This document shows positions 1 through 64,000 of a DNA stretch of 64,000 nucleotides, in pieces. How positions within the stretch are numbered: the first letter of the stretch is position 1; each line of letters starts with the position of its first letter. This stretch comes from a bacterium (lineage in GTDB: Bacteria > CLD3 > SB21), in the NCBI GenBank assembly GCA_008933615.1, contig WBUR01000002.1:92372-156371 (forward strand), read 5' to 3'. The position numbers were made by a program, and so were the translations under genes. The notes under the pieces were generated by a model. The model was not told where the DNA came from. It made no database searches and saw nothing but the letters and a program-made list of their open reading frames with translations.

Positions 1-1739
1 AGCGAATTCGCCTTGGAAATTTTTTTGAAAGCCAATTCAAAAAAGACCTCCGTCAGACTTTTATTGTAAACGCGCTAACTGACGATAAGTTAGTCGAAGA
101 TCTTCAGGCTGCCGGCGTAAATTATAAGGGCGTGATCGACAGTAATTGGCTTGAAAATATTCTCATCTACTGGATTTTTCCGTTGCTTCTGCTTTTTCTT
201 TTGTGGGGATTTATTTTCAAACGAATGGGCGGCGGCGGCAATGTAATGAGCATCGGAAAAAGTAAGGCCAAAATTTATGCGACGGATTCAAAAACAAAAG
301 TAACATTTAGCGATGTTGCCGGTGTTGAAGAAGTGATAGAGGAGGTTCGGGAGATCGTTGATTTCCTGCAAAATCCAAAAAAATATACCAAACTCGGGGC
401 AAAACTACCCAAGGGAGTTCTATTAGTTGGCCCTCCTGGAACAGGGAAAACACTGCTTGCAAAAGCCGTAGCGGGCGAGGCGAATGTGCCTTTTTTTCAT
501 TTGAGCGGATCTGATTTTGTCGAAATGTTTGTCGGTGTCGGCGCTTCACGGGTAAGAGATTTATTTGCCGAGGCAAAATCAAAGGCGCCATGTATCATAT
601 TTATCGATGAAATCGATGCCATTGGCCGGAGCAGAGCCAAAGGAATGATCATGGGCGGCCATGACGAGCGTGAGAATACTTTAAATCAATTACTTGTTGA
701 AATGGACGGTTTTAATACGGACAAAGGCGTGATCATCGTTGGCGCAACCAATCGACCGGATGTTTTGGACGTTGCATTGTTAAGACCAGGACGATTTGAC
801 CGTCAGGTGGTATTAGACCGGCCGGACCTTAAAGCAAGGATGGAGATATTTAAAGTTCACACAAAAGGTATGCCTCTAGCTGAGAACATGGATTTACAGG
901 CATTGGCGGCCCAGACACCCGGATTTGCGGGAGCTGAAATCGCAAACGTTTGTAACGAAGCCTCTTTGCTGGCCTCTCGAAAGGATAAGGAGAGAATCGA
1001 TACATCTGATTTCCAGGATGCGATTGAACGTGTGATTGGCGGATTAGAGAAGAAAAATAAAATCATCAGTCCGAAAGAAAAAAACATCGTTGCCTATCAT
1101 GAATCCGGCCATGCGGTAGTCGGGCATTATCTCGAGAACGCGGATCCTATACATAAAGTCTCGATAGTTCCACGCGGGGTTGCTGCGCTTGGGTATACGC
1201 TGCAGACTCCTCTTGAAGACAGATATTTATTGTCGCGTGATGAATTGATCGAGAAACTATGCAGTTTACTTGGCGGACGTGCTGCTGAGGATATTGTTTT
1301 CAACCAAATCTCCACCGGCGCATCGAATGACCTTGAGCGTGTCACGGAAATTGCAACGCGTATGGTAACCATGTATGGTATGTCTACAAAGCTGGGCAAT
1401 ATTTCATACATCGAGAATGGACGCGAGAATTTTCTTGGCGGAATTACCATGAAGCCGTATAGCGAAGAAACGGCAAAACTGATAGATTCGGAAGTTAAAT
1501 TTATCATCGATGCGGCCTACGAAAAAACTCGAAACCTGTTAATCGAGAAGCGCGACAAATTGGAATCATTAACAAAAAAATTACTGGAAAAGGAAGTTCT
1601 GGATAAGAAGGAAATCGAGGAGATTCTTGGTTCAAAGAACGCCTTGGATGTAAATGATAACGGCCAGAATGGAAAATCAACCGAGTCTCAGGAGAAAAAA
1701 GTCGTCGAAGAGATTGTTATTGACGCGGAAATGAAATAA
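1..1739 (+). CDS. ftsH: ATP-dependent zinc metalloprotease FtsH (5' end outside window)
   Basis: This is a membrane-anchored AAA+ protease that degrades misfolded membrane proteins and short-lived regulators. The reading frame is open from the first bases of the window, so the N-terminus and first membrane helix are missing and about 578 residues are visible. In order there is the end of the extracytoplasmic domain, a membrane helix (about nt 150-220), Walker A GPPGTGKT (nt 429-452), Walker B IIFIDEID (about nt 594-617) and the zinc motif HESGH (nt 1098-1112), with the third ligand expected in NDLERVT. A GTG at 132 lies inside the extracytoplasmic domain and is not the start. serA follows after 8 nt. 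Confidence 0.97.
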
Positions 1740-1747
1740 ATAAAACC

Positions 1748-3358
1748 ATGAAAATTCTCATAAGCGACGAGGTTTCACCTGCTTGTGTTGGAAAACTGAG
1801 CAGCCAATTTGAAGTTGATTATAAAACCGGCTTGTCACCAGCTGAATTAGCAAATATCATATCTGAATATGACGCTTGGATCGTTCGAAGTGCAAGTAAA
1901 GCAACAGCATCACTCATTCATGCAGCGGGCCGACTGAAGATCATAGGCCGTGCCGGAGCGGGTGTTGATAATATCGATGTAGAGGCCGCAACCCAAAAAG
2001 GCATTGTCGTAATGAATACGCCTGGCGGAAACACCGTTTCAACAGCGGAACACACTATTGCGATGATCATGGCGTTATCTCGAAATATCCCGCAGGCAAA
2101 CGACAGTGTTAAAGGCGGTGAATGGAAAAAAAGTAAATTCACAGGCTCTGAACTGTTTGAAAAGACTTTAGGCATTCTCGGAATAGGAAAAGTCGGACGT
2201 GAAGTTGCACTCAGAATGAAATCATTTGGTATGGCTATTGTCGGATATGACCCGGTTCTAAACCCAAGCGAAGCGGCGAAAATAGGGGTTGAACTTGTTT
2301 CACTTGAAAATTTATTGGCACGCTCCGATTTCATTACAATTCACACACCGCTTAATAAAGCTACCGAAAATATTTTGAACAAGAACACATTGCAAATGTG
2401 CAAAGACGGCGTTCGAATTGTTAATTGCGCACGCGGCGGGATCATAAATGAAGAGGCGCTTTTTGATTTTTTAAAGTCCGGAAAGGTTGCAGGAGTTGCC
2501 TTGGATGTTTTCAATTCCGAACCGCCCGGTAACAATCCGCTATTACAATTACCCAACGTTATTGTTACGCCGCATTTAGGTGCATCAACAGAAGAAGCAC
2601 AGGAAAAAGTAGCTATACAAATCGCAGAGCAGATCATCGACGCTTTTTCAGGCAAAACAATTCGCGGGGCTGTGAATATGATGCCCTTAGATCAGTCGGT
2701 TATTATAAAAAGCTCTGCTTATCTGAATCTCGCAAATAAATTAGGAAGTTTTACTTCGCAGGCTTTTGACGGGCCTTTTACAAAAATAAATGTATGTTAC
2801 TTTGGCGACGTCCTTGACCATCCGACCGAGTTGATGACGACAAGCTTCTTGACCGGATTGCTTGATAACGTTATAGAGAACGTCAATATGGTTAGCGCTC
2901 CGGTAATTGCAAAAAACCAAGGCATTGCCGTAAGTGAAACACGTAGCACAGAACATCAGGATTTTACGCATCTCATCACAATTGAAATCGTGGCTAATGG
3001 GAATATTCATACAGTGTCTGGCGCCCTCTATGGAAAAAACGACCCTCGATTAGTTGCGATCAATGAGTTTATGTTTGACTCGAAGTTGAACGGTTTTCTT
3101 TTAAAAATTTCTAATGATGACAGGCCCGGGATGATTGGGAAGCTGGGAACGGTTTTGGGTAATCACAAGATCAATATTGCGCAAATGTCGTTAGGCCGAA
3201 AAGGCATCGGCGGGAAAGCGATGACCGTGTTAAATCTTGACCAGGGAATTCCGATTGAAGTCGAGAATGAATTACTGAAGAACGGATTTGCCGATGTGCG
3301 TTTCATCAGTTTAAACAATGTATTGCAGCCGTTTAGTCTCCAAAGAACGAATGCATGA
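1748..3358 (+). CDS. serA: D-3-phosphoglycerate dehydrogenase
   Basis: The enzyme oxidises 3-phosphoglycerate to 3-phosphohydroxypyruvate, the first step of serine synthesis. At 536 residues it is the long form: substrate- and NAD-binding domains, an intervening domain and a C-terminal ACT domain. Visible are the motif GAGVDNID, the Rossmann motif GILGIGKVG, the catalytic Arg in NCARGGI, the Glu in the DVFNSEPP region and the His in TPHLGAS. The ACT domain (about residues 455-530) starts at FLLKISNDDRPG and would allow serine feedback. The stop overlaps the next start (ATGA), which suggests translational coupling to the permease. Confidence 0.95.
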   Translation: MKILISDEVSPACVGKLSSQFEVDYKTGLSPAELANIISEYDAWIVRSASKATASLIHAAGRLKIIGRAGAGVDNIDVEAATQKGIVVMNTPGGNTVSTAEHTIAMIMALSRNIPQANDSVKGGEWKKSKFTGSELFEKTLGILGIGKVGREVALRMKSFGMAIVGYDPVLNPSEAAKIGVELVSLENLLARSDFITIHTPLNKATENILNKNTLQMCKDGVRIVNCARGGIINEEALFDFLKSGKVAGVALDVFNSEPPGNNPLLQLPNVIVTPHLGASTEEAQEKVAIQIAEQIIDAFSGKTIRGAVNMMPLDQSVIIKSSAYLNLANKLGSFTSQAFDGPFTKINVCYFGDVLDHPTELMTTSFLTGLLDNVIENVNMVSAPVIAKNQGIAVSETRSTEHQDFTHLITIEIVANGNIHTVSGALYGKNDPRLVAINEFMFDSKLNGFLLKISNDDRPGMIGKLGTVLGNHKINIAQMSLGRKGIGGKAMTVLNLDQGIPIEVENELLKNGFADVRFISLNNVLQPFSLQRTNA

Positions 3359-4134
3359 CTTCGTGGAATAGGTATTCACTCTTATTTGCTGTCTGCCTTG
3401 TATGTATCGCTCCCGTCGCGTGGATGATAGGCGTGTCATTGGTTGAATATCCAGAAAAAAATTTTTCTTTTGGAAATTATGTTGAAGTTTGGAATTCAGG
3501 ATTATTTGGGCGATATTTCTTTAATAGTTTAATTGTCTCGATAGCTGTTACGGCGGGTAATATTGTTTTTTGTTCGATGGCAGGCTATTTCTTTGCAAGA
3601 CAGAATTTTCGCTATAAAAATGTACTTTTTATTACGGTTCTTTTGACTTTAATTATCCCCGGACAGATAGTCATGGTTCCTCTCTACATGTTGATGAATC
3701 ATTTTAATTGGCTCGATACCTATTGGGCACTCATTATTCCTTGGGTCGTAAATCCGTTCGGAATATTCCTGATGAAACAATATTTTGAAAAATTACCTGT
3801 TTCTGTAGAAGAGTCGGCGCGCATGGACGGGGCTGCTGAAATGACCATATTATTTCGTATCATCATGCCGATGGCAAAGCCTGCATTAGCGGTTTTAGGA
3901 ATTTACATTTTTGTGAATAATTGGAATCAGTTTTTGTTTCCGTTTCTTTTTACAGATTCTGATGTTATGAGAACTTTGCCCGTCGGTTTGGCTTTTTTCA
4001 GCGGTTACCAGGATATTGACACGCCGCACCTAATGGCAGGAGCCGGTATTTCGTCTATTCCGATGATCATTATTTTTCTTTTATTTCAAAAACAAATAAT
4101 ATCCGGGCTCACCAGCGGAGCTTTGAAAGAATAA
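3355..4134 (+). CDS. Carbohydrate ABC transporter permease, MalG type, orphan
   Basis: The protein is an inner-membrane permease subunit of the sugar-type ABC importers. It is 259 residues with about six hydrophobic segments, and the cytoplasmic EAA loop is clear (EESARMDGAAEM, about residues 151-162), which contacts the ATPase. MalG-type permeases normally work with a MalF-type partner, a binding protein and an ATPase; none of these lies nearby. It overlaps serA by 4 nt, so it is expressed from a housekeeping operon. The substrate cannot be told from the sequence. The partner genes may be elsewhere on the chromosome or this may be a relic. Confidence 0.85.
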   Translation: MTSWNRYSLLFAVCLVCIAPVAWMIGVSLVEYPEKNFSFGNYVEVWNSGLFGRYFFNSLIVSIAVTAGNIVFCSMAGYFFARQNFRYKNVLFITVLLTLIIPGQIVMVPLYMLMNHFNWLDTYWALIIPWVVNPFGIFLMKQYFEKLPVSVEESARMDGAAEMTILFRIIMPMAKPALAVLGIYIFVNNWNQFLFPFLFTDSDVMRTLPVGLAFFSGYQDIDTPHLMAGAGISSIPMIIIFLLFQKQIISGLTSGALKE

Positions 4135-4155
4135 CATTTATATACGCTACACTCC

Positions 4156-4866
4156 ATGCGAATTGCCGTCATTTCCGACATTCACGCTAATTTAGAAGCC
4201 TTAACCAAAGCGCTTAACGTGATCGATGATCAAAAACCAGACGAGATCATTTGTCTGGGAGACGTCGTAGGTTATGGACCTGATCCTGATCAGTGTATAG
4301 ATATTGTTCGAAAGCGCTCTAATATTATACTCATGGGAAATCACGATTATGCTGTAACCCATACTGAGGCAACAGAAAATTTTAACCCTATTGCCAAAGA
4401 AGCCGTGCTATGGACCCGCGAGCAGATCAGTGAAGATAATTTAAACTTTCTCTCGCTCCTGCCATATACGCACAAGCTAAATGATATCTATTTTGTTCAC
4501 TCGACTCCCCAGGAGCCTGAAGAATGGCATTATGTTTTTACTTGGAATGATGCCATGACGCAATTCGATCATTTTGAAGAAAAAGTTTGCTTCATCGGCC
4601 ATTCTCACGTACCGCAGATATACTACCACGACACAAGTACTACCATGTCGTTTTCACTGAGTAAAGAAACCAAATATTTGATCAATGTCGGAAGTATTGG
4701 ACAACCCAGAGATGGCAATCCGCGTCTAAGCTTCGGCATTTTTGATACGAATAAATGGTATTACCAGCCCTATCGCTCTGAATACGATACGGAAGCGACA
4801 GCTCAAAAAATAAGAGAAAGGGGACTGCCTCCATTTTTAGCTGATCGTTTAATAAAAGGAAGATAA
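4156..4866 (+). CDS. Calcineurin-like metallophosphoesterase (YfcE/MJ0936-like)
   Basis: This is a 236-residue two-metal phosphoesterase. The canonical blocks appear in order: DIHANLEAL at residue 8, GDVVGYGPDPDQC near 35, GNHDY near 61, the VHSTP stretch near 114 and GHSHVPQ near 147, which supply the Asp, His and Asn metal ligands. The residues GDVVGYGPDP are typical of small cytosolic phosphodiesterases of this family. The substrate is not predictable. It lies 21 nt after the permease and 91 nt before secA, on the same strand. Confidence 0.9.
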   Translation: MRIAVISDIHANLEALTKALNVIDDQKPDEIICLGDVVGYGPDPDQCIDIVRKRSNIILMGNHDYAVTHTEATENFNPIAKEAVLWTREQISEDNLNFLSLLPYTHKLNDIYFVHSTPQEPEEWHYVFTWNDAMTQFDHFEEKVCFIGHSHVPQIYYHDTSTTMSFSLSKETKYLINVGSIGQPRDGNPRLSFGIFDTNKWYYQPYRSEYDTEATAQKIRERGLPPFLADRLIKGR

Positions 4867-4957
4867 GAGCTAGATATATTTAAATCTAATAATAAGATAA
4901 AATAGACTTGGATACTTAATTTAACTGTGTGAATAGATGAAGGAGCCGCATTAACCA

Positions 4958-7900
4958 ATGATTTCAGCTGTATTAAGAGCCGTTTTAGGTAATAAACATG
5001 AACGCGATGTAAAAAAAATATCGCCTATCGTTGAAGAAATAAATCGTTACGATGCTTTATACGACGCTTTGAGTACTGAGCAGCTTGCCGAGAAAACCGG
5101 TGAATTCAAAGACAGAATCAAAGAACTTACTAAAGATGAAGCTGCCGCCGTTCAGGAAATCAAAGAGAAGATATATTCAAGTTCCGATCACAATCTTGCA
5201 AAAGCATTGGTGGATGAACTAAAAAGCGCTGAAAAACGGCTGTTTGACATGCAGCAAGCGGCCTTAGATGATATACTACCGGAGGCCTTTGCCAATGTTA
5301 AACAGGCCTGTAAACGCCTGAAGGGGAGCTCCTATATAGTGTGCGGACGACAAGTAACATGGGACATGGTTCCTTATGATGTACAGCTGATCGGCGGAAT
5401 TGTTCTACATCAAGGAAAAATTGCAGAGATGGCAACAGGCGAAGGAAAGACATTGGTTGCAGTGGCGTCAATTTACCTCAATGCATTAGCTGGGCGGGGC
5501 GTACATCTGGTAACCGTAAACGATTATCTGGCTTTACGCGACAAAGAGTGGATGGGAAAAGTCTATGAATTTCTCGGCCTAACTATCGGTGTGATTCTTA
5601 ATGACATGAATCCTGCGCAACGGAGAGAGGCATATAATTGTGACATCACCTACGGTACCAACAATGAGTTTGGATTTGATTATTTACGCGACAATATGGC
5701 AACGTCACCGGACGATGTGGTACAGGTACGCGGACATTATTATGCGATCGTAGATGAGGTAGATTCGGTTTTGGTCGATGAAGCGCGAACACCCTTGATT
5801 ATCAGCGGAGCAGTGGATACACCTACAAATCAAAAATATGAAGAAAGTAACCCGCTCGTAAAGAAGCTGCTCGACATGCAAACCCGATTGGTTAATCAGC
5901 TCGTAGCAGACGGTGATCAGGCGCTTAAGAATGGTGATAATGTAGAAGCAGGAATTAAATTGCTCACAGCATTGCGTGGCGCGCCAAAGAACAAAAGGTT
6001 AATGAAAGCCATGACGCAGGAGGGTGTCGCGCAACTCATACAGGCGACTGAGAATAATTATTTACGCGATAAAAAAATTCATGAAATTGATGAAGAACTT
6101 TATTTTGCGATCGACGAGAAGAGTCACGCGATAGATCTGACTGAAAAAGGCCGAAATACCATGTCGCCGACAAACCCGGAGATGTTTATTATTCCGGATC
6201 TTTCAGATGAGATCATAAAGATTGACACGAATCACGACCTCAGTGAACGTGACCGCGCGGTTAAGAAAGATGAATTAGGGAAGTTATTTGCGGAACGCAG
6301 TGACCGAATACACAGTATTGAAAAATTGCTATTGGCGTATTCGTTGTACGAAAAAGATATTGAATACGTTGTGCAGGACGGCAAAGTACAAATCGTAGAC
6401 GAATTTACAGGACGTATTCTACATGGACGCCGGTACAGCGACGGCTTACACCAGGCGATCGAGGCTAAAGAAGGAGTCAAAGTAGAACGCGACACACAAA
6501 CGCTTGCTACTATTACGCTTCAAAATTATTTTCGACTGTATAAAAAATTGGCCGGTATGACCGGCACCGCAGTAACGGAAGCGACCGAATTATTCGAAAT
6601 ATATAAACTAGACGTGACGGTAGTACCTACGAACCGCCCGATAGTTCGAAGCGACTACGAAGACCAGATCTATAGAACAAAACGCGAGAAATACAATGCG
6701 GTGGTTGATCTTATCGGTGAAAACCAAAAATCAGACAAACCAACGCTTGTAGGAACAACCTCCGTGGAAGTATCAGAAACAATTAGCCGAATGCTTACAC
6801 GAAAAGGCGTAAAACACGAAGTTCTCAACGCAAAACAAAATCAACGCGAAGCAGAAATTGTATCAAATGCCGGTCAAAAAGGCGCGGTGACTATTGCAAC
6901 GAACATGGCCGGACGCGGAACGGATATCAAGCTTGGATCAGGCGTTCAGGCCGCAGGCGGACTTCAGATCATCGGCACGGAACGTCATGAATCGCGACGC
7001 ATTGACTTACAGCTGCGAGGGCGAAGCGGCCGACAGGGTGATCCGGGAGCATCGGTGTTTTTTATATCGCTTGAAGATGATCTGATGCGCTTGTTTGGAT
7101 CGGATCGTATTGCCCGCGTAATGGATAGATTAGGCGCAGAGGAAGGGGAAGTTATTTCTCATCGTTGGATCACCAAAGCTGTGGAACGCGCGCAGAAACG
7201 AGTAGAAGCGCGCAACTTTAGTATCCGAAAAAGATTGTTAGAATATGACGACGTGATGAATCAGCAACGTGAGATCATTTACAGCCGTCGGAGACGAGCC
7301 TTGTTAAATGAGAATGTTAAGAATGAATTTTTGGATGTTCTGGACGAATTTATTGAAATGGTGAATGAAAGGCATGTTGGAGATCGGCCGCATTCTGAAG
7401 ATTGGGATATTGCTGGTCTGACAGATTATTTAATGAGAACCTGCGGTATTGCGCTTAATAATGACGAATTATTTAGCCTAAGGCTAGAAGAATTTAGCGA
7501 CTATTTACGGAAGCACCTCATGGAACGCTATGGGGCAAGAGAAACAGTTTGGACGTCAGAAAATATGCGCCGAATAGAGCGTATCGCATTACTGAAGACT
7601 ATTGATGAACGTTGGAAAGAACATCTGCGCGAAATGGAGGAATTCAAGGAAGGTATCCATTTACGGGGATACGGACAAAAAGATCCTTTGATCGAATATA
7701 AGAAAGAAGGATTTGATATGTTCATGCAACTCCTTGACCGTATTACCTCTGAAATAGTTGAATTCGTGTTCCGGGCTGAACCTGCCGAAGAAATGGAAAA
7801 ACAAATGATCAAACGCGCACGGGCCTTACGTACGGTTCATGCATCCACTGATGGCATGGGTTTTTCCGGAGCATCTGAAAGGCAAGGAGAGGAACAGCCT

Positions 7901-8005
7901 GCAAAAGTTAGCCACACGCCGGTCAGGGCAGAGCAAAAAGTTGGCCGCAATGACCCATGCCCGTGCGGAAGCGGAAAGAAATTTAAACATTGTCACGGAA
8001 AATAA
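4958..8005 (+). CDS. secA: Preprotein translocase ATPase SecA
   Basis: SecA drives unfolded preproteins through SecYEG using ATP. The 1015-residue chain has the DEAD-type motor with Walker A GEGKT (near residue 160), the [15 protein letters not shown] block, the motif GRGTDIKL in the second motor domain, the helical scaffold region, and a C-terminal zinc-binding tail [12 protein letters not shown] that binds SecB/ribosome in relatives. It is about 110 residues longer than the E. coli protein; the extra residues lie after the DEAD region (about 285-360), as in Bacteroidota/Chlorobiota SecA. GGAG lies 12 nt before the ATG. purC follows after 14 nt. Confidence 0.97.
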
Positions 8006-8019
8006 GGCGAGGAAGTATA

Positions 8020-8898
8020 ATGCTTGTGACGCAAACAAATTTTGAAAATATTCCGCTCATGCGTCGCGGAAAAGTACGTGATGTGTACGACCTGGATAAT
8101 TATCTGCTAATTGTTGTCACCGATCGTATATCAGCGTTCGACGTTATTATGCCCAACGCAATACCACGCAAAGGGGAGGTGTTGAATCAAATTTCCGCTT
8201 TTTGGTTTGGTCAGACCAATGGAATAATACGAAATCACGTTGTATCCACAGATGTTAAAACATTTCCAGATATATGTAAGCCCTATGATTCGGTACTCGA
8301 AAAACGCAGTATGCTGGTTCATAAATCACAAGCTCTGCCTATTGAATGTATTGTTCGTGGATATGTGTCTGGATCCGGTTGGAAGGAGTACTTGAAAACA
8401 GGTTCAATCTGCGGAATCAAATTACCCAGTGGATTAAAAGAATCGGATAAACTTCCTGAGCCCATTTTTACGCCATCGACGAAAGCCGAGGAAGGGCATG
8501 ATCAGAATATTTCATTTGAAAAAGTAAAAAATATTATCGGAACTGGCGTTGCCCATAAGATTAAAGAAACCTGTATTCAGATGTATTCACACGCACAAAA
8601 GTTAGCGTCGGAGAAGGGAATTATTATTGCAGATACAAAAATGGAGTTTGGGCTTATCGACGATGAGTTAATCCTAATTGATGAATTGTTGACGCCGGAT
8701 TCATCGCGATTCTGGCCGGCGGATCAATACAAACCCGGCGGGAGTCAACCGAGTTATGATAAGCAATTTTTACGTGATTATTTGATTTCAATTAAATGGG
8801 ATAATAATACGCCAGCACCTGTATTGCCTGAGAACATCATTATGAAAACGAGTGAAAAGTATTTAGAAGCTTTGCGATTGTTCACAAGGCTTGAATAG
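8020..8898 (+). CDS. purC: Phosphoribosylaminoimidazole-succinocarboxamide synthase, ADE1-type
   Basis: The enzyme joins CAIR and aspartate using ATP to give SAICAR in purine synthesis. The chain is 292 residues and resembles the longer ADE1-like form: it opens with [12 protein letters not shown], has DRISAFDV, the block [13 protein letters not shown] and the long C-terminal motif [14 protein letters not shown]. The ATG at 8020 follows a GCGAGGA ribosome-binding site; an in-frame TTG at 7990 lies inside secA and is unlikely. A second, short and divergent SAICAR synthetase is encoded at 22037-22798, so the window carries two versions of this step. Confidence 0.93.
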
Positions 8899-8923
8899 TT
8901 CGTCTCTTAATTACCTCCAATGA

Positions 8924-9334
8924 TTATTTCTCGCCGGCCATTTTTAACAACTCATACCACATCGCTTCCGGAACCGGTATAACTGAAAGCCGCGATTGTC
9001 TTACCAGCTTTAATTCAGACAACTTAGGATTAGCTTTAATTTCGGACAATGTCACTGGCTTCTTTAATCTGTATTTAGGAATAAGATCAATCACAGCGAA
9101 CTTTGCTTCTTTCAACTTTGGATCTGGATACGGCTCAGAAATAATTTCGGCTAAACCGACGATACATTTCCCCTCATTACTATGGTAAATCATAGCCAAA
9201 TCTTTCTTTTTCATCGAACGAATATGTAGCAAGGCCTGTGGATTACGTATTCCGTCCCATGTTGCCTTCTTGTCCTTAACTAAATTGTCAAATGAATATG
9301 TGGTCGGTTCTGATTTTAAAATCCAATACGACAT
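8924..9334 (-). CDS. EVE domain-containing protein
   Basis: This small protein (136 residues) belongs to the EVE/thymocyte nuclear protein 1 family, whose fold is related to PUA/YTH and binds modified bases. It begins with YWILKSEP, followed by WDGIRNPQA and the KKKDLAMIYHS strand, all family hallmarks. The start has a good ribosome-binding site (GGAGG, 6 nt before ATG). It is the last gene of a four-gene minus-strand unit after the sensor kinase. In other bacteria EVE proteins occur with modification-dependent restriction or alone as housekeeping genes; no restriction gene is nearby here. Confidence 0.88.
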   Translation of the reverse strand: MSYWILKSEPTTYSFDNLVKDKKATWDGIRNPQALLHIRSMKKKDLAMIYHSNEGKCIVGLAEIISEPYPDPKLKEAKFAVIDLIPKYRLKKPVTLSEIKANPKLSELKLVRQSRLSVIPVPEAMWYELLKMAGEK

Positions 9335-9348
9335 ACAAATCCTCCTTA

Positions 9349-10935
9349 TTACACATTATCAAATAGATTAGGCGCTTTAATTCTGAAATCAATCGTAAAA
9401 GTTGTTCCAAGATTTTCAATGCTGTCAACTTCAATTTGTCCTTTGTGTTCCTCAATAATTGATTTAACTATGGCAAGGCCGAGGCCCATACTCGACGTTT
9501 TTGTCGAAAAATGCGGCTCGAAAATTCTAACAAGGTTTTCTTTTGGAATACCGTGTCCGTTATCTGAAATAATCAGCCGTATCGTCGTTTCAGACGACCG
9601 GGTACATATGGTTATTTGAGAATCCGGCTTTCCGCCAGTTGCAGAGAGTGAATTATCTACCAGATTAATAATAATACGTTTAACGGCTTCGGCATCTAAT
9701 TCTGCGGTCGGCAAATCGTCCTGTAACAATAATTTAAACCTAACATTTGCATAGAACGCAACGACATCTTTTATGATCTGGTTCAACTGTGTAGGTTTAT
9801 ACGACATGCTCGGCATTCGTGCAAATTCTGAAAATTCATTAGTTAGATTTCTCAAGCTCTGAATTTCTTCATCCACGATTTCATAACACTCCTCGAGAAT
9901 TTTTTTGTATTTGGGATCGTTGCCTTTGTATGAGTCTTTTATCTGCTGAACAGTAAGTTGGATAGGCGTCAAAGGGTTTTTTATTTCATGTGCTAAACGC
10001 TGGGCAATTTCACGCCATGCCGACATCTTTTCAAGGTAGAGTACGCGGTCTTGTTCCTGCTTAATGTTTTGTACCATCTGATTGAAGGAGACCATTAGCT
10101 GGCCGATCTCGTCGTTTCTCGGTTTTATATTGATCTGATAATCGAGGTTCCCCTTGGATATTTGTTCCGTACCGAGCGCTAAGTTCTTGATAGGGTGCGT
10201 CATTACTGCAGAAAAAAATACGCTCAATCCGATTGATAAACAAATTATGATGAAGTAGATAGATAAAAACGCATAAAAGAAACTGGCTTTTATATTTTCA
10301 CTTTCTACATTAAATGTCTTATACAATTGTAATGCTGTAAGAACACTCTCAGTTTTTCCATAAAACCCAGGAGTAATTACGAACACACTGAGAATAACGC
10401 CACGCTGCTGATTAGGTAACGATACGGGAATGCCTGTAACGAGCAAATGTTCAGCTTCACGATAATCGACAGATTCAGAATTAGTTAAAAGCCGGTCACG
10501 GGCAAATAGTGTATCTTTTAGGCCGTTCACTATATCTCTGCGTTCGTACACGGTACTAAGAAATATTTGTTGCAGTGAATTATCGTAAATAGCTACTCCA
10601 TCGAGTTTATTTGACTCCAAAAGTTTCAGGTTTACCAAGTCATTAAGGTCATTTGCGTTTAATTGTCGCGAAATGTATTTTCTCAACAGGGCCAGCACCA
10701 TCGGATTTTCAATAAATTGCCTGGTATTCTTCAGGCTGGTTTTTTTTTCGTTTTGAATAAGAGAACGAGAAATATCTACTGCATCCTCTAAAGCCGTCTC
10801 GATACGATTATTGAGTCTAAGACTAAATAGCTTATCAATCATGTTCTGGAAAAGGTAAGAGAGAGGAATAGCCGGTAAAATCGCAATGATTCCTATACCT
10901 GCAATGAGTTTGTATTTGATCTTATTAAGACGCAT
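9349..10935 (-). CDS. NtrY-like sensor histidine kinase
   Basis: This is a membrane sensor kinase of 528 residues. There is a first membrane helix at about 10-30, a periplasmic sensor region to about 218, a second helix at about 219-243, a HAMP linker (about 244-296), a HisKA helix with phospho-accepting His316 in the HEIKNPLTPIQ motif, and a HATPase domain with the N box NLVDNSLSA, DNGHGIP and GLGLAIVKSI. The HEIKNPLTPIQL sequence is typical of NtrY-type kinases. No response regulator lies next to it. It starts 3 nt after the DUF4390-like gene, with GAGGT just before the ATG. Confidence 0.93.
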   Translation of the reverse strand: MRLNKIKYKLIAGIGIIAILPAIPLSYLFQNMIDKLFSLRLNNRIETALEDAVDISRSLIQNEKKTSLKNTRQFIENPMVLALLRKYISRQLNANDLNDLVNLKLLESNKLDGVAIYDNSLQQIFLSTVYERRDIVNGLKDTLFARDRLLTNSESVDYREAEHLLVTGIPVSLPNQQRGVILSVFVITPGFYGKTESVLTALQLYKTFNVESENIKASFFYAFLSIYFIIICLSIGLSVFFSAVMTHPIKNLALGTEQISKGNLDYQINIKPRNDEIGQLMVSFNQMVQNIKQEQDRVLYLEKMSAWREIAQRLAHEIKNPLTPIQLTVQQIKDSYKGNDPKYKKILEECYEIVDEEIQSLRNLTNEFSEFARMPSMSYKPTQLNQIIKDVVAFYANVRFKLLLQDDLPTAELDAEAVKRIIINLVDNSLSATGGKPDSQITICTRSSETTIRLIISDNGHGIPKENLVRIFEPHFSTKTSSMGLGLAIVKSIIEEHKGQIEVDSIENLGTTFTIDFRIKAPNLFDNV

Positions 10936-10938
10936 ACC

Positions 10939-11541
10939 TCAATTCGGTTTCAATTCACTTAACTTAAATTTGTCGGAATGATACCAATGGTCATCCGGTT
11001 CTGATTTTCCGAAAAAAAAGTTTATAATAGCTCCAAGAGAGAATTTCTTGTTAGACGACGCTTGACTGATCGAATCTATAAGACTGCCTGATCGTTCATT
11101 GTAAACATGAATCTTCATTGATATATAAAAACTTTGATCCTTTTCCAGTAGAGGCAATTTCGAGACGGGAATACCCCTTATTAGGTTTAGACGGTTTTTT
11201 AATGAATCTAAGTTAGGGATTTGCTCCTTGATGCCTGATTGTTTTAAAGTAAACATCTCATCCCAAACATCATAATATAGAATGATCTCCGTTTCATTGC
11301 TCATGACCTGGTTCTTGTCAACACCCCGTAGTTTTGCAGGTATGACGATGTGAAGCGGTATGCCGCTCAAGAGGACAGAATGGGTCTTTGAGTTGAATAG
11401 ATCGTTGACGACAACATCGCATTTCAATTCATTCGAGTCTTGATATGGGATAATCTGTGTAATCTCAATTCCAGGTATCAAAAAGTTAAACAAAAAAACA
11501 ATGAAGATACTAAATTGACGTGTTGACGAATGGGGTATCAT
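10939..11541 (-). CDS. DUF4390-like exported protein
   Basis: This 200-residue protein has an N-terminal hydrophobic segment (about residues 10-27) that would serve as a signal or anchor. The remainder reads as an extracytoplasmic beta-rich domain, with a block LIRGIPVSKLPLLEKDQSFY and a hydrophobic C-terminal stretch ending in FFFGKS. Length, the position directly before an NtrY-like kinase and the late GIPVSKLP block fit the DUF4390 family, which co-occurs with NtrY kinases in other phyla. I make this family call from memory of the pattern and it is tentative. It may sense or modulate the signal for the kinase that follows by 3 nt. Confidence 0.5.
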   Translation of the reverse strand: MIPHSSTRQFSIFIVFLFNFLIPGIEITQIIPYQDSNELKCDVVVNDLFNSKTHSVLLSGIPLHIVIPAKLRGVDKNQVMSNETEIILYYDVWDEMFTLKQSGIKEQIPNLDSLKNRLNLIRGIPVSKLPLLEKDQSFYISMKIHVYNERSGSLIDSISQASSNKKFSLGAIINFFFGKSEPDDHWYHSDKFKLSELKPN

Positions 11542-11545
11542 AGGT

Positions 11546-12205
11546 TTATCGATGCCGGCTTACGTTTACTTTAGGACACACATTGGTAACAGGACAAGTC
11601 GAACAGATTGGTGATACGGGTTTACATTGATTTTGGCCAAATGTTACAAGCAGATCATTATAACTGAGCCAATATCTAGTTGGTAATTTTTGTCTCAATT
11701 TCAGCTCGCTTTCGTCTGGCGTTTTAGTTGTAATATATCCGAAACGATTCGAAATCCTGTGCACGTGTGTATCAACACACATGGCCGGTATTCCAAAACC
11801 GAGGATCTGCACTAAATTTGCTGTTTTTCGGCCAACACCCTTAAACTTAAGCAATTCATTAAGCTCCTTCGGAACAATCCCATCGTACTCTTTGATAAGT
11901 CTTCGGCAAATCTCCAAAATATGAGTTGATTTATTTCTATAGAAAGCTACGGGGTAAATGAGTTTTTCAAGTTGCTTTTGGCTCAGAAGCATCAAAGATT
12001 CGGGTGTGTCGGCTATTTTAAACAGCCGGATGCTGGCTTCCAGTGTTACAGCATCTTTAGTTCGTAAACTCAATATAGTGGCGATTAAAACATGAAAAGG
12101 TGAGGAAGATCCGGTCGCAATCATGCTAACAGAGGGCAATACGTTTTTCCTCATTTTTTTTTCTATTCTGTTTAAGATTGGTCCAATATTTTTATTGGTA
12201 ATCAT
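11546..12205 (-). CDS. nth: Endonuclease III (DNA glycosylase/AP lyase)
   Basis: Endonuclease III excises oxidised pyrimidines and nicks the abasic strand. The 219-residue protein has the helix-hairpin-helix FKGVGRKTANLV with the catalytic Lys, the catalytic Asp in VDTHVHRISNR, and a C-terminal 4Fe-4S cluster with the exact spacing C-x6-C-x2-C-x5-C. The hairpin reads KFKGVG where most relatives have LPGVG. It is first in a minus-strand unit with the DUF4390-like protein and the kinase; a promoter candidate lies at 12273-12303. Confidence 0.94.
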   Translation of the reverse strand: MITNKNIGPILNRIEKKMRKNVLPSVSMIATGSSSPFHVLIATILSLRTKDAVTLEASIRLFKIADTPESLMLLSQKQLEKLIYPVAFYRNKSTHILEICRRLIKEYDGIVPKELNELLKFKGVGRKTANLVQILGFGIPAMCVDTHVHRISNRFGYITTKTPDESELKLRQKLPTRYWLSYNDLLVTFGQNQCKPVSPICSTCPVTNVCPKVNVSRHR

Positions 12206-12272
12206 TTTGAAACCAGTATTGTGGATACGAAAATGGTATTGAAAAACGAATTTGAAACGATATATTGGTCAA

Positions 12273-12303
12273 TTAAAATAGAGAATTTTTTGCGATAACA
12301 CAA
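12273..12303 (-). promoter_or_regulatory. Promoter candidate for nth unit
   Basis: On the minus strand a TTG is followed after exactly 20 nt by TATTTTAA, close to the Bacteroidota-type elements TTG and TAnnTTTG. It would give a leader of about 60 nt before nth. The -7 match is partial, so this is one of the weaker members of the set. Confidence 0.4.
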
Positions 12304-12516
12304 GAAATTGATTAAACTAACTATTGTTATTGTGGGCTAAGTTTTATTATTTTACTAAAAGTTTGTATTACATTTGATCGATAAGAAACTAATATTGTAC
12401 ACTCAATTTATTGACAAGACAACAATTCAACTCCGTACGTTTTGGCAACACTTTCTTCCGATTACTCAATTAATAAGTCATTAACATAATCACCTGTGAA
12501 CTTGACTGAATATAAT

Positions 12517-14373
12517 ATGTCTTCCAAGCCTTGGATGAGATATCAAAAACATTCCAGTTTAAGAAAAAATATCTTAGCAGGTTGTTTTTTGTTATTAGGC
12601 TGGCTTATTGCAGCAACCGCAATTAACAACGCATATCTTATTGAAAGATTGGTATGGAATTCGAAAGTTGGCCCGGTTGACATAGGCGGTAGAACGATTT
12701 CAGAAGCACGTATGATGATAAATGACTATATGAAAGAATTCAAAAGCCTTGAAGTTACCTTAAAAAGCAACGAGGGAAATTACACTATAATAAACGAAGA
12801 GATTCAGCCTCAGTTTGATTTGGATGCCGTATTGCATGATGCTTATGAGATCGGCCACAAACAAAATTTTATTGATAACCAGAAAGCCCGCATTTTTTCC
12901 ATGTTAAAAACGACGACAGTTTATTTGGAAAACTGGTTTGATGAAGCGAATTTCGTATTAACTATAATTGACCGTATTCCAAAATTACGAAACAATAAAG
13001 TGCTAGACGCCTCAGTAGTTCTGAGTGGAAAAGAGTTTATCGCCATTCCTGGGCAGGAAGGATACGGTTTTAATGACGAGGCAGCGGTTGAGCAATATCA
13101 CAATATTCTTGCCGCATTAAAGCCGGAACCAATTGTTATCAATATAGCGCAAAAGTCTCCCGACATCACGCTGGACATGGCGCAATTCGCAAAACGCCGC
13201 GCAAATCAGCTTGTCCACCGCAGGTTGGTGATGATTTACAGTTACGATGGATACAACTTCGATGAATGGAAGATCGATAATTACGAGAGAAGAAACTGGA
13301 TTGAATTTCGAAAAATAGCTGAGTTTGGAAATTATTCATTATATCCGATCCTTAATTCAGATAAATTGAGAAATGATCTGAATAAACGCATCGCCCCTTA
13401 TATGTATCGGGCAAAAGAAGATATTACAATCACAAATGAAGGCGGCAAAATTCATGTCGAAGGCGTCGCAAAGGATGGGTATTATTTGGACGTTCCTAAA
13501 ACGATCATTGCCATTAATAACACGATAATAGCCAACGAACTCGACACATCGGGTCATTATGCAGTACCCCTTGTAGTTGCACATCTGTTGGGGGGGGTTG
13601 CTAATCCAAATAATGAATTCGGTGTGTCTGATGTATTAGCAACAGGCGTAACCGATTTTTTTGGATCACCTGAAAACAGAAAATTTAACATCAACCATGC
13701 GTCGCAAACGTTTCAAAATGTTGTCATTGAGCCCGGCAAGAAATTTTCTTTTTTAAAACAAATGGGTAAAGTAGACAGCACGACTGGATATGAGAAAGAG
13801 CTTGTTATTATAAATGGAGACAGCACGGAGCCGCAGTACGGCGGTGGCATGTGTCAGGTATCCAGCACGCTTTTTCGTACGGTATTCTTTTCCGGCTTAA
13901 AAATTCTGAAACGAGCAAATCATTCATTTGAAGTGAAATATTATTTACCATCCGGACTTGACGCAACTGTGGCCGATTTTGGTCCTGATCTGGTATTTGA
14001 AAATGATACTAAAAATATAGTCCTAATGCAAAATTTGGTAGATCTGAAGAGAACCAAGATGTATTTCAAATTATTTGGCAAGAACGATGGAAGAAGATTG
14101 CGTTTCGATGGGCCAATTCAGGACGGTCCTGTTGGAGAAAAAAATGAACATTATCGGGTCACATGGTACCGATATGTAGAGTTTGCAGATGGAAATGAGA
14201 AAAATGACAAGTTCATTTCAGTATACCGAAATAAAGATCTGGTAAAGAAACACCAACCGGAGAATTTACTTGAGAAAAAGGACAGCATTTTCGTTCCGGT
14301 ATCGCTGGATACCACTATTTTTAACATAAAGTCAGCGTCTCCTGTTGACTCCACTAACAACCCCCATCCCTGA
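12517..14373 (+). CDS. VanW family protein with N-terminal membrane anchor
   Basis: The protein is about 618 residues. It has one membrane helix near the N-terminus (LLLGWLIAATAI), then two repeated cell-wall-associated domains of the kind that precede VanW, and a VanW domain at about residues 385-500 with the hallmark QYGGGMCQVSST. A final 100 residues are charged. VanW proteins are extracytoplasmic and of unknown biochemistry; the name comes from vancomycin-resistance clusters, but there is no van gene here and no reason to infer resistance. A GTG at 12496 is an alternative start; neither has a clear ribosome-binding site. The 3' end overlaps mutY by 20 nt, tail to tail. Confidence 0.85.
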   Translation: MSSKPWMRYQKHSSLRKNILAGCFLLLGWLIAATAINNAYLIERLVWNSKVGPVDIGGRTISEARMMINDYMKEFKSLEVTLKSNEGNYTIINEEIQPQFDLDAVLHDAYEIGHKQNFIDNQKARIFSMLKTTTVYLENWFDEANFVLTIIDRIPKLRNNKVLDASVVLSGKEFIAIPGQEGYGFNDEAAVEQYHNILAALKPEPIVINIAQKSPDITLDMAQFAKRRANQLVHRRLVMIYSYDGYNFDEWKIDNYERRNWIEFRKIAEFGNYSLYPILNSDKLRNDLNKRIAPYMYRAKEDITITNEGGKIHVEGVAKDGYYLDVPKTIIAINNTIIANELDTSGHYAVPLVVAHLLGGVANPNNEFGVSDVLATGVTDFFGSPENRKFNINHASQTFQNVVIEPGKKFSFLKQMGKVDSTTGYEKELVIINGDSTEPQYGGGMCQVSSTLFRTVFFSGLKILKRANHSFEVKYYLPSGLDATVADFGPDLVFENDTKNIVLMQNLVDLKRTKMYFKLFGKNDGRRLRFDGPIQDGPVGEKNEHYRVTWYRYVEFADGNEKNDKFISVYRNKDLVKKHQPENLLEKKDSIFVPVSLDTTIFNIKSASPVDSTNNPHP

Positions 14374-15439
14374 TTTTCATTGCGACCTGCTTGTGTACTT
14401 TTGAAAACGCATGCATTTCGAGTTCGTCTATTTTAACCCACTTTGCAGTCGATTTATTCAATCTTCCACTTAAGTATGAACAACAAAAAAAATGAATTGT
14501 AACGCTATAGTGAGAATAATGGTGTTTGATTGAAATAAAAGGTTTGATTATTTTAGCGCTAATCCCCACTTTACTTTTTAATTCTCTAACACATGCGGCA
14601 TCCAGGGATTCATTTCTTTCCTTCTTGCCACCTGGAAATTCCCAGAGACCTCCCAATATAACATTCTCAGGACGTTTAGAAATCAAAACAGTATTTCTAT
14701 TCCTTACGATTCCAGCGGCGATATGGACATGGGCGTTCCTTATCTTTTTTGTCTTTTTTGGAAGAATTTCGGGATTCGGCATTTCATTATAGGCTCGACA
14801 GAACTTTTGGCAGCAACAGATATTACATTTTGGTCTAACTGATTTACATACCGAAGCGCCCATGTCCATCAAGGCTTGTGAGAATGCTGATGCTTTATTC
14901 GCCGGTATCAGATTAACAACAGTCTTTTCAATCGTTCTTTTTGTCGCAATCCGGGTTATATCCGATTCAATCTTAAAAAGGCGTGACATGAGTCGAATGA
15001 CATTTCCATCAATTGCCGGATAGGGAAGGTTGTATGCAATGCTCAATACTGATCCGCACGTATAGGGCCCGAAACCAGGGAGTGTTGCTAATATTTCATA
15101 CTTGCTTGGAATCTTACTTTTATGTCTCTCTGCTATAATTTTTGCCGCTTCAAGCAAATAGCGCGCTCTTCGATAATATCCCATCCCTTCCCACATTTTC
15201 AGGACGTCGTCAAGGTTAGACGAGGCCAACACGTTGATCGATGGAAACTTATCTAAGAAGCGATAATAATATGGAATCACTTGTTCAACGCGTGTTTGTT
15301 GAAGCATAATTTCAGAAATCCAAATCTTGTACGGATCATGGGTTTTTCGCCATGGCAGATCGCGTTTGTTATGTTTGTACCAGCTTAGAATAGATTGAAC
15401 TAAACGCTTCTTAAGTCTCTTTTTCTGATCGGCAGTCAA
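14354..15439 (-). CDS. mutY: A/G-specific adenine DNA glycosylase
   Basis: MutY removes adenine mispaired with 8-oxoguanine. The 361-residue protein has the SEIMLQQTRV motif with the catalytic Glu, MWEGMGYYRRAR, the helix-hairpin-helix LPGFGPYT, the catalytic Asp in AIDGNV, and a 4Fe-4S cluster C-x6-C-x2-C-x5-C. A C-terminal NUDIX-like domain (about 230-355) with GLWEFPGGK recognises 8-oxoguanine. The only usable start in frame is TTG at 15439, with a weak ribosome-binding site. Together with nth and dcd it forms a loose group of genome-hygiene genes, although each has its own strand or promoter. Confidence 0.94.
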   Translation of the reverse strand: MTADQKKRLKKRLVQSILSWYKHNKRDLPWRKTHDPYKIWISEIMLQQTRVEQVIPYYYRFLDKFPSINVLASSNLDDVLKMWEGMGYYRRARYLLEAAKIIAERHKSKIPSKYEILATLPGFGPYTCGSVLSIAYNLPYPAIDGNVIRLMSRLFKIESDITRIATKRTIEKTVVNLIPANKASAFSQALMDMGASVCKSVRPKCNICCCQKFCRAYNEMPNPEILPKKTKKIRNAHVHIAAGIVRNRNTVLISKRPENVILGGLWEFPGGKKERNESLDAACVRELKSKVGISAKIIKPFISIKHHYSHYSVTIHFFCCSYLSGRLNKSTAKWVKIDELEMHAFSKVHKQVAMKIRDGGC

Positions 15440-15488
15440 CTTTTGTAATTTAATTTGACGTGACTGAAATAATCCGCAAACAATAATA

Positions 15489-15519
15489 TTGATATTGGAG
15501 CGGTATTTATCTATATTTT
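15489..15519 (+). promoter_or_regulatory. Promoter candidate for dcd unit
   Basis: TTG at 15489-15491, a 20-nt spacer and TATATTTT at 15512-15519 match the Bacteroidota-type promoter except for the last base. The dcd start lies about 60 nt downstream. Confidence 0.6.
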
Positions 15520-15581
15520 TTAATTGCCTAATCTAACAAAAATAATATAAAACACAAAATCACAAGGCAGAATAAAATTAA

Positions 15582-16139
15582 ATGATTCTTACTGACCGAC
15601 AGATTTTAGCTGAAATTGACGCTAAAACAATCGTTATTGAACCCTATCGTAGAGAATGCCTCGGGACGAATAGTTACGATGTCCATCTAGCTAAATATTT
15701 AGCAGTCTATAAAGACGACATAATTGACAGCCGAAAGGATAATCCCATTTCGCATCTTGAAATACCGCCTGAAGGTTTTTTGCTTTTGCCAACAAAACTC
15801 TATCTAGGTGTCACAGAAGAATACACTGAGACGCTGAAACACGTCCCTTTTCTTGAAGGCAAATCGAGTATTGGTCGGCTCGGTATTGACATTCATGCAA
15901 CAGCAGGCAAAGGTGACGTTGGGTATTGTAACACGTGGACACTTGAAATTTCTGTGAAGCAGCCTGTAATGGTATATGCCGGGATGCCGATAGGGCAGCT
16001 CATATATTTTGAAGTATCCGGAATTACAGAAATCCCGTATAATAAGAAAAGTTCGGCTAAGTATTCAGAGCGAACTGTTAAGCCAGTAGGCTCAAAAATG
16101 TTTATGAATTATGACTCAGAAAAAATGAGATGGAAATAG
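15582..16139 (+). CDS. dcd: dCTP deaminase
   Basis: This enzyme deaminates dCTP to dUTP, feeding thymidylate synthesis. The 185-residue chain has the family motifs LGTNSYDVHL, EGKSSIGRLGI and the strand TLEISV carrying the catalytic Glu, then GMPIGQLIYF. A bifunctional DCD-DUT enzyme, which would release dUMP directly, cannot be excluded from sequence alone. It is the first gene of a four-gene plus-strand run with two signalling proteins and tyrS; the next start is 32 nt away. Confidence 0.92.
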   Translation: MILTDRQILAEIDAKTIVIEPYRRECLGTNSYDVHLAKYLAVYKDDIIDSRKDNPISHLEIPPEGFLLLPTKLYLGVTEEYTETLKHVPFLEGKSSIGRLGIDIHATAGKGDVGYCNTWTLEISVKQPVMVYAGMPIGQLIYFEVSGITEIPYNKKSSAKYSERTVKPVGSKMFMNYDSEKMRWK

Positions 16140-16171
16140 TCGCGTACCCTGCCTAATCTATACCACTTGTT

Positions 16172-18205
16172 ATGAACAACCCGCAAAATATAATTGAAAA
16201 CATCATATATTTTGAAAGACGCTTCTACGAAATCAATCCGGATGGAAGATTTTTGGAATCATTAGTTGAATTTTGCTATTCATTCAAACCTCTTCTACCG
16301 TCCCGTTATTCTATAGCCGTGACGGACACCGATGTGTTTGTTACATCCCTCATCGGTCAAAGTTTAAAATTACCTGTCATCGAGAAACGGAAAATTGATG
16401 AATATTTCAAGATTAATCAGGCCATCACGAATAATGAAGTTTTCACACAACAGTCAAATTCATTAGGGTTTGAACTCATTCAAACTACAGTGCCTGTACA
16501 CGGTATAGACGGCGGTGTCATTGGAACTTTTAATATATTTTACCAACCGGACGACATTCAAAAAGACGCTGACTACAGAAACGAACTTGTGCGCGCGATT
16601 GGCATTGGTATGGAGACCGGTGTCATTTGCCGTTATCTAGCTGAAAAAATAAATCAATTGTTATCAGCCGACCATGTATTGATCACGGAATATGACACTA
16701 TCGAAGAGTGCTTTTTTTCTGCATCTGAATTCACTTTTGACAACACGACGCTCGTTTCTGAAGATTTTGAACGAGAAAAACTCACATACGGTCATTCTAT
16801 TTATAAAAACATCAAGAATACGGTTCAGTCCTACGTTTACAGTTCAGCTAAATTACCTGACATTCAGAACTCTCCCTTCAGAAACAATACCAGGCAAACG
16901 TTTGTTGTGACCCCGATCATATCTAAAGACCAGATTATCGGAACATTAAATGTCGGATTTACACACAATACTGAGTTAAATAAATCAATGATTTATTTGA
17001 TTGAAGAGCTTGCATGGTACTTATCTATTTGTATGGCCAGGGACAATAATCTTAAAAGTCTTGATCAGATTTCAAAACAACTATCTGTAATTGAAAAAGA
17101 GCTCCACACATTTCAGGATACTAATTCAGTGCGAGATCTTAGAAGAGAATTCTTGTCAGACACCCGGGACCAGCTAATCCAGATTATTACAAATGTTGGT
17201 ATTCTCTGTGATATCGAGAATCAACAATCAGACGCGGCATTGTCACATATTGTAGATCATCTGGATAAAATGACCTACGCGGTAAATCAGCTCCAGAGCC
17301 ATGATTTTGTTCTTGATCATTCCAGTCACGTTGCAGTTGACATTAAATCCATAATAGATGAGGCGCTCTTCGGAATGGAAGAAAAGGCCGCTATGAATAA
17401 AATGCCCGTTAAAAATGTACTTTTTTCCAACCGCATTACTTCATGTGGAATCACTGAACTGAACCGAAATGAATTTGACCGGATATTGAACAACGTATTG
17501 TTTGTGTTAATTAATAAATCACAGCTGAACAGTACAATTTATTTTGACAGCCGCGAGAGCGAAAACCGAACGCACATAATGGTGCGAAACTTCCAAGGCG
17601 ATTTATCCGCAGTCCGGCATCCTGAAGACACACAAAAACATCAAAAAAGATCAGAGCTCGTATTTAGAACAACAAAAATGCTTTTGAGTTTGAATGATAT
17701 CGAATTCCGATTTGACGTGTTTGCTGATTTTAAGTTTATCTGTGAATTCATTTTCAAGCGGACGGATTCAGCTCGCTTTTTACGAACTGAAGTAGAATTG
17801 CAGAATGACATTAAAGTTGAAAACGAGTCTTTTAATATCCTTGTAGTCGATGATGACGATGCGTTGAGCGAACTTATGGTGGATATACTCGAATCACGAA
17901 ATTTTCAGGTTTCCTGTTGTCACGATGCAACGTCGGCAATTGAAGAATTCAAGAAACATAAATTCGATTTGGTTATTACAGATTTAAGTTTGCCGAAGAT
18001 TAGCGGGTTAGAACTCGCTTCCAGAGTAAAAGATATGTGCCCCGCAGTGCCTGTTATTATGGTCACAGGGTGGACTTCAGAAGTAGAACAGATAAAAGAA
18101 AAGAATCTTAATATTGATTTTATTTTATCAAAGCCCTTCAATTTGATTGATCTAATGGGCATGGTCGAGGGAGCATTAAAACTGCTCAAACCAATAGAGG
18201 TCTAA
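16172..18205 (+). CDS. GAF / degenerate histidine kinase / receiver protein
   Basis: The protein is 677 residues and cytosolic. An N-terminal sensor-like region (1-130) is followed by a GAF-like domain (about 140-290), a linker, and a stretch that aligns with a HisKA helix at 322-385. There the motif normally written FLAxxSHELRxPL reads FLSDTRDQL, so the phospho-accepting His is replaced by Asp333. A weak ATPase-like region follows (N-box-like NNVLFVLINK) without the DxGxG box. The C-terminal receiver (554-677) is intact, with the acidic DDDD cluster, Asp604 and Lys654. It probably receives phosphate rather than making it. The stop overlaps the next start by 1 nt (TAATG). Confidence 0.8.
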   Translation: MNNPQNIIENIIYFERRFYEINPDGRFLESLVEFCYSFKPLLPSRYSIAVTDTDVFVTSLIGQSLKLPVIEKRKIDEYFKINQAITNNEVFTQQSNSLGFELIQTTVPVHGIDGGVIGTFNIFYQPDDIQKDADYRNELVRAIGIGMETGVICRYLAEKINQLLSADHVLITEYDTIEECFFSASEFTFDNTTLVSEDFEREKLTYGHSIYKNIKNTVQSYVYSSAKLPDIQNSPFRNNTRQTFVVTPIISKDQIIGTLNVGFTHNTELNKSMIYLIEELAWYLSICMARDNNLKSLDQISKQLSVIEKELHTFQDTNSVRDLRREFLSDTRDQLIQIITNVGILCDIENQQSDAALSHIVDHLDKMTYAVNQLQSHDFVLDHSSHVAVDIKSIIDEALFGMEEKAAMNKMPVKNVLFSNRITSCGITELNRNEFDRILNNVLFVLINKSQLNSTIYFDSRESENRTHIMVRNFQGDLSAVRHPEDTQKHQKRSELVFRTTKMLLSLNDIEFRFDVFADFKFICEFIFKRTDSARFLRTEVELQNDIKVENESFNILVVDDDDALSELMVDILESRNFQVSCCHDATSAIEEFKKHKFDLVITDLSLPKISGLELASRVKDMCPAVPVIMVTGWTSEVEQIKEKNLNIDFILSKPFNLIDLMGMVEGALKLLKPIEV

Positions 18206-19353
18206 TGAAAAACATTCAACCATTGCTCATTGTTGATGATGAAATACGCGTTTTAGACGTGCTCGTTAAGACATTTGAATCAGATTATAAAACACTTTCT
18301 GCGAATAATGGATTTGAGGCACTGGAAATATTAAAACAATCGCCGGTAAAGGTCATAATTACCGATGAGCGTATGCCAAAAATGAACGGCATGGCGTTTT
18401 TAAGACAGGCTAGGCTTATTCTTCCTAACACAGTCAATATCATCCTTACGGCATATACAGATCTGTCCGTTGCCATAGACGCTATTAATAGCGGTATTGT
18501 TTACCGATACCTCGTAAAACCATGGGATACGGATGAATTACGAATTACTATAAGACAGGCTTTTGAACGATTCGATTTGCTGAATGATAATAAAAATCTG
18601 ACGGAAGAATTACTGAGGAAAAATCACGAACTAGAGCAGAATATACGCGAATTAAAAGAAACTCAGGATAAACTCTTGCGGACCGAAAAGCTGGCAGTTG
18701 TCGGTCAATTAACGGCGAGCATAGGCCATGAATTACGCAACCCGCTTTCACGGATCAAAACTGCAGCCGCTTTGATGAAAAATGAAATTAAGGACGGAAA
18801 TAAAGAAACCGCTGAACTGCTGAAGATAGTTGACAATGAAGTAATGGTATCCACGAAGATCATAAACGATTTACTTGATTTTTCTAGGGAACGGAAACCA
18901 AGTTTAAAACCCTGCGACCTTAATGAAATCGTAACCGGGACGCTAAATCGACTCAGATTCCCGGATTACATACATGTTGAACAACAATTGGATGAAACCA
19001 TTCCAGAGCTGTATCTTGATGATGGCCAGATTCAGCAGATATTAGTTAATTTGATTTTAAATTCAATACAATCCATTGACGATTCCGGTAAAATATATAT
19101 TAAAACCATCCTGAATAAGGAATTTGTTGATCTAACAATCAAAGATACCGGTTGCGGCATCCCCCAAAGTGACCTTGATAAGATGTTTGAGCCTTTGTTT
19201 ACCACAAAACCTAAAGGAATCGGTCTTGGTATGTCCATCGTAAAAATGTTACTCGAAAGCCATGGGGGTACTATTCAAGTTCAAAGCCGAGAAAATATCG
19301 GGACTACCATCACGATAAAACTACCACTCAAACCTAATCTATTGGAGAAATGA
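18205..19353 (+). CDS. Receiver-histidine kinase hybrid
   Basis: This is a 382-residue soluble signalling protein. A receiver domain (about 5-122) has phospho-accepting Asp54 and the conserved Lys105 in YLVKPW. It is followed by a coiled-coil segment (about 125-162), a HisKA domain with His175 in [12 protein letters not shown], and a HATPase domain with [16 protein letters not shown] and [10 protein letters not shown]. The receiver-first arrangement resembles kinases whose activity is gated by another kinase. It is translationally coupled to the degenerate kinase-receiver protein before it, which argues that they act in one relay. It overlaps tyrS by 4 nt. Confidence 0.92.
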
Positions 19354-20567
19354 TGCAGCATTCTATCGATGAACAACTTCTCATAATTCGACGCGGAATA
19401 GTTGATATCATACCAGAAGATGAACTTATTAGGAAGCTGGAGCGGGCAATAAAAGAGAATAAGCCACTCAAAATTAAATTGGGTTGTGACCCGTCGCGGC
19501 CGGATTTGCACATTGGCCACTCAGTCGTTCTTCGGAAATTAAGACAATTCCAGGATATTGGACATGAAGCAATATTGGTGATCGGAGACTTTACAGGTAT
19601 GATAGGGGATCCGACTGGCAAGAACAAAACCCGCCCTTCTTTGTCACTAGAAGAAACTCGGCATAATGGCAAAAGTTATTTTGAACAAGCTTCTAAGATT
19701 CTGGATCCTGTAAAAACTAGAATTGTTTATAATTCAGAATGGCTGGCTCCGATGGCCTTTGCAGACGTAGTGAAGATGGCAAGTATGTATACCGTTGCCC
19801 GAATGCTAGAGCGTGATGATTTTCAGAACCGCTATAGAAATAATGAACCAATCAGCGTACATGAATTTTTGTACCCCCTCGCTCAGGCGATGGATTCAGT
19901 TGCACTTGCATCTGACGTGGAGTTGGGGGGGACTGACCAACGATTTAATTTGCTGGTTGGAAGAGACATACAAAAAGAATACGGCCAAGAACCACAGGTC
20001 ATCATTACTATGCCCTTACTCGAAGGAACCGATGGGGTTCAAAAAATGAGTAAATCACTTAACAACTATGTCGGTATTGACGATGTCCCGAAAGAAATGT
20101 TCGGAAGAATCATGTCTATACCGGACTCATTAATCTATAAATACTTTGAGTTAACGACAAACGTTTCCATTTTGGAATTAGAATCAATAAAAAGGGATCT
20201 AGAAAACAAATCTGTGAACCCCTCGCTTCTAAAACGAAAATTGGCAATGGAAATTATTGCACTGTATCATGATAAATCATCTGCCGAAAAAGCTGAAGAG
20301 GAATTTGATCTTATATTCAAAAAGAAAGATATTCCGGAAGATATTCCGATTTTTAACGTGTCGATAAATGAAATGACAATTGTAAAGTTGCTAACAGAAA
20401 CGAAACTGGTTGATTCTGGAAATGAGGCCCGAAGACAGATACTACAAGGCGCAGTCAGTCTTAACGGCCAAAAAATCATGGATGACAAACTAAATGTGAA
20501 ACTGGATGGCGATCTGATTCTAAAGGTAGGTAAAAGAAAATTTCTAAAAATTGTCCGTACAAAATAA
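19350..20567 (+). CDS. tyrS: Tyrosyl-tRNA synthetase
   Basis: The enzyme charges tRNA-Tyr. The 405-residue class I synthetase has [12 protein letters not shown] (HIGH box), the tyrosine-binding block [11 protein letters not shown], the KMSKS loop in [10 protein letters not shown], and a C-terminal S4 RNA-binding domain (about 345-400). The length fits the TyrZ-like subgroup. Two adjacent ATG codons (19350 and 19353) are possible; the first overlaps the kinase stop. It is the last gene of the unit and converges with pssA after 3 nt. Confidence 0.96.
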
Positions 20568-20570
20568 ACG

Positions 20571-21317
20571 TTATTCTACTGCCGGGATATCCGAAATTTC
20601 ATCATCATCATCTACTCTCTTAAAATGATCAATAATTGCGCGCAGCAAACCGCTGAAGATAAACATCATCATTCCCGGAAATATTATTTTTGACGGAAAT
20701 ATCGCAAAAAGGGGAAGAATTACGATCATCAAAATGATTTTAATCGCGTCTTGAGGCCTCTTAAATGAAAAATTAGGCATAGCTTCGTATCGTATTTTAC
20801 TGACCATCAACAAAGATACAAGTATGGTCAAGCCAGTAAGTATTTCAGGATGTTTGAATCCGCCAAATATGGATTTTTCGAATACAACAAAACCTACAAG
20901 TGAAATGGCAGATGAGGGAATGGGCAACCCCTTGAAAAAATTGTCCTTTTCAGCAAGGTCAGTAGCCTGCGTATTAAAACGCGCAAGCCGAATTCCCCCG
21001 AAAACGAGCGGTAAGAAGCTGAGAAATATTCCAAAAAAACCCCAAGACGAAAAATAAGACTGGTAAATTAGAATTGCCGGGGCAAAACCAAAACTGGATA
21101 TATCAGCTAAAGAATCAAGCTCTACGCCGAATTCAGAACTTGACTTAACCAGACGCGCAACTTTTCCGTCAAGGACGTCCATGACAGCCGCAACAAGGAT
21201 CAACCAAGCTGCCGACACATAGTCTCCATTTATTGAGTATACCACTGACAAGAATCCTGCAAAAAGATTCAATGCCGTCACTAAAGAAGGGAGGTGTCTT
21301 TTTGGTAATTGTCTCAA
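20571..21317 (-). CDS. pssA: CDP-diacylglycerol-serine O-phosphatidyltransferase
   Basis: The enzyme makes phosphatidylserine from CDP-diacylglycerol and serine. It is 248 residues with several membrane helices and the CDP-alcohol phosphotransferase motif, DG-x2-AR-x8-G-x3-D-x3-D, seen in DGKVARLVKSSSEFG followed by VELDSLAD. The start is TTG at 21317 with GGAG 8 nt upstream. It follows psd by 30 nt in the same unit, so the pair supplies phosphatidylethanolamine. Confidence 0.94.
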   Translation of the reverse strand: MRQLPKRHLPSLVTALNLFAGFLSVVYSINGDYVSAAWLILVAAVMDVLDGKVARLVKSSSEFGVELDSLADISSFGFAPAILIYQSYFSSWGFFGIFLSFLPLVFGGIRLARFNTQATDLAEKDNFFKGLPIPSSAISLVGFVVFEKSIFGGFKHPEILTGLTILVSLLMVSKIRYEAMPNFSFKRPQDAIKIILMIVILPLFAIFPSKIIFPGMMMFIFSGLLRAIIDHFKRVDDDDEISDIPAVE

Positions 21318-21347
21318 AAAAGTTTCTCCATTTTGTCGTGGTACATT

Positions 21348-22010
21348 CTAACGAATGACTCCGATAATGGTTTCCCCGCCGGCTACTTTGTCGCCAACCC
21401 TGATTTTTATGTCAACGTTTTTTTGCATAATCACATCAACGCGCGACCCGAACTTAATGATTCCGCATCGGACACCTGTAACCACATTGTCTTTTTCTTT
21501 TGGATCGAACACGATTCGGCGCGCCAATAATCCGGCTATTTGTTTGAACAGTAGCTTACCTTTAACCATTTCGATGCCAATAACCGTCTGTTCATTTTTT
21601 ACCGATGCATCATGATTAAAGGCAGCCAAAAAAGTGCCATGCATGTAACGAAAATATTTGATAACCCCGCTGATCGGAATTCGATTTACGTGAACATTGA
21701 AAACCGACAGAAATATACTGACCTGCACAGCATCTGATTTTAAAAACTGATCTTCGTATACATCCTTGATCAACACTACTTTCCCATCGGCTGGAGAAAC
21801 TATAAGATTATCGCCCAATGGAATATTACGCTCAGGATCACGGAAAAAATAGATAACTAAAAATTCAATAAATAATAATGGAGCAAGCAACCAGTAGAGA
21901 ACCGGATTACCAAAAAAAATAAGTAAAATTATAACACACGAAACAAAAATATTAACCAAAACAATCGTGAGTGTCCCTTCTTTTGATATTTTCAAGATTT
22001 GATACTCCAT
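21348..22010 (-). CDS. psd: Phosphatidylserine decarboxylase (short type)
   Basis: This enzyme decarboxylates phosphatidylserine to phosphatidylethanolamine. It is the short, 220-residue form with two N-terminal membrane segments. The self-cleavage site that creates the pyruvoyl group is in KFGSRVDV near the C-terminus (about residue 189), with Ser as the new N-terminal residue; VSPADGKVV and FNVHVNR are the other conserved blocks. It lies between purC and pssA in the mtnA-to-pssA operon. Confidence 0.94.
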   Translation of the reverse strand: MEYQILKISKEGTLTIVLVNIFVSCVIILLIFFGNPVLYWLLAPLLFIEFLVIYFFRDPERNIPLGDNLIVSPADGKVVLIKDVYEDQFLKSDAVQVSIFLSVFNVHVNRIPISGVIKYFRYMHGTFLAAFNHDASVKNEQTVIGIEMVKGKLLFKQIAGLLARRIVFDPKEKDNVVTGVRCGIIKFGSRVDVIMQKNVDIKIRVGDKVAGGETIIGVIR

Positions 22011-22036
22011 GTTGAAAGATTAAATACGTCATTAAT

Positions 22037-22798
22037 TTAGCCTACCAAATTCAGTTTCTCGTCTTTGGCGCGCGGATGCAAAATTCGCTGTTTCACTTCA
22101 TTGTATATTTTGCCTATTTGGTTCTCTTTGCTGTGCGCGATCTCTTTTTCTAACCTTGAATTATCAACGTTATCCCAAATCCGGCAGGTATCAAGCGTAA
22201 TTTCATCGCCAAGGTAAATCTTACCTTTGGATCGGCCAAATTCTAATTTTAGATCTACTAGTTGATAATTTCGGCGCTCAAAAAAGTTTTTCATCACAGC
22301 ATTTACTTTGGCAGAGAGCCGCTGGATCATCCTGATTTCGTCTTGATTAGCAGACCCAAAGACATACAGATGGTATTCATTAACCATCGGGTTTCCCATT
22401 TTTTCATTCTTGAAATAAAACTCAATAATGGGAGCGGGGAGCACCTGACCTTCATCCATTCTGAAATTTTTTGCAAAAGTTCCTGCAGAAACGTTGCGAA
22501 CGATAACACTGATTGGAACCATTTCCAATTTACGGACTACAAGCCATTTTTCATTGAGCTTCCCAATATAATGAGTCGGGATATGATAGCTATCGAGAAA
22601 CTGAAATATATATGAAGATATTTCTGTATTGGTTTGACCCTTGCCTCTTACTTTTTTAGTTTTCTTGCTGTCAATAGCAACAACCTCATTCTTGAATTCC
22701 ATAAACAAGTAATCGGGGTTGCTGGTGCTGAAAAGTTTTTTCATACTGCCGTCATAGAACAGCTGCTCTTTTTCCAATTTCTTTATGTTGACTTCCAA
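22037..22798 (-). CDS. purC: Divergent short-type SAICAR synthetase
   Basis: The chain is about 253 residues and follows the short bacterial PurC pattern: VRNVSAGTFAK, EFYFKNEKMGNP, LKLEFGRSKGKIYLGDEI and DTCRIWD. Several normally constant residues differ: the N-terminal YEGKAK block reads YDGSMKK, and DEISPDTCR reads DEITLDTCR. The start is probably TTG at 22798, with AGGAGG 5 nt upstream; the TTG at 22813 precedes that site. It lies 34 nt after purB, which acts next on SAICAR. A complete ADE1-type purC is at 8020-8898, so this copy may be redundant, specialised or drifting in function. Confidence 0.88.
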   Translation of the reverse strand: MEVNIKKLEKEQLFYDGSMKKLFSTSNPDYLFMEFKNEVVAIDSKKTKKVRGKGQTNTEISSYIFQFLDSYHIPTHYIGKLNEKWLVVRKLEMVPISVIVRNVSAGTFAKNFRMDEGQVLPAPIIEFYFKNEKMGNPMVNEYHLYVFGSANQDEIRMIQRLSAKVNAVMKNFFERRNYQLVDLKLEFGRSKGKIYLGDEITLDTCRIWDNVDNSRLEKEIAHSKENQIGKIYNEVKQRILHPRAKDEKLNLVG

Positions 22799-22832
22799 GG
22801 TAGCCTCCTGCAATGCCTTAATAACGTTTAGT

Positions 22833-24128
22833 TCATTTTATTCCGGATCGTTCAAACAGATAATCAATGTGTTGTAAACTTCGGGACATATCAAAACACT
22901 CATTAATATCTTGTTCACTTAACAGTTTTCTCACAATCTCATTCTTGGAAATAACTTCCTTGAAGTCGCTTTTTTCAGATTGCCACACTTCCATTGCACT
23001 TTCTTGAACAACTTTATAAGCCGCTTCTCGACGCATACCTTTGTTCGCAAGCGCCAACAGAATGGGTTGGCTGAATATTAATCCGCGGGTCTTATTAATA
23101 TTTTTTAGCATATGGTCAGGATAAATAAGAAGACGTTCGATGACATGCGTAAATTGGGTTAGCATGTAATCCAGTAAAATAGTACTGTCCGGCAATATGA
23201 CACGTTCAACCGAGGAGTGCGTAATATCTCTTTCATGCCAAAGGGCAACGTTCTCTAACGCAGCCATGGCATTCGACCTTAAAAGCCGGGCTAATCCGGT
23301 TACTCGCTCACATGTGATTGGGTTTCGCTTGTGCGGCATCGCGGACGAACCCTTTTGTCCTTTAGAGAAATACTCCTCCGCTTCCAGTATCTCAGTGCGT
23401 TGTAAACTTCGAATTTCTGTAGCAAATTTTTCAATTGAAGCCCCGATTACGGCTAATGTGGACAAAAAATCAGCATGCAAATCTCTAGGAACGACTTGTG
23501 TTGCGTTGACAGGCTTTAGCCCTAACAGGTGTCCTGTTTTTTCTTCCACTCGGGGATCCAAATGTTGAAAAGTTCCAACCGCTCCGGAGATTTTGATAAC
23601 CGAAATACCGTCAATAACTTCTTTAAGACGCGCTAAGTTCCGTCCGATCTCATCATACCAAAGAGCCAACTTTAGACCAAAAGTAATCGGTTCAGCATGA
23701 ACCCCATGCGTTCTTCCTATACATGGCGTATATTTAAATTCTATGGCTCGATTCTTCACAACATTCTGGAGGGTTTTCAAGTCACTCACCAGAATTTCTC
23801 CTGCTTCACGAAGGAGTATGGAAAGGGACGTATCCAGAACGTCATTGGATGTCATACCTAAATGAATGTATCTCGAATCTTCGCCGACATATTCAGCAAC
23901 ATTGGTCAGAAAGGCTATGACGTCATGTTTAACTTCGGTCTCAATTTCTAATACACGAGAAGTATTAAACTTAGCTTTGTTCTTAATCGAGTCTATTGCG
24001 CTTTGAGGAATTAAGCCCAATTCAGCCTGTGCAACGCAAACAGCGATTTCAACGTCAAGCCATTTCTGAAATTTATTCTCGTCAGACCATATTTTTCCGA
24101 ATTCCGGACGCGTATACCTCGTTATCAT
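22833..24128 (-). CDS. purB: Adenylosuccinate lyase
   Basis: The enzyme releases fumarate from SAICAR and from adenylosuccinate. The 431-residue protein has the family blocks TSNDVLDT, GRTHGVHAEP with the catalytic His and the signature GSSAMPHKRNP. Its start overlaps the stop of the TPR gene by 1 nt (TAATG) and it precedes the short-type purC, so two consecutive purine enzymes are made together. Confidence 0.97.
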   Translation of the reverse strand: MITRYTRPEFGKIWSDENKFQKWLDVEIAVCVAQAELGLIPQSAIDSIKNKAKFNTSRVLEIETEVKHDVIAFLTNVAEYVGEDSRYIHLGMTSNDVLDTSLSILLREAGEILVSDLKTLQNVVKNRAIEFKYTPCIGRTHGVHAEPITFGLKLALWYDEIGRNLARLKEVIDGISVIKISGAVGTFQHLDPRVEEKTGHLLGLKPVNATQVVPRDLHADFLSTLAVIGASIEKFATEIRSLQRTEILEAEEYFSKGQKGSSAMPHKRNPITCERVTGLARLLRSNAMAALENVALWHERDITHSSVERVILPDSTILLDYMLTQFTHVIERLLIYPDHMLKNINKTRGLIFSQPILLALANKGMRREAAYKVVQESAMEVWQSEKSDFKEVISKNEIVRKLLSEQDINECFDMSRSLQHIDYLFERSGIK

Positions 24129-25636
24129 TATTTGCCAAGTTCATTAAATTTTTTCAAGGCTTCATCACGTTCTTTAACCAATTGCAGGTTAGTGTATGCC
24201 ACGAACAGATTCTGCCAAGCATTCTTGTGTGTAGGATTTAGTTTGATCGTTTCTTTCAGACTATTTACCGCCTTCTCAAAGTACGGTTTTTGAATCTTAA
24301 CTTTTTCTTTGTTTTCAAGATTGTAGGCTAAGTTTCCTTCTAATTCTGCAATGAGATTATAAAACTTACCAATGCGATAGTACGATTCCGCTTTGTCAGA
24401 TGATGTTTCAAGATTTTTTCCCATCACCTCTATAGCTTCCATTATGTTTTGTTTGCATGCTTCAATATCAGGCTTAAGGATCCCTGTAACTGTTTTCATA
24501 TCCGCTTTTGCAACCCCGCCGTGTTTTTCGATTTCACTACTGCGTTGTTTTTGATAGGCAAAAAACATCTCGTCTGCAACCTGAAAATTGGATTCCTCGT
24601 CTGACGGCTTCAATCTCTTTACTATTTTCAGTTCTTCGATTGCTTTGTCGTTCTGATTCTTGCCGAAATATAGGCGTGCTAAATTGAAATGCCAATCAGG
24701 GTTGTTGGGATCAGTTTTAATAAGTTCTTCGTATGTCTTAAAAGCCTCGTCTGTTTTGCCTAGAATATTATCGTAAATATAGGCCTTTTGTTGTACTAAA
24801 GTGGATTTAATAACCTTAGCTAGACTGTCATTTGTTTCAACCATCAATGCTTTGTTGATCCATTCTATTGATTTATCGTAATTTTTCTCATCGAAATATT
24901 GGATGAAAATGTTGTACATGACTGTGAGATTGGTTTTGTCAGCATCTGACAATTTTAATAAATTTTCCAGTACCCTCTCTCGGAGAATTTTCTTGTTGGC
25001 TTCGTCCTTCTCAGAATTCATCAACTGAATATACGAATTGGCCAATAGATTGTAGACGGTTGCAGCATAACTGGTTCCATTTATGACCGATTGGGGATCC
25101 CAGGCCAGAATGAGATTATACTTATCAATTGCTTGATAAAATAGGGTCCTGGCGCTATCCCCGGCAGACATCGTTAAGGCTGTGTTAAATGCTTTGTTAC
25201 CCTGATTAAATGTCTTCAATTTCATATCGTTGATACATTCTTTGATCGAAAACAATTCAATGCCTCCGGTAATATGCTCGCCTTTTTCAAGGAATTTCTT
25301 CCCGTGACTCAATGAATTTTGAAAAGCATCGTAAGCCAGTTGATACTCTCGCATGTAGTAATAGACCGAGCCTAAATAGAAATACGTCTCTTCTTTGTCT
25401 TTTTCACGTTCATCCCTAACAACGTTATTTTTCAGCAAGAGATCAATTGATTCCTCATAATATTTTTGAGCTTCGCCTGGTTGATTAACCGCGTTCTTGA
25501 ATCTCACTTTTACACCACCAATTACGGCTGAGTGACTTTTGTTTTGAGAAACAGTCAGGTCGGTCACAAAAAGCAACAAACTCATTGTAAAAACTGCAAC
25601 CAATGTCAGTGATATTTTGAGTCTTGAAGAATACAT
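24128..25636 (-). CDS. TPR-repeat protein with N-terminal membrane segment
   Basis: The protein is about 502 residues. After an N-terminal hydrophobic segment (LTLVAVFTMSLLLFV) that would be a signal peptide or anchor, tetratricopeptide-like helices run through the chain; clear units are near ETYFYLGSVYYYMREYQLAY, PDWHFNLARLYFGKNQNDKA and KNAWQNLFVAYTNLQ. It is probably a periplasmic scaffold; no enzymatic motif is seen. The ATG at 25636 is preferred because GGAGG lies 5 nt before it; ATG codons at 25639 and 25657 are alternatives. It is located between mtnA and purB, with no obvious link to either. Confidence 0.8.
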   Translation of the reverse strand: MYSSRLKISLTLVAVFTMSLLLFVTDLTVSQNKSHSAVIGGVKVRFKNAVNQPGEAQKYYEESIDLLLKNNVVRDEREKDKEETYFYLGSVYYYMREYQLAYDAFQNSLSHGKKFLEKGEHITGGIELFSIKECINDMKLKTFNQGNKAFNTALTMSAGDSARTLFYQAIDKYNLILAWDPQSVINGTSYAATVYNLLANSYIQLMNSEKDEANKKILRERVLENLLKLSDADKTNLTVMYNIFIQYFDEKNYDKSIEWINKALMVETNDSLAKVIKSTLVQQKAYIYDNILGKTDEAFKTYEELIKTDPNNPDWHFNLARLYFGKNQNDKAIEELKIVKRLKPSDEESNFQVADEMFFAYQKQRSSEIEKHGGVAKADMKTVTGILKPDIEACKQNIMEAIEVMGKNLETSSDKAESYYRIGKFYNLIAELEGNLAYNLENKEKVKIQKPYFEKAVNSLKETIKLNPTHKNAWQNLFVAYTNLQLVKERDEALKKFNELGK

Positions 25637-25662
25637 CATTTCCTCCGAATTATTCATTTTAA

Positions 25663-26688
25663 TTAACAGTCCGCGAAATTATAATGCGGCCCTTTATATA
25701 TATTTTTTTCCGTTATAATTGCCGTAATCATTGTTGCCGGAGTAACATCAAATGCAGGGTTATACGCACGGGCGCCAGCAGGTGCTATGCGATTCCCATG
25801 ATAATGAGTGATTTCATCGGGATTACGTTCTTCGATCGGAATGTCATGGCCGTTTTTCGCTATCGAATCAATAGTTGAAGTAGGGGCAGCAACGTAAAAC
25901 GGAACCTTGTGTTTTTCACATAAAACAGCCAGTGAATATGTGCCGATTTTGTTAGCGGAGTCTCCATTTTTTGCAATTCTGTCTGCACCGACAATTACAC
26001 AATCCACCTTATTCTGAGCCATTAAATAACCCGCCATGCTGTCGGCAATTATCGTGTGATCAATTCCTTCTTTTATTAGTTCCCACGATGTTAATCGCGT
26101 CCCTTGCATAAGCGGCCTGGTTTCATCAACATATACATGAATACGTTTATGTTGCTGATGCGCCGTCACAAGCACACCCAAAGCCGTTCCGAAACCACCG
26201 GTAGCCAGTCCGCCCGTATTGCAATGAGTTAATATTGAAAATTTATCTTTGATTAGCGCGGAACCTTGCCGACCAAGTGACAAGCAGCATTGTATATCTT
26301 CTGTCAAAACAGCATGTGCCTCAGACATTGCGCTATCCATGAGCTCGCTTGTTTTTACGACTTGTTTCAATTCAATTATTTTCTTTATTCTCGAAACGCC
26401 CCATTTTAAATTTATCGCCGTTGGGCGGCTCTCAATCAAACGGTCTGCTATGTCATTTACTTTTTCGAAGGAAATAGATTTTCTTGCCCGTATTAATTCC
26501 TGCATACCCAAAACCATACCGTATGCACCGGCAATTCCCAAAGCCGGAGCGCCGCGAACTTTTAGTTTTTTTATCGAGTCTATTAGTTCATCAATACTCG
26601 ATATATTCAGGTAAACCTCGTTTTTCGGAAGAGCGGTTTGATCAATTATTCGAATGGAATCATTAGCCCATCGAATAGTCTCAATCAT
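25663..26688 (-). CDS. mtnA: S-methyl-5-thioribose-1-phosphate isomerase
   Basis: The enzyme converts methylthioribose-1-phosphate to methylthioribulose-1-phosphate in methionine salvage. The 341-residue protein belongs to the eIF2B-like fold and has RGAPALGIAGAYG, HCNTGGLATGGFGTALG with the catalytic Cys, and VGADRIAKNGDSANKIGT with the catalytic Asp, all specific to the MtnA branch. No other methionine-salvage gene is nearby. A promoter candidate lies at 26737-26767 and a small hairpin lies in the leader. Confidence 0.95.
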   Translation of the reverse strand: MIETIRWANDSIRIIDQTALPKNEVYLNISSIDELIDSIKKLKVRGAPALGIAGAYGMVLGMQELIRARKSISFEKVNDIADRLIESRPTAINLKWGVSRIKKIIELKQVVKTSELMDSAMSEAHAVLTEDIQCCLSLGRQGSALIKDKFSILTHCNTGGLATGGFGTALGVLVTAHQQHKRIHVYVDETRPLMQGTRLTSWELIKEGIDHTIIADSMAGYLMAQNKVDCVIVGADRIAKNGDSANKIGTYSLAVLCEKHKVPFYVAAPTSTIDSIAKNGHDIPIEERNPDEITHYHGNRIAPAGARAYNPAFDVTPATMITAIITEKNIYKGPHYNFADC

Positions 26689-26717
26689 AGAAAATCTTTT
26701 TTTAAATTCAAAAAAAA

Positions 26718-26735
26718 CAAATTCAAATGAATTTG
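26718..26735 (-). repeat. Short hairpin in mtnA leader
   Basis: A 7-bp perfect inverted repeat, CAAATTC and GAATTTG around a 4-nt AAAT, lies between the promoter candidate and the mtnA start. It would be transcribed as a small, AT-rich hairpin. Confidence 0.5.
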
Positions 26736-26736
26736 A

Positions 26737-26767
26737 GAAATATATTTAATGCTATTTCAAAAATCAA
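26737..26767 (-). promoter_or_regulatory. Promoter candidate for mtnA-pssA unit
   Basis: On the minus strand TTG, a 20-nt spacer and TATATTTC form a good match to the Bacteroidota-type promoter, about 50 nt upstream of mtnA. All six genes from mtnA to pssA lie close together downstream. Confidence 0.6.
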
Positions 26768-26867
26768 GTTTAAACTTGGGTATCTTCTAAATTATTTTAT
26801 GAAACAAATAAGAAAATAAACGTAAAGATATTATAATCGTTGAATTTATCTTCACTGACAAAATTAT

Positions 26868-26898
26868 TTGCTTTATTACGATTCAAAGTTTATATTCT
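26868..26898 (+). promoter_or_regulatory. Promoter candidate for GWxTD unit
   Basis: TTG (26868-26870), a 20-nt spacer and TATATTCT (26891-26898) fit the shared promoter layout with two changes in TTTG. It predicts a leader of about 175 nt that contains the hairpins at 26941-26966 and the repeat at 26971-27045. Confidence 0.5.
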
Positions 26899-26940
26899 AT
26901 TACATGCTTATCCTGTGGGCTCACGAAAGGAAAAGAACCT

Positions 26941-26970
26941 TCAGCCTCAACGAATTCGAAGGCTGATTTT
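26941..26970 (+). terminator. Terminator-like hairpin in GWxTD leader
   Basis: TCAGCCT and AGGCTGA form a 7-bp perfect stem around a 12-nt loop and are followed by TTTT. This could be an attenuator for the gene at 27081 or a structural part of the neighbouring repeat element. Confidence 0.35.
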
Positions 26971-27045
26971 ACTATACTCTGTCATGGCTCGACAAGCTTG
27001 TCCTGAGCCCTGCCGAAGGGCTCACCTGACGTATGTGAGCATAGT
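26971..27045. repeat. REP-like multi-hairpin element
   Basis: This 75-nt stretch folds almost completely into nested inverted repeats: ACTAT/ATAGT at its ends, GGCTC/GAGCC around the palindrome ACAAGCTTGT, GAGCCC/GGGCTC with a 7-nt loop, and CTCAC/GTGAG. The core (GACAAGC, TGTCCTGAGCC, CCGAAGGGCTC) resembles a dispersed extragenic repeat that I recall from many environmental bacterial genomes. The rest of 26689-27080 is AT-rich non-coding DNA with the two promoters and a hairpin. Confidence 0.55.
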
Positions 27046-27080
27046 AAGCAGGCTCTATTATTATTAAAAAAGGAGTGATT

Positions 27081-29243
27081 ATGCGTTTGTTTCCCTGGTA
27101 TTTGGCACTACTTTCCGTTTTAAGCTACGGTTTCACAAAAAGCAGCGCTATAGCAAGTGAGATCGTGATACAAAGAGCCATTAACGCACAGATGGATGTC
27201 CAGGATTCTTCTCTATATTATAAGAAATTGGCATTTACAGAATTGAAAAACTATGAAAACATGTCCGGGGCACTCCGAATTTTTTCAAAACTTTTTGGCG
27301 ATAACCTCAAACGTTCTTCTCAATATATTTCCAAGGTTCTTAAGAATAACGCTGAAGATACTGAAGGGATTTTTTTGAAAGGCATGCTTCAACGATTTGA
27401 AGGTAAACTTAGAGAATCCGAAGCTTCTTTTAAACAAGTAATTTCTAAAGACGACAGGTTTGTGGCATTTGATTTGCCCAATGTTTGGCTCCAATTAGGC
27501 TCAACCTATCGTGAAATGGGAGAATATGATCTGGCAATTGATTCGTACAAACAGGGCGCTCTTATAAATCTTGAAGACACGTTTCCTCTTATACAGCTTT
27601 CATTGGTGTTTATGGACATCGGTAAAGATGAAGAGGCGTGCGAAGCATTTTATGGCGGACTAAATGATATCAGAGACCCGGTAACAATTGAGAAAGTATT
27701 TATCGACGCCAAAGAGATTGCATCGACTGACGAAATAAAGCAGTGGGAATCTTTCAAGTCAAACCCTGAAAAATTAGAATTTTTAAAAACTTTTTGGAAG
27801 CGCCGTGATCCTAATCCGATAGACCCTGTCAATCAGCGTTTAATTGAACATTACAAGAGACTAAACTATGCACGTCAAACATACAGCAAAGCATTCAAAC
27901 CATGGTATGACGATAGGGGCGCTCTGTATATCAAACTCGGCAAACCAGAAAGAGTTTACTATGGAAGACCTCAACAAAACATAAAAGAAAACGAATCTTG
28001 GTTTTACGATAACATTAAAGCGGGATTATTCTACGACTTTGTGGATTTTCATGGATCTTATCAGCTCACATCACTTTTTGACGCGGTTGACCATAGTGCC
28101 AAAATTCAGGATATCGTTGAGCTATTCAATGAAAGATCAAGTTACAACATGTACTATCAAAAAATTGCTTTAAAAATAAAAACACAGGCTGATGTTGAAC
28201 AACAAAGAATTGAAGAGCAGATGCAAAACGCCGGTGGGGGTTTGACTGGAATTGGACCGCTTATCGATCGCTTGTCACGAGCAAGGGACGCAGCCGGTGC
28301 GCTTCAGACAAATCAAAACCTACAAGACAATACTTTTAATCTAAATTATGTGAATAAACAAAATTTTATCTTCGATGTAGGCGCGCCTCATTTGCCGATC
28401 AATTGCAATTTCGCTTCATTTAAAGGTAACAAAAAAGATTCGCGGCTGGAGTTTTATTATGTTGTTCCTTTCAATCAACTAAATTTTGTGCCGAGTATTT
28501 CGGAGACAAATAAATTCTCAACCGGCCTGAAGCTTAATTTTGCGTTGTTTGACCTGAAATATGACGAAGTAATGAAGCTTGATCGCGATTATATGATTAC
28601 AGCCGGAGGAAACGAGATAACCTCGCACTTCTATATCGACCAACTCGACAATGAAATTCCACCAGGAAAATATGTAGCGGCGCTTGAAATAAGAAATAAT
28701 GAAAAAGACCGTGTCGGGATATATCAATTTGTAGTGTCTGTGCGTGATTATTCGTCAGATACACTTACAGTAAGTGATATAGAAATAGCGCAATATGTCG
28801 ACAATACGATTACAAGAGAAAAGTTTGTCAAACCCAAATCAACACTTAAAGTAGTACCTAACCCTGCCGCCGGTCTTCTAAAAAATAAACCTTTAACGGT
28901 TTATTATGAAATTTATAACCTGACATTGAATAATGACGGAAAGAGTTCGTATCAAATTTCATATTCTATCAAAATGGCTGAAGGTGGACAGGGTTTTCTT
29001 AAAGCAATTACCGGAGTATTTGGTAACAAACAGGAGGCTTCCACCTCATCGATCACTACAAAAGAAGGCAAATCAACAACTGAAAAAGAATATATTGGCT
29101 TCGATATAAGCGAATTACCAACCGGTGTGGCGACGCTCGAAGTTAAAGTTAAGGATCTAAATTCTTCAAAGGAATCAAGCAGCGTTATCAATCTGACTAT
29201 TCTAGACGAAGAAAAGAAAAAAGAAGAAACGATCCAGAAGTAG
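27081..29243 (+). CDS. TPR and GWxTD domain-containing exported protein
   Basis: The protein is 720 residues with an N-terminal signal peptide (LALLSVLSYGF) and tetratricopeptide-like repeats in the first 200 residues. The GWxTD domain follows from about 235 (FWKRRDPNP, HYKRLNYARQ, DDRGALYIKLGKPERV). The name motif is altered: where relatives have GWxTDRG this chain has PWYDDRG. The C-terminal half is beta-rich and ends in a charged Glu/Lys tail. The ATG at 27081 follows AGGAG by 5 nt; the GTG at 27075 overlaps that site. GWxTD proteins are known mainly from FCB-type bacteria and have no assigned biochemical function. Confidence 0.85.
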   Translation: MRLFPWYLALLSVLSYGFTKSSAIASEIVIQRAINAQMDVQDSSLYYKKLAFTELKNYENMSGALRIFSKLFGDNLKRSSQYISKVLKNNAEDTEGIFLKGMLQRFEGKLRESEASFKQVISKDDRFVAFDLPNVWLQLGSTYREMGEYDLAIDSYKQGALINLEDTFPLIQLSLVFMDIGKDEEACEAFYGGLNDIRDPVTIEKVFIDAKEIASTDEIKQWESFKSNPEKLEFLKTFWKRRDPNPIDPVNQRLIEHYKRLNYARQTYSKAFKPWYDDRGALYIKLGKPERVYYGRPQQNIKENESWFYDNIKAGLFYDFVDFHGSYQLTSLFDAVDHSAKIQDIVELFNERSSYNMYYQKIALKIKTQADVEQQRIEEQMQNAGGGLTGIGPLIDRLSRARDAAGALQTNQNLQDNTFNLNYVNKQNFIFDVGAPHLPINCNFASFKGNKKDSRLEFYYVVPFNQLNFVPSISETNKFSTGLKLNFALFDLKYDEVMKLDRDYMITAGGNEITSHFYIDQLDNEIPPGKYVAALEIRNNEKDRVGIYQFVVSVRDYSSDTLTVSDIEIAQYVDNTITREKFVKPKSTLKVVPNPAAGLLKNKPLTVYYEIYNLTLNNDGKSSYQISYSIKMAEGGQGFLKAITGVFGNKQEASTSSITTKEGKSTTEKEYIGFDISELPTGVATLEVKVKDLNSSKESSSVINLTILDEEKKKEETIQK

Positions 29244-29272
29244 AGGGTAACGTCAACATCAAGAATGGTGAA

Positions 29273-30223
29273 TTGAAACTAATACTTTATAGTCTTATAA
29301 CCTTACTGTTGTGTAAGGATGCTTTGGCTGTAGATGAAAAAGCTGCCCCAACCAAAACGCTCCTTGCGTTTCATCATTTGAGCCGGTTTCACATAGACTC
29401 CTTGCGTCGGCCTTTTTATGCATTAGAAAAGCATACGGATTTTCAGAAATCTTACTTGAGTATTTCCGGTTCAGACCATCAAAAGAAATCAGCCTTTTTT
29501 GCATTGAGCATGTCAGCAATCCTTCCAGGTACTGGTCAGCTTTACGCACAAAACGGACGTGAAAGTTTGATAAAAGGAGCGTCTTTTTTAGCTTTAGAAA
29601 TAACGGGCTGGGTGCTTTATTTTCATAATCAAAATAAGGGAAAGAAGTTCGAAAAAAAATATGAGAAATTTGCGGACAACCATTGGGACGTTGATAAGTA
29701 TCTTCTGTTTTTGGAAACGTCACTGCAAAATGATCCGAATTTTGAAATAAGCCCCGGGGACTTAGGCCGCAAGGACAGCGGAATTAATTTTGCATTATTG
29801 GAATCTGCGGAAAACGAATGGGGGACTAACACCGGGGTTTCCGTTCATCATCTTTATAAAAATTCCCGTCAGCAGTATTACGAGATGATTTATAAATATC
29901 CTGAACAATTTGGACTTGGGTGGAGTGATGCTATAAATAACCAGAACACGTATCCGTATACCGGGTATACAAGAAATAATCTCACGCCATTGATGATAGA
30001 CTATCGCGGGATGCGCATCAAAAGCAATGATTACCTGAGCACGGCGCGCGGAATGACCGGTTTAATCATGATTAATCACCTTTTGAGCATAACAGACGCG
30101 GTCTGGACTGTGAAACGAAAGAACAGAGAAGAATCAACAAAACTCAGTTTGTCTTTTAGGCTGGAACAGAAGCAGCATCAAAATGAATTAATCACATTTT
30201 CAACTATACGATTCATCTATTAA
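29273..30223 (+). CDS. Exported/membrane protein of unknown function (DUF5683-like segment)
   Basis: The 316-residue protein starts with a signal peptide ([17 protein letters not shown]) from a TTG at 29273, the only start in frame after the preceding stop. A hydrophobic block at about 80-125 contains [21 protein letters not shown], the small-protein motif PGxGQxY that resembles DUF5683 membrane proteins of Bacteroidota. The following region is rich in Tyr, Asn and Trp. I do not recognise a function. It lies 29 nt after the GWxTD gene and 20 nt before ribH, so it is probably co-transcribed. Confidence 0.65.
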
Positions 30224-30243
30224 GAAACATATTGAGGATATTT

Positions 30244-30705
30244 ATGACATTCGAGGGAAAGCTTTCAGCGCAGAATCACAAATATGCAGTCATCGTCAGC
30301 CGTTTTAATAGTTTCATAACGGACAAACTATTAGAGGGAGCAACGGATTGCATCAATCGTCATGACGGAAATTCAGAAAATATCGACATCGTCAAGGTAC
30401 CGGGATCATTCGAAATTCCTCTCACGGCGTTAAGGATCGCGCAAACGAAAAAATATGATGCTGTAATTTGCCTGGGCGCGGTTATTCGCGGTAAAACAGC
30501 CCATTTCGACTATGTGGCTGGTGAAGCCGCAAAAGGAATTGGCCAAGTGGGACTGCAAACGGGCATCCCAACCATTTTTGGCGTTCTTACATGCGATACA
30601 CTGGAAGAGGCCATTGAACGCGCCGGATCTAAGAGCGGTAATAAGGGCTGGGATGCGGCTTTAACGGCTATTGAAATGGTAAATCTGTTGAAACAATTAA
30701 AGTAG
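30244..30705 (+). CDS. ribH: 6,7-dimethyl-8-ribityllumazine synthase
   Basis: The enzyme condenses the pyrimidine intermediate with dihydroxybutanone phosphate in riboflavin synthesis. At 153 residues it has [31 protein letters not shown] with the catalytic His, and FGVLTCDT. The ATG at 30244 follows GAGGA closely; an in-frame TTG at 30232 precedes that site and is not used. The only other flavin gene in the window is ribF at 40438; other rib genes are absent. Confidence 0.95.
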
Positions 30706-30753
30706 CATACTTGCCTTTTTCATTTTATTCCGCAAATAAAACGTTCCGTTGAG

Positions 30754-32457
30754 ATGCTTAAAACGCTAAGTATAAAGAACTTTGCCTTGATTGAAGAGGC
30801 CGAAATTCAGTTTGAGCTTGGATTAAACATTATTACCGGCGAAACAGGGGCGGGAAAATCTATACTACTTGGCGCTTTATCTATGATCCTTGGAGAACGG
30901 GCCGCTACTGACAATATCCGCAGTGGCGCAGAGCGATCAGTAATTGAAGGAACGTTTACCATTGAAAACAACCAAGGTGTCCGCTGTTTACTTCAGGACA
31001 ACGATATCGAGGTTCATGAAAATGAGATTTTGATTCGTCGCGAAATTTCCCTCAAAGGCCAGAATCGATGTTTTGTTAATGATACGCTAATTACGACTTC
31101 GCTTCTTAAGTCAATCGGCGATCTCCTTGTTGATCTCCATGGACAACATGACCATCAGTCGCTGCTGCATCAGGAAATTCATGTGGATATCCTGGATGCA
31201 TACGGACGTCTTGAGTCTGTGACAAACGAAGTCAAACAGAGATTTAAGCGGATTGGCGAGATCAAAAATAGAATTGAAGAGCTTGAAAACCATAAACAAA
31301 CTTATCTTGAAAAACGCGAACTTTTTCAGCATCAACTAAAGGAGATTAAGGATATTTCGCCGGAAATCAGTGAGGACACGAGATTAATACAGGAAGAAAA
31401 GATTATTTCGAATTCTGAAAAACTTTTTGAACTAACAAAAAAAATATACGATGCCCTGTATGACACAGATAGATCGGTTGTGGAAATTTTGGGCGAAACG
31501 TCTCGCGATTTTGAAGAAATTAGAAAAATCGACGAGCGGTTAAATGAAATTCTTACCCAATTCGTCACGGCAAAAATTACGCTGGAAGAAGTATCGCGAT
31601 GGGTCGGTGATTACCATCAGAAATTAACCTTTGAGCCTGAGCGGCTTGAGGAAATTAGAATGAGGATTGCGGCTATCCAACGATTGAAAAAGAAGTATGG
31701 ATCAATCGAAGAAATTCTTGCGAAGAAAGATCAAATCCAGGAAGCCATTAATATATCGGATAACTTTGATTTTGAATTGAATAAGGAGCAAAAGCAGCTG
31801 GCGATTGAGATTGAAAATTACGTTAAAATTTGCGCTGAGTTAACTGCGCAACGACGTAAATTTGCTGTTGAACTCGACAAGAAAGTCGTTCTGGAAATGC
31901 GGAACTTAGGCATGGAACACGCCATATTTAAAACAGAAATCAGATATATTGAAAACCTTGAAGGTTTCATCACAGTGAACGGCGTTCATGTTAACGCGTC
32001 ATCAACTGGCCTTGACTTCGTAGAATTTATGATCTCCACTAATTTAGGAGAGTCGCCGAAACCATTGGTCAAGGTTGCCTCCGGGGGTGAGGTGTCGCGC
32101 ATTATGTTAAGTCTGAAATCCGCACTTGCAGGGTCGGATCAGATTCCTACTTTGGTTTTCGATGAAATCGATGTCGGCATTTCCGGACGCATTGCGCAGG
32201 CAGTCGGCAAGTCGTTATACCATCTTGCGCAATCCCATCAAACGATTTGTATTACCCATTTGCCTCAAATTGCCGGCTTTTCACAATCGCATTATTCCGT
32301 TGAAAAACACTTTAATAAGAACAAGACAGTTACCACAATCAACAAGCTCTCACAAGATGATAAAATACGTGAAGTTGCTAAACTATTGGGCGGCGAGCAT
32401 GTCACGGACGCATCTTTAAAGAATGCCAAAGAGCTTGTTTCAAGTCTCAGCACATAG
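30754..32457 (+). CDS. recN: DNA repair protein RecN
   Basis: RecN is an SMC-like ATPase in double-strand-break repair. The 567-residue chain starts with LKTLSIKNFALIEEAEI and has Walker A GETGAGKS (about residue 29-36), long coiled-coil segments on both sides of the middle, and at the C-terminus the ABC signature ASGGEVSRIMLSLK followed by Walker B VFDEIDVGISG. Length matches the family. It ends 22 nt before the selD start. Confidence 0.96.
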   Translation: MLKTLSIKNFALIEEAEIQFELGLNIITGETGAGKSILLGALSMILGERAATDNIRSGAERSVIEGTFTIENNQGVRCLLQDNDIEVHENEILIRREISLKGQNRCFVNDTLITTSLLKSIGDLLVDLHGQHDHQSLLHQEIHVDILDAYGRLESVTNEVKQRFKRIGEIKNRIEELENHKQTYLEKRELFQHQLKEIKDISPEISEDTRLIQEEKIISNSEKLFELTKKIYDALYDTDRSVVEILGETSRDFEEIRKIDERLNEILTQFVTAKITLEEVSRWVGDYHQKLTFEPERLEEIRMRIAAIQRLKKKYGSIEEILAKKDQIQEAINISDNFDFELNKEQKQLAIEIENYVKICAELTAQRRKFAVELDKKVVLEMRNLGMEHAIFKTEIRYIENLEGFITVNGVHVNASSTGLDFVEFMISTNLGESPKPLVKVASGGEVSRIMLSLKSALAGSDQIPTLVFDEIDVGISGRIAQAVGKSLYHLAQSHQTICITHLPQIAGFSQSHYSVEKHFNKNKTVTTINKLSQDDKIREVAKLLGGEHVTDASLKNAKELVSSLST

Positions 32458-32479
32458 CGTAATTCAGATTTTAAATTAC

Positions 32480-33523
32480 ATGAAAAAGAAAATTCGACTA
32501 ACGCAAACTGTTGAATGCGCCGGTTGAGCCAGTAAGATGAGTCCTCTTGATTTGAGGGCCGTTTTGGCAGGTCTGCCGAAATTCACAGATGATAATTTAT
32601 TGGTCGGAATGGAAACTTCCGACGACGCCGGTGTGTATCGTCTCGATGACGATACCGCGCTCATTCAAACTGTGGATTTTTTCACTCCGATTGTGGATGA
32701 TCCGTATACATTCGGCCAAATATCTGCTTCCAATGCGTTGTCAGATATTTATGCAATGGGAGGTAAGCCACTCACGGCTTTGAATATGGTATGCTTTCCG
32801 TCGAAAGAGTTGCCTATCGACGTATTACATAAAATTCTGGAGGGAGGAGCTGAGCGTATTAAAGCAGCCGGCGCTGTATTAGTAGGAGGCCATTCCATCG
32901 AGGACAAAGAAATTAAGTATGGACTCTCAGTTACCGGAATTATCTCTCCCAAAGATATTATAACAAATGCTAATGCAAAACCCGGCGATGTTTTAGTTTT
33001 AACTAAACCGATAGGTACGGGGCTGATCGCTACTGCGATCAAAAAAGGGGATGCTGCGCCATCGGACGTGAAAGAGATCGTACAGTCGATGATTCATCTG
33101 AATGACGGAGGTGCGGAACTGATGCGACAATTTAAGGCAAGCGCCGCAACCGATATTTCAGGTTTTGGCTTGCTCGGGCACGCATTTGAAATGGCAACCG
33201 CAAGTAGAGTTGATTTAACTATCATGGCGAGCCAAGTCCCGTTTTTTAAGAAAGCAAGGAAGTTTGCTGCTCAAAAGAAGTATTTAACGAAAGGAAACAA
33301 GTTAAATCGTCAATTAATAGGGGATAATATTATTATATCTAAAGCTATAGATGAGGACATGAAAAGACTTCTATATGATCCCCAAACATCCGGAGGGCTG
33401 TTAATTGCAGTTCAAAAACATCGGGCTGATGAATTGGTTGCCGGCCTGCGTAACTACGGCTACTTCTCGACTGGTATTATTGGCTTTGTAAGTGAAGGAG
33501 CGGGACAAATTATACTGGGGTAG
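32480..33523 (+). CDS. selD: Selenide, water dikinase, a selenoprotein (UGA read as Sec)
   Basis: SelD makes selenophosphate from selenide and ATP. The frame is open from ATG 32480 except for one in-frame TGA at 32525-32527, which lies exactly where family members have the catalytic Cys or Sec: the sequence reads E-C-A-G-U16-A-S-K19-M-S-P, with the essential Lys three residues later. Reading UGA as selenocysteine gives 347 residues, the normal family length; starting at the later ATG 32537 would lose the active site. Further motifs are QTVDFFTP, SDIYAMGG, VGGHSIED and DPQTSGGLL. A SECIS-like hairpin follows the UGA. The cell must therefore have SelA, SelB and tRNA-Sec elsewhere. Confidence 0.92.
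32541..32559 (+). promoter_or_regulatory. SECIS-like hairpin in selD
   Basis: Starting 13 nt after the UGA codon, GUCCUC (32541-32546) and GAGGGC (32554-32559) pair into a 6-bp stem with one U-G wobble and a 7-nt loop UUGAUUU. Distance and size fit bacterial SECIS elements, which sit inside the coding sequence just after the UGA and are read by SelB. The loop does not contain the GU doublet of the E. coli element. Confidence 0.6.
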
Positions 33524-33526
33524 TTT

Positions 33527-34159
33527 ATGTATCGTTATTTTGTTTTGTTTCTTGGATCCGTCTTTATCGCTTCATGTGGAAAGTTGCCAAATCATAATCT
33601 TTCTACGAGCGAATCAAAGAAAATCGAGTTCTTGACTAAGCAAAACCGCGCTGAAAAGGATAATTTTTTTTCATCTGCAGATTCGCCTCTAAACGACACC
33701 GTCAAGGTACTATTTCGTGGTTTAAATTATTATGCATTTGATTCTGCATATGTGTTCAAATTACAATTGAATAAATATGAAAAGCCACGCGAATTAGAGA
33801 TGATTACTTCCAAAGGCAAGATCAAACACTATACTGAATACGGTTATTTTGAATTCGATTTTCATGGTCGGCAGAAATTGAACGCGTACCGGCCAAAACC
33901 GGCAATCGAAGGCAACGACGACTATCTTTTTATTCCATTTAAAGACTCAACGAATGGGAATGAAACTTATTCAGCGGGTCGATACATAGAATTGACATTG
34001 CATGGGAAGAGTGACGATTACATTTTGGACTTCAATTCCGCCTATAATCCATGGTGCGCGTACAGCGACAACTATAACTGTCCTTACCCGCCGAAAGAAA
34101 ATCACTTGCTGATTTCAGTTTATGCGGGCGAGAAGAAATTTGACCTTAAGGCGCATTGA
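33527..34159 (+). CDS. DUF1684 family lipoprotein
   Basis: This protein (210 residues) has a signal peptide ending in a lipobox-like FIASC, so Cys17 would be lipid-modified. The C-terminal half carries the DUF1684 blocks LFIPFKDSTNG, ETYSAGRYIEL, DFNSAYNPWCAYS and NCPYPPKENHL. The family is common in Bacteroidota and its function is unknown. The start lies 3 nt after the selD stop, so it is probably the last gene of the unit. Confidence 0.88.
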   Translation: MYRYFVLFLGSVFIASCGKLPNHNLSTSESKKIEFLTKQNRAEKDNFFSSADSPLNDTVKVLFRGLNYYAFDSAYVFKLQLNKYEKPRELEMITSKGKIKHYTEYGYFEFDFHGRQKLNAYRPKPAIEGNDDYLFIPFKDSTNGNETYSAGRYIELTLHGKSDDYILDFNSAYNPWCAYSDNYNCPYPPKENHLLISVYAGEKKFDLKAH

Positions 34160-34228
34160 TATAAATGAAACAGTCGCAGCTACTTGATTTATTCGGAACA
34201 TGGAACCCTCCAAATATGTAAGCGGTAC

Positions 34229-34264
34229 AAAAAAAATGACCAAGCAAATAAATGCTTAGTCATT
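34229..34264 (-). terminator. Terminator of tRNA-Ala
   Basis: On the minus strand, downstream of the tRNA, AATGACTAAGC pairs with GCTTGGTCATT (11 bp, one G-U) around an 8-nt loop and is followed by a run of eight T. It is a standard intrinsic terminator for the tRNA transcript. Confidence 0.8.
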
Positions 34265-34271
34265 CCACATG

Positions 34272-34344
34272 TGGAGACAAGGGGGATCGAACCCCTGACC
34301 TCAAGACTGCCAGCCTTGCGCTCTCCCAGCTGAGCTATGTCCCC
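34272..34344 (-). tRNA. tRNA-Ala (GGC)
   Basis: The minus strand folds into a full cloverleaf of 73 nt: acceptor GGGGACA with TGTCTCC, D arm GCTC/GAGC, anticodon stem CAAGG/TCTTG with loop CTGGCAG, and T arm AGGGG-TTCGATC-CCCCT. The anticodon GGC reads alanine GCC/GCU codons. The 3' CCA is not encoded (ACA follows the stem). Confidence 0.95.
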
Positions 34345-34360
34345 AAATTAAATGGTGTCG

Positions 34361-34391
34361 CCAATGTAAATATTCAAGCCAGAAAAAGCAA
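34361..34391 (-). promoter_or_regulatory. Promoter candidate for tRNA-Ala
   Basis: On the minus strand TTG, 20 nt, and TACATTGG match the shared layout with one substitution in TTTG. The tRNA begins 17 nt further on, leaving a short 5' leader. It is divergent from the rimP promoter 30 bp away. Confidence 0.6.
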
Positions 34392-34420
34392 GAAAATTGT
34401 TATTATACGACAAATTTTAC

Positions 34421-34451
34421 TTGCAAAATGAACTTTATTTCTTTATCTTTA
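34421..34451 (+). promoter_or_regulatory. Promoter candidate for rimP-nusA-infB operon
   Basis: TTG (34421-34423), a 20-nt spacer and TATCTTTA (34444-34451) differ from the consensus only in the last base. Because it overlaps the in-frame ATG at 34428, that ATG cannot be the rimP start if this promoter is used. Confidence 0.65.
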
Positions 34452-34478
34452 GCCTCAGTTTGCTTTTACCTATTACGG

Positions 34479-34504
34479 AGTGGGTTCTCAAGACCCACTT
34501 TTTT
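34479..34504 (+). terminator. Attenuator-like hairpin in rimP leader
   Basis: AGTGGGT and ACCCACT form a perfect 7-bp stem with a 7-nt loop, followed by six T. It lies between the promoter candidate and rimP, about 25 nt from the predicted transcription start, so it would stop most transcripts unless bypassed. A rimP leader RNA family is known in enterobacteria; homology to this one is not established. Confidence 0.7.
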
Positions 34505-34520
34505 ATTTTGTAGATATGAA

Positions 34521-34991
34521 ATGGACTTTGTGGCAAAAATACAAGAAACAGTGCACTGGGCTATTGAAAATACTGACTTTAAAGTTGTAGAAATCGATTT
34601 AAAAAGTGTCCAATCACGCAAGATGATTCGAATCTTTCTTGACAGCGAAAGCGGCATTACGATTGATCAATGTAAAGCCTTTAGCAGAAAAATTGCAGAC
34701 AAAATGGAGTTGGATAATACCATAGATAGCGAATACGTTTTAGAAGTATCGTCACCGGGAGTCGAAAGGCCAATTAAAGAGGACTGGCAGTTTCGAAAAA
34801 ATATCGGGCGCGAGATTCTTGTAAATTACACGGACCGTGACAAATCGAGCAAAGAATGCAAAGGCACGATAGAAAATGTCATTGAAGATAAACTCCATTT
34901 GAAGCTCAAAGGTAAGAAAAAAAATCTGCCGGAACTGATTGAAATCCCGCTTGCAAAAATCAATTCCGCCTTGATACAACTCAAATGGTAA
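34521..34991 (+). CDS. rimP: Ribosome maturation factor RimP
   Basis: RimP helps assemble the 30S subunit. The chain is 156 residues from ATG 34521 and shows the family pattern: VHWAIENTDFKVVEIDL at the start, IRIFLDSESGITIDQC, and YVLEVSSPGVERP in the centre. A longer reading from 34428 would place 31 extra residues across the promoter and the attenuator hairpin and is rejected. It is the first gene of the rimP-nusA-infB cluster; nusA starts 39 nt downstream. Confidence 0.93.
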   Translation: MDFVAKIQETVHWAIENTDFKVVEIDLKSVQSRKMIRIFLDSESGITIDQCKAFSRKIADKMELDNTIDSEYVLEVSSPGVERPIKEDWQFRKNIGREILVNYTDRDKSSKECKGTIENVIEDKLHLKLKGKKKNLPELIEIPLAKINSALIQLKW

Positions 34992-35030
34992 AAAATTTAT
35001 TTTATATATTAATCGTTTAACGGAGGATAT

Positions 35031-36407
35031 ATGGCTGCGGATCACTCAAGCGAGATCGTAGAAGCATTTACGCAAATCGCAAAGGAAAAGAATATTGAAA
35101 AAGATGAGCTAAATCTTATCATTGAAGAGATCTTCAAAATGATGATAAAGAAAAAGTACGGTGAAAAAGAAAATTTTGACGTCATTGTTAACTTAGACAA
35201 AGCGGCTATTGAAATTTATCAAACGAAGACGGTTGTCGAAGAAGTTGAAGATCCGATTACACAGATTTCAGTTGATTCGGCAAAAAAAGTCGAGCCTGAT
35301 ATGGAAATTGGCGATGATTTTATCGAGGTAATCGATCCGGCAACCTTTGGAAGGCGATTAATTATCAGCGCGCGGCAAACATTGAATCAAAGAATACGTG
35401 ACATAGAGCGTAAACTTCTTTTCGATGAATTTTCCAATCGTGTCGGTGAAATTATCGTTGGTGAAATAAGGCAGATCAACCGTAATGAGATTTTCGTCAG
35501 TTTTGAACGCGCCGAATTGATTATGCCGAAAGCTCAACAGATTGCCAACGAACGATATAAGCGTGGCGAGACAGTTCGCGCTCTGATCAAAGAAGTGGTG
35601 GACGATCCGCGCGGCCCGCGAATCGTCGTGTCACGTTCTGAACCGATGTTCCTGATGCGTTTATTCGAAAATGAAGTACCTGAAATTTATGACGGAATTA
35701 TTGAGATCAAAGCGATCGCGCGCGATCCCGGTGAAAGAACTAAAATCGCAGTTTACTCTAACGACAAACGAATCGATGCCGTCGGTGCCTGCGTTGGAAT
35801 GAAGGGCGTGCGTATTCAAGCCATAGTTAAAGAGTTGAACAACGAAAAAATCGATATCATTAGTTGGAGTTCAGATCCGGAAATTCTTATTTCACGCGCC
35901 CTCAGTCCTGCCAAACCCCTGCGAATCGAAGTTGATCAGACTGAGAAAAAAGCGTTAGCCGTGATCAATGACGACGAAATGTCCATTGCTGTTGGGCGTT
36001 TTGGGCAGAATATCAATTTGGCGTCACGGTTAACCGGTTACCAAATTGAAACAATAAAATACTCTGAACTGAGCGGAACTCCTGAGAGCGAAGAGGAGAA
36101 GGATGATGAGCAAGAGACGACAGAAGCGGTGTCGGTAGAAGAAGTGCTGACTGAAGAAGTCGCAACCGAAGAAACTAAAACAGCAAAAATCACAGATACA
36201 GAGGAAGAAGCCGCTGTTACTGAAGAAACGATGATCAACGATATTAAAGGTGTGTCAAAAGCAGCCGCCGAGATATTTGCCGAAAAGGGATTTGTTAAAT
36301 TGGGTGACATTAACGATATTGAAGAACTCAGAAAAGCCGAGGGCGTATCGGAAAAATCCCTGAACAAGCTGATCAGCACGCACAGCAAATTACAAACTAA
36401 AGAATAA
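35031..36407 (+). CDS. nusA: Transcription elongation/termination factor NusA
   Basis: NusA binds RNA polymerase and modulates pausing, termination and antitermination. The 458-residue protein has the N-terminal polymerase-binding domain (to about 130), an S1 domain (about 135-200), two KH domains (about 205-345, with GACVGMKGVRIQAI and VGRFGQNINLA), an acidic Glu/Thr-rich linker (345-400) and a C-terminal helix-hairpin-helix domain (ISDIKGV-like motif INDIKGVSKAAAE). The linker is long and low in complexity. GGAGGA precedes the ATG. Confidence 0.96.
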   Translation: MAADHSSEIVEAFTQIAKEKNIEKDELNLIIEEIFKMMIKKKYGEKENFDVIVNLDKAAIEIYQTKTVVEEVEDPITQISVDSAKKVEPDMEIGDDFIEVIDPATFGRRLIISARQTLNQRIRDIERKLLFDEFSNRVGEIIVGEIRQINRNEIFVSFERAELIMPKAQQIANERYKRGETVRALIKEVVDDPRGPRIVVSRSEPMFLMRLFENEVPEIYDGIIEIKAIARDPGERTKIAVYSNDKRIDAVGACVGMKGVRIQAIVKELNNEKIDIISWSSDPEILISRALSPAKPLRIEVDQTEKKALAVINDDEMSIAVGRFGQNINLASRLTGYQIETIKYSELSGTPESEEEKDDEQETTEAVSVEEVLTEEVATEETKTAKITDTEEEAAVTEETMINDIKGVSKAAAEIFAEKGFVKLGDINDIEELRKAEGVSEKSLNKLISTHSKLQTKE

Positions 36408-36440
36408 CTTTATTTAATATAATAGGTCACTAGAATTTTT

Positions 36441-39044
36441 ATGGCAAAAACAGGTAAAAAAATTTTTCAGGTCGCAAAAGAGTTGCTTGTCGGACATGCC
36501 GAGATCATAGCCTTTTTGCAAAAAAGCGGTTATAAGACTATAAAGACCCACATGAGTTCCGTTGACGAAGAAATGATGGAAAAAGTGTTGGCCCGTTTCA
36601 GCAAAGAGAAGAAACATGCCGATACCTACATCAAACAAAAAGGCAAAAAAGATAAGAAGGATGACGATCAAACGACTCTATTTGAACAGCCGGCTGAACC
36701 CACTCCAGTCGAGGTGGAAAAACAGCCGGTTATTCAAGATGCTATTGAAAAGCCAACGACCGAACATGAACTCGAAACACCTCACAGCGCCGAGGAAAAG
36801 CCGGTACGCAGGGTTCCTACTCGAGGAACCGATATGCGAATTGATGAAACTCTTAAAACAGAGAAGCCTGTCGAAGCCGGTAAATTAGAAAAAAAGAAAG
36901 TAGACCTTCTTGAAACACTAAAATCGTCTCATAAATCCATCGAAGAGTTTAAACTCGCATTTGAAAAAGCACGCCAACAACTCGAGAAGCAGGCCTTAAA
37001 AGACGAAGCGGGAGCTGATTCATTTGGAAGGCGCGGAAAAAAGAAAAAAGGAAAGGATGACGTTCCTGAGCCGGAAGTAGTTGCTGATGATAAGCACGGA
37101 AAAGGAAAGAAGAAAAAACGTAAAAAAGCTAAAGTTGATGAAAAAGATGTAGAAGCGGCGATCCGTGAAACGCTTGCTAAAATGGATGAAAGTAAAACTC
37201 TTGGCGAAGAGAGACAAAAACGAAAAAAAATGAAACGCGCTGAGCGCGAAGCGGAGACGCAGGAACTTGCAGCAGCTGAAGAGCAGAATATACTAAAGGT
37301 CCAAGAGTATCTTTCTGTTCATGAACTTGCCGATCTAATGGAAGAGGAAGTGGCGAATGTTATTAAAACTTGTTTATCTCTTGGACTTATGGTGTCGATC
37401 AATCAACGATTAGATATGGATACGATCACGCTTGTAGCGAGTGAGTTTGGCTTTCAAACTGAACGCATGGAAGAGTTTGACAACTTAGAGATTGAGGAGG
37501 AACAAGAAGAAGATGATGTTCCATTAGTGCCGCGTTCGCCGATAGTAACTATTATGGGACATGTCGATCACGGAAAAACTTCATTACTTGATTATATTCG
37601 AAGAGCGAATGTAGTAGCAGGAGAAGCGGGAGGAATTACTCAGCATATCGGAGCGTATGAAGTCGTTTTGCCGGACACGCGAAAGATTACATTTCTTGAT
37701 ACTCCCGGCCACGAAGCATTTACTGCTATGCGCGCCCGTGGAGCTCAAGTCACCGACATTGTCGTTATAGTAGTGGCAGCAGATGACAGCGTCATGCCGC
37801 AGACCGTGGAGGCAATTAACCACGCACAGGCCGCCGGAGTGCCGATTATTATTGCGATCAATAAAATTGATAAGCCGGAAGCGAATTCCATGCGAATCAA
37901 AACGCAATTATCAGAAAAGAATATACTGGTCGAAGACTGGGGCGGCAAATATCAATGCGTTGAAATTTCCGCCAAGAAAGGCCTCAATGTCGAACAACTT
38001 TTGGAAAAGATATTACTCGAAGCTGATGTAATGGAACTCAAGGCAAAATTAGACACCCTTTCAAAAGGTACTGTTATTGAGGCACGTCTTGACAAAGGAC
38101 GCGGTGCAACAGCGACCGTTCTTGTTGAGTCCGGCACGATGCATGTCGGAGATCCTTTTATATGTGGCATATATTCCGGACGAGTCAAAGCTATGTATGA
38201 TGAACGAGGAAATATTGTCAAAGCGGCCGGTCCATCAACTCCGGTAGCTCTGATTGGCTTCGATGGATTGCCGCAAGCCGGGGATAAATTCTTTGTAACC
38301 AAAAGTGAACGCATTGCAAAAAGCCTTGCATTAAAGCGTCAGCAACTGAAAAGAGAACAAGATCACCGCCGAGTAAGATTCCTGACACTGGATGAGATTT
38401 CAAGACAGGTTCGCGAGGGAAAAGTATCTAATTTGGGTATTATTCTTAAGGGAGATGTTGACGGTTCAGTAGAAGCGCTCAGCGATTCGATACAGCGCCT
38501 CAGTACCATTGAAGTGAAAGTGAATATCATTCATCGCGGCGTGGGCGTCATAACCGAGTCGGATGTACTTTTAGCTGCCGCCTCCGGTGCCATAATCATT
38601 GGATTCCATGTTCGCCCCAATCTTAATGCGCGCAAATTAGCTGAAAAAGAGAATATTGATATCCGGTATTACAATATCATCTATGATTGTATCGAGGATA
38701 TCCGTAAAGCGCTTGAAGGATTATTGGAACCTGAACATTCCGACCGGACCACCGGAACAGTTGAAATTAGAGAGGTATTTAAGATTTCGAAAGTCGGTAC
38801 AATTGCGGGATGTTATGTGGTCGACGGCAAAGTCAATCGAACCCAACCGATAAGGCTATTGAGGAACGGAGAAGTTGTTCATGAAGGTAAGTTATCTTCG
38901 CTCAAGAGATTCAAAGACGATGCGCGTGAAGTCGCTTCGGGTTTTGAGTGCGGAATAACTATTGATAATTATAATGACGTCAAAGTTGGCGATGTGATCG
39001 AGTGTTACGAAAAAGTGGAAACGAAACGAACGTTATCGGTGTAG
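36441..39044 (+). CDS. infB: Translation initiation factor IF-2
   Basis: IF-2 is the GTPase that delivers initiator tRNA to the 30S subunit. The 867-residue protein has an IF2N-like segment at the N-terminus, a very charged Lys/Glu-rich linker (about 60-280), a second IF2N-like part (about 285-355) and the GTPase domain from about 370: GHVDHGKT, the switch block DTPGHEAFT, and NKID. The C-terminal domains that bind fMet-tRNA complete it. It follows nusA by 33 nt. Confidence 0.97.
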
Positions 39045-39047
39045 CGT

Positions 39048-39329
39048 ATGCTCGTCGGAGTTTGTGAATTAGAATTATTTATTCACTCAAGTAATTCGCT
39101 CAAAGAAAAACGCTTTGTGCTCAAAAGCATCAAAGATCAGGTGATGAGAAAATTTAATGTTTCTATCGCTGAAGTGAAGCATTTAGATAAATGGCAATTA
39201 GCCGGACTTGGCATTGCCACGGTAAGCAATGAAAAACGAGTGGTCCAGCAAACTTTTGATGAGATTATCAAATTGATCGAATTCAAAGGCGAAACAGAAA
39301 TTGTTTCCCAATCAGTACAAATTTACTAG
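39048..39329 (+). CDS. DUF503 family protein (YlxP-like)
   Basis: This small 93-residue protein matches the DUF503/YlxP family in length and in the pattern LELFIHSSNSLKEKRFVLKSI, then NVSIAEVKHLDKWQLAGLGI. Relatives occur in exactly this place, between infB and rbfA, in many bacteria and are thought to be associated with ribosome assembly, but no activity is proven. It begins 3 nt after infB. Confidence 0.92.
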   Translation: MLVGVCELELFIHSSNSLKEKRFVLKSIKDQVMRKFNVSIAEVKHLDKWQLAGLGIATVSNEKRVVQQTFDEIIKLIEFKGETEIVSQSVQIY

Positions 39330-39337
39330 TAAATAAC

Positions 39338-39688
39338 ATGAATCAACGTAACCATCGCTTGTCGGAGCTTATTTACAGGGAGATTGGCTCCATCATTCTA
39401 ACTGAGATGCGCGACCCACGATTCAAGGACCTGACTATCACGGGTGTCAAGCTGAATGATGATCTTAGCTACGCAAAGGTTTATTTCACCATACCGGATC
39501 ATACGAAAATTAAGGAGACGGCAAAGGCTTTGAATCATGCTCAAGGATTTTTTCGCAGCAAGATAGGGGAACGAATTGATATAAAATACATTCCGCAGAT
39601 CAAGTTTTATTTTGATGAAAGCCAACAAAACGCCGACAAAATCGAACAGATATTCAGAGAAATTCATAGTGAAAAACTCAACTCATGA
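39338..39688 (+). CDS. rbfA: Ribosome-binding factor A
   Basis: RbfA binds the 30S subunit during late maturation of 16S rRNA. The chain is 116 residues with the KH-like fold signatures LIYREIGSIILTEMRDPR and VKLNDDLSYAKVYFTI, and it ends with PQIKFYFDESQQNADKIEQI. It lies 8 nt after the DUF503 gene. Confidence 0.95.
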   Translation: MNQRNHRLSELIYREIGSIILTEMRDPRFKDLTITGVKLNDDLSYAKVYFTIPDHTKIKETAKALNHAQGFFRSKIGERIDIKYIPQIKFYFDESQQNADKIEQIFREIHSEKLNS

Positions 39689-39755
39689 ATTCCCGCTGAT
39701 CACAACCCATACTTTCAATTCAATTGGCTCCGTTCTGTTAGCCGTCGACAGTAAT

Positions 39756-40454
39756 GTGATTTCTAATTTTTTCGATGAGGGGACTGTAATTCTTGTTAAT
39801 AAACCTGCCGGATGGACATCCTTTGATGTCGTAAATAAAATTCGAAATATAACGAGAGCGAAAAAAGTCGGGCATTGCGGCACTTTAGACCCTTTTGCAA
39901 CAGGTTTATTAATCGTATGTACGGGTAAAGCCACAAAGACTGTGGATACATTTGCCGGGCTATCAAAAACTTATCTGAATGAATTTGAATTAGGAAAAAC
40001 AACCGATACCCTGGATTGCGACGGCGTAGTAATCGACATAGGAGCGGCTGGAGATTATACAATTGAAACACTTGCTGCAATTGCTATGGAGTTTGCAGGA
40101 GAGATCGAACAAATACCTCCTGCGTATTCAGCTATAAAGGTTAGCGGCACACCATCTTATAAGCTCGCGCGTAAAGGACATTCGCCCGAACTCAAACCGC
40201 GTAAAATTCTAATCGAGTCGTTTGATATACTTGATTACAAGAAACCCATAATGAAAACACGTATTCGGTGTTCTAAAGGCACCTATATCAGAGCCATTGC
40301 TCGCGACTTCGGTCACAAAATCGGATGCGGTGCATATGTAAAAAGCCTGAAGAGAGAATCAATCGGAACCTATTCATGCGTTGATGCATTATCTATCGAG
40401 CAAATCGCATTAATAATTAACTCACTAAAAAGCGCGAATGCTCATTCAAACTGA
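39756..40454 (+). CDS. truB: tRNA pseudouridine-55 synthase TruB
   Basis: TruB makes pseudouridine 55 in the T loop of tRNAs. Motifs are VNKPAGWTSFDVVNKIR, GHCGTLDPFATGLL with the catalytic Asp, PPAYSAIKV and RCSKGTYIRAIARD. The C-terminal PUA domain of E. coli TruB is missing, as in short Bacteroidota forms. The start is uncertain: GTG 39756 gives the short-family length of 232 residues but has no clear ribosome-binding site, while in-frame GTG 39669 or ATG 39615 would overlap rbfA and add 29 or more weakly protein-like residues. It overlaps ribF by 17 nt. Confidence 0.88.
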   Translation: MISNFFDEGTVILVNKPAGWTSFDVVNKIRNITRAKKVGHCGTLDPFATGLLIVCTGKATKTVDTFAGLSKTYLNEFELGKTTDTLDCDGVVIDIGAAGDYTIETLAAIAMEFAGEIEQIPPAYSAIKVSGTPSYKLARKGHSPELKPRKILIESFDILDYKKPIMKTRIRCSKGTYIRAIARDFGHKIGCGAYVKSLKRESIGTYSCVDALSIEQIALIINSLKSANAHSN

Positions 40455-41376
40455 CCTTGAGAAAATCACGTATTCAAAAAATACGATTATAACTATTGGG
40501 ACGTTTGACGGTATCCATAGAGGCCATCAGAAAATTCTGAAATCGCTTGTTAATGAATCGAACCTTAGAAATTTGCGTAGTGTCTTACTGACATTTGAAC
40601 CACATCCACAGACCATCATTCGACCTGAACGAACACCACAAATGCGTATATTGACAACTATCGAGGAAAAAGCAGACATTCTTGATAAATTAGGTGTGGA
40701 TGTCCTTATTGTGGCCAAGTTTGATAAAGAATTAGCGTCCAAGACCGGTGAGGAATTTATCAAGGATATTCTGCTAAATAAAATTGGAATGACAAAATGC
40801 GTCATCGGGCATGACCACGTATTCGGAAAAAACAGAAGTGGAAATTTCGACCTCATGATTCGCCTGTCTCGCAGTTACGGTTTTGAGGTAAATCAGATCA
40901 ACGCTGTTGCACACGAGAATACAGTAATAAATAGCACATTGATACGCAGACTTATCCGTGAAGGACATATAGAAAGGGCAAACCAATTTCTTAACCGCCC
41001 ATATCTTTATTCAGGAAAAATTGTCAAAGGCGACGGCAGAGGAAGGACGATTGGTTATCCAACAGCAAATATTGCAGGGCACCCTCTTAAATTAATACCA
41101 CAAAACGGCGTATACGCCTGTTTCGTTCATTTAAAAAATATTAAATACAGGGCGGTAACTAATGTTGGATCTAGACCAACTTTTACGAACGCCGATGAGG
41201 CTATTATTGAGACCCATATACTTGATTTTTCCAATAACGTCTACGATGATGAAATACAAATAGAGTTTTTATATCGAATTCGTGATGAGGCAAAATTCAA
41301 TTCCACAGAAGAACTCAAAAGACAAATTTCCGAAGATATAAAAACAGCATTAAATAAAGGATTTCCAATAAATTAA
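40438..41376 (+). CDS. ribF: Bifunctional riboflavin kinase/FAD synthetase
   Basis: The enzyme phosphorylates riboflavin to FMN and adenylates it to FAD. The 312-residue protein has the nucleotidyltransferase half with GTFDGIHRGHQKIL, FEPHP and VIGHDHVFGKNRSGN, then the kinase half with GDGRGRTIGYPTANI and NVGSRPTF. It overlaps truB and is followed by the rpsO promoter candidate. Confidence 0.96.
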   Translation: MLIQTDLEKITYSKNTIITIGTFDGIHRGHQKILKSLVNESNLRNLRSVLLTFEPHPQTIIRPERTPQMRILTTIEEKADILDKLGVDVLIVAKFDKELASKTGEEFIKDILLNKIGMTKCVIGHDHVFGKNRSGNFDLMIRLSRSYGFEVNQINAVAHENTVINSTLIRRLIREGHIERANQFLNRPYLYSGKIVKGDGRGRTIGYPTANIAGHPLKLIPQNGVYACFVHLKNIKYRAVTNVGSRPTFTNADEAIIETHILDFSNNVYDDEIQIEFLYRIRDEAKFNSTEELKRQISEDIKTALNKGFPIN

Positions 41377-41392
41377 GTTTTTAATAAATTAT

Positions 41393-41423
41393 TTGATTCA
41401 TAAGAATAATTTCTATATATTCC
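41393..41423 (+). promoter_or_regulatory. Promoter candidate for rpsO
   Basis: TTG (41393-41395), a 20-nt spacer and TATATTCC (41416-41423) fit the shared layout with two changes in TTTG. The rpsO start lies 55 nt downstream with a good AAGGAG site. Confidence 0.5.
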
Positions 41424-41478
41424 GTGCAACTTATATAAAATGGTATAAACAAAAAAATAGAAGGAGAAAATAAGTACC

Positions 41479-41751
41479 ATGGCAGTTACGAAAGAAATGA
41501 GGCTTGAAACTATCAAGAAATACAGCGGCGGCTCGGAAAAAAATACCGGCGCTTCTGAGGTTCAAATTGCTTTACTAACTCAACACATCAATGATTTGAC
41601 CAAACATCTACAAACGCACGCTAAAGACCATAGTTCCCGCCGCTCCCTATTGAAGATGGTTGGGCAGCGAAAACGTTTGCTGACTTACTTGACCAAGAAA
41701 GATATTGAAAAATATCGCTCATTGATAGCCGAATTAGGCATAAGAAAATAA
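41479..41751 (+). CDS. rpsO: 30S ribosomal protein S15
   Basis: S15 binds the central domain of 16S rRNA. The 90-residue protein has the standard motifs [42 protein letters not shown] and the C-terminal [20 protein letters not shown] lies upstream. The rpsO-pnp order is the classical one, with a hairpin in between. Confidence 0.97.
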
Positions 41752-41753
41752 CA

Positions 41754-41796
41754 AAACGACAAAAGTTAAACTTATCCGGTTTAACTTTTGTCGTTT
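41754..41796 (+). terminator. 18-bp hairpin after rpsO
   Basis: The arms 41754-41771 and 41779-41796 are perfectly complementary over 18 bp with a 7-nt loop. The T tract after it is weak (TTTATAC), so it may act as a partial terminator, an mRNA-stability element or a processing site between rpsO and pnp rather than a full stop. Confidence 0.75.
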
Positions 41797-41958
41797 ATAC
41801 ATTAATTTGAATAGCGATAAGTGAGGTTTTTTATTTCGTCACTCTAAATGGGTTTTATTGTGAAGAATTCATTTAGGTTGACGTTCTAAAAAAAATCTCG
41901 ACGTGCTTACCGCTATTCAAGTGAAATAATCACTTAATTTAACCAGGAGTAAGTACTC
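41797..41958 (+). promoter_or_regulatory. Structured pnp leader
   Basis: The 162 nt before pnp carry nested inverted repeats. The outer helix pairs 41809-41822 with 41905-41918 over 14 positions (one mismatch, one G-U). Inside lie GTGA/TCAC and AAATG/CATTT hairpins, which suggests a branched RNA. pnp mRNA leaders are structured and autoregulated in E. coli through RNase III and PNPase; that this one works likewise is inference. Confidence 0.5.
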
Positions 41959-44076
41959 ATGATTTTTTCAAAAGAAATGGAAATTGGCGGAAAGAGACTG
42001 CACATCGAAACCGGACGGGTAGCCCGGCAAGCCGACGGGGCAGTGATCGTACGTTATGGCGATACTGTCGTTTTGGCGACCGTTGTTTCCAGCAAAGAAC
42101 CCAAAGAAGGCGTCGATTTCTTCCCATTATCCGTAGACTATCGTGAAAGCGCCTATGCCGCTGGTAAAATCCCAGGAGGATTTTTTAAACGTGAAGGAAG
42201 ACCCACCGAAAAAGAAATTCTGAGCAGCCGCCTTATCGACAGGCCAATTCGTCCTCTCTTTCCAGAAGGTTATCAGTTCGAAACGATCGTAAATGTAAAC
42301 GTCATCTCAAGCGACAAGGAATATAACGCCGACGTATTAGGCGGTATAGGAGCTTCAGCTGCGCTGATGGTCAGTGATATCCCGTTTCATGGCCCCATTG
42401 CATCCGTACGCGTCGGCAGAGTAGACGGCAAATTGATCATCAATCCCAGCTTCGAACAACTGCTGTCAAGTGACATGGATATTATCGTTTCCGGTACAAA
42501 GGATTCCATAGCAATGGTAGAAGGGGAGTCGCACGAAATTTCCGAAGAAGACATGTTAAACGCGATCATGTTTGCACATGAGACGATAAAACAGATTGTC
42601 GCTATTCAAGAACAACTTGCTGCAGAAGTAAAAAAAATTACGCGAGCGTTCGAACCTGCAAAATTGGATGAAACCTTTCTGAAAGAAGTTACCGAAGTCG
42701 CAAAATCCAAGGTCTATGAGGCGGACAGGATTGCAGATAAATCGGAACGCAACGGTATGTTAAAAGAACTAAAAAAGGCTTTGGAAGAACAGTTTAAGGA
42801 AAAGTACCCGGATTCAGGCCGTGCCATCGCTAAAGTTATTGAAGACTTGCAATACCAGGACATGCGAAGCATGATATTGGATGAAAAACGCCGTTTGGAC
42901 GGACGTTCAATGAACGCTATTCGACCTATTACATGCGAAATAAATTTTCTTCCCAGAGTGCACGGATCGGCTTTATTCACCAGAGGACAGACACAGGCTC
43001 TCGTTATATCTACGCTTGGCACTAAAATTGATGAACAATTCATTGATGGTATCGATCCGGTATCCGACAAGAGATTCATGTTGCATTACAATTTTCCTCA
43101 TTTCTCGGTTGGCGAAGCGCGCATGTCCCGCGGACCAGGAAGACGGGAAATCGGGCACGGTAACCTCGCCGAGCGCGCTTTGAAAATCGTTTTGCCGGAT
43201 GAAGCGGAATTTCCATATACGATTCGTATAGTAAGCGAGATATTAGAATCAAATGGTTCAAGTTCCATGGCATCGGTCTGCGGCGGTTCATTATCGCTTA
43301 TGGATGCCGGAGTCCCTATCAAATCACCGGTCGCCGGCATTGCAATGGGCCTAATCAAGGAAGATAAGAAATACGCAATCCTCAGTGATATTCTTGGAGA
43401 TGAGGATCATTTAGGCGATATGGATTTCAAGGTCGCCGGAACAGCCAAGGGCATTACTGCATGCCAGATGGATATTAAGATCAAGGGAATTTCTTTTGAC
43501 ATCATGCGTGAAGCATTGGCTCAGGCTAAAGAGGGACGCATCCATATTATGGGCATAATGAACCAGACTATCGCGCAAGGCAAACCGGATATTTCACCAT
43601 TTGCGCCGAAAATAACTACGATTAAAATTAAAGTTGATCAAATTGGGTTGGTAATTGGTCCCGGCGGAAAGACTATTCGTGAAATTGTCGAGAAATCAGG
43701 AGCTAAAATTGATATTGGCGAAGACGGTACAGTATTCATTGCGTCCGTAAATGCCGAAGGAAGTGAAATTGCGATTAACTTTATACGTGGATTGACCGAA
43801 GATCCCGAAAAAGGTAAAACATACCGAGGTACAGTGAAGAAAATCACCGATTTTGGCGCCTTTGTAGAAATTTTACCAGGTAAAGAGGGGCTTCTTCATA
43901 TCTCAGAGATTGATCACAAACGGGTTCAAAGGGTGGAAGAATACTTGAAATTAGGCGATGAAGTTGAAGTTCTGTTACAAGAGATTATGACTCGCGACGG
44001 CAAAACCAAATATGAATTAAGCAGAAAAGCCTTGATCAAGAGAGAGCCACACCACGAACCAGAAAAAAAAAGCTAG
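41959..44076 (+). CDS. pnp: Polyribonucleotide nucleotidyltransferase
   Basis: PNPase degrades RNA 3' to 5' by phosphorolysis. The 705-residue chain contains two RNase PH-like cores (about 10-215 and 310-540, with FFKREGRPTEKE and GPGRREIGHGNLAERAL), a KH domain (VDQIGLVIGPGGKTIREI, about 560) and a C-terminal S1 domain (about 622-692). CCAGGAG precedes the ATG. The M16 peptidase starts directly after its stop codon. Confidence 0.97.
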   Translation: MIFSKEMEIGGKRLHIETGRVARQADGAVIVRYGDTVVLATVVSSKEPKEGVDFFPLSVDYRESAYAAGKIPGGFFKREGRPTEKEILSSRLIDRPIRPLFPEGYQFETIVNVNVISSDKEYNADVLGGIGASAALMVSDIPFHGPIASVRVGRVDGKLIINPSFEQLLSSDMDIIVSGTKDSIAMVEGESHEISEEDMLNAIMFAHETIKQIVAIQEQLAAEVKKITRAFEPAKLDETFLKEVTEVAKSKVYEADRIADKSERNGMLKELKKALEEQFKEKYPDSGRAIAKVIEDLQYQDMRSMILDEKRRLDGRSMNAIRPITCEINFLPRVHGSALFTRGQTQALVISTLGTKIDEQFIDGIDPVSDKRFMLHYNFPHFSVGEARMSRGPGRREIGHGNLAERALKIVLPDEAEFPYTIRIVSEILESNGSSSMASVCGGSLSLMDAGVPIKSPVAGIAMGLIKEDKKYAILSDILGDEDHLGDMDFKVAGTAKGITACQMDIKIKGISFDIMREALAQAKEGRIHIMGIMNQTIAQGKPDISPFAPKITTIKIKVDQIGLVIGPGGKTIREIVEKSGAKIDIGEDGTVFIASVNAEGSEIAINFIRGLTEDPEKGKTYRGTVKKITDFGAFVEILPGKEGLLHISEIDHKRVQRVEEYLKLGDEVEVLLQEIMTRDGKTKYELSRKALIKREPHHEPEKKS

Positions 44077-45408
44077 ATGAAAAAACGATCCGATAAAAAT
44101 CGGTTGTCACCTTCTTTTATCCATTCGTTTAACGCCGCGAATAGCAAAACGCTCTATAGCGAAGAAAATTTTTCGAAGACAGTCTTTGAAAATGGGCTCA
44201 CGCTGTTGTCTCAGAATATGCCCAATCTCCGGTCCATAACGATCGGAGTTTGGGTTTTGGTTGGCGGTAGACATGAGACTGCATTGAATATGGGCATTTG
44301 TCATTTCATCGAGCATTCAGTATTCAAAGGAACCACGAAGAGAAACGCACTTCAAATAGCCAAAGCACTTGAAAATGTCGGCGGCAATATGAATGCTTTC
44401 ACAAGTAAAGAACAAACTTGTTTTTACGCTACAATTCTCAGTGAAGATCTTCCGCTTGCAGTCGACGTCTTGGCTGATTTAGTCCAGAATGCCGTTTTCG
44501 ATGAAAAAGAAATCAGTCGTGAAAAACAGGTAATTCTGGAGGAGATCAAAGATACTGAAGATACTCCCGAGGAATGCATTCAGGACCATTTTTATGGCCA
44601 ATTGTTCAAGAACCATTCCTTAGGATATAGCATACTGGGATCACGCACAACTGTATCGGGTTTTACGCAATATCAGTTAGTAGACTTTTATAACAAGTAC
44701 TATGTCCCATCTAATGTGGTAATCTCAATTGCCGGTAACTTTGATGAAAGAGAATTGACCAGACTTGTTAGAGCAAAGTTCTCGTTCGGGCAAAGACGAA
44801 TAAACCGGTCATATTGGCCATCCAAGGTTAAGATGTTTACAAACGGAACCAGGGCAGGCAAGATGGAAATCATTAATAAGAACATCTCACAAGCCCACGT
44901 TTGCATAGGTAATCCTATCAATATTAGTTATTTAAATAACAAAAAATTTGATTTTTTGGCATTGAATATGATTCTGGGTGGTGGCATGAGTTCCAGGCTT
45001 TTTCAGCGTGTTCGAGAAAAATATGGATTAGCCTATTCGATTTATAGTTTTGCAGATTTTATGTATGATACCGGTGTTTTTGGAATTTACTTTGCGACTG
45101 ACAAAAATAATCTCGAAAAATCAATCGCTATTGTTAAATCGGAATGTAACAAGTTACTAACCCATCCTATAAAAATACATGAACTCAAAATGGCGAAGGC
45201 ACAAATCAAAGCCAATTTACTGTTTGGACTTGAAAGTACATCGACGAGAATGATAAGGCTGGCAAAGAACGAGATCTATCTAAAGAAGAAACTTAATATT
45301 TCTGATATTACCGACTATATTGATCAACTGTCACTCGAAAGTATACAGAAAGCGGCTAGTTATCTCGCTCATTCGTCAAGAAAAATGGAAGTATCCGTTC
45401 TTTATTAA
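44077..45408 (+). CDS. M16 family zinc peptidase
   Basis: This is a 443-residue insulinase-like peptidase of the type related to mitochondrial processing peptidase. The zinc motif HFIEH is at about residues 76-80 with the further Glu in EKQVILEEIKD near 155. The second half is the inactive M16 fold, with GGGMSSRLFQRVREKYGLAYS as the typical glycine-rich block. PNPase followed directly by an M16 peptidase is a frequent bacterial arrangement. It starts on the base after the pnp stop, so translation is probably coupled. Confidence 0.93.
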   Translation: MKKRSDKNRLSPSFIHSFNAANSKTLYSEENFSKTVFENGLTLLSQNMPNLRSITIGVWVLVGGRHETALNMGICHFIEHSVFKGTTKRNALQIAKALENVGGNMNAFTSKEQTCFYATILSEDLPLAVDVLADLVQNAVFDEKEISREKQVILEEIKDTEDTPEECIQDHFYGQLFKNHSLGYSILGSRTTVSGFTQYQLVDFYNKYYVPSNVVISIAGNFDERELTRLVRAKFSFGQRRINRSYWPSKVKMFTNGTRAGKMEIINKNISQAHVCIGNPINISYLNNKKFDFLALNMILGGGMSSRLFQRVREKYGLAYSIYSFADFMYDTGVFGIYFATDKNNLEKSIAIVKSECNKLLTHPIKIHELKMAKAQIKANLLFGLESTSTRMIRLAKNEIYLKKKLNISDITDYIDQLSLESIQKAASYLAHSSRKMEVSVLY

Positions 45409-45424
45409 TCAGGGGCTCAGCATC

Positions 45425-46540
45425 ATGGTTATAGGCGTTCCGAAGGAATTAAAAATAAAAGAAAATCGTGTAGGACTTTTGCCTGTTGGGGTTGCTGAAC
45501 TGACTAAGTGCGACCATAAGGTGATCATTGAAAGTAATGCTGGAACCGCGAGTGGGTTCAGTAATGACGCATATGCCTCAGCTGGAGCTCAGATTGTTGC
45601 TACTGCGAATGACGTGTACAGTAAATCTGATATGATCATAAAAGTGAAAGAGCCTATTAAGCAGGAATATGAGCTGATTCACTCTAACCAGATTGTTTTT
45701 ACATATTTTCACTTTGCGGCTGATAGGATCTTAACAGAAGCAATGATCAAATCTGACTGTATCGCAATTGCTTACGAAACAGTCCAACGCTCAGATAAGA
45801 AATTGCCTTTGTTGGACCCAATGAGTGAAGTGGCGGGCAGGATGGCCGCCCAACAAGGAGCAAAATACTTGGAAAAAACTTTTGGTGGAAGGGGAGTGCT
45901 TATGAGCGGAGTTCCAGGCACGGAGCCTGCCACAGTCGTTATCATTGGAGGGGGTGTTGTCGGAACAAATGCCGCGAAGATTGCTGCCGGTTTTGGAGCC
46001 AAGGTTATAATAATGGACATTGCCTTGTATAGATTACGTTATCTGGATGACATTATGCCAAAGAATGTGACTACGATGATGTCCAATAGCTACAATATCG
46101 CCGAAAACATAAAAAATGCTGATGTTGTGATTGGCGCTGTATTGATTCCTGGCGCAAAGGCCCCAAATCTAATAACGAAATCCATGCTCAAAACGATGCG
46201 GCAAGGTGCTGTTATCGTGGATGTTGCTGTCGACCAGGGTGGTTGCGTGGAAACAACAAGACCTACGACACATGAAGACCCCATATTCACTGTCGATGGA
46301 ATAGTTCATTACTGTGTTGCTAATATGCCTGGCGCTGTTCCAGTAACTTCGACGGTTGCGTTGACTAATGCAACCATGCCATACGCGATCCAACTAGCCA
46401 ATTTAGGATGGAAAAATGCGGTAAAAGAAAATAGGGAACTATTGCTTGGATGTAATATAATCAATGGTAAAATTGTTTATAAAGGTGTCGCGGACGCTTT
46501 TGATCTTAGGTATCATCCTGTCGAATCAATTATCAACTAA
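45425..46540 (+). CDS. ald: Alanine dehydrogenase
   Basis: The enzyme interconverts L-alanine and pyruvate plus ammonia using NAD. It is 371 residues from ATG 45425, the usual family length, and begins MVIGVPKELKIKENRVG. Lys and His for catalysis lie in the MIIKVKEP and FTYFHFAAD blocks; the NAD-binding motif IGGGVVGTNAAKIAAGFGA and the SEVAGRMAAQQGA helix are intact. An upstream in-frame extension to 45320 would run through the M16 gene and is not used. It lies 16 nt after that gene. Confidence 0.96.
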   Translation: MVIGVPKELKIKENRVGLLPVGVAELTKCDHKVIIESNAGTASGFSNDAYASAGAQIVATANDVYSKSDMIIKVKEPIKQEYELIHSNQIVFTYFHFAADRILTEAMIKSDCIAIAYETVQRSDKKLPLLDPMSEVAGRMAAQQGAKYLEKTFGGRGVLMSGVPGTEPATVVIIGGGVVGTNAAKIAAGFGAKVIIMDIALYRLRYLDDIMPKNVTTMMSNSYNIAENIKNADVVIGAVLIPGAKAPNLITKSMLKTMRQGAVIVDVAVDQGGCVETTRPTTHEDPIFTVDGIVHYCVANMPGAVPVTSTVALTNATMPYAIQLANLGWKNAVKENRELLLGCNIINGKIVYKGVADAFDLRYHPVESIIN

Positions 46541-46571
46541 TTGATATACTTTAACTTACATGTTACTTTTA
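46541..46571 (+). promoter_or_regulatory. Promoter candidate upstream of MerR gene
   Basis: Directly after the ald stop, TTG (46541-46543), a 20-nt spacer and TACTTTTA (46564-46571) match the shared layout except for the last base. The next start is at 46755, so it would give a long leader of about 180 nt, in which I see no gene. Confidence 0.45.
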
Positions 46572-46754
46572 ATATGTATTGTGTGTCGTCTCGGAGCGCC
46601 TCTAGGCTTGTTTTAAAAATACTGAATTCCAGACCTTAAGGTGTGCTCCCAAAATTCAATTGCGTGCTCCGGATTGAATGACACTTTTTTTATGAAAATA
46701 TTGTAAGGATTCAATGCTATAAGAACCAGTTTATTAACTTAAACAATTAAATTT

Positions 46755-47090
46755 ATGTCAGTTATAGTAAAGAAGCTCTATTATTCCATAAGTGAAGTCT
46801 GTGAAATGACTCAACTGAAGCAATATGTATTAAGATACTGGGAAAATGAATTTGATATTCTTCAGCCGTCTAAAAATAGATCAGGCAATCGAATTTACAC
46901 AAAAGAGGATATTGAAAATATTCTTGTTATAAAAAGGCTGCTTTACGACGAAAAATATACGATTGAGGGTGCCAAAAAAGTATTATCCGAGGAAGAATCT
47001 CACGCCACTATTCAAACAGAAACAGACACTATTCAGCTTTTCCGGGAAATTAAATCAGATATCATGTCTATTATCAAAGATCTCAAATAG
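46755..47090 (+). CDS. MerR family transcriptional regulator
   Basis: The 111-residue protein has an N-terminal MerR winged-helix domain (YYSISEVCEMTQLKQYVLRYWENEF, then the wing NRSGNRIYTKEDIENILVIKRLL), a short dimerisation helix (about 80-110) and no effector-binding domain or Cys cluster, so the signal is unknown. This compact form is common in Bacteroidota. It is probably monocistronic; there is about 480 bp of non-coding DNA after it. Confidence 0.9.
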   Translation: MSVIVKKLYYSISEVCEMTQLKQYVLRYWENEFDILQPSKNRSGNRIYTKEDIENILVIKRLLYDEKYTIEGAKKVLSEEESHATIQTETDTIQLFREIKSDIMSIIKDLK

Positions 47091-47568
47091 CTACGCCTAC
47101 ATTATTGTTTAATATACGTTTATAATTTATCCATCATACCATTCTGCCGTGAACAATTGGCGCTAAGTTAGCGCATTCAATCAGTGCCCATCCTCAGGAA
47201 GCTACATGCTAAATGCTAGATGTATTTCCTTGACTCCGGTGCTGAAAAGCCAGGAGAGAAGCGCAGAAGTTTAGTGAGTTTACATAATATATATTATACA
47301 TCACATAAACATGCCAATGAACTATTTCGTGCTTTTCGGGTTCACTCACGGTGGATCTATGCATTCGGGCAGAATATATTTTTGCAGTGTCTGTTTTGTC
47401 TATAAGTTCTACTTCAGTTATATCTTAAACCTGTAAGGTTTACTCGCTGCTTAATTTAGATGTTAAATAATATTCAAGGTTTTAGTCTGTATTATTCGTT
47501 GCCGTTTAAACCTTACAGGTTTGAGAGTCTTCTCCGAGACCAAATTTAGCATATACTACCATACCGTC
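47091..47568. other. Non-coding region with palindromes
   Basis: Between the convergent merR and pspA genes there is no convincing gene. It contains a 15-nt near-perfect palindrome, GCGCTAAGTTAGCGC, at 47160-47174, a pair of inverted 15-mers (listed separately), and otherwise AT-rich sequence. One 61-codon frame at 47220-47405 has no ribosome-binding site and no familiar sequence. Confidence 0.6.
47427..47522. repeat. Inverted pair of AAACCTGTAAGGTTT
   Basis: AAACCTGTAAGGTTT at 47427-47441 and its exact reverse complement at 47508-47522 are separated by 66 nt. Each copy is itself a 6-bp hairpin with a 3-nt centre. It looks like a dispersed extragenic repeat or a protein-binding pair and lies next to the end of pspA. 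Confidence 0.6.
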
Positions 47569-48231
47569 TTATTTTCCTAATTGAGCCTTTAAAGCAGCAA
47601 GATCGGCATCAACCGTCGAACTTGATTCGAGTTTCTTGAATTCATCATCAAGTGATGTGGACTGGTCAGCCAGTTCCGCATGAGCGTCAGCTTGTGACTC
47701 CACGTCCTCAATTTTCTTCTCAAATCGGTCAAAATTACCAAAGGCACCGCCACCAATACCACTCATTTGCTGGGCAATCATTTTCTTGGCCTTTGCTGCC
47801 TGATGTCGTGCAATTAGCGTATTTTGCCGAACACGCGCTTCATCAAGCTTTGCTTTCAACTGCATTAATTGAGACTTCATTTGCTCAGCTGTCTGAGTGG
47901 CTTGCTGTAGAACCGGCTCGAGCGAAGTTGCGGAATTCAGATATGTCGTTTTCTTGGCAAGCGCCTGAGACGCAAGGTCATCGCGGCCGGCATTTACTGC
48001 CTGAATGGCTTTATTTTGCCAATCCTCGGAAAGCTTTTTATTCTCATTAAACTGTTTCTCAAGGCGCTTTTGATTTGCAATAGCTGTCCCAACTGCCGTA
48101 GTTGCTTTATTGACAGCCTCTTCCATTTCAATAACCATTTGCTTAAGCATTTTTTCAGGATCTTCGGCCTTATCCAGCAAATCATTAACATTTGCCTTCA
48201 AAACATCTGTCATTCTTGCAAAAATACCCAT
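47569..48231 (-). CDS. pspA: PspA/IM30 family membrane-stress protein
   Basis: This is a 220-residue, almost entirely helical and coiled-coil protein of the PspA/Vipp1 family, which forms ESCRT-III-like assemblies on membranes and stabilises damaged bilayers. The start MGIFARMTDVLKANVNDLLD and the block DPEKMLKQMVIEMEEAV are typical. AGGAG precedes the ATG. It follows the GCS2-type ligase by 36 nt on the same strand, so it may belong to the ligase operon or use its own promoter. Confidence 0.93.
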   Translation of the reverse strand: MGIFARMTDVLKANVNDLLDKAEDPEKMLKQMVIEMEEAVNKATTAVGTAIANQKRLEKQFNENKKLSEDWQNKAIQAVNAGRDDLASQALAKKTTYLNSATSLEPVLQQATQTAEQMKSQLMQLKAKLDEARVRQNTLIARHQAAKAKKMIAQQMSGIGGGAFGNFDRFEKKIEDVESQADAHAELADQSTSLDDEFKKLESSSTVDADLAALKAQLGK

Positions 48232-48267
48232 ATTGTCTCCTTGTTGTTTAGTTTAATATATGGTTTA

Positions 48268-49392
48268 TTATGGTTTTAATGATAATCCGGTTAATGTATC
48301 GGTTAATAGGAAGTCGACAACTGCCTTTAGATCTCGTCCGCTTTCATTAAATACTTTGACCTGTCGATCGGAACTCGTGCCTTCGTCCAATATCTTGTAA
48401 ATATAATTTATTTCATTACGGCTGCCTAGTTCTTCTACTGCATCATCGACGAATTGAATCAATTCATATATTAAGTTTTTTGTGTGCACCTCTTGTCTTT
48501 TACCAAAATCGATCATTTTACCATTTATTCCATACCTGCTTGCACGCCATTTGTTCTCTGAGATAAGTTGATTTGGATAAATCCGCCATGAAATATTTCT
48601 CATATAGAGCCTATATAAAGTCAACATTAGCGCTTGAATCAGGGCGGCAATTGCGATAGTTTCATCAACTCGCGTTGGTAAATCACAAACACGAACCTCA
48701 AGAGTACCAAAATTCGGGTGGGGTCTAGCATCCCACCAAATCTTTTTGCCATTATCAATGCAATTCGTTCTCACTAATAGGTTTACATAATCCTCAAAAG
48801 TCGCCCAGGATTCAAATACAGGTGGCAGATCGGTTCGAGGAAACCGCTGAAATATTTTTGTTCGAATTGAACTCAAACCCGTGTTTCGCCCAATCCAAAA
48901 TGGCGAACTCGTCGATATGGCCAGAACATGCGGCAAAAAATAACGAATCTGGTTCAAGATCGCAATACAAGTTTCGTTATCCGGCATCCCAATATGAATA
49001 TGCAGACCAAAAATGAGGTTGGCTCTGGCGATATCTTGCATATTTTCGATAATTTCCCTGTAGCGGTCATGATCGCTAATTTCCTGGCTTTTCCAATCGC
49101 TTATAGGGTGAGTACTTGCCGCAACGATTCTCAGTCCCCTTTTCATTGCTAACTGCGCAATAGCCGTTCTGAGCTTTACTACTTCCTTTCGCGCATCCTG
49201 AATATTCCTGCAAATATTCGTTCCAACTTCAACAACCGATTGATGCATCTCCATCTTTATCTGTTCGGAAAGAAGTAATTTACCCTCTTCGAGCATTTGG
49301 CTTGTTACATGGGATCGCAATTCTCTCGTCTCAGGATCTACGATCTGAAATTCTTCTTCAATTCCAATAGTAAAAGGCACTTTTTCAGTCAT
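48268..49392 (-). CDS. GCS2-type carboxylate-amine ligase (YbdK-like)
   Basis: The 374-residue protein belongs to glutamate-cysteine ligase family 2: FTIGIEEEFQIVDP at the start, MEMHQSVVEVGT, the metal/ATP block LIFGLHIHIGMPD and ARPHPNFGTLEVRVCDLPTR. The family joins an amino group to an acidic amino acid using ATP; YbdK has weak glutamate-cysteine ligase activity. Its neighbours upstream are two ATP-grasp ligases, which suggests a common small-peptide product rather than glutathione alone. It is 131 nt after the circularly permuted ATP-grasp gene. Confidence 0.9.
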   Translation of the reverse strand: MTEKVPFTIGIEEEFQIVDPETRELRSHVTSQMLEEGKLLLSEQIKMEMHQSVVEVGTNICRNIQDARKEVVKLRTAIAQLAMKRGLRIVAASTHPISDWKSQEISDHDRYREIIENMQDIARANLIFGLHIHIGMPDNETCIAILNQIRYFLPHVLAISTSSPFWIGRNTGLSSIRTKIFQRFPRTDLPPVFESWATFEDYVNLLVRTNCIDNGKKIWWDARPHPNFGTLEVRVCDLPTRVDETIAIAALIQALMLTLYRLYMRNISWRIYPNQLISENKWRASRYGINGKMIDFGKRQEVHTKNLIYELIQFVDDAVEELGSRNEINYIYKILDEGTSSDRQVKVFNESGRDLKAVVDFLLTDTLTGLSLKP

Positions 49393-49523
49393 TAGTCTAA
49401 TATATTATTATAAACAAAGTAAACATCTTTATTAATTAGATTAGGACGAGTTATCTTATAAATAACTACTTAGTCAATTGGCGCCAAAAAACTTCCTCGA
49501 TTAGATGATCATAAGTGGCCAAT

Positions 49524-50885
49524 TTAATGAATTTCATCAAGGATAAACGTGGGTGTCGTGCCCCCACCAGCAGTCACATTAGCGAGTGATGAGGAGGACA
49601 ATCTTGTAAGAACGCCCTCTACTTTTGCGCCAAAAACATATGGATCCATATCAACGACCATGTCTACATACTTTATCTTATTATCTTCGACAATAGGAAA
49701 TGAAACTCGTGGGATTGGCACCAATTCCTGAACTACATAAAATTCACCAGACATGGCTTCTTGAATGACTCTGTTCCAATTCTCTGCGGACGTTTCTTTC
49801 CCAAGACAAACCCCCTTGCCTCCGTATTCATCATTTGGCTTTATGACAAATTCGTCCTTATTTGATGATATGTATGAAATGAGATCAATTATTGCCCCCT
49901 TGTAGACCGTTTTCTCCTCTTGTACTACACGGGTCCATGGAATGTGTTTCGAGATAACGGACAGTTCTTCACCGTTGAACATATCGTGATTTTTCTCATG
50001 CGTTAATACGGCAAAAATTGATTTCTTGTGAACCATCTTCGCTCGAAACGGATTAATCATGCAGACGTTGTGATCTCTGTATGCGTCAACCAAGGTCTGG
50101 GTTTCTTCAACGCGTTCAACACAATCATTGGTCAGGATACGTTTGTAAACAAGATCGATCTTTGTATCTTCAAACCGTAAGATATTATTTGCATACACAA
50201 GATCCCGCGGATCTGCGATTACACATTCGTAACCTTTTGACTCAAAAAATTCCTGAAAGAGCTGAAACTCAGTGTACGTCGGAACGTCTCGCCAGTCTAC
50301 AATAGCAATTACAGGCTTTTTATTTCTCTTGTTACCGGTATAGACTTGATACGTTTCTATGAGGCCGTCTAATAGTGTCTGACGTATTTGACATTTTTCA
50401 ACCGAATATTTTTTTTTAAATTCAGTGACAAACGGAAATTGATCATATACTTCAGCTGCAACATCTGAATATGCTATACCTGCCGGACACTCAGCATTCA
50501 ATTCAACAAACTTAAGGGAATCACCTTGCAAAAATGAATCCCACCGGGCCGTTATGGACAAACGATCATAACCGGGATGAATATCAACCAGTTCTTTCTC
50601 TCGCGCATTAACGCCTGCCTGAGCCATGATATGAGGATTTGAAAGAGCCGCATTCTTAAATTTAGTTATGGTATTCCGCAGAATGCCGCAAACGTATCGA
50701 ATGTATTCATATTGTTCTATGGAAATAAAATTCGGACGAACAAAATTATACATCGAACGTCCGCCAAATGTCAGTTTCTGCAATTGACATTCGCTCACGA
50801 AAACTGCAAAAATATCTGCGATCTTTGATTCGTTTTTTTCAAGAAGGTCGTTATAGTATTGGATACTCTCCGGAATACTAACCAT
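49524..50885 (-). CDS. Circularly permuted ATP-grasp ligase (type 2-like)
   Basis: The 453-residue enzyme resembles the circularly permuted ATP-grasp/glutathionylspermidine-synthase-like group. Visible are LKFVELNAECPAG (about 125-136), in which the acidic and Asn residues would bind metal, KRILTNDCV, and the glycine-rich ATP loop KPNDEYGGKGVCLG (about 347-360), followed by FYVVQELV. It would activate a carboxylate as an acyl phosphate and couple an amine. The substrate is unknown. It lies 11 nt after the second ATP-grasp gene. Confidence 0.82.
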   Translation of the reverse strand: MVSIPESIQYYNDLLEKNESKIADIFAVFVSECQLQKLTFGGRSMYNFVRPNFISIEQYEYIRYVCGILRNTITKFKNAALSNPHIMAQAGVNAREKELVDIHPGYDRLSITARWDSFLQGDSLKFVELNAECPAGIAYSDVAAEVYDQFPFVTEFKKKYSVEKCQIRQTLLDGLIETYQVYTGNKRNKKPVIAIVDWRDVPTYTEFQLFQEFFESKGYECVIADPRDLVYANNILRFEDTKIDLVYKRILTNDCVERVEETQTLVDAYRDHNVCMINPFRAKMVHKKSIFAVLTHEKNHDMFNGEELSVISKHIPWTRVVQEEKTVYKGAIIDLISYISSNKDEFVIKPNDEYGGKGVCLGKETSAENWNRVIQEAMSGEFYVVQELVPIPRVSFPIVEDNKIKYVDMVVDMDPYVFGAKVEGVLTRLSSSSLANVTAGGGTTPTFILDEIH

Positions 50886-50896
50886 CGCTTAATCTC

Positions 50897-51904
50897 TCAC
50901 TCTGTATTGGATTTGTTCTTTTTGGCAGTACGAGGCTTTGACATATCTGATTCTCTGCCGTTGAGAAACTGATTCCATCGGAATTCGCCGGCATAGGGTT
51001 GATGGTGTAAAGCGCGATCAATGGCCATTTCAGTAACCTTATCAACAACCCATTCGAAATTGGGAGGAGTCACTGAATAGTAATCGCAATCGGGTGCGGG
51101 ATTCATGTAATCAATTGCATAAGGAATACCGTCCCGTACGGCAAATTCAAGTGTGTTAAGATCATAGCCCAATGCCGTGCATATATCTACACAATATTTT
51201 TCAATTTGCTTTGCTTTTTTGTCGTCCAGTGGCGTTGGATTTTTTACGTATCTGTTGACAGGCTCTGCACCGGGATCAAATTGCATGATCCGGACATGTT
51301 TCTTGTTTATACAGTAACATCGATAATATTCTTCAAAGTTTATGTTTTCCTGCAATACCATACACAAATCACCAGTCCGATTATATTTCTCGAAAAAGTC
51401 ATCGGCAGATTCAACTTTGTATACATGCCGCCATCCTCCGCCGTCAAAAGGTTTTAAAAATGCAGGAAAACCAACGTATTCAAAAAGCTGGTCCCACGGA
51501 AGCGGAAAAGTCAAATTACGAAAAGACTCTGAGGTTGTATTTGGCGGATGCTGATGGTGCGGGAGAATCACCGTTTTAGGAACAGGTATCCCCATCTTAT
51601 CGGCAAGAGAATAATTAAAAAACTTATCATCGGCCGACCACCAAAAAGGGTTATTAATGACGTCGGTTCCGCCGAGAACCGCATTTTTCAGATATGCCCG
51701 ATAATATGCAACTTCATGTGAAATTCGGTCAATAATCACTTTGTAACCGGATGGCTCTCTCATTTTCGTGCCGCCAAGCATGATGAATTCAGCGGCAATT
51801 TTTAACTTTTTTTTCGTTGCTACTTTATTTATGTTGGCGATCAAAGCATCAGGAAAAGTTGTTTCCATTCCCCGTAAAACACCGATTCGGGCAATTTGAG
51901 ACAT
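50897..51904 (-). CDS. RimK-like ATP-grasp ligase
   Basis: The 335-residue protein has an ATP-grasp fold: an N-terminal pre-grasp domain (about 1-110), the loop FLKPFDGGGWRHVY (about 165-178), VLQENINF and the metal-binding end LEFAVRDG followed by AIDYMNPAPD (about 270-286). A basic, disordered-looking tail (KPRTAKKNKSN) ends it. The overall sequence is not close to D-Ala-D-Ala ligase or GshB as far as I recall, so the substrate is unknown. GAGGAG lies 5 nt before the ATG, and it is 15 nt after the HEPN gene. Confidence 0.8.
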   Translation of the reverse strand: MSQIARIGVLRGMETTFPDALIANINKVATKKKLKIAAEFIMLGGTKMREPSGYKVIIDRISHEVAYYRAYLKNAVLGGTDVINNPFWWSADDKFFNYSLADKMGIPVPKTVILPHHQHPPNTTSESFRNLTFPLPWDQLFEYVGFPAFLKPFDGGGWRHVYKVESADDFFEKYNRTGDLCMVLQENINFEEYYRCYCINKKHVRIMQFDPGAEPVNRYVKNPTPLDDKKAKQIEKYCVDICTALGYDLNTLEFAVRDGIPYAIDYMNPAPDCDYYSVTPPNFEWVVDKVTEMAIDRALHHQPYAGEFRWNQFLNGRESDMSKPRTAKKNKSNTE

Positions 51905-51919
51905 GGCGACTCCTCAATT

Positions 51920-52303
51920 TTAGACTAAATCTGTCAATGTGGAATAAAATCGATCTGCTTTTTCGTAGACATCACGAGCTAATGCTTCATCTGCTGCGAG
52001 CTGGTCTGATTGGTTTTCAAATCCTCCGGCTTTTACCACTGCTAACAAATCGTCATGCAACGCTGAAGAAAGCACTTTTGTGTCAATAAAGCGCGCCTTG
52101 AATACCGGTATCGAGTCAGAAGTTTTTTTTATTTCGATTTTATTTTTTTTCAAGAATGCCCGCAGCGTAAAAAAAACAGCATGATAACATCTCAATATAG
52201 ATTCTTCGTACAGCCGTTCGTCCATAAGCAATTCAGCCGCCCCGAGGCTTTCATTGGCTTTGTCAACAAGGGTTCCAATACGAAATTTCTCATCAACTAG
52301 CAT
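51920..52303 (-). CDS. HEPN-domain protein
   Basis: The 127-residue helical protein matches the HEPN pattern, with ANESLGAAELLMDERLYEESILRCYHAVFFTLRAFLK carrying the second and third helices (quoted in parts: SLGAAELLMD and YHAVFFTLRAF). The Rx4-6H ribonuclease motif of toxic HEPN proteins is missing (R is followed by H after only two residues), so RNase activity is unlikely. The ATG at 52303 is chosen because a longer frame to 52393 would run through the promoter candidate. It leads the amidoligase operon, and no nucleotidyltransferase partner is present. Confidence 0.72.
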   Translation of the reverse strand: MLVDEKFRIGTLVDKANESLGAAELLMDERLYEESILRCYHAVFFTLRAFLKKNKIEIKKTSDSIPVFKARFIDTKVLSSALHDDLLAVVKAGGFENQSDQLAADEALARDVYEKADRFYSTLTDLV

Positions 52304-52362
52304 GTGATTATTTGTTAAAACGGAAGAAAGCGAAGAAACGGTAGTGTGAGATATGAACTGAA

Positions 52363-52393
52363 AAAATATAAATAAGTAAGTACAGATTTGCAA
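52363..52393 (-). promoter_or_regulatory. Promoter candidate for HEPN-amidoligase operon
   Basis: On the minus strand TTG, 20 nt and TATATTTT form a near-consensus match, about 60 nt before the HEPN start. The tRNA-Thr promoter is divergent from it, with 58 bp between them. Confidence 0.6.
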
Positions 52394-52451
52394 GCCGAAA
52401 CATTGCGCATCAAAATCCGATCTGAAGGAATATTAAATCAAATAAAATAAT

Positions 52452-52482
52452 TTGATTTTGAAATATGAAATATCTATCTTTG
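52452..52482 (+). promoter_or_regulatory. Promoter candidate for tRNA-Thr
   Basis: TTG (52452-52454), a 20-nt spacer and TATCTTTG (52475-52482) match the Bacteroidota consensus TTG/TAnnTTTG perfectly. The tRNA begins 18 nt downstream. Confidence 0.75.
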
Positions 52483-52500
52483 CACCGCAAAATAATTAAC

Positions 52501-52572
52501 GCCACAATAGCTCAGCGGTAGAGCAGCTGTTTCGTAAACAGCAGGTCGCAGGTTCAAATCCCGCTTGTGGCT
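52501..52572 (+). tRNA. tRNA-Thr (CGU)
   Basis: A 72-nt cloverleaf: acceptor GCCACAA with TTGTGGC, D arm GCTC/GAGC, anticodon stem GCTGT/ACAGC with loop TTCGTAA, and T loop TTCAAAT. The anticodon CGU reads ACG threonine codons. The T stem has one A-C mismatch (GCAGG/CCCGC). The 3' CCA is not encoded. Confidence 0.94.
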
Positions 52573-52666
52573 CAATCAAAAAATTTTAGGCCCATCTTTA
52601 CAATTTTATTTATTTTCACATAGCCACAACTATCATTCTTATTGTTTTGAGATCTTCTATCCTGCG

Positions 52667-53398
52667 TTATGAAATCGTGGCTCCGCCGTCTACTTTGATC
52701 ACCTGACCTGTAATATACTTTGACGACAAGGCAAGAAATACAACCATGTCAGTAATATCGGAAGGCATTCCGTATTTCTTAAGTGGAATTTTTTCAATTG
52801 ACGGGTGAATAATGTCGCTGCTTTCTTCATTGGGTATAATTATAGTACCCGGGGCAACCGCATTAACAGTGATATGCGGGGCAAGGGCTTTGGCTAAAAC
52901 TTTTGTCAGCATCACAATGCCGGCCTTTGACACGCAATACGGGATATGCTTTGGCCAAGTATGATATGCGCCAAGAGATGCAATATTGATTATCTTACCC
53001 GATTTTCGTTTTATCATATACGTAGACGCCTCTTGGGCACAAAGAAATGATGACTTCAGATTAGTATCAATTACGGTATCCCACAAAGTTTCGTTAATCC
53101 TTTTCAATTCAATTGGGGGTGGAAAGATCGCAGCATTGTTGACGAGCACATCCAACTTACCAAATGTTTTTACAGTCTCCTTCATCAACCGGCGAACATG
53201 AGTGATTTTTGTTACATCTGCCTTGACGGCAATACAACGTCGGCCCAGTTTCCTAATGTCGCGAACAGTTTTTAGAGCGGACGATTTAGATTGGTTGTAA
53301 TTGATCACAATGTCGAAACCATACTCCGCGAGTGCAATTGCAATCCGGCGACCGAGACGACGACCGGAACCCGTGATAAGGGCGATTTGATTTTCCAT
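52667..53398 (-). CDS. Short-chain dehydrogenase/reductase, pteridine-reductase-like
   Basis: This 243-residue SDR enzyme has the NAD(P)-binding motif ITGSGRRLGRRIA, the NNAA motif, the catalytic Ser in NIASLG, and YCVSK for Tyr and Lys. The arginine-rich TGxxRRLG loop resembles pteridine reductases and FolM rather than FabG, so an NADPH-dependent pterin reduction is possible; an ordinary 3-oxoacyl reductase is the alternative. It is separated from rpoC by a strong terminator, so it is probably transcribed alone. Confidence 0.85.
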   Translation of the reverse strand: MENQIALITGSGRRLGRRIAIALAEYGFDIVINYNQSKSSALKTVRDIRKLGRRCIAVKADVTKITHVRRLMKETVKTFGKLDVLVNNAAIFPPPIELKRINETLWDTVIDTNLKSSFLCAQEASTYMIKRKSGKIINIASLGAYHTWPKHIPYCVSKAGIVMLTKVLAKALAPHITVNAVAPGTIIIPNEESSDIIHPSIEKIPLKKYGMPSDITDMVVFLALSSKYITGQVIKVDGGATIS

Positions 53399-53465
53399 AG
53401 GACAAGGTATTTATTATTTATTTTAATTTCAAGCTGAGTATCGCATTACCTATCGCCAATGCAGA

Positions 53466-53498
53466 TAAAAAAAGGTGATGTCGTTATCGACATCACCT
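53466..53498 (-). terminator. Terminator of the rplK-rpoC operon
   Basis: Downstream of rpoC on the minus strand an 11-bp perfect stem (AGGTGATGTCG with CGACATCACCT, loop of 4) is followed by seven T. It is a strong intrinsic terminator. A run of six A on the other flank means it could also work in the opposite direction. Confidence 0.9.
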
Positions 53499-53525
53499 CA
53501 AAAAAGTTAAGAAATGAAATTGTTT

Positions 53526-56500
53526 CTATTTTTTTTCTTTTTTTGCTTTTCTGCCGTTCCCTTTTTCATCCTCTCCGCTTTCTTTGAGCGAAACAGCAAT
53601 CGCCTGGTAGCGCTTCAGCCCGGTTCCTGCCGGTATAAGCCGCCCCATAATTACATTTTCCTTGAGACCCAAGAGATAATCGGTTTTCGCGCTTATTGCC
53701 GCATCCGCCAGAACTTTTGTAGTCTCCTGGAATGACGCAGCTGAAATGAAACTCTCCGTACTCAAAGACGCTTGAGTAATTCCGAGCAACAAAGGTTCTG
53801 CTGTCGCGGGCTGGGCTTCACGGTATTCAGGTGCTTTCTTCTTATCATATTTTTTTAGCACCTTTTCAAGTTCGGCCCTGGTCAAAATTTGGCCTTCTTT
53901 GGTATTAGATTCTCCTCGATCCGTGATAACTACTTTCTCGCGTATTTTTTGATTCTCATCGAGGAATCGCAGACGGTCAACCTGGTCATCCTGCAAGAAA
54001 TAGGTATCGCCTGAATCAGCAATACGAACTCGTTGCAGCATTTGACGTACAATGATTTCGATATGCTTATCGTTGATTTTAACGCCTTGCGTGCGGTATA
54101 CTTCCTGAATTTCATTCACTAGATACCGCTGGACCTCAGCCGGACCTTTGATGCGTAAGATGTCATGCGGCGCTACGGCGCCGTCGGACAGCTGTTCACC
54201 GGCGTACACAAAATCGTTTTCGTGAACTATGAGATGTTTGCCAAATGGAATTTTATACGACTTGCTTTCGCCGTTCTTTCCTTCGATAGTCACCTCGCGA
54301 TAACCTCGTGATATTTTACCGATCTTCACGTAGCCGTCGATTTCGCTAACAGAACTCGCATCTCTTGGCTTGCGCGCTTCGAACAGTTCTTGAACTCTCG
54401 GAAGACCTCCCGTGATATCTTTTGTCTTTGCCGCTTCACGGGGAATCTTCGCAATGGCTTCACCGGCAATCACGCTATCGCCGTCTTTCATTACAAGATA
54501 GGCGCGGGTCGGTAAAATGTGTGTTTCAAGTATTTCTTTGCCTTTCTTAACCAGCAATGTCGGTGTAATTTTTTTATCGCGTGACTCGATAACAACCAGA
54601 TGTTTCATACCTGTTGCTTCATCCGCTTCTTCACGGCATGAGATCCCTTCTTTCAGTCCATCGAATACAATCACGCCGTCATGCGACGTAATAATACTTG
54701 TATTGTATGGGTCCCACGTCATGATGAAATCGTCTTTTTTTACAGACTGTCCGTCCTTCACCGCAATTGCCGCGCCATAAGGCACCTTGTATGCATAAAT
54801 AAGCCGCTCAGTATCGTTGTCAATTAACTCAATACGAGCATTGCGTGTCATTGAAATAGACGCGTTGTCGCTTTTCCGCTCAATAATCTTCATTCCAGGA
54901 CCGTAAACTATCTTTCCAGCGGATCTAGCCAACGCTTGCGGTTGCTCACCGATACGTGATGCAACACCGCCAATATGAAATGTACGTAAGGTTAACTGAG
55001 TCCCCGGTTCACCGATAGATTGCGCGGCCATAACACCAACCGCTTCGCCCATATTGACTATGTTGCCGCTTGCCAGATTCCGTCCATAACATTTTGAACA
55101 TACGCCGCGTTTGGATTCGCAGGTCAATACGGAACGGATTTCAACCGTTTCGATCGCGGAGTTATTCAACATCTCCGCTTTGTCTTCATCAATTAATTCG
55201 CCGGCATCAATTACCACATCGCCTGTGGAAGGATCTACCACATCATCAGCTGCAACGCGTCCTATGCATCGTTCGCCGAGCGATTCCTTAATTTCTTCAC
55301 CTTCTTTAATTGCCGATGTTTTAACGCCTAAGATAGTTCCGCAATCTTCTTCTGTAATAATCACATCCTGTGCAACGTCAACAAGACGGCGAGTCAAGTA
55401 ACCCGCATCGGCGGTTTTCAATGCCGTGTCAGCCAACCCTTTTCTGGCGCCATGGGTTGAAATAAAGTATTCCCATACTGAAAGTCCTTCCTTAAAACTC
55501 GCCGTGATCGGGTGCTCAATAATTTCTCCGACAGAGCCTGTCATGCTTTTCTGAGGCTTGGACATAAGTCCGCGCATACCGCCAAGCTGCTTGATCTGAT
55601 CACGTGAACCGCGGGCTCCCGAGTCCATCATCATAAAGATCGGATTAAATCCATCGTTCGACATCGTGATACTCTCATACATTGCTGCCGCAACATCATT
55701 GGAAGCATGTGTCCAAATGTCAATTATCTTATTGTAACGTTCACCATCCGTCATCAGACCCATACGATAAGTTTTTTGAACTTTATCAACTTGTATATTT
55801 GCTTGTCTCAGAACGGCCTCTTTATTTGGCGGCGACAACACATCCTCAATGCCTATTGAACAACCGGAACGAGTGGCGTATGTAAATCCTAGAAGTTTAA
55901 GATTATCTAAAAACTCCACCGTCTTGATATTCCCAACTTCCGTATGCAGCCTTGACACGATTTCTTCAATCTTCTTTTTTGTCAGAAGTTCGTTCATGTA
56001 ACCCGCCTCACGTGGAACGATTTCATTGAAGATGGCGCGCCCAACCGTGGTATCGATATACTTCCAAGGTTTCTTCTTATCTGTGGAATCCGGATTAGGT
56101 ATACGCAGTTGCACCTTAGCATGAAGTTCAACAACACCATTGTCATAAGCAGAACGAATATCTTCCATGTTTGTATATTTTGTTCCTTCGCCCTTTGCGC
56201 CCTTATGCAATTTCGTGAGATAATAGCATCCCAAAACGATATCTTGCGAAGGAATCGCAATCGGCCTGCCGCTTGACGGTTGAATAATGTTGTGACTCGA
56301 CAGCATAAGAAGCCGCGTTTCAATTTGAGCTTCATAGGATAACGGTATATGGACAGCCATTTGGTCACCGTCAAAGTCGGCGTTAAAAGCGGCGCAAACC
56401 AGAGGGTGAACTTGAATAGCACGCCCTTCTACTAAAACGGGCTGAAATGCCTGAATACCTAACCTGTGTAACGTGGGAGCACGATTAAGGAGCACGGGGT

Positions 56501-57791
56501 GATCAGCCACGATCTTTTCAAGAATCTCCCAAACTTCCGGACCATGTTTATCGACCATCCTTTTGGCGCTCTTGACTGTTTTTACAAATCCGCGCTCAAC
56601 CAATTTTCGGATAATAAAGGGTTTAAATAGCTCAACAGCCATTTCTTTCGGTAAACCGCATTCATGGAGTCTAAGTTCAGGTCCAACGACAATAACAGAT
56701 CGACCGGAATAATCAACACGTTTTCCAAGCAAATTTTGACGAAAACGTCCTTGTTTCCCTTTTAACATATCCGACAAAGATTTCAAAGGACGATTACTGT
56801 CACTTCTCACTGCAGCTGTCTTTCTAGAATTATCGAACAAGGAATCTACAGACTCCTGAAGCATTCGTTTTTCATTTCGTAAGATGACTTCGGGCGCCTT
56901 AATTTCGATAAGCTTGCGCAACCGGTTGTTTCTGATTATAACCCGGCGATAAAGATCATTTAGATCACTTGTAGCAAAACGGCCGCCTTCAAGTGGAACT
57001 AAAGGACGCAACTCTGGCGGAATAACCGGCACAACATCCAAAACCATCCATTCCGGCCGGTTCTCAATTTCGGACTCCTTTTGAACAAATGCGTCAGCAA
57101 CACGGAGCTGCCGCAATGCGTCAGATCGTTTCTGCTGCGAAGAGCCGGTGTCGCGAACAATTTTACGTAGATCGATAGACAATGAATCAACTTCTACTCT
57201 CTTTAAGAGTTCCTTGACCGCGTCACCGCCAATAAGAGCAATGAATTTATTGGGATCTGTATTCGGCAGGTCATCATTCTCTTTGCCAAGCTCTTCTTTT
57301 ACTCTGTATAATTCCTCTTCAGGAATGATATCTTTATATTTGAGTCCGCTGTTTCCCGGCTGAATGACCACGTAATTTTCGTAGTAGATGATCTTGTCTA
57401 ATTGCTTGATACTAAGCCCAAGAATTGAACCGATTTTAGATGGCAGTGATCGAAAAAACCAAATATGTACTACAGGGACAGCGAGCGATATATGCCCCAT
57501 TCGTTCCCGTCGAACCGCTTTCAACGTAACTTCAACTCCGCAACGATCGCAGATTATGCCTTTGTATCGGATACGCTTGTATTTACCGCAATGGCATTCC
57601 CAGTCCTTTACGGGGCCAAATATCTTCTCGCAAAATAATCCGTCTTTTTCAGGTTTGAAACTGCGATAGTTAATAGTTTCAGCTTTTGTCACTTCGCCAT
57701 AAGAACGACTAAGAATTGCATCTGGTGATGAAATTCCAATCGTAATACTTGAAAAGTTTTTTGCTAAGCTCGTGTTTGATAAGTAAGACAC
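53526..57791 (-). CDS. rpoC: DNA-directed RNA polymerase subunit beta'
   Basis: This is the largest RNA polymerase subunit, at 1421 residues. It contains the N-terminal zinc ribbon ([20 protein letters not shown]), the catalytic [12 protein letters not shown] motif, the bridge/trigger region and the second zinc site ([13 protein letters not shown]). It ends in a Lys-rich tail. The start is GTG at 57791 with a perfect AAGGAGG 7 nt upstream. It is split from rpoB by 83 nt with a hairpin. Confidence 0.98.
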
Positions 57792-57822
57792 TTTTAAACC
57801 TCCTTATTCGGAAGTTAAAGCT

Positions 57823-57845
57823 ATATCTCGTGTAATGAGATATAA
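57823..57845 (-). repeat. Hairpin between rpoB and rpoC
   Basis: TATATCTC and GAGATATA form an 8-bp perfect stem with a 7-nt loop, within flanking AAGTT/AACTT. It is AT-rich with no T tract, so it is more likely a processing or stability element than a terminator. Confidence 0.5.
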
Positions 57846-57874
57846 ACTTTAAAATACAATTATTTATGTTGTTG

Positions 57875-60800
57875 TTATACTATTTTGACTTCTAAACCCA
57901 AACCCTGCAATTCTCTAACGAGCACGTTAAACGACTCTGGAATCCCTGCTTCCGGCAAATTGTCGCCTTTCACAATGGACTCATAAACTTTAGCGCGACC
58001 GCTAACGTCATCTGACTTATACGTAAGAATTTCCTGCAACGTATATGCCGCTCCGTATGCTTCCAGTGCCCAGACTTCCATTTCTCCGAATCTCTGGCCT
58101 CCAAATTGCGCTTTCCCGCCTAGTGGCTGCTGTGTAATTAGCGAATAAGGTCCAATCGATCGCGCGTGAATCTTATCGTCGACCAAGTGGTTCAGTTTCA
58201 TGATGTAGATATAACCGACCATCGTTTCCTGATCAAAAGATTCACCGGATCGTCCATCTGTGAGTTTGACTTTTCCGTGTTCCGGCAAGCCTGCGGCACG
58301 CAATTCATCTTGAACGTCGCGGATCTTAGCACCGTCAAATACATTGGTCTCATAGTGTTTACCCAAAACTTTTCCAGCCCAAGCTAGAGAAGTTTCAAAT
58401 ATCTGACCCAAATTCATACGTGAAGGCACGCCAAGCGGGTTAAGAATAACATCAACCGGAGTTCCATCGCCCAAGAACGGCATATCTTCTTCCGGAACAA
58501 TTTTGGCCACAACACCTTTGTTTCCATGGCGTCCGGCCATCTTATCGCCGACTGATATCTTGCGTTTCTTAGCAATTTGAACCTTTGCCAATTGTACAAT
58601 ACCCGGTGGAAGTTCATCTCCGACTTGAACTTTGAATTTCTCCGAATTGTATTCGCTTTCAACTTCTTCGACATTTCGTTCAAAATTATCAATAAGAAAA
58701 TTTGCCATTTCGTTCGTTTCTTCATCGTCCGTCCAGTGGCTTTCTGCCAAATTAAGCTCCGATGGATCTAAATTTTTGAATGAATCGTCGGTAAATTTAC
58801 GTCCTTTCTTGAGAAATTCACTGCCGTCAGTATACTGTACTCCAGCTGAAACTTTTCCTACCAAAAGTTTCTCCAATTCTTCCCGGAGATTTGCCTTTAA
58901 GCGGCGAACTTGCTTTTTGTAGTCTGAATCCAGTTCTTCAATTTTCTTTTTGTCCTCTTTTTTCGACTCAGTGTCCTTTTTCTTGCGGCTAAACAACTTG
59001 GTCGAAACCACAATCCCTTTCATTCCCGGAGGCGCTTTCAGCGAAGCGTCTTTCACATCGCCGGCTTTGTCGCCAAAAATAGCCTTCAGGAGTTTCTCTT
59101 CGGGCGTAGGGTCTGTCTCTCCCTTGGGTGTCACTTTGCCGACTAAGATATCGCCCGGTAAGACTTCTGCTCCAACTCGTATAATTCCATTTTCGTCGAG
59201 ATCTTTGGTCGCTTCTTCACTGACATTGGGAATTTCGCGTGTGAGTTCTTCCTCGCCGCGTTTGGTATCTCGGACCTGAATCTCATATTCTTCAATGTGA
59301 ATCGACGTAAAAAGGTCATCTTTTAAAAGTTTCTCACTCAAAATAATAGCGTCTTCGAAATTATAACCGCGCCATGGCATGAATGCCGCAAGGACATTAC
59401 GTCCTAATGCCAAATCACCTCGATTAGTTGCGCATCCATCTGCGATTATCTGTCCTGCTTTGACCTCGTCACCGGTTGCAACAAGAGGCCGCTGATTTAT
59501 GCACGTATCCTGATTGGTGCGGAAAAATTTAAGAAGCTGATAAGACACCGTATCCGAGACTTCTTGTTTTTGTTTCTTTATATTTCCCTTTTTTCGGATG
59601 GTAATTTCATTAGCGGATACAGACTCAACAATTCCATCTATCTCGGATATTAACACTGAGCGCGAATCAACAGCGACGACACGCTCGAGACCGGTCCCGA
59701 CGATGGGAGCTTCTGGAATCAAAAGAGGTACAGCCTGACGCTGCATGTTGGATCCCATCAATGCGCGGTTCGCATCATCATGTTCCAAGAATGGGATCAA
59801 AGCGGCGGCCGGACTTACGATCTGCGCAGGAGAAACGTCCATGTATGCTATTTCATTCGGCGGAGCCAAGGGGAAATCGCCCTTATTTCGCGCTTTCACA
59901 AATTCATTTTGGAAGATTCCCTTTTTATCAATTATCTCGCTGGCTTGAGCGATTGTTCTATTTTCTTCGTCGCTCGCTGTCAAATACTCAATATTTTGCT
60001 GAACCCTTCCGTTCGTGACTTTTCGGTATGGAGTTTCGATGAACCCGTATCGATTAATTCGCGCGAACAAACATAATGAAGAAATCAAACCAATATTTGG
60101 TCCTTCCGGAGTTTCCACCGGGCATAATCTGCCGTAATGGGTGTAGTGAACGTCACGCACTTCAAAGCCGGCACGCTCTCTTGTTAAACCGCCTGGCCCT
60201 AACGCCGAAAGCCGTCGTTTATGAGTAAGTTCAGACAGCGGATTGGTCTGGTCCATGAATTGAGACAACTGACTCGTGCCAAAGAACGTATTAATTACGC
60301 TGGAAATGGTCCGAGCATTTACCAGATCCTGAGGAGTCAAATTCTCATTGTCTCGCAAATTCATTCTTTCGCGAATCGTACGCGTCATACGTGAAAAAGC
60401 AACGCTAAACTGGGAAGCGAGTTGTTCGCCGACAGTCTTGACCCGGCGATTTCCTAAGTGGTCAATGTCATCCGTTGAGCGGGTGCCATTACGTAACTCA
60501 ATAAGCGCTTTAATAATTGCAATGATATCATCCTTCGTTAAAACGGTGACCGCTTCCGGGATATTTAGACTCAACTTCTTATTGATCCGGTTACGTCCTA
60601 CATCGCCGAGATCGTAACGTTTGGAATTAAAAAACTGTCTTTCCAAAAGACTGCGGGCGGTTTCAAGATCCGGGGCATCGCCGGAACGCAATTGACGATA
60701 GATTTGTTCCAGCGCTTCAGCTTCAGTTTTAGTTACGTCTTTTCGAATGGTATTAGCAATAACCTCAGGAATTTCGTCTTCAGCTTTAATAAGGTCTATT

Positions 60801-61624
60801 TTCTTAATTTTAAATTTCTTGAGTTTTGTAATGAGTTCCTCATCCACGATCGCATCTTTTTCAGCAATAATCTCGCCGGTTTCTTCCTGAATTATATCCA
60901 CTGCGATCTTACGGCCATTAAGTGTATCACCAATCCTGGTCAGTTCAACCTCATCGATCACCCCGAAAAGCTTTAACATATCACGATCGGAAGAATAACC
61001 AAGCGCACGCAAGAAAGTCGTAACAGGAAATTTTTTCTTACGATCAATGAAAACGTACATGACGTCGTTGACATCCGTCGTAAACTCAATCCACGATCCT
61101 CTAAATGGTATCACGCGCGCCGAAAACATTTTAGTGCCATTTGGATGAATAGATTCGTCAAAAAAGACACCGGGTGACCGGTGCAACTGACTGACTACAA
61201 CACGTTCTGCCCCGTTAATGATAAAGGTGCCCTTTTCAGTGATATAAGGCAAATTGCCGAGGTACACATCCTGTTCCATAATTTCAGGATGCTTATCATC
61301 CGATGATTTCTTGCTTGAAAGCCGCAGCGTCGCTTTCAGCGGTACAGAGTGTGAGACGCCACGTTCCTGACATTCCCGGACATCGTATTTGGGGCGCTCA
61401 ATAAAATACTTGATAAATTCTAATTTGAAAAGCTCTTTAGCGTCTTCGACGGGAAATGAACTCAAAAACACAGCTTGCAAGCCCGTGTTGGTTCTCTTTT
61501 CAGATTGCACATCCTGTTGAAGAAACTCTTTATACGAATCAATCTGAATCTCAAGCAAATCCGGCATTTCTGTTACGCTGGGATTTTTAGCAAATGAAAC
61601 TCGTTCGATGATCTTGTTTTTCAA
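57875..61624 (-). CDS. rpoB: DNA-directed RNA polymerase subunit beta
   Basis: The beta subunit has 1249 residues. Conserved are QFMDQTNPLSELTHKRRLSALGPGG (rifampicin pocket, quoted by ends as QFMDQTNP and HKRRLSALGPGG), VETPEGPNIGLI, RGYNFEDAII, and the C-terminal block GGKAQFGGQRFGEMEVWALEA region. The Asp, His and Ser residues of the rifampicin pocket look unchanged from the usual sequence. The start is TTG at 61624 and the gene follows rplL by 183 nt, which include a terminator-like hairpin. Confidence 0.98.
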   Translation of the reverse strand: MKNKIIERVSFAKNPSVTEMPDLLEIQIDSYKEFLQQDVQSEKRTNTGLQAVFLSSFPVEDAKELFKLEFIKYFIERPKYDVRECQERGVSHSVPLKATLRLSSKKSSDDKHPEIMEQDVYLGNLPYITEKGTFIINGAERVVVSQLHRSPGVFFDESIHPNGTKMFSARVIPFRGSWIEFTTDVNDVMYVFIDRKKKFPVTTFLRALGYSSDRDMLKLFGVIDEVELTRIGDTLNGRKIAVDIIQEETGEIIAEKDAIVDEELITKLKKFKIKKIDLIKAEDEIPEVIANTIRKDVTKTEAEALEQIYRQLRSGDAPDLETARSLLERQFFNSKRYDLGDVGRNRINKKLSLNIPEAVTVLTKDDIIAIIKALIELRNGTRSTDDIDHLGNRRVKTVGEQLASQFSVAFSRMTRTIRERMNLRDNENLTPQDLVNARTISSVINTFFGTSQLSQFMDQTNPLSELTHKRRLSALGPGGLTRERAGFEVRDVHYTHYGRLCPVETPEGPNIGLISSLCLFARINRYGFIETPYRKVTNGRVQQNIEYLTASDEENRTIAQASEIIDKKGIFQNEFVKARNKGDFPLAPPNEIAYMDVSPAQIVSPAAALIPFLEHDDANRALMGSNMQRQAVPLLIPEAPIVGTGLERVVAVDSRSVLISEIDGIVESVSANEITIRKKGNIKKQKQEVSDTVSYQLLKFFRTNQDTCINQRPLVATGDEVKAGQIIADGCATNRGDLALGRNVLAAFMPWRGYNFEDAIILSEKLLKDDLFTSIHIEEYEIQVRDTKRGEEELTREIPNVSEEATKDLDENGIIRVGAEVLPGDILVGKVTPKGETDPTPEEKLLKAIFGDKAGDVKDASLKAPPGMKGIVVSTKLFSRKKKDTESKKEDKKKIEELDSDYKKQVRRLKANLREELEKLLVGKVSAGVQYTDGSEFLKKGRKFTDDSFKNLDPSELNLAESHWTDDEETNEMANFLIDNFERNVEEVESEYNSEKFKVQVGDELPPGIVQLAKVQIAKKRKISVGDKMAGRHGNKGVVAKIVPEEDMPFLGDGTPVDVILNPLGVPSRMNLGQIFETSLAWAGKVLGKHYETNVFDGAKIRDVQDELRAAGLPEHGKVKLTDGRSGESFDQETMVGYIYIMKLNHLVDDKIHARSIGPYSLITQQPLGGKAQFGGQRFGEMEVWALEAYGAAYTLQEILTYKSDDVSGRAKVYESIVKGDNLPEAGIPESFNVLVRELQGLGLEVKIV

Positions 61625-61747
61625 GGGTAACCTGCCTTTTGTTAAATTAGGTTGTGAGGAACAACTTAATTGCTTTTATTCTGAACTTGGAAGCGCAAGG
61701 CATGTGCGCTCGCGGGATAAGAACACCCATATTATCGCCTGGGTATT

Positions 61748-61785
61748 CTAAAAAGAAATTAAAGCGGCCCCTTCCAGGACCGCTT
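61748..61785 (-). terminator. Partial terminator/attenuator between rplL and rpoB
   Basis: On the minus strand AAGCGG and CCGCTT form the outer stem, with TCC/GG pairs inside, followed by the T-rich tract TTTAATTTCTTTTT. A partial terminator at this position is known from E. coli and sets the lower level of polymerase subunits relative to ribosomal proteins. Confidence 0.7.
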
Positions 61786-61807
61786 ATGATAGACTGCTCT
61801 GAACGAA

Positions 61808-62191
61808 TTAAGCTACTTCGACTGTTGCTCCAACTTCAGCAAATTTAGCTTTGATCTTCTCTGCTTCATCTTTCGAAACACCTTCTTTTACAACAGCAGG
61901 TGCGCTGTCAACAAGGTCTTTCGCTTCTTTCAATCCCAGGCTGGTCAGTTCACGAAGAACTTTGATCACCTGAATTTTCTTGTCGCCGGCGCCCGTCAAT
62001 TTTACCGTAAATTCTGTTTGTTCTTCCGCAACAGCGGCGCCGCCGCCTGCAGGTCCGGCAACCGCAGCAACCGCAACAGGAGCTGCAATCTCAACACCAA
62101 ATTTACTTTTAATTTCTTTGACGAGTTCTCCGATCTCCATCATGTTGGCGTTTGCTAAATAGTCCAACACATCTGCTCTTGAAGTAGCCAT
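61808..62191 (-). CDS. rplL: 50S ribosomal protein L7/L12
   Basis: L7/L12 forms the flexible stalk that recruits translation factors. The 127-residue protein has the N-terminal dimerisation domain, an Ala/Gly/Val-rich hinge (about 38-52) and the C-terminal domain ending in [24 protein letters not shown] (quoted by its start [10 protein letters not shown]). AGGAG precedes the ATG. It is 96 nt after rplJ, with an inverted repeat in the gap. Confidence 0.97.
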
Positions 62192-62211
62192 TTCTATATC
62201 TCCTAAATGTC

Positions 62212-62264
62212 TTTGCTGTCAGTCATCCGCAACATTTAAACGAATGATAAATTAAGACAGCAAA
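62212..62264 (-). repeat. Inverted repeat between rplJ and rplL
   Basis: TTTGCTGTC and GACAGCAAA are perfectly complementary over 9 bp and enclose 35 nt, including shorter AGTCAT/ATGA pairing. The helix lies in the mRNA just before the rplL ribosome-binding site. It may protect or expose that site. Confidence 0.5.
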
Positions 62265-62287
62265 TGGTTAATATTAAACTAAATTGT

Positions 62288-62815
62288 TTATGCCGCTTTT
62301 TTGTCTTTTAAGGTTTCCAAAAGGCCGACCAGATTTTGCATCGGTGTATTGAGCAACATCACGACGTTTTGCATCGGCGAATTGAACAGGCCCATGAGTT
62401 GTCCTAATAGATCTTTTTTACTTGGCATCTTAGCGATGTCACCGATCTTGGAAGCTTCAAACAATTGCTTGTCAATAACGCAAATCTTGACTTGCAGTTT
62501 GTCATTTTCTTTTTCCTTCAGAAAATCTGATATTACTTTAGCCGGCGCTACGGCATCCGCGTAACCAAATGCAATCCCAGTAGGTCCCTGCAGATACTTA
62601 TCAAGATTAACAGTATACCCCGCTTTGTTCAGGGCGAGCTTGGCTAGAGTATTTTTTACCACTTTAAAATCGGAATTAGATTCGCGAAATTTAATTCGCA
62701 ATTGTTCCATTTTTTGAACATTGATTCCTGAAAAATCGGTCAGATACAGACTGGAAGCATTCTCAAATTTTTCTGCCAACTCAGCAATCAATTCAGTTTT
62801 ATTTTCTTTTTTCAT
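62288..62815 (-). CDS. rplJ: 50S ribosomal protein L10
   Basis: L10 anchors the L7/L12 dimers to the ribosome. The 175-residue protein shows LYLTDFSGINVQKMEQLR, KVVKNTLAKLAL and GPTGIAFGYADAV, and its C-terminal helix with a repeated MQN(L/V)V pattern would carry the L7/L12 dimers. The 35-nt gap to rplA is too short for a full L10 leader of the usual kind. Confidence 0.96.
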   Translation of the reverse strand: MKKENKTELIAELAEKFENASSLYLTDFSGINVQKMEQLRIKFRESNSDFKVVKNTLAKLALNKAGYTVNLDKYLQGPTGIAFGYADAVAPAKVISDFLKEKENDKLQVKICVIDKQLFEASKIGDIAKMPSKKDLLGQLMGLFNSPMQNVVMLLNTPMQNLVGLLETLKDKKAA

Positions 62816-62850
62816 ATTAGGCCTTTAAAAATTGATGATCAAATGTTGAT

Positions 62851-63555
62851 TTAGTGAACAGTTATCGAACCAACTTCCTGATTACTAACTTTGATGCCTG
62901 GTCCCATGGACGTGGACACATGCACGCTCTTCAGATATTGTCCTTTTGCCGTTGACGGCCTCATGCGTAGGATTGTAGCCATAAAGCTTCTAAAATTGTC
63001 TTCCAAATTTTTTTGTTCGAATGAGGATTTGCCGATACCGACATGAACCGTTCCTTGTTTATCAACACGAAATTCGACACGGCCTGCTTTTACTTCATTC
63101 ACCGCCTTGGCAACGTCGTTAGTCACTGTGCCGCTTTTTGGATTGGGCATCAGACCTTTCGGACCCAATATCTTGCCTAATTTTCCAAGTTCAACCATCG
63201 CTTCGGGCGTAGCAACTATCACGTCTACATCAGTCCAACCTTCTTTGATCTTCTGAAGATAATCGTCAAAACCAACGAAATCGGCACCTGCTTCTTTCGC
63301 TTCTTTATCTTTCATTTTCGTGATTACCAACACGCGTACGGATTTACCGACTCCGTGAGGCATCAAAACAGTTCCGCGAATCGCTTGATCTGCGTGTTTA
63401 GGATCGACACCCAAATTCACCGCAACATCAATTGTCTCAATAAATTTGGTGCTCGCAGTTTCTTTGATCAATCTAAAAGCCTCTGTTATGGAATATTCTT
63501 TTCCATGTTCAACTTTTTTTTGAGCGGCCTGAAACCGTTTACTTCTTTTTTTCAT
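62851..63555 (-). CDS. rplA: 50S ribosomal protein L1
   Basis: L1 forms the mobile stalk at the E site and represses its own operon in other bacteria. It is 234 residues with [39 protein letters not shown] and a C-terminal GPGIKV. AAGGAG lies upstream. It follows rplK by 90 nt. Confidence 0.97.
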
Positions 63556-63645
63556 ATATCTCCTTTTGCGAATATTCTCTCCGCCAACAACGGATGAATT
63601 ACTCTCCCACCAAGGGTGGTAATGGATTAAACGAGTTAATTAAAT

Positions 63646-64000
63646 TTAGTCTATAACTTCTACACCCAAACTTTTTGCTGTGCCTTCGATCATGCGCATA
63701 GCGCCGGCAATGTCTTTGGCATTAAGGTCCGGCATCTTTAATTTAGCGATTTCCTGAATTTTTGCCCGGCTGATTTTCCCGACTTTTGTACGGTTCGGCT
63801 GAGCTGAGCCTTTTTCCAATCCTATAGCTTTCTTAATCAGAATTGCTGCCGGCGGGGTTTTCAGGATAAAAGTAAATGATCGGTCTGAAAAAACTGTGAT
63901 AACGACCGGAATGATCAACCCTTTTTGATCCTGGGTCTTTGCATTAAATGCCTTACAGAATTCCATGATATTAACGCCATGTTGGCCTAAGGCCGGACCG
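63646..64000 (-). CDS. rplK: 50S ribosomal protein L11 (5' end outside window)
   Basis: L11 binds the GTPase-associated centre of 23S rRNA. The frame runs off the window end; the visible part begins within the conserved [19 protein letters not shown] block, so about 23 N-terminal residues are missing. The ATG at 63966 is internal. It contains the [10 protein letters not shown] stretch and ends with [15 protein letters not shown]. Gene order rplK-rplA-rplJ-rplL-rpoB-rpoC is the standard one. Confidence 0.96.

Follow-up and report, generated by a model that had tools for sequence, protein, structure and literature searches.

Selenophosphate synthetases (SelD) that carry selenocysteine (Sec) have been described in Pasteurellales, Clostridia, and Deltaproteobacteria, where a UGA occupies the catalytic codon, a Lys follows three residues later, and the complete Sec machinery is present (PMC4561486, PMC1794560). 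Such genes made up 19% of the SelD genes in a set of 223 genomes, with the Sec always at the same position (PMC4561486). For most bacterial SECIS elements the UGA and the apical loop are separated by 16 to 37 nt; the current model specifies a loop of 3 to 9 nt, a stem of 4 to 16 pairs, a G among the first two nucleotides of the loop, and a folding energy at or below -7.5 kcal/mol, and some putative elements break it (PMC13188914). The window analyzed here, a 64,000-nucleotide stretch of a bacterial draft genome, holds a selD gene of the same family that shares the catalytic UGA, the Lys at +3, and the complete machinery of these described systems. Its features are as follows.

32480..33523, + strand: selD, selenophosphate synthetase (selenide, water dikinase), 347 residues with a predicted Sec at residue 16
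32525..32527, + strand: in-frame UGA, read as Sec residue 16; aligned with Cys17 of Escherichia coli SelD and kept in relatives
32534..32536, + strand: codon of Lys19, three residues past the Sec and equivalent by alignment to E. coli Lys20

The selD frame runs from the ATG at 32480 to a TAG ending at 33523, and its sole interruption is the TGA at codon 16. Under translation table 11 the open reading frame begins instead at the ATG at 32537 and encodes 328 amino acids without the active-site loop, as the preliminary description had anticipated for a standard gene caller. That description had also proposed that reading through the TGA restores the N terminus of the family, and this was borne out: the read-through protein scored 389 bits against TIGR00476 (cut-off, 125 bits), with residues 6 to 315 covering positions 1 to 310 of the 311-position profile, N terminus included. 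The best matches among solved structures were the selenide, water dikinases 2yye and 3u0o. The latter, which we take to be E. coli SelD, can be aligned with the window protein almost end to end, with U16 opposite Cys17 and Lys19 opposite Lys20, which places the UGA at the catalytic Cys position with the conserved Lys three residues later, as had been claimed. The catalytic position and the Lys are therefore kept, the window protein having Sec where the E. coli enzyme has Cys. The gene model of SelD is corrected accordingly, and the restored MKKK start is also found in the two genus-mate loci L099 and L100. A RecN-like gene (RecF/RecN/SMC domain) lies 22 bases upstream of selD. On the 3' side comes, immediately, a gene for a DUF1684 lipoprotein-like product and then rimP, nusA, and infB; none of these neighbors was recognized as a selenium gene. 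Elsewhere in the genome (G000, a 97-contig draft that is 99% complete) the SelD-like matches were weak, at 25 to 33% identity with E values of 1e-9 or worse, as expected for relatives of the HypE, ThiL, and PurM type; thus, the gene at 32480 is the only SelD in the genome.

The aligned catalytic codon was compared across 110 SelD genes in the fetched loci, and it was TGA in 55, TGC or TGT in the other 55, and nothing else in any. The nearest relatives sharing the TGA codon are 84 to 86% and 50 to 56% identical to the window protein, the former being two genus-mates (G001 and G002); the same codon is TGA in G003, from another genus of the family, and in G007 and G008, from a sister family. The gene shows the marks of SelD, namely a full-length match that exceeds the curated cut-off and a Cys/Sec catalytic residue followed by Lys at +3, as well as those of a Sec-containing form, namely a UGA that is conserved in orthologs and swaps only with Cys codons, in a genome with selA, selB, and tRNA-Sec.

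The preliminary description had predicted complete Sec machinery elsewhere in the genome and had named its absence as grounds for abandoning the reading. All parts were found: selA on contig C11 (560 bits; cut-off, 268), selB on contig C6 (359 bits; cut-off, 242), and tRNA-Sec with a UCA anticodon on contig C4 (65 bits; gathering threshold, 47), the last also called by ARAGORN. SelD, selA, and tRNA-Sec are likewise all present in G001 to G003, G007, and G008, with selA in G001 and G003 represented only by fragments at contig ends. No SelD, no selA above the cut-off, and no tRNA-Sec above the gathering threshold were found in G004 to G006, which belong to the same family and are 91 to 100% complete. 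The whole Sec trait has thus been lost, or is lacking, in these three members of the family, and such a concerted absence is predicted by a dedicated Sec pathway.

A further UGA-containing selenoprotein, which had been suggested as a check, was also found. Using a joined query of selenoprotein-family stretches, a SelW-like gene of the Rdx family was identified on the same contig outside the window (G000:C2:16511-16738, equal to L149:1507-1734); it encodes 75 residues (C2:16511-16735) with the motif CVVU, its internal TGA is kept in eight other genomes, and it ends in AAG-TGA, with a normal TGA stop beyond the in-frame UGA. As TGA also ends ordinary genes, recoding in selD is site-specific. A hairpin, CCGCC-GGUCU-GGCGG, lies 3' of the SelW UGA with its loop 21 nt away, within the normal range; the stability of the 50 nt past this UGA was not unusual (z, -0.6). 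The SelW-like gene would itself escape a standard gene caller.

Taken at face value, a stop codon near the start of selD, with the N terminus broken by a standard gene call, could mean a pseudogene or a sequencing or assembly error in which TGA stands for TGC or TGT. The same TGA is present in the separate assemblies of five other close-to-moderate relatives and in many distant genomes, which excludes sequencing error, so that the preliminary description's own refuting condition of a read error fails; the rest of the selD frame is open and conserved, and the Sec machinery is present. We consider a pseudogene or an error extremely improbable, and equally so a changed code in which the genome reads TGA generally as Trp or another residue. 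Nothing was found in favor of a changed code; TGA terminates genes such as the SelW-like gene (seen for single genes), the SelD site has Cys and never Trp in other sequences, and a tRNA-Sec with a UCA anticodon exists. These three readings were accordingly rejected, on the conservation of the TGA in relatives and its use as the terminator of the SelW-like gene. The ATG at 32537, chosen by the gene caller, might alternatively start a short functional SelD without the active-site loop and with a role unrelated to Sec. This, too, is very unlikely, because the residues ahead of the UGA are conserved in frame among relatives, and the short form would have no residue for selenophosphate synthesis although no other SelD exists in this genome, which has retained selA, selB, and tRNA-Sec. 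The locus almost certainly encodes a SelD with Sec at residue 16, predicted to be inserted at the UGA by SelA, SelB, and tRNA-Sec together with an mRNA hairpin that recruits SelB. Insertion of Sec, activity of the enzyme, and the choice of the hairpin bound by SelB are what we infer from the sequence.

Two predicted hairpins follow the UGA.

32541..32559, + strand: hairpin 1, six-pair stem, loop UUGAUUU starting 19 nt past the UGA
32561..32582, + strand: hairpin 2, the proposed SECIS core, stem UUUUGGCA/UGCCGAAA, loop GGUC at 32570-32573

Measured against the bacterial SECIS model, hairpin 2 agrees in its loop (GGUC), stem (7 to 9 pairs), G, and energy (-7.6 kcal/mol) but not in its distance, as 42 nt separate the UGA from the loop in L098, L099, L100, and L103, the four SelD genes of the family. 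The distance of hairpin 1 is allowed by the model, but neither of its first two loop nucleotides is a G, and the same holds for the corresponding loop of L103 (UCUGAACU). Hairpin 1 can also be extended downward, to about 32528-32568, in competition with hairpin 2. It is possible, though less likely, that the read-through is real and that this nearer hairpin, in its short or extended form, serves as the SECIS in place of the GGUC hairpin. Its loop is in the usual range from the UGA, the stretch of 46 nt that begins at the UGA has a folding energy of -18.2 kcal/mol (z, -3.8), and a hairpin occupies the same place in L103, from another genus; however, the stem sequence there is different and pairs only in a shifted register. 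The top of the GGUC hairpin, by contrast, is kept letter for letter, its inner stem being invariant across the four family genes, and its outer stem shows two compensatory changes between genera (U-A to G-C and U-A to C-G) along with a U-G to U-A change, a covariation drawn from four sequences that really represent two lineages. Synonymous conservation of codons 17 to 36 is only mildly raised, with 6 to 13% of the windows along the gene being equally conserved. Hairpin 2 is, on modeled folds, the likelier candidate for the SelB site. It shares the GCA-GGUC-UGC stem end and GGUC loop with the SECIS of E. coli fdhF, the sequence of which was checked against E. coli genomes; the UGA-to-GGUC distance is only 18 nt in fdhF, whereas in the window selD it is 42 nt with a hairpin in between.

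To place this spacing among other SelD genes, perfectly paired stems whose loop has a G as its first or second nucleotide were scored within the 70 nt after the catalytic codon. A stem score of 14 was reached by 45 of the 55 Sec-SelD genes and 10 of the 55 Cys-SelD genes, against the 10 to 12% expected from codon-order shuffles, and the mean z of the folding energy was -1.17 for the former and -0.14 for the latter; as the sequences are related, P values for these comparisons are only indicative. Among the SelD genes L018 to L127, the loops of the SECIS-like hairpins of the Sec-SelD genes fall at discrete distances of 16 to 17, 20, 32 to 33, and 42 nt, and the SECIS signal therefore seems to have jumped between places within one gene. 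The 42-nt class comprises only the four SelD genes of the window's family, the Sec-SelD genes of other bacteria having the loop at one of the shorter distances. We tentatively suggest, as an idea somewhat short of an even chance, that the selD SECIS of this family moved downstream to 42 nt and functions there because hairpin 1, itself conserved, folds out between it and the UGA, giving a two-hairpin signal beyond the current model. The enzyme belongs to the long-described Sec-SelD type, and a variant is possible in the SECIS spacing alone. Such a long spacing would be a small exception to the SECIS rules, and selenoprotein finders could miss genes of this kind.

In the proposed pathway, SelD would make selenophosphate from selenide and ATP, and SelA would use it to convert seryl-tRNA to Sec-tRNA(Sec). 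SelB would carry the latter to the UGA, recruited by an mRNA hairpin past this codon, most likely the GGUC hairpin at 32561-32582, which the folding of hairpin 1 perhaps brings nearer, and Sec would be placed at residue 16. As the Sec of SelD is made from selenophosphate, the enzyme would depend on what it produces in order to be made, and the genome has no second SelD to start the cycle.

Sec formate dehydrogenase and selenouridine are the two uses usually held to maintain the Sec trait. Among the matches to the formate dehydrogenase alpha subunit in this genome, none has an internal stop, and no tRNA selenouridine synthase was matched in the genome, although the E. coli control was positive; SelD and SelW therefore appear to account for the use of Sec, within the reach of these searches. 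No stop was present in any of nine members of the peroxiredoxin/AhpC family or in the CCG-domain reductases. Among hits to the joined query (GPx, SelW, AhpD-like, ArsC, MsrA, MvhD/FrhD, rhodanese, and deiodinase-like), whose stretches were consensus-like and written from general knowledge, an in-frame TGA occurred only in the SelW-like gene, the frames of the MsrA and MvhD-like genes being uninterrupted. As the searches were family directed, the list is a lower bound; the lineage decodes Sec and has at least two selenoproteins. In a survey of Sec-decoding bacteria without FdhA, all had a Sec-SelD and most had the selenouridine trait as well (PMC1794560), whereas the present searches yielded no Sec FdhA and no selenouridine synthase.

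At G000:C57:9413-12597, genes of the MvhD/FrhD-like and CCG-domain (HdrB-like) types are near one another, in uninterrupted, non-Sec frames. Three other genomes have an uninterrupted SelD inside a frame of about 745 amino acids (L113, L118, and G053:C33:26310-27335), and for L113 and L118 the catalytic codon was verified to be one for Cys; such frames probably correspond to the known oxidoreductase-domain fusion. A SelD of this long-frame type coexists with separate TGA-bearing SelD genes in G038 and G053.

Follow-up and report, generated by a model that had tools for sequence, protein, structure and literature searches.

Do three ATP-dependent ligases that are encoded one after another, together with a HEPN-domain protein and PspA, act jointly, and if so, what would they make? 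The question is raised by a locus in the window, by which we mean the whole stretch of 64,000 nucleotides analysed here, from genome G000. Its five open reading frames all lie on the minus strand, in the places and with the gaps (15, 11, 131 and 36 nt) given in a preliminary description of this DNA. The genes are as follows, together with a neighbouring tRNA gene.

51920..52303, minus strand: HEPN-domain protein, about 127 aa (PF05168; homology starts at ATG 52303)
50897..51904, minus strand: RimK-like (LysX/ArgX-fold) ATP-grasp ligase, 335 aa (weak TIGR00768/TIGR02144, fold, invariant residues)
49524..50885, minus strand: circularly permuted ATP-grasp ligase, 453 aa, with a glutathione-synthetase/GspS-like fold (PF14403, fold)
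48268..49392, minus strand: GCS2/YbdK-family carboxylate-amine ligase, 374 aa (PF04107, PRK13515, YbdK 1r8g)
47569..48231, minus strand: PspA/IM30 protein, 220 aa (PF04012)
52501..52573, plus strand: tRNA-Thr(CGT) (ARAGORN), divergent and upstream of the operon, of which it is not a member

The RimK-like, permuted ATP-grasp (cpATP) and GCS2 ligases are together referred to as the triad. Homology of the HEPN protein in aligned relatives begins at ATG 52303, which is probably the true start, the first-called TTG 52393 being too far upstream. The preliminary description took the genes for an operon behind one promoter. The five genes, their families and their order stand, but the single promoter is unproven: a consensus scan gave 16 sites against 15.0 +/- 3.7 in shuffles. 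A 10/12 match to the promoter consensus is found within the 131-nt gap between the cpATP and GCS2 genes. Our preferred reading, to which we give a probability of roughly 0.55, is that the triad forms one cassette that builds a small peptide or pseudopeptide, and that it is coupled to PspA here.

All three ligases have the features expected of working enzymes. The GCS2 protein is the clearest, matching PF04107 (1.4e-64), NCBIfam PRK13515 (540 bits, above the cut-off of 371) and the YbdK structure 1r8g (E 9e-54). Its residues E12, E14, E55, H131, H133, E232 and R234 are invariant in 19 aligned sequences, and the E-x-E, H-x-H and E-x-R motifs are kept. The permuted ATP-grasp matches PF14403 (CP_ATPgrasp_2, E 1e-9, 38.2 bits, above the cut-off of 32). 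The RimK-like protein has no match in Pfam and only weak ones in NCBIfam (TIGR00768 and TIGR02144), the score for TIGR00768 being 31.4 bits against a cut-off of 143.4, and it is therefore named only as RimK-like. A sequence search of solved structures with the two ATP-grasp proteins gave nothing useful, and structures were therefore predicted using AF2. The permuted enzyme (pLDDT 94) matches the folds of human and yeast glutathione synthetase, 3n6x, Cp1B, YgiC, YjfC and GspS. The model of the RimK-like enzyme (pLDDT 87) has the RimK/LysX fold, its top PDB folds being ArgX/LysX and also D-Ala-D-Ala ligase, with ArgX and its carrier protein LysW as the best matches. Five residues of the RimK-like enzyme (K151, N250, E253, D265 and N268) are invariant across 18 homologues, as are R114, D116, E128, N130 and K349 in the homologues of the permuted enzyme. 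The arrangement R114-x-D116 and E128-x-N130 fits R139/D141/E163/N165 of Cp1B, a correspondence drawn by spacing and not by structural alignment; substitution of these Cp1B residues impairs the enzyme (PMC12568646). Since catalytic-type residues and motifs are retained in all three ligases, all three are probably active.

The preliminary description proposed a search for the five families in the same order, and the outcome among near relatives speaks against a chance arrangement. A sample of 290 genomes was used, consisting of relatives of the window's genome picked regardless of gene content; the genomes compared include nine from its phylum. The complete order HEPN-RimK-cpATP-GCS2-PspA is intact in G000, G001, G002 and G005, in the last of which cpATP is 67% identical. 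In G003 the part from HEPN to GCS2, and in G006 the part from cpATP to PspA, have the same order, with the rest beyond the contig end. The G005 and G003 versions of the locus contain overlapping genes. G004 retains cpATP-GCS2-PspA with RimK and HEPN missing from the locus; its RimK-like gene (53%) is elsewhere in the genome and groups with that of L185, from an unrelated genome, and not with those of the family. Scattering of the genes in relatives had been named as evidence against a functional unit, and this is found in part. In the sister family (G007, G008) RimK, cpATP, GCS2 and PspA are all present on separate stretches, and in most Pyrinomonadaceae the cassette genes are dispersed, yet in both groups they are kept.

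Linkage of the three ligases extends well beyond the family. A scan with the cpATP alignment gave 80 loci. With profiles from all fetched homologues, the three ligases were located within about 5 kb in 20 loci, of which five are in the window's family; most loci come from draft metagenome-assembled genomes. The 15 others come from Acidobacteriota (L074, L115, L132, L135, L142, L144), KSB1 (L070), Sericytochromatia (L088), Tanganyikabacteria (L089) and Obscuribacterales (L120 and L141), with L105 as a near relative of these last; the remainder are L085, L185 and L188. The genes outside the family are co-directional throughout, except for a convergent GCS2 in L188, and occur in four orders (R-C-G, C-G-R, G-R-C and R-G-C, from the initials of RimK, cpATP and GCS2), implying that the triad stays together through rearrangement. 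Even where a very divergent permuted ligase serves as replacement (L185 and L188), with the same ATP-grasp-like stretches as judged by eye, the triad is still together. Some loci have two of the ligases: RimK is paired with cpATP in Polyangiaceae (L133), in KSB1 (L071) and elsewhere, and cpATP with GCS2 in one Chloroflexi record (L139). A RimK-like gene was found in 36/36 genomes chosen for a close cpATP, at 44-61% identity. Outside the phylum, strong matches to the RimK-like protein turned up in five genomes of the 290-genome sample. In three (G143, G266, G272) a permuted ATP-grasp is next to the match or nearby; the other two (G104, G231) have the gene without a close permuted ATP-grasp, implying that the enzymes may also work separately. 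Adjacency and co-occurrence across such distant groups strongly support the proposal that the three ligases act jointly.

The HEPN protein (PF05168, E 4e-11) is a different matter. It was proposed as a functional leader, but no HEPN gene is found at any triad locus outside the window's family, so that this role has no support beyond the family. The R-X4-6-H catalytic motif of HEPN ribonucleases has no match in the window's protein, and with the motif absent and no partner present we reject a reading as an RNase toxin. Judged by its sequence, the protein is probably a lineage-specific accessory without nuclease activity.

For PspA, the link proposed in the preliminary description gains from a second, separate occurrence. 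The window's PspA (PspA_IM30, PF04012, 6e-52) is the one homologue found in its genome. In a separate RimK clade of the Acidobacteriota (L193, L194, L196, L207-L210, L213), PspA is followed by a conserved protein of about 284 aa with two predicted transmembrane segments and then by a RimK-like gene, in an operon-like cluster. Four of these loci also have another, distinct paralogue of cpATP, oriented divergently to PspA, and a homologue of the 284-aa protein lies about 5 kb upstream of the RimK-cpATP pair in L184. Because the two PspA linkages fall in separate RimK clades, they represent either two events or one old arrangement; that such a gene landed twice by chance beside a single-copy PspA seems unlikely. 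Most triad loci have no PspA, however, and within the Acidobacteriota the link is confined to one clade.

Peptide ligases encoded together often work one after the other (PMC4431377), and from the linkage, residues and folds we infer a route of this kind, in which successive ATP-dependent amide bonds would give a small, glutathione-like peptide or pseudopeptide. GCS2 would make a dipeptide of the gamma-glutamyl type, or another carboxylate-amine product; the RimK-like enzyme would add an amino acid to it; and the permuted glutathione-synthetase/GspS-like enzyme would add, or cap the chain with, an amino acid or an amine. The candidate products are thiols resembling glutathione, tripeptides of amino acids and compounds capped with a diamine. 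The small peptide or membrane-linked conjugate put forward in the preliminary description is likewise an inference. In the window's lineage, PspA and the cassette probably share a transcript, and the product would therefore probably be formed or employed under membrane stress or in membrane maintenance. Counting against this explanation are the dispersed genes of G007, G008 and most Pyrinomonadaceae, the two genomes G104 and G231, and the fact that substrates vary among GCS2-family members. We regard as doubtful a further step, that an undescribed peptide or pseudopeptide of this multi-phylum cassette supports membrane maintenance of the PspA/ESCRT-III type, or that the ligases modify PspA.

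How far PspA belongs to the system is the main point at which a different account may be given. It is possible, although we think it the less probable view, that the triad is real and that HEPN and PspA are mere chance chromosomal neighbours of it in the window's family. SDR and the flanking synteny are likewise retained in close relatives, none of the loci found beyond the family has HEPN, and there could be another promoter in the 131-nt gap, all of which would suit such an account. It is harder to reconcile with the order and short gaps that persist at 67% identity, with genes overlapping in G005 and G003, with the retention of PspA in G004 despite loss of RimK and HEPN, and with the presence of PspA beside a RimK-like gene in a second phylum. 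Modification of a protein is very improbable: here the RimK-like enzyme would extend a protein C-terminus, in the manner of LysW or RpsF, with PspA or HEPN as substrate. The ArgX-LysW fold matches point this way, as does the PspA C-terminus LAALKAQLGK, which is identical in four aligned family sequences. However, the C-termini of Acidobacteriota PspA differ, PspA is missing from most triads, and there is no carrier protein or conserved acceptor common to the triad loci.

Other accounts concern the product. A glutathione-like thiol (gamma-Glu-Cys-X) as a stand-in for glutathione, with PspA as a stress-linked neighbour, is unlikely: GCS2 does fall within the glutamate-cysteine ligase family and the permuted enzyme does fold like eukaryotic glutathione synthetase, but the model that fits GCS2 best describes generic carboxylate-amine ligases and not cysteine-specific ones, no thiol-using partner genes were seen, and glutathione needs only two enzymes, which leaves the third unexplained. 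A peptidyl-polyamine conjugate resembling glutathionylspermidine, coupled to PspA, is quite improbable, even though GspS, YgiC and YjfC have the same fold as the permuted enzyme, YgiC and YjfC are cited as peptide-spermidine ligases (PMC12568646), and PspA is known from operons that also contain polyamine genes and a GspS-related ATP-grasp (PMC11237479). AdoMet decarboxylase was found in none of the seven family genomes searched, making a spermidine conjugate unlikely; carboxynorspermidine decarboxylase (nspC) was above cut-off in none of the seven, GSP_synth (PF03738) is absent from the window's genome, and no polyamine genes are nearby. Agmatine, putrescine or imported amines are possible substrates.

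Comparison with known systems places the preferred reading, a peptide-building cassette coupled to PspA, as a variant of known parts and a known theme, namely amidoligase networks and the pairing of PspA with GspS-like enzymes. The operons described in PMC11237479 (E. coli YjfC-type) resemble the locus in having PspA near a peptide ligase of glutathionylspermidine-synthetase fold. However, the window's permuted ligase belongs to PF14403 and its likeness to YjfC is at the level of fold (about 12% identity); the locus adds GCS2 and the RimK-like enzyme, and lacks CesT/Tir, DUF350 and polyamine genes. It thus falls outside the third group of that work, which has a GspS-related ligase, DUF350, CesT/Tir and polyamine genes with PspA, and a word search of the paper turned up neither GCS2 nor amidoligase nor HEPN. 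Synthesis of glutathione, homoglutathione and trypanothione also uses a GCS-family enzyme, then a ligase of glutathione-synthetase fold, then a further ligase, but from different sequence families, and the window adds a RimK-like enzyme. Iyer et al. 2009 (Mol Biosyst) reportedly described amidoligase networks in which peptide ligases that differ in fold are clustered, often with peptidases, and a tagging system is said to combine a permuted glutathione-synthetase-like ligase, alpha-E and an NTN peptidase. Those networks (cited in PMC4431377) share with the locus the presence of several peptide ligases of different folds per cluster, but neither the NTN peptidase nor alpha-E was identified near the triad among the selected neighbours scanned. 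The ligase Cp1B of the E-64 pathway (PMC12568646) is alike in fold and in the R-x-D / E-x-N active-site pattern; it is about 15% identical, fungal, and partnered by an ANL-type amide synthetase. A literature search for the triad or its PspA link found no description; the Iyer 2009 survey, which lay outside that search, may list the triad.

If the cassette makes one molecule, this would be an uncharacterised metabolite common to Acidobacteriota, KSB1, non-photosynthetic cyanobacterial relatives and the window's phylum, and the enzymes are compact and directly testable. For the membrane-stress field, the repeated placement of PspA would amount to a second, chemically different pairing of PspA with a peptide-ligase pathway.

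It is worth adding that genes of possible partners are found near some loci. Among the selected annotated neighbours scanned, there were no alpha-E, NTN hydrolase or permuted glutathione-synthetase tagging partners. A pathway resembling that of NAGGN was considered and rejected, as the annotated neighbours include one M42 peptidase (L184) and no class-II amidotransferase or GNAT. In several lineages, though at few loci, metallopeptidases are encoded next to the cassette or not far from it (M42 in L184, M28 in L133, M29 in L088 and DUF885 in L132), as would be expected if the product is a peptide. In L105, L120 and L133 the gene before RimK encodes an esterase.

In G004, a relative from the window's family, the RimK-like and HEPN genes of the operon have been lost. 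The RimK-like gene that this genome carries clusters with that of G266, a genome outside the phylum, which suggests that horizontal transfer brought in a replacement.

L050:9468-10457, RimK-like gene of G004

The permuted ATP-grasp ligase also varies. In G004 and a second relative, G005, it carries at its C terminus a lysine-rich tail of about 50-60 aa that the window copy lacks. In the ligase triads of loci L185 and L188, the latter with two RimK-like copies, the usual enzyme is replaced by a divergent permuted ATP-grasp family, with no match in Pfam or NCBIfam.

L023:9368-10864, tailed form, G005
L024:9485-11017, tailed form, G004
L185:9647-10822, divergent family
L188:7523-8764, divergent family

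In Acidobacteriota, a conserved protein of ~284 aa lies between PspA and the RimK-like gene. It has no Pfam match, and hydropathy predicts two transmembrane segments in the two copies tested.

L193:8383-9237, ~284-aa protein
L196:5673-6557, the same
L207:5654-6505, the same

A cluster akin to the triad, possibly another amidoligase pathway, includes a distant RimK-like ligase (31%).

L219:5080-10589, GCS2, MFS transporter, 245-aa protein, RimK-like ligase, esterase

The 245-aa protein is similar in size to the metallophosphoesterase adjoining RimK in L220.

L105 clusters with Obscuribacterales in both trees, although its record is titled Proteobacteria; the title may be wrong.

Upstream of the tRNA gene, facing the HEPN gene, is a strongly conserved block, probably the tRNA promoter.

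52501-52573, plus strand, tRNA-Thr(CGT), window
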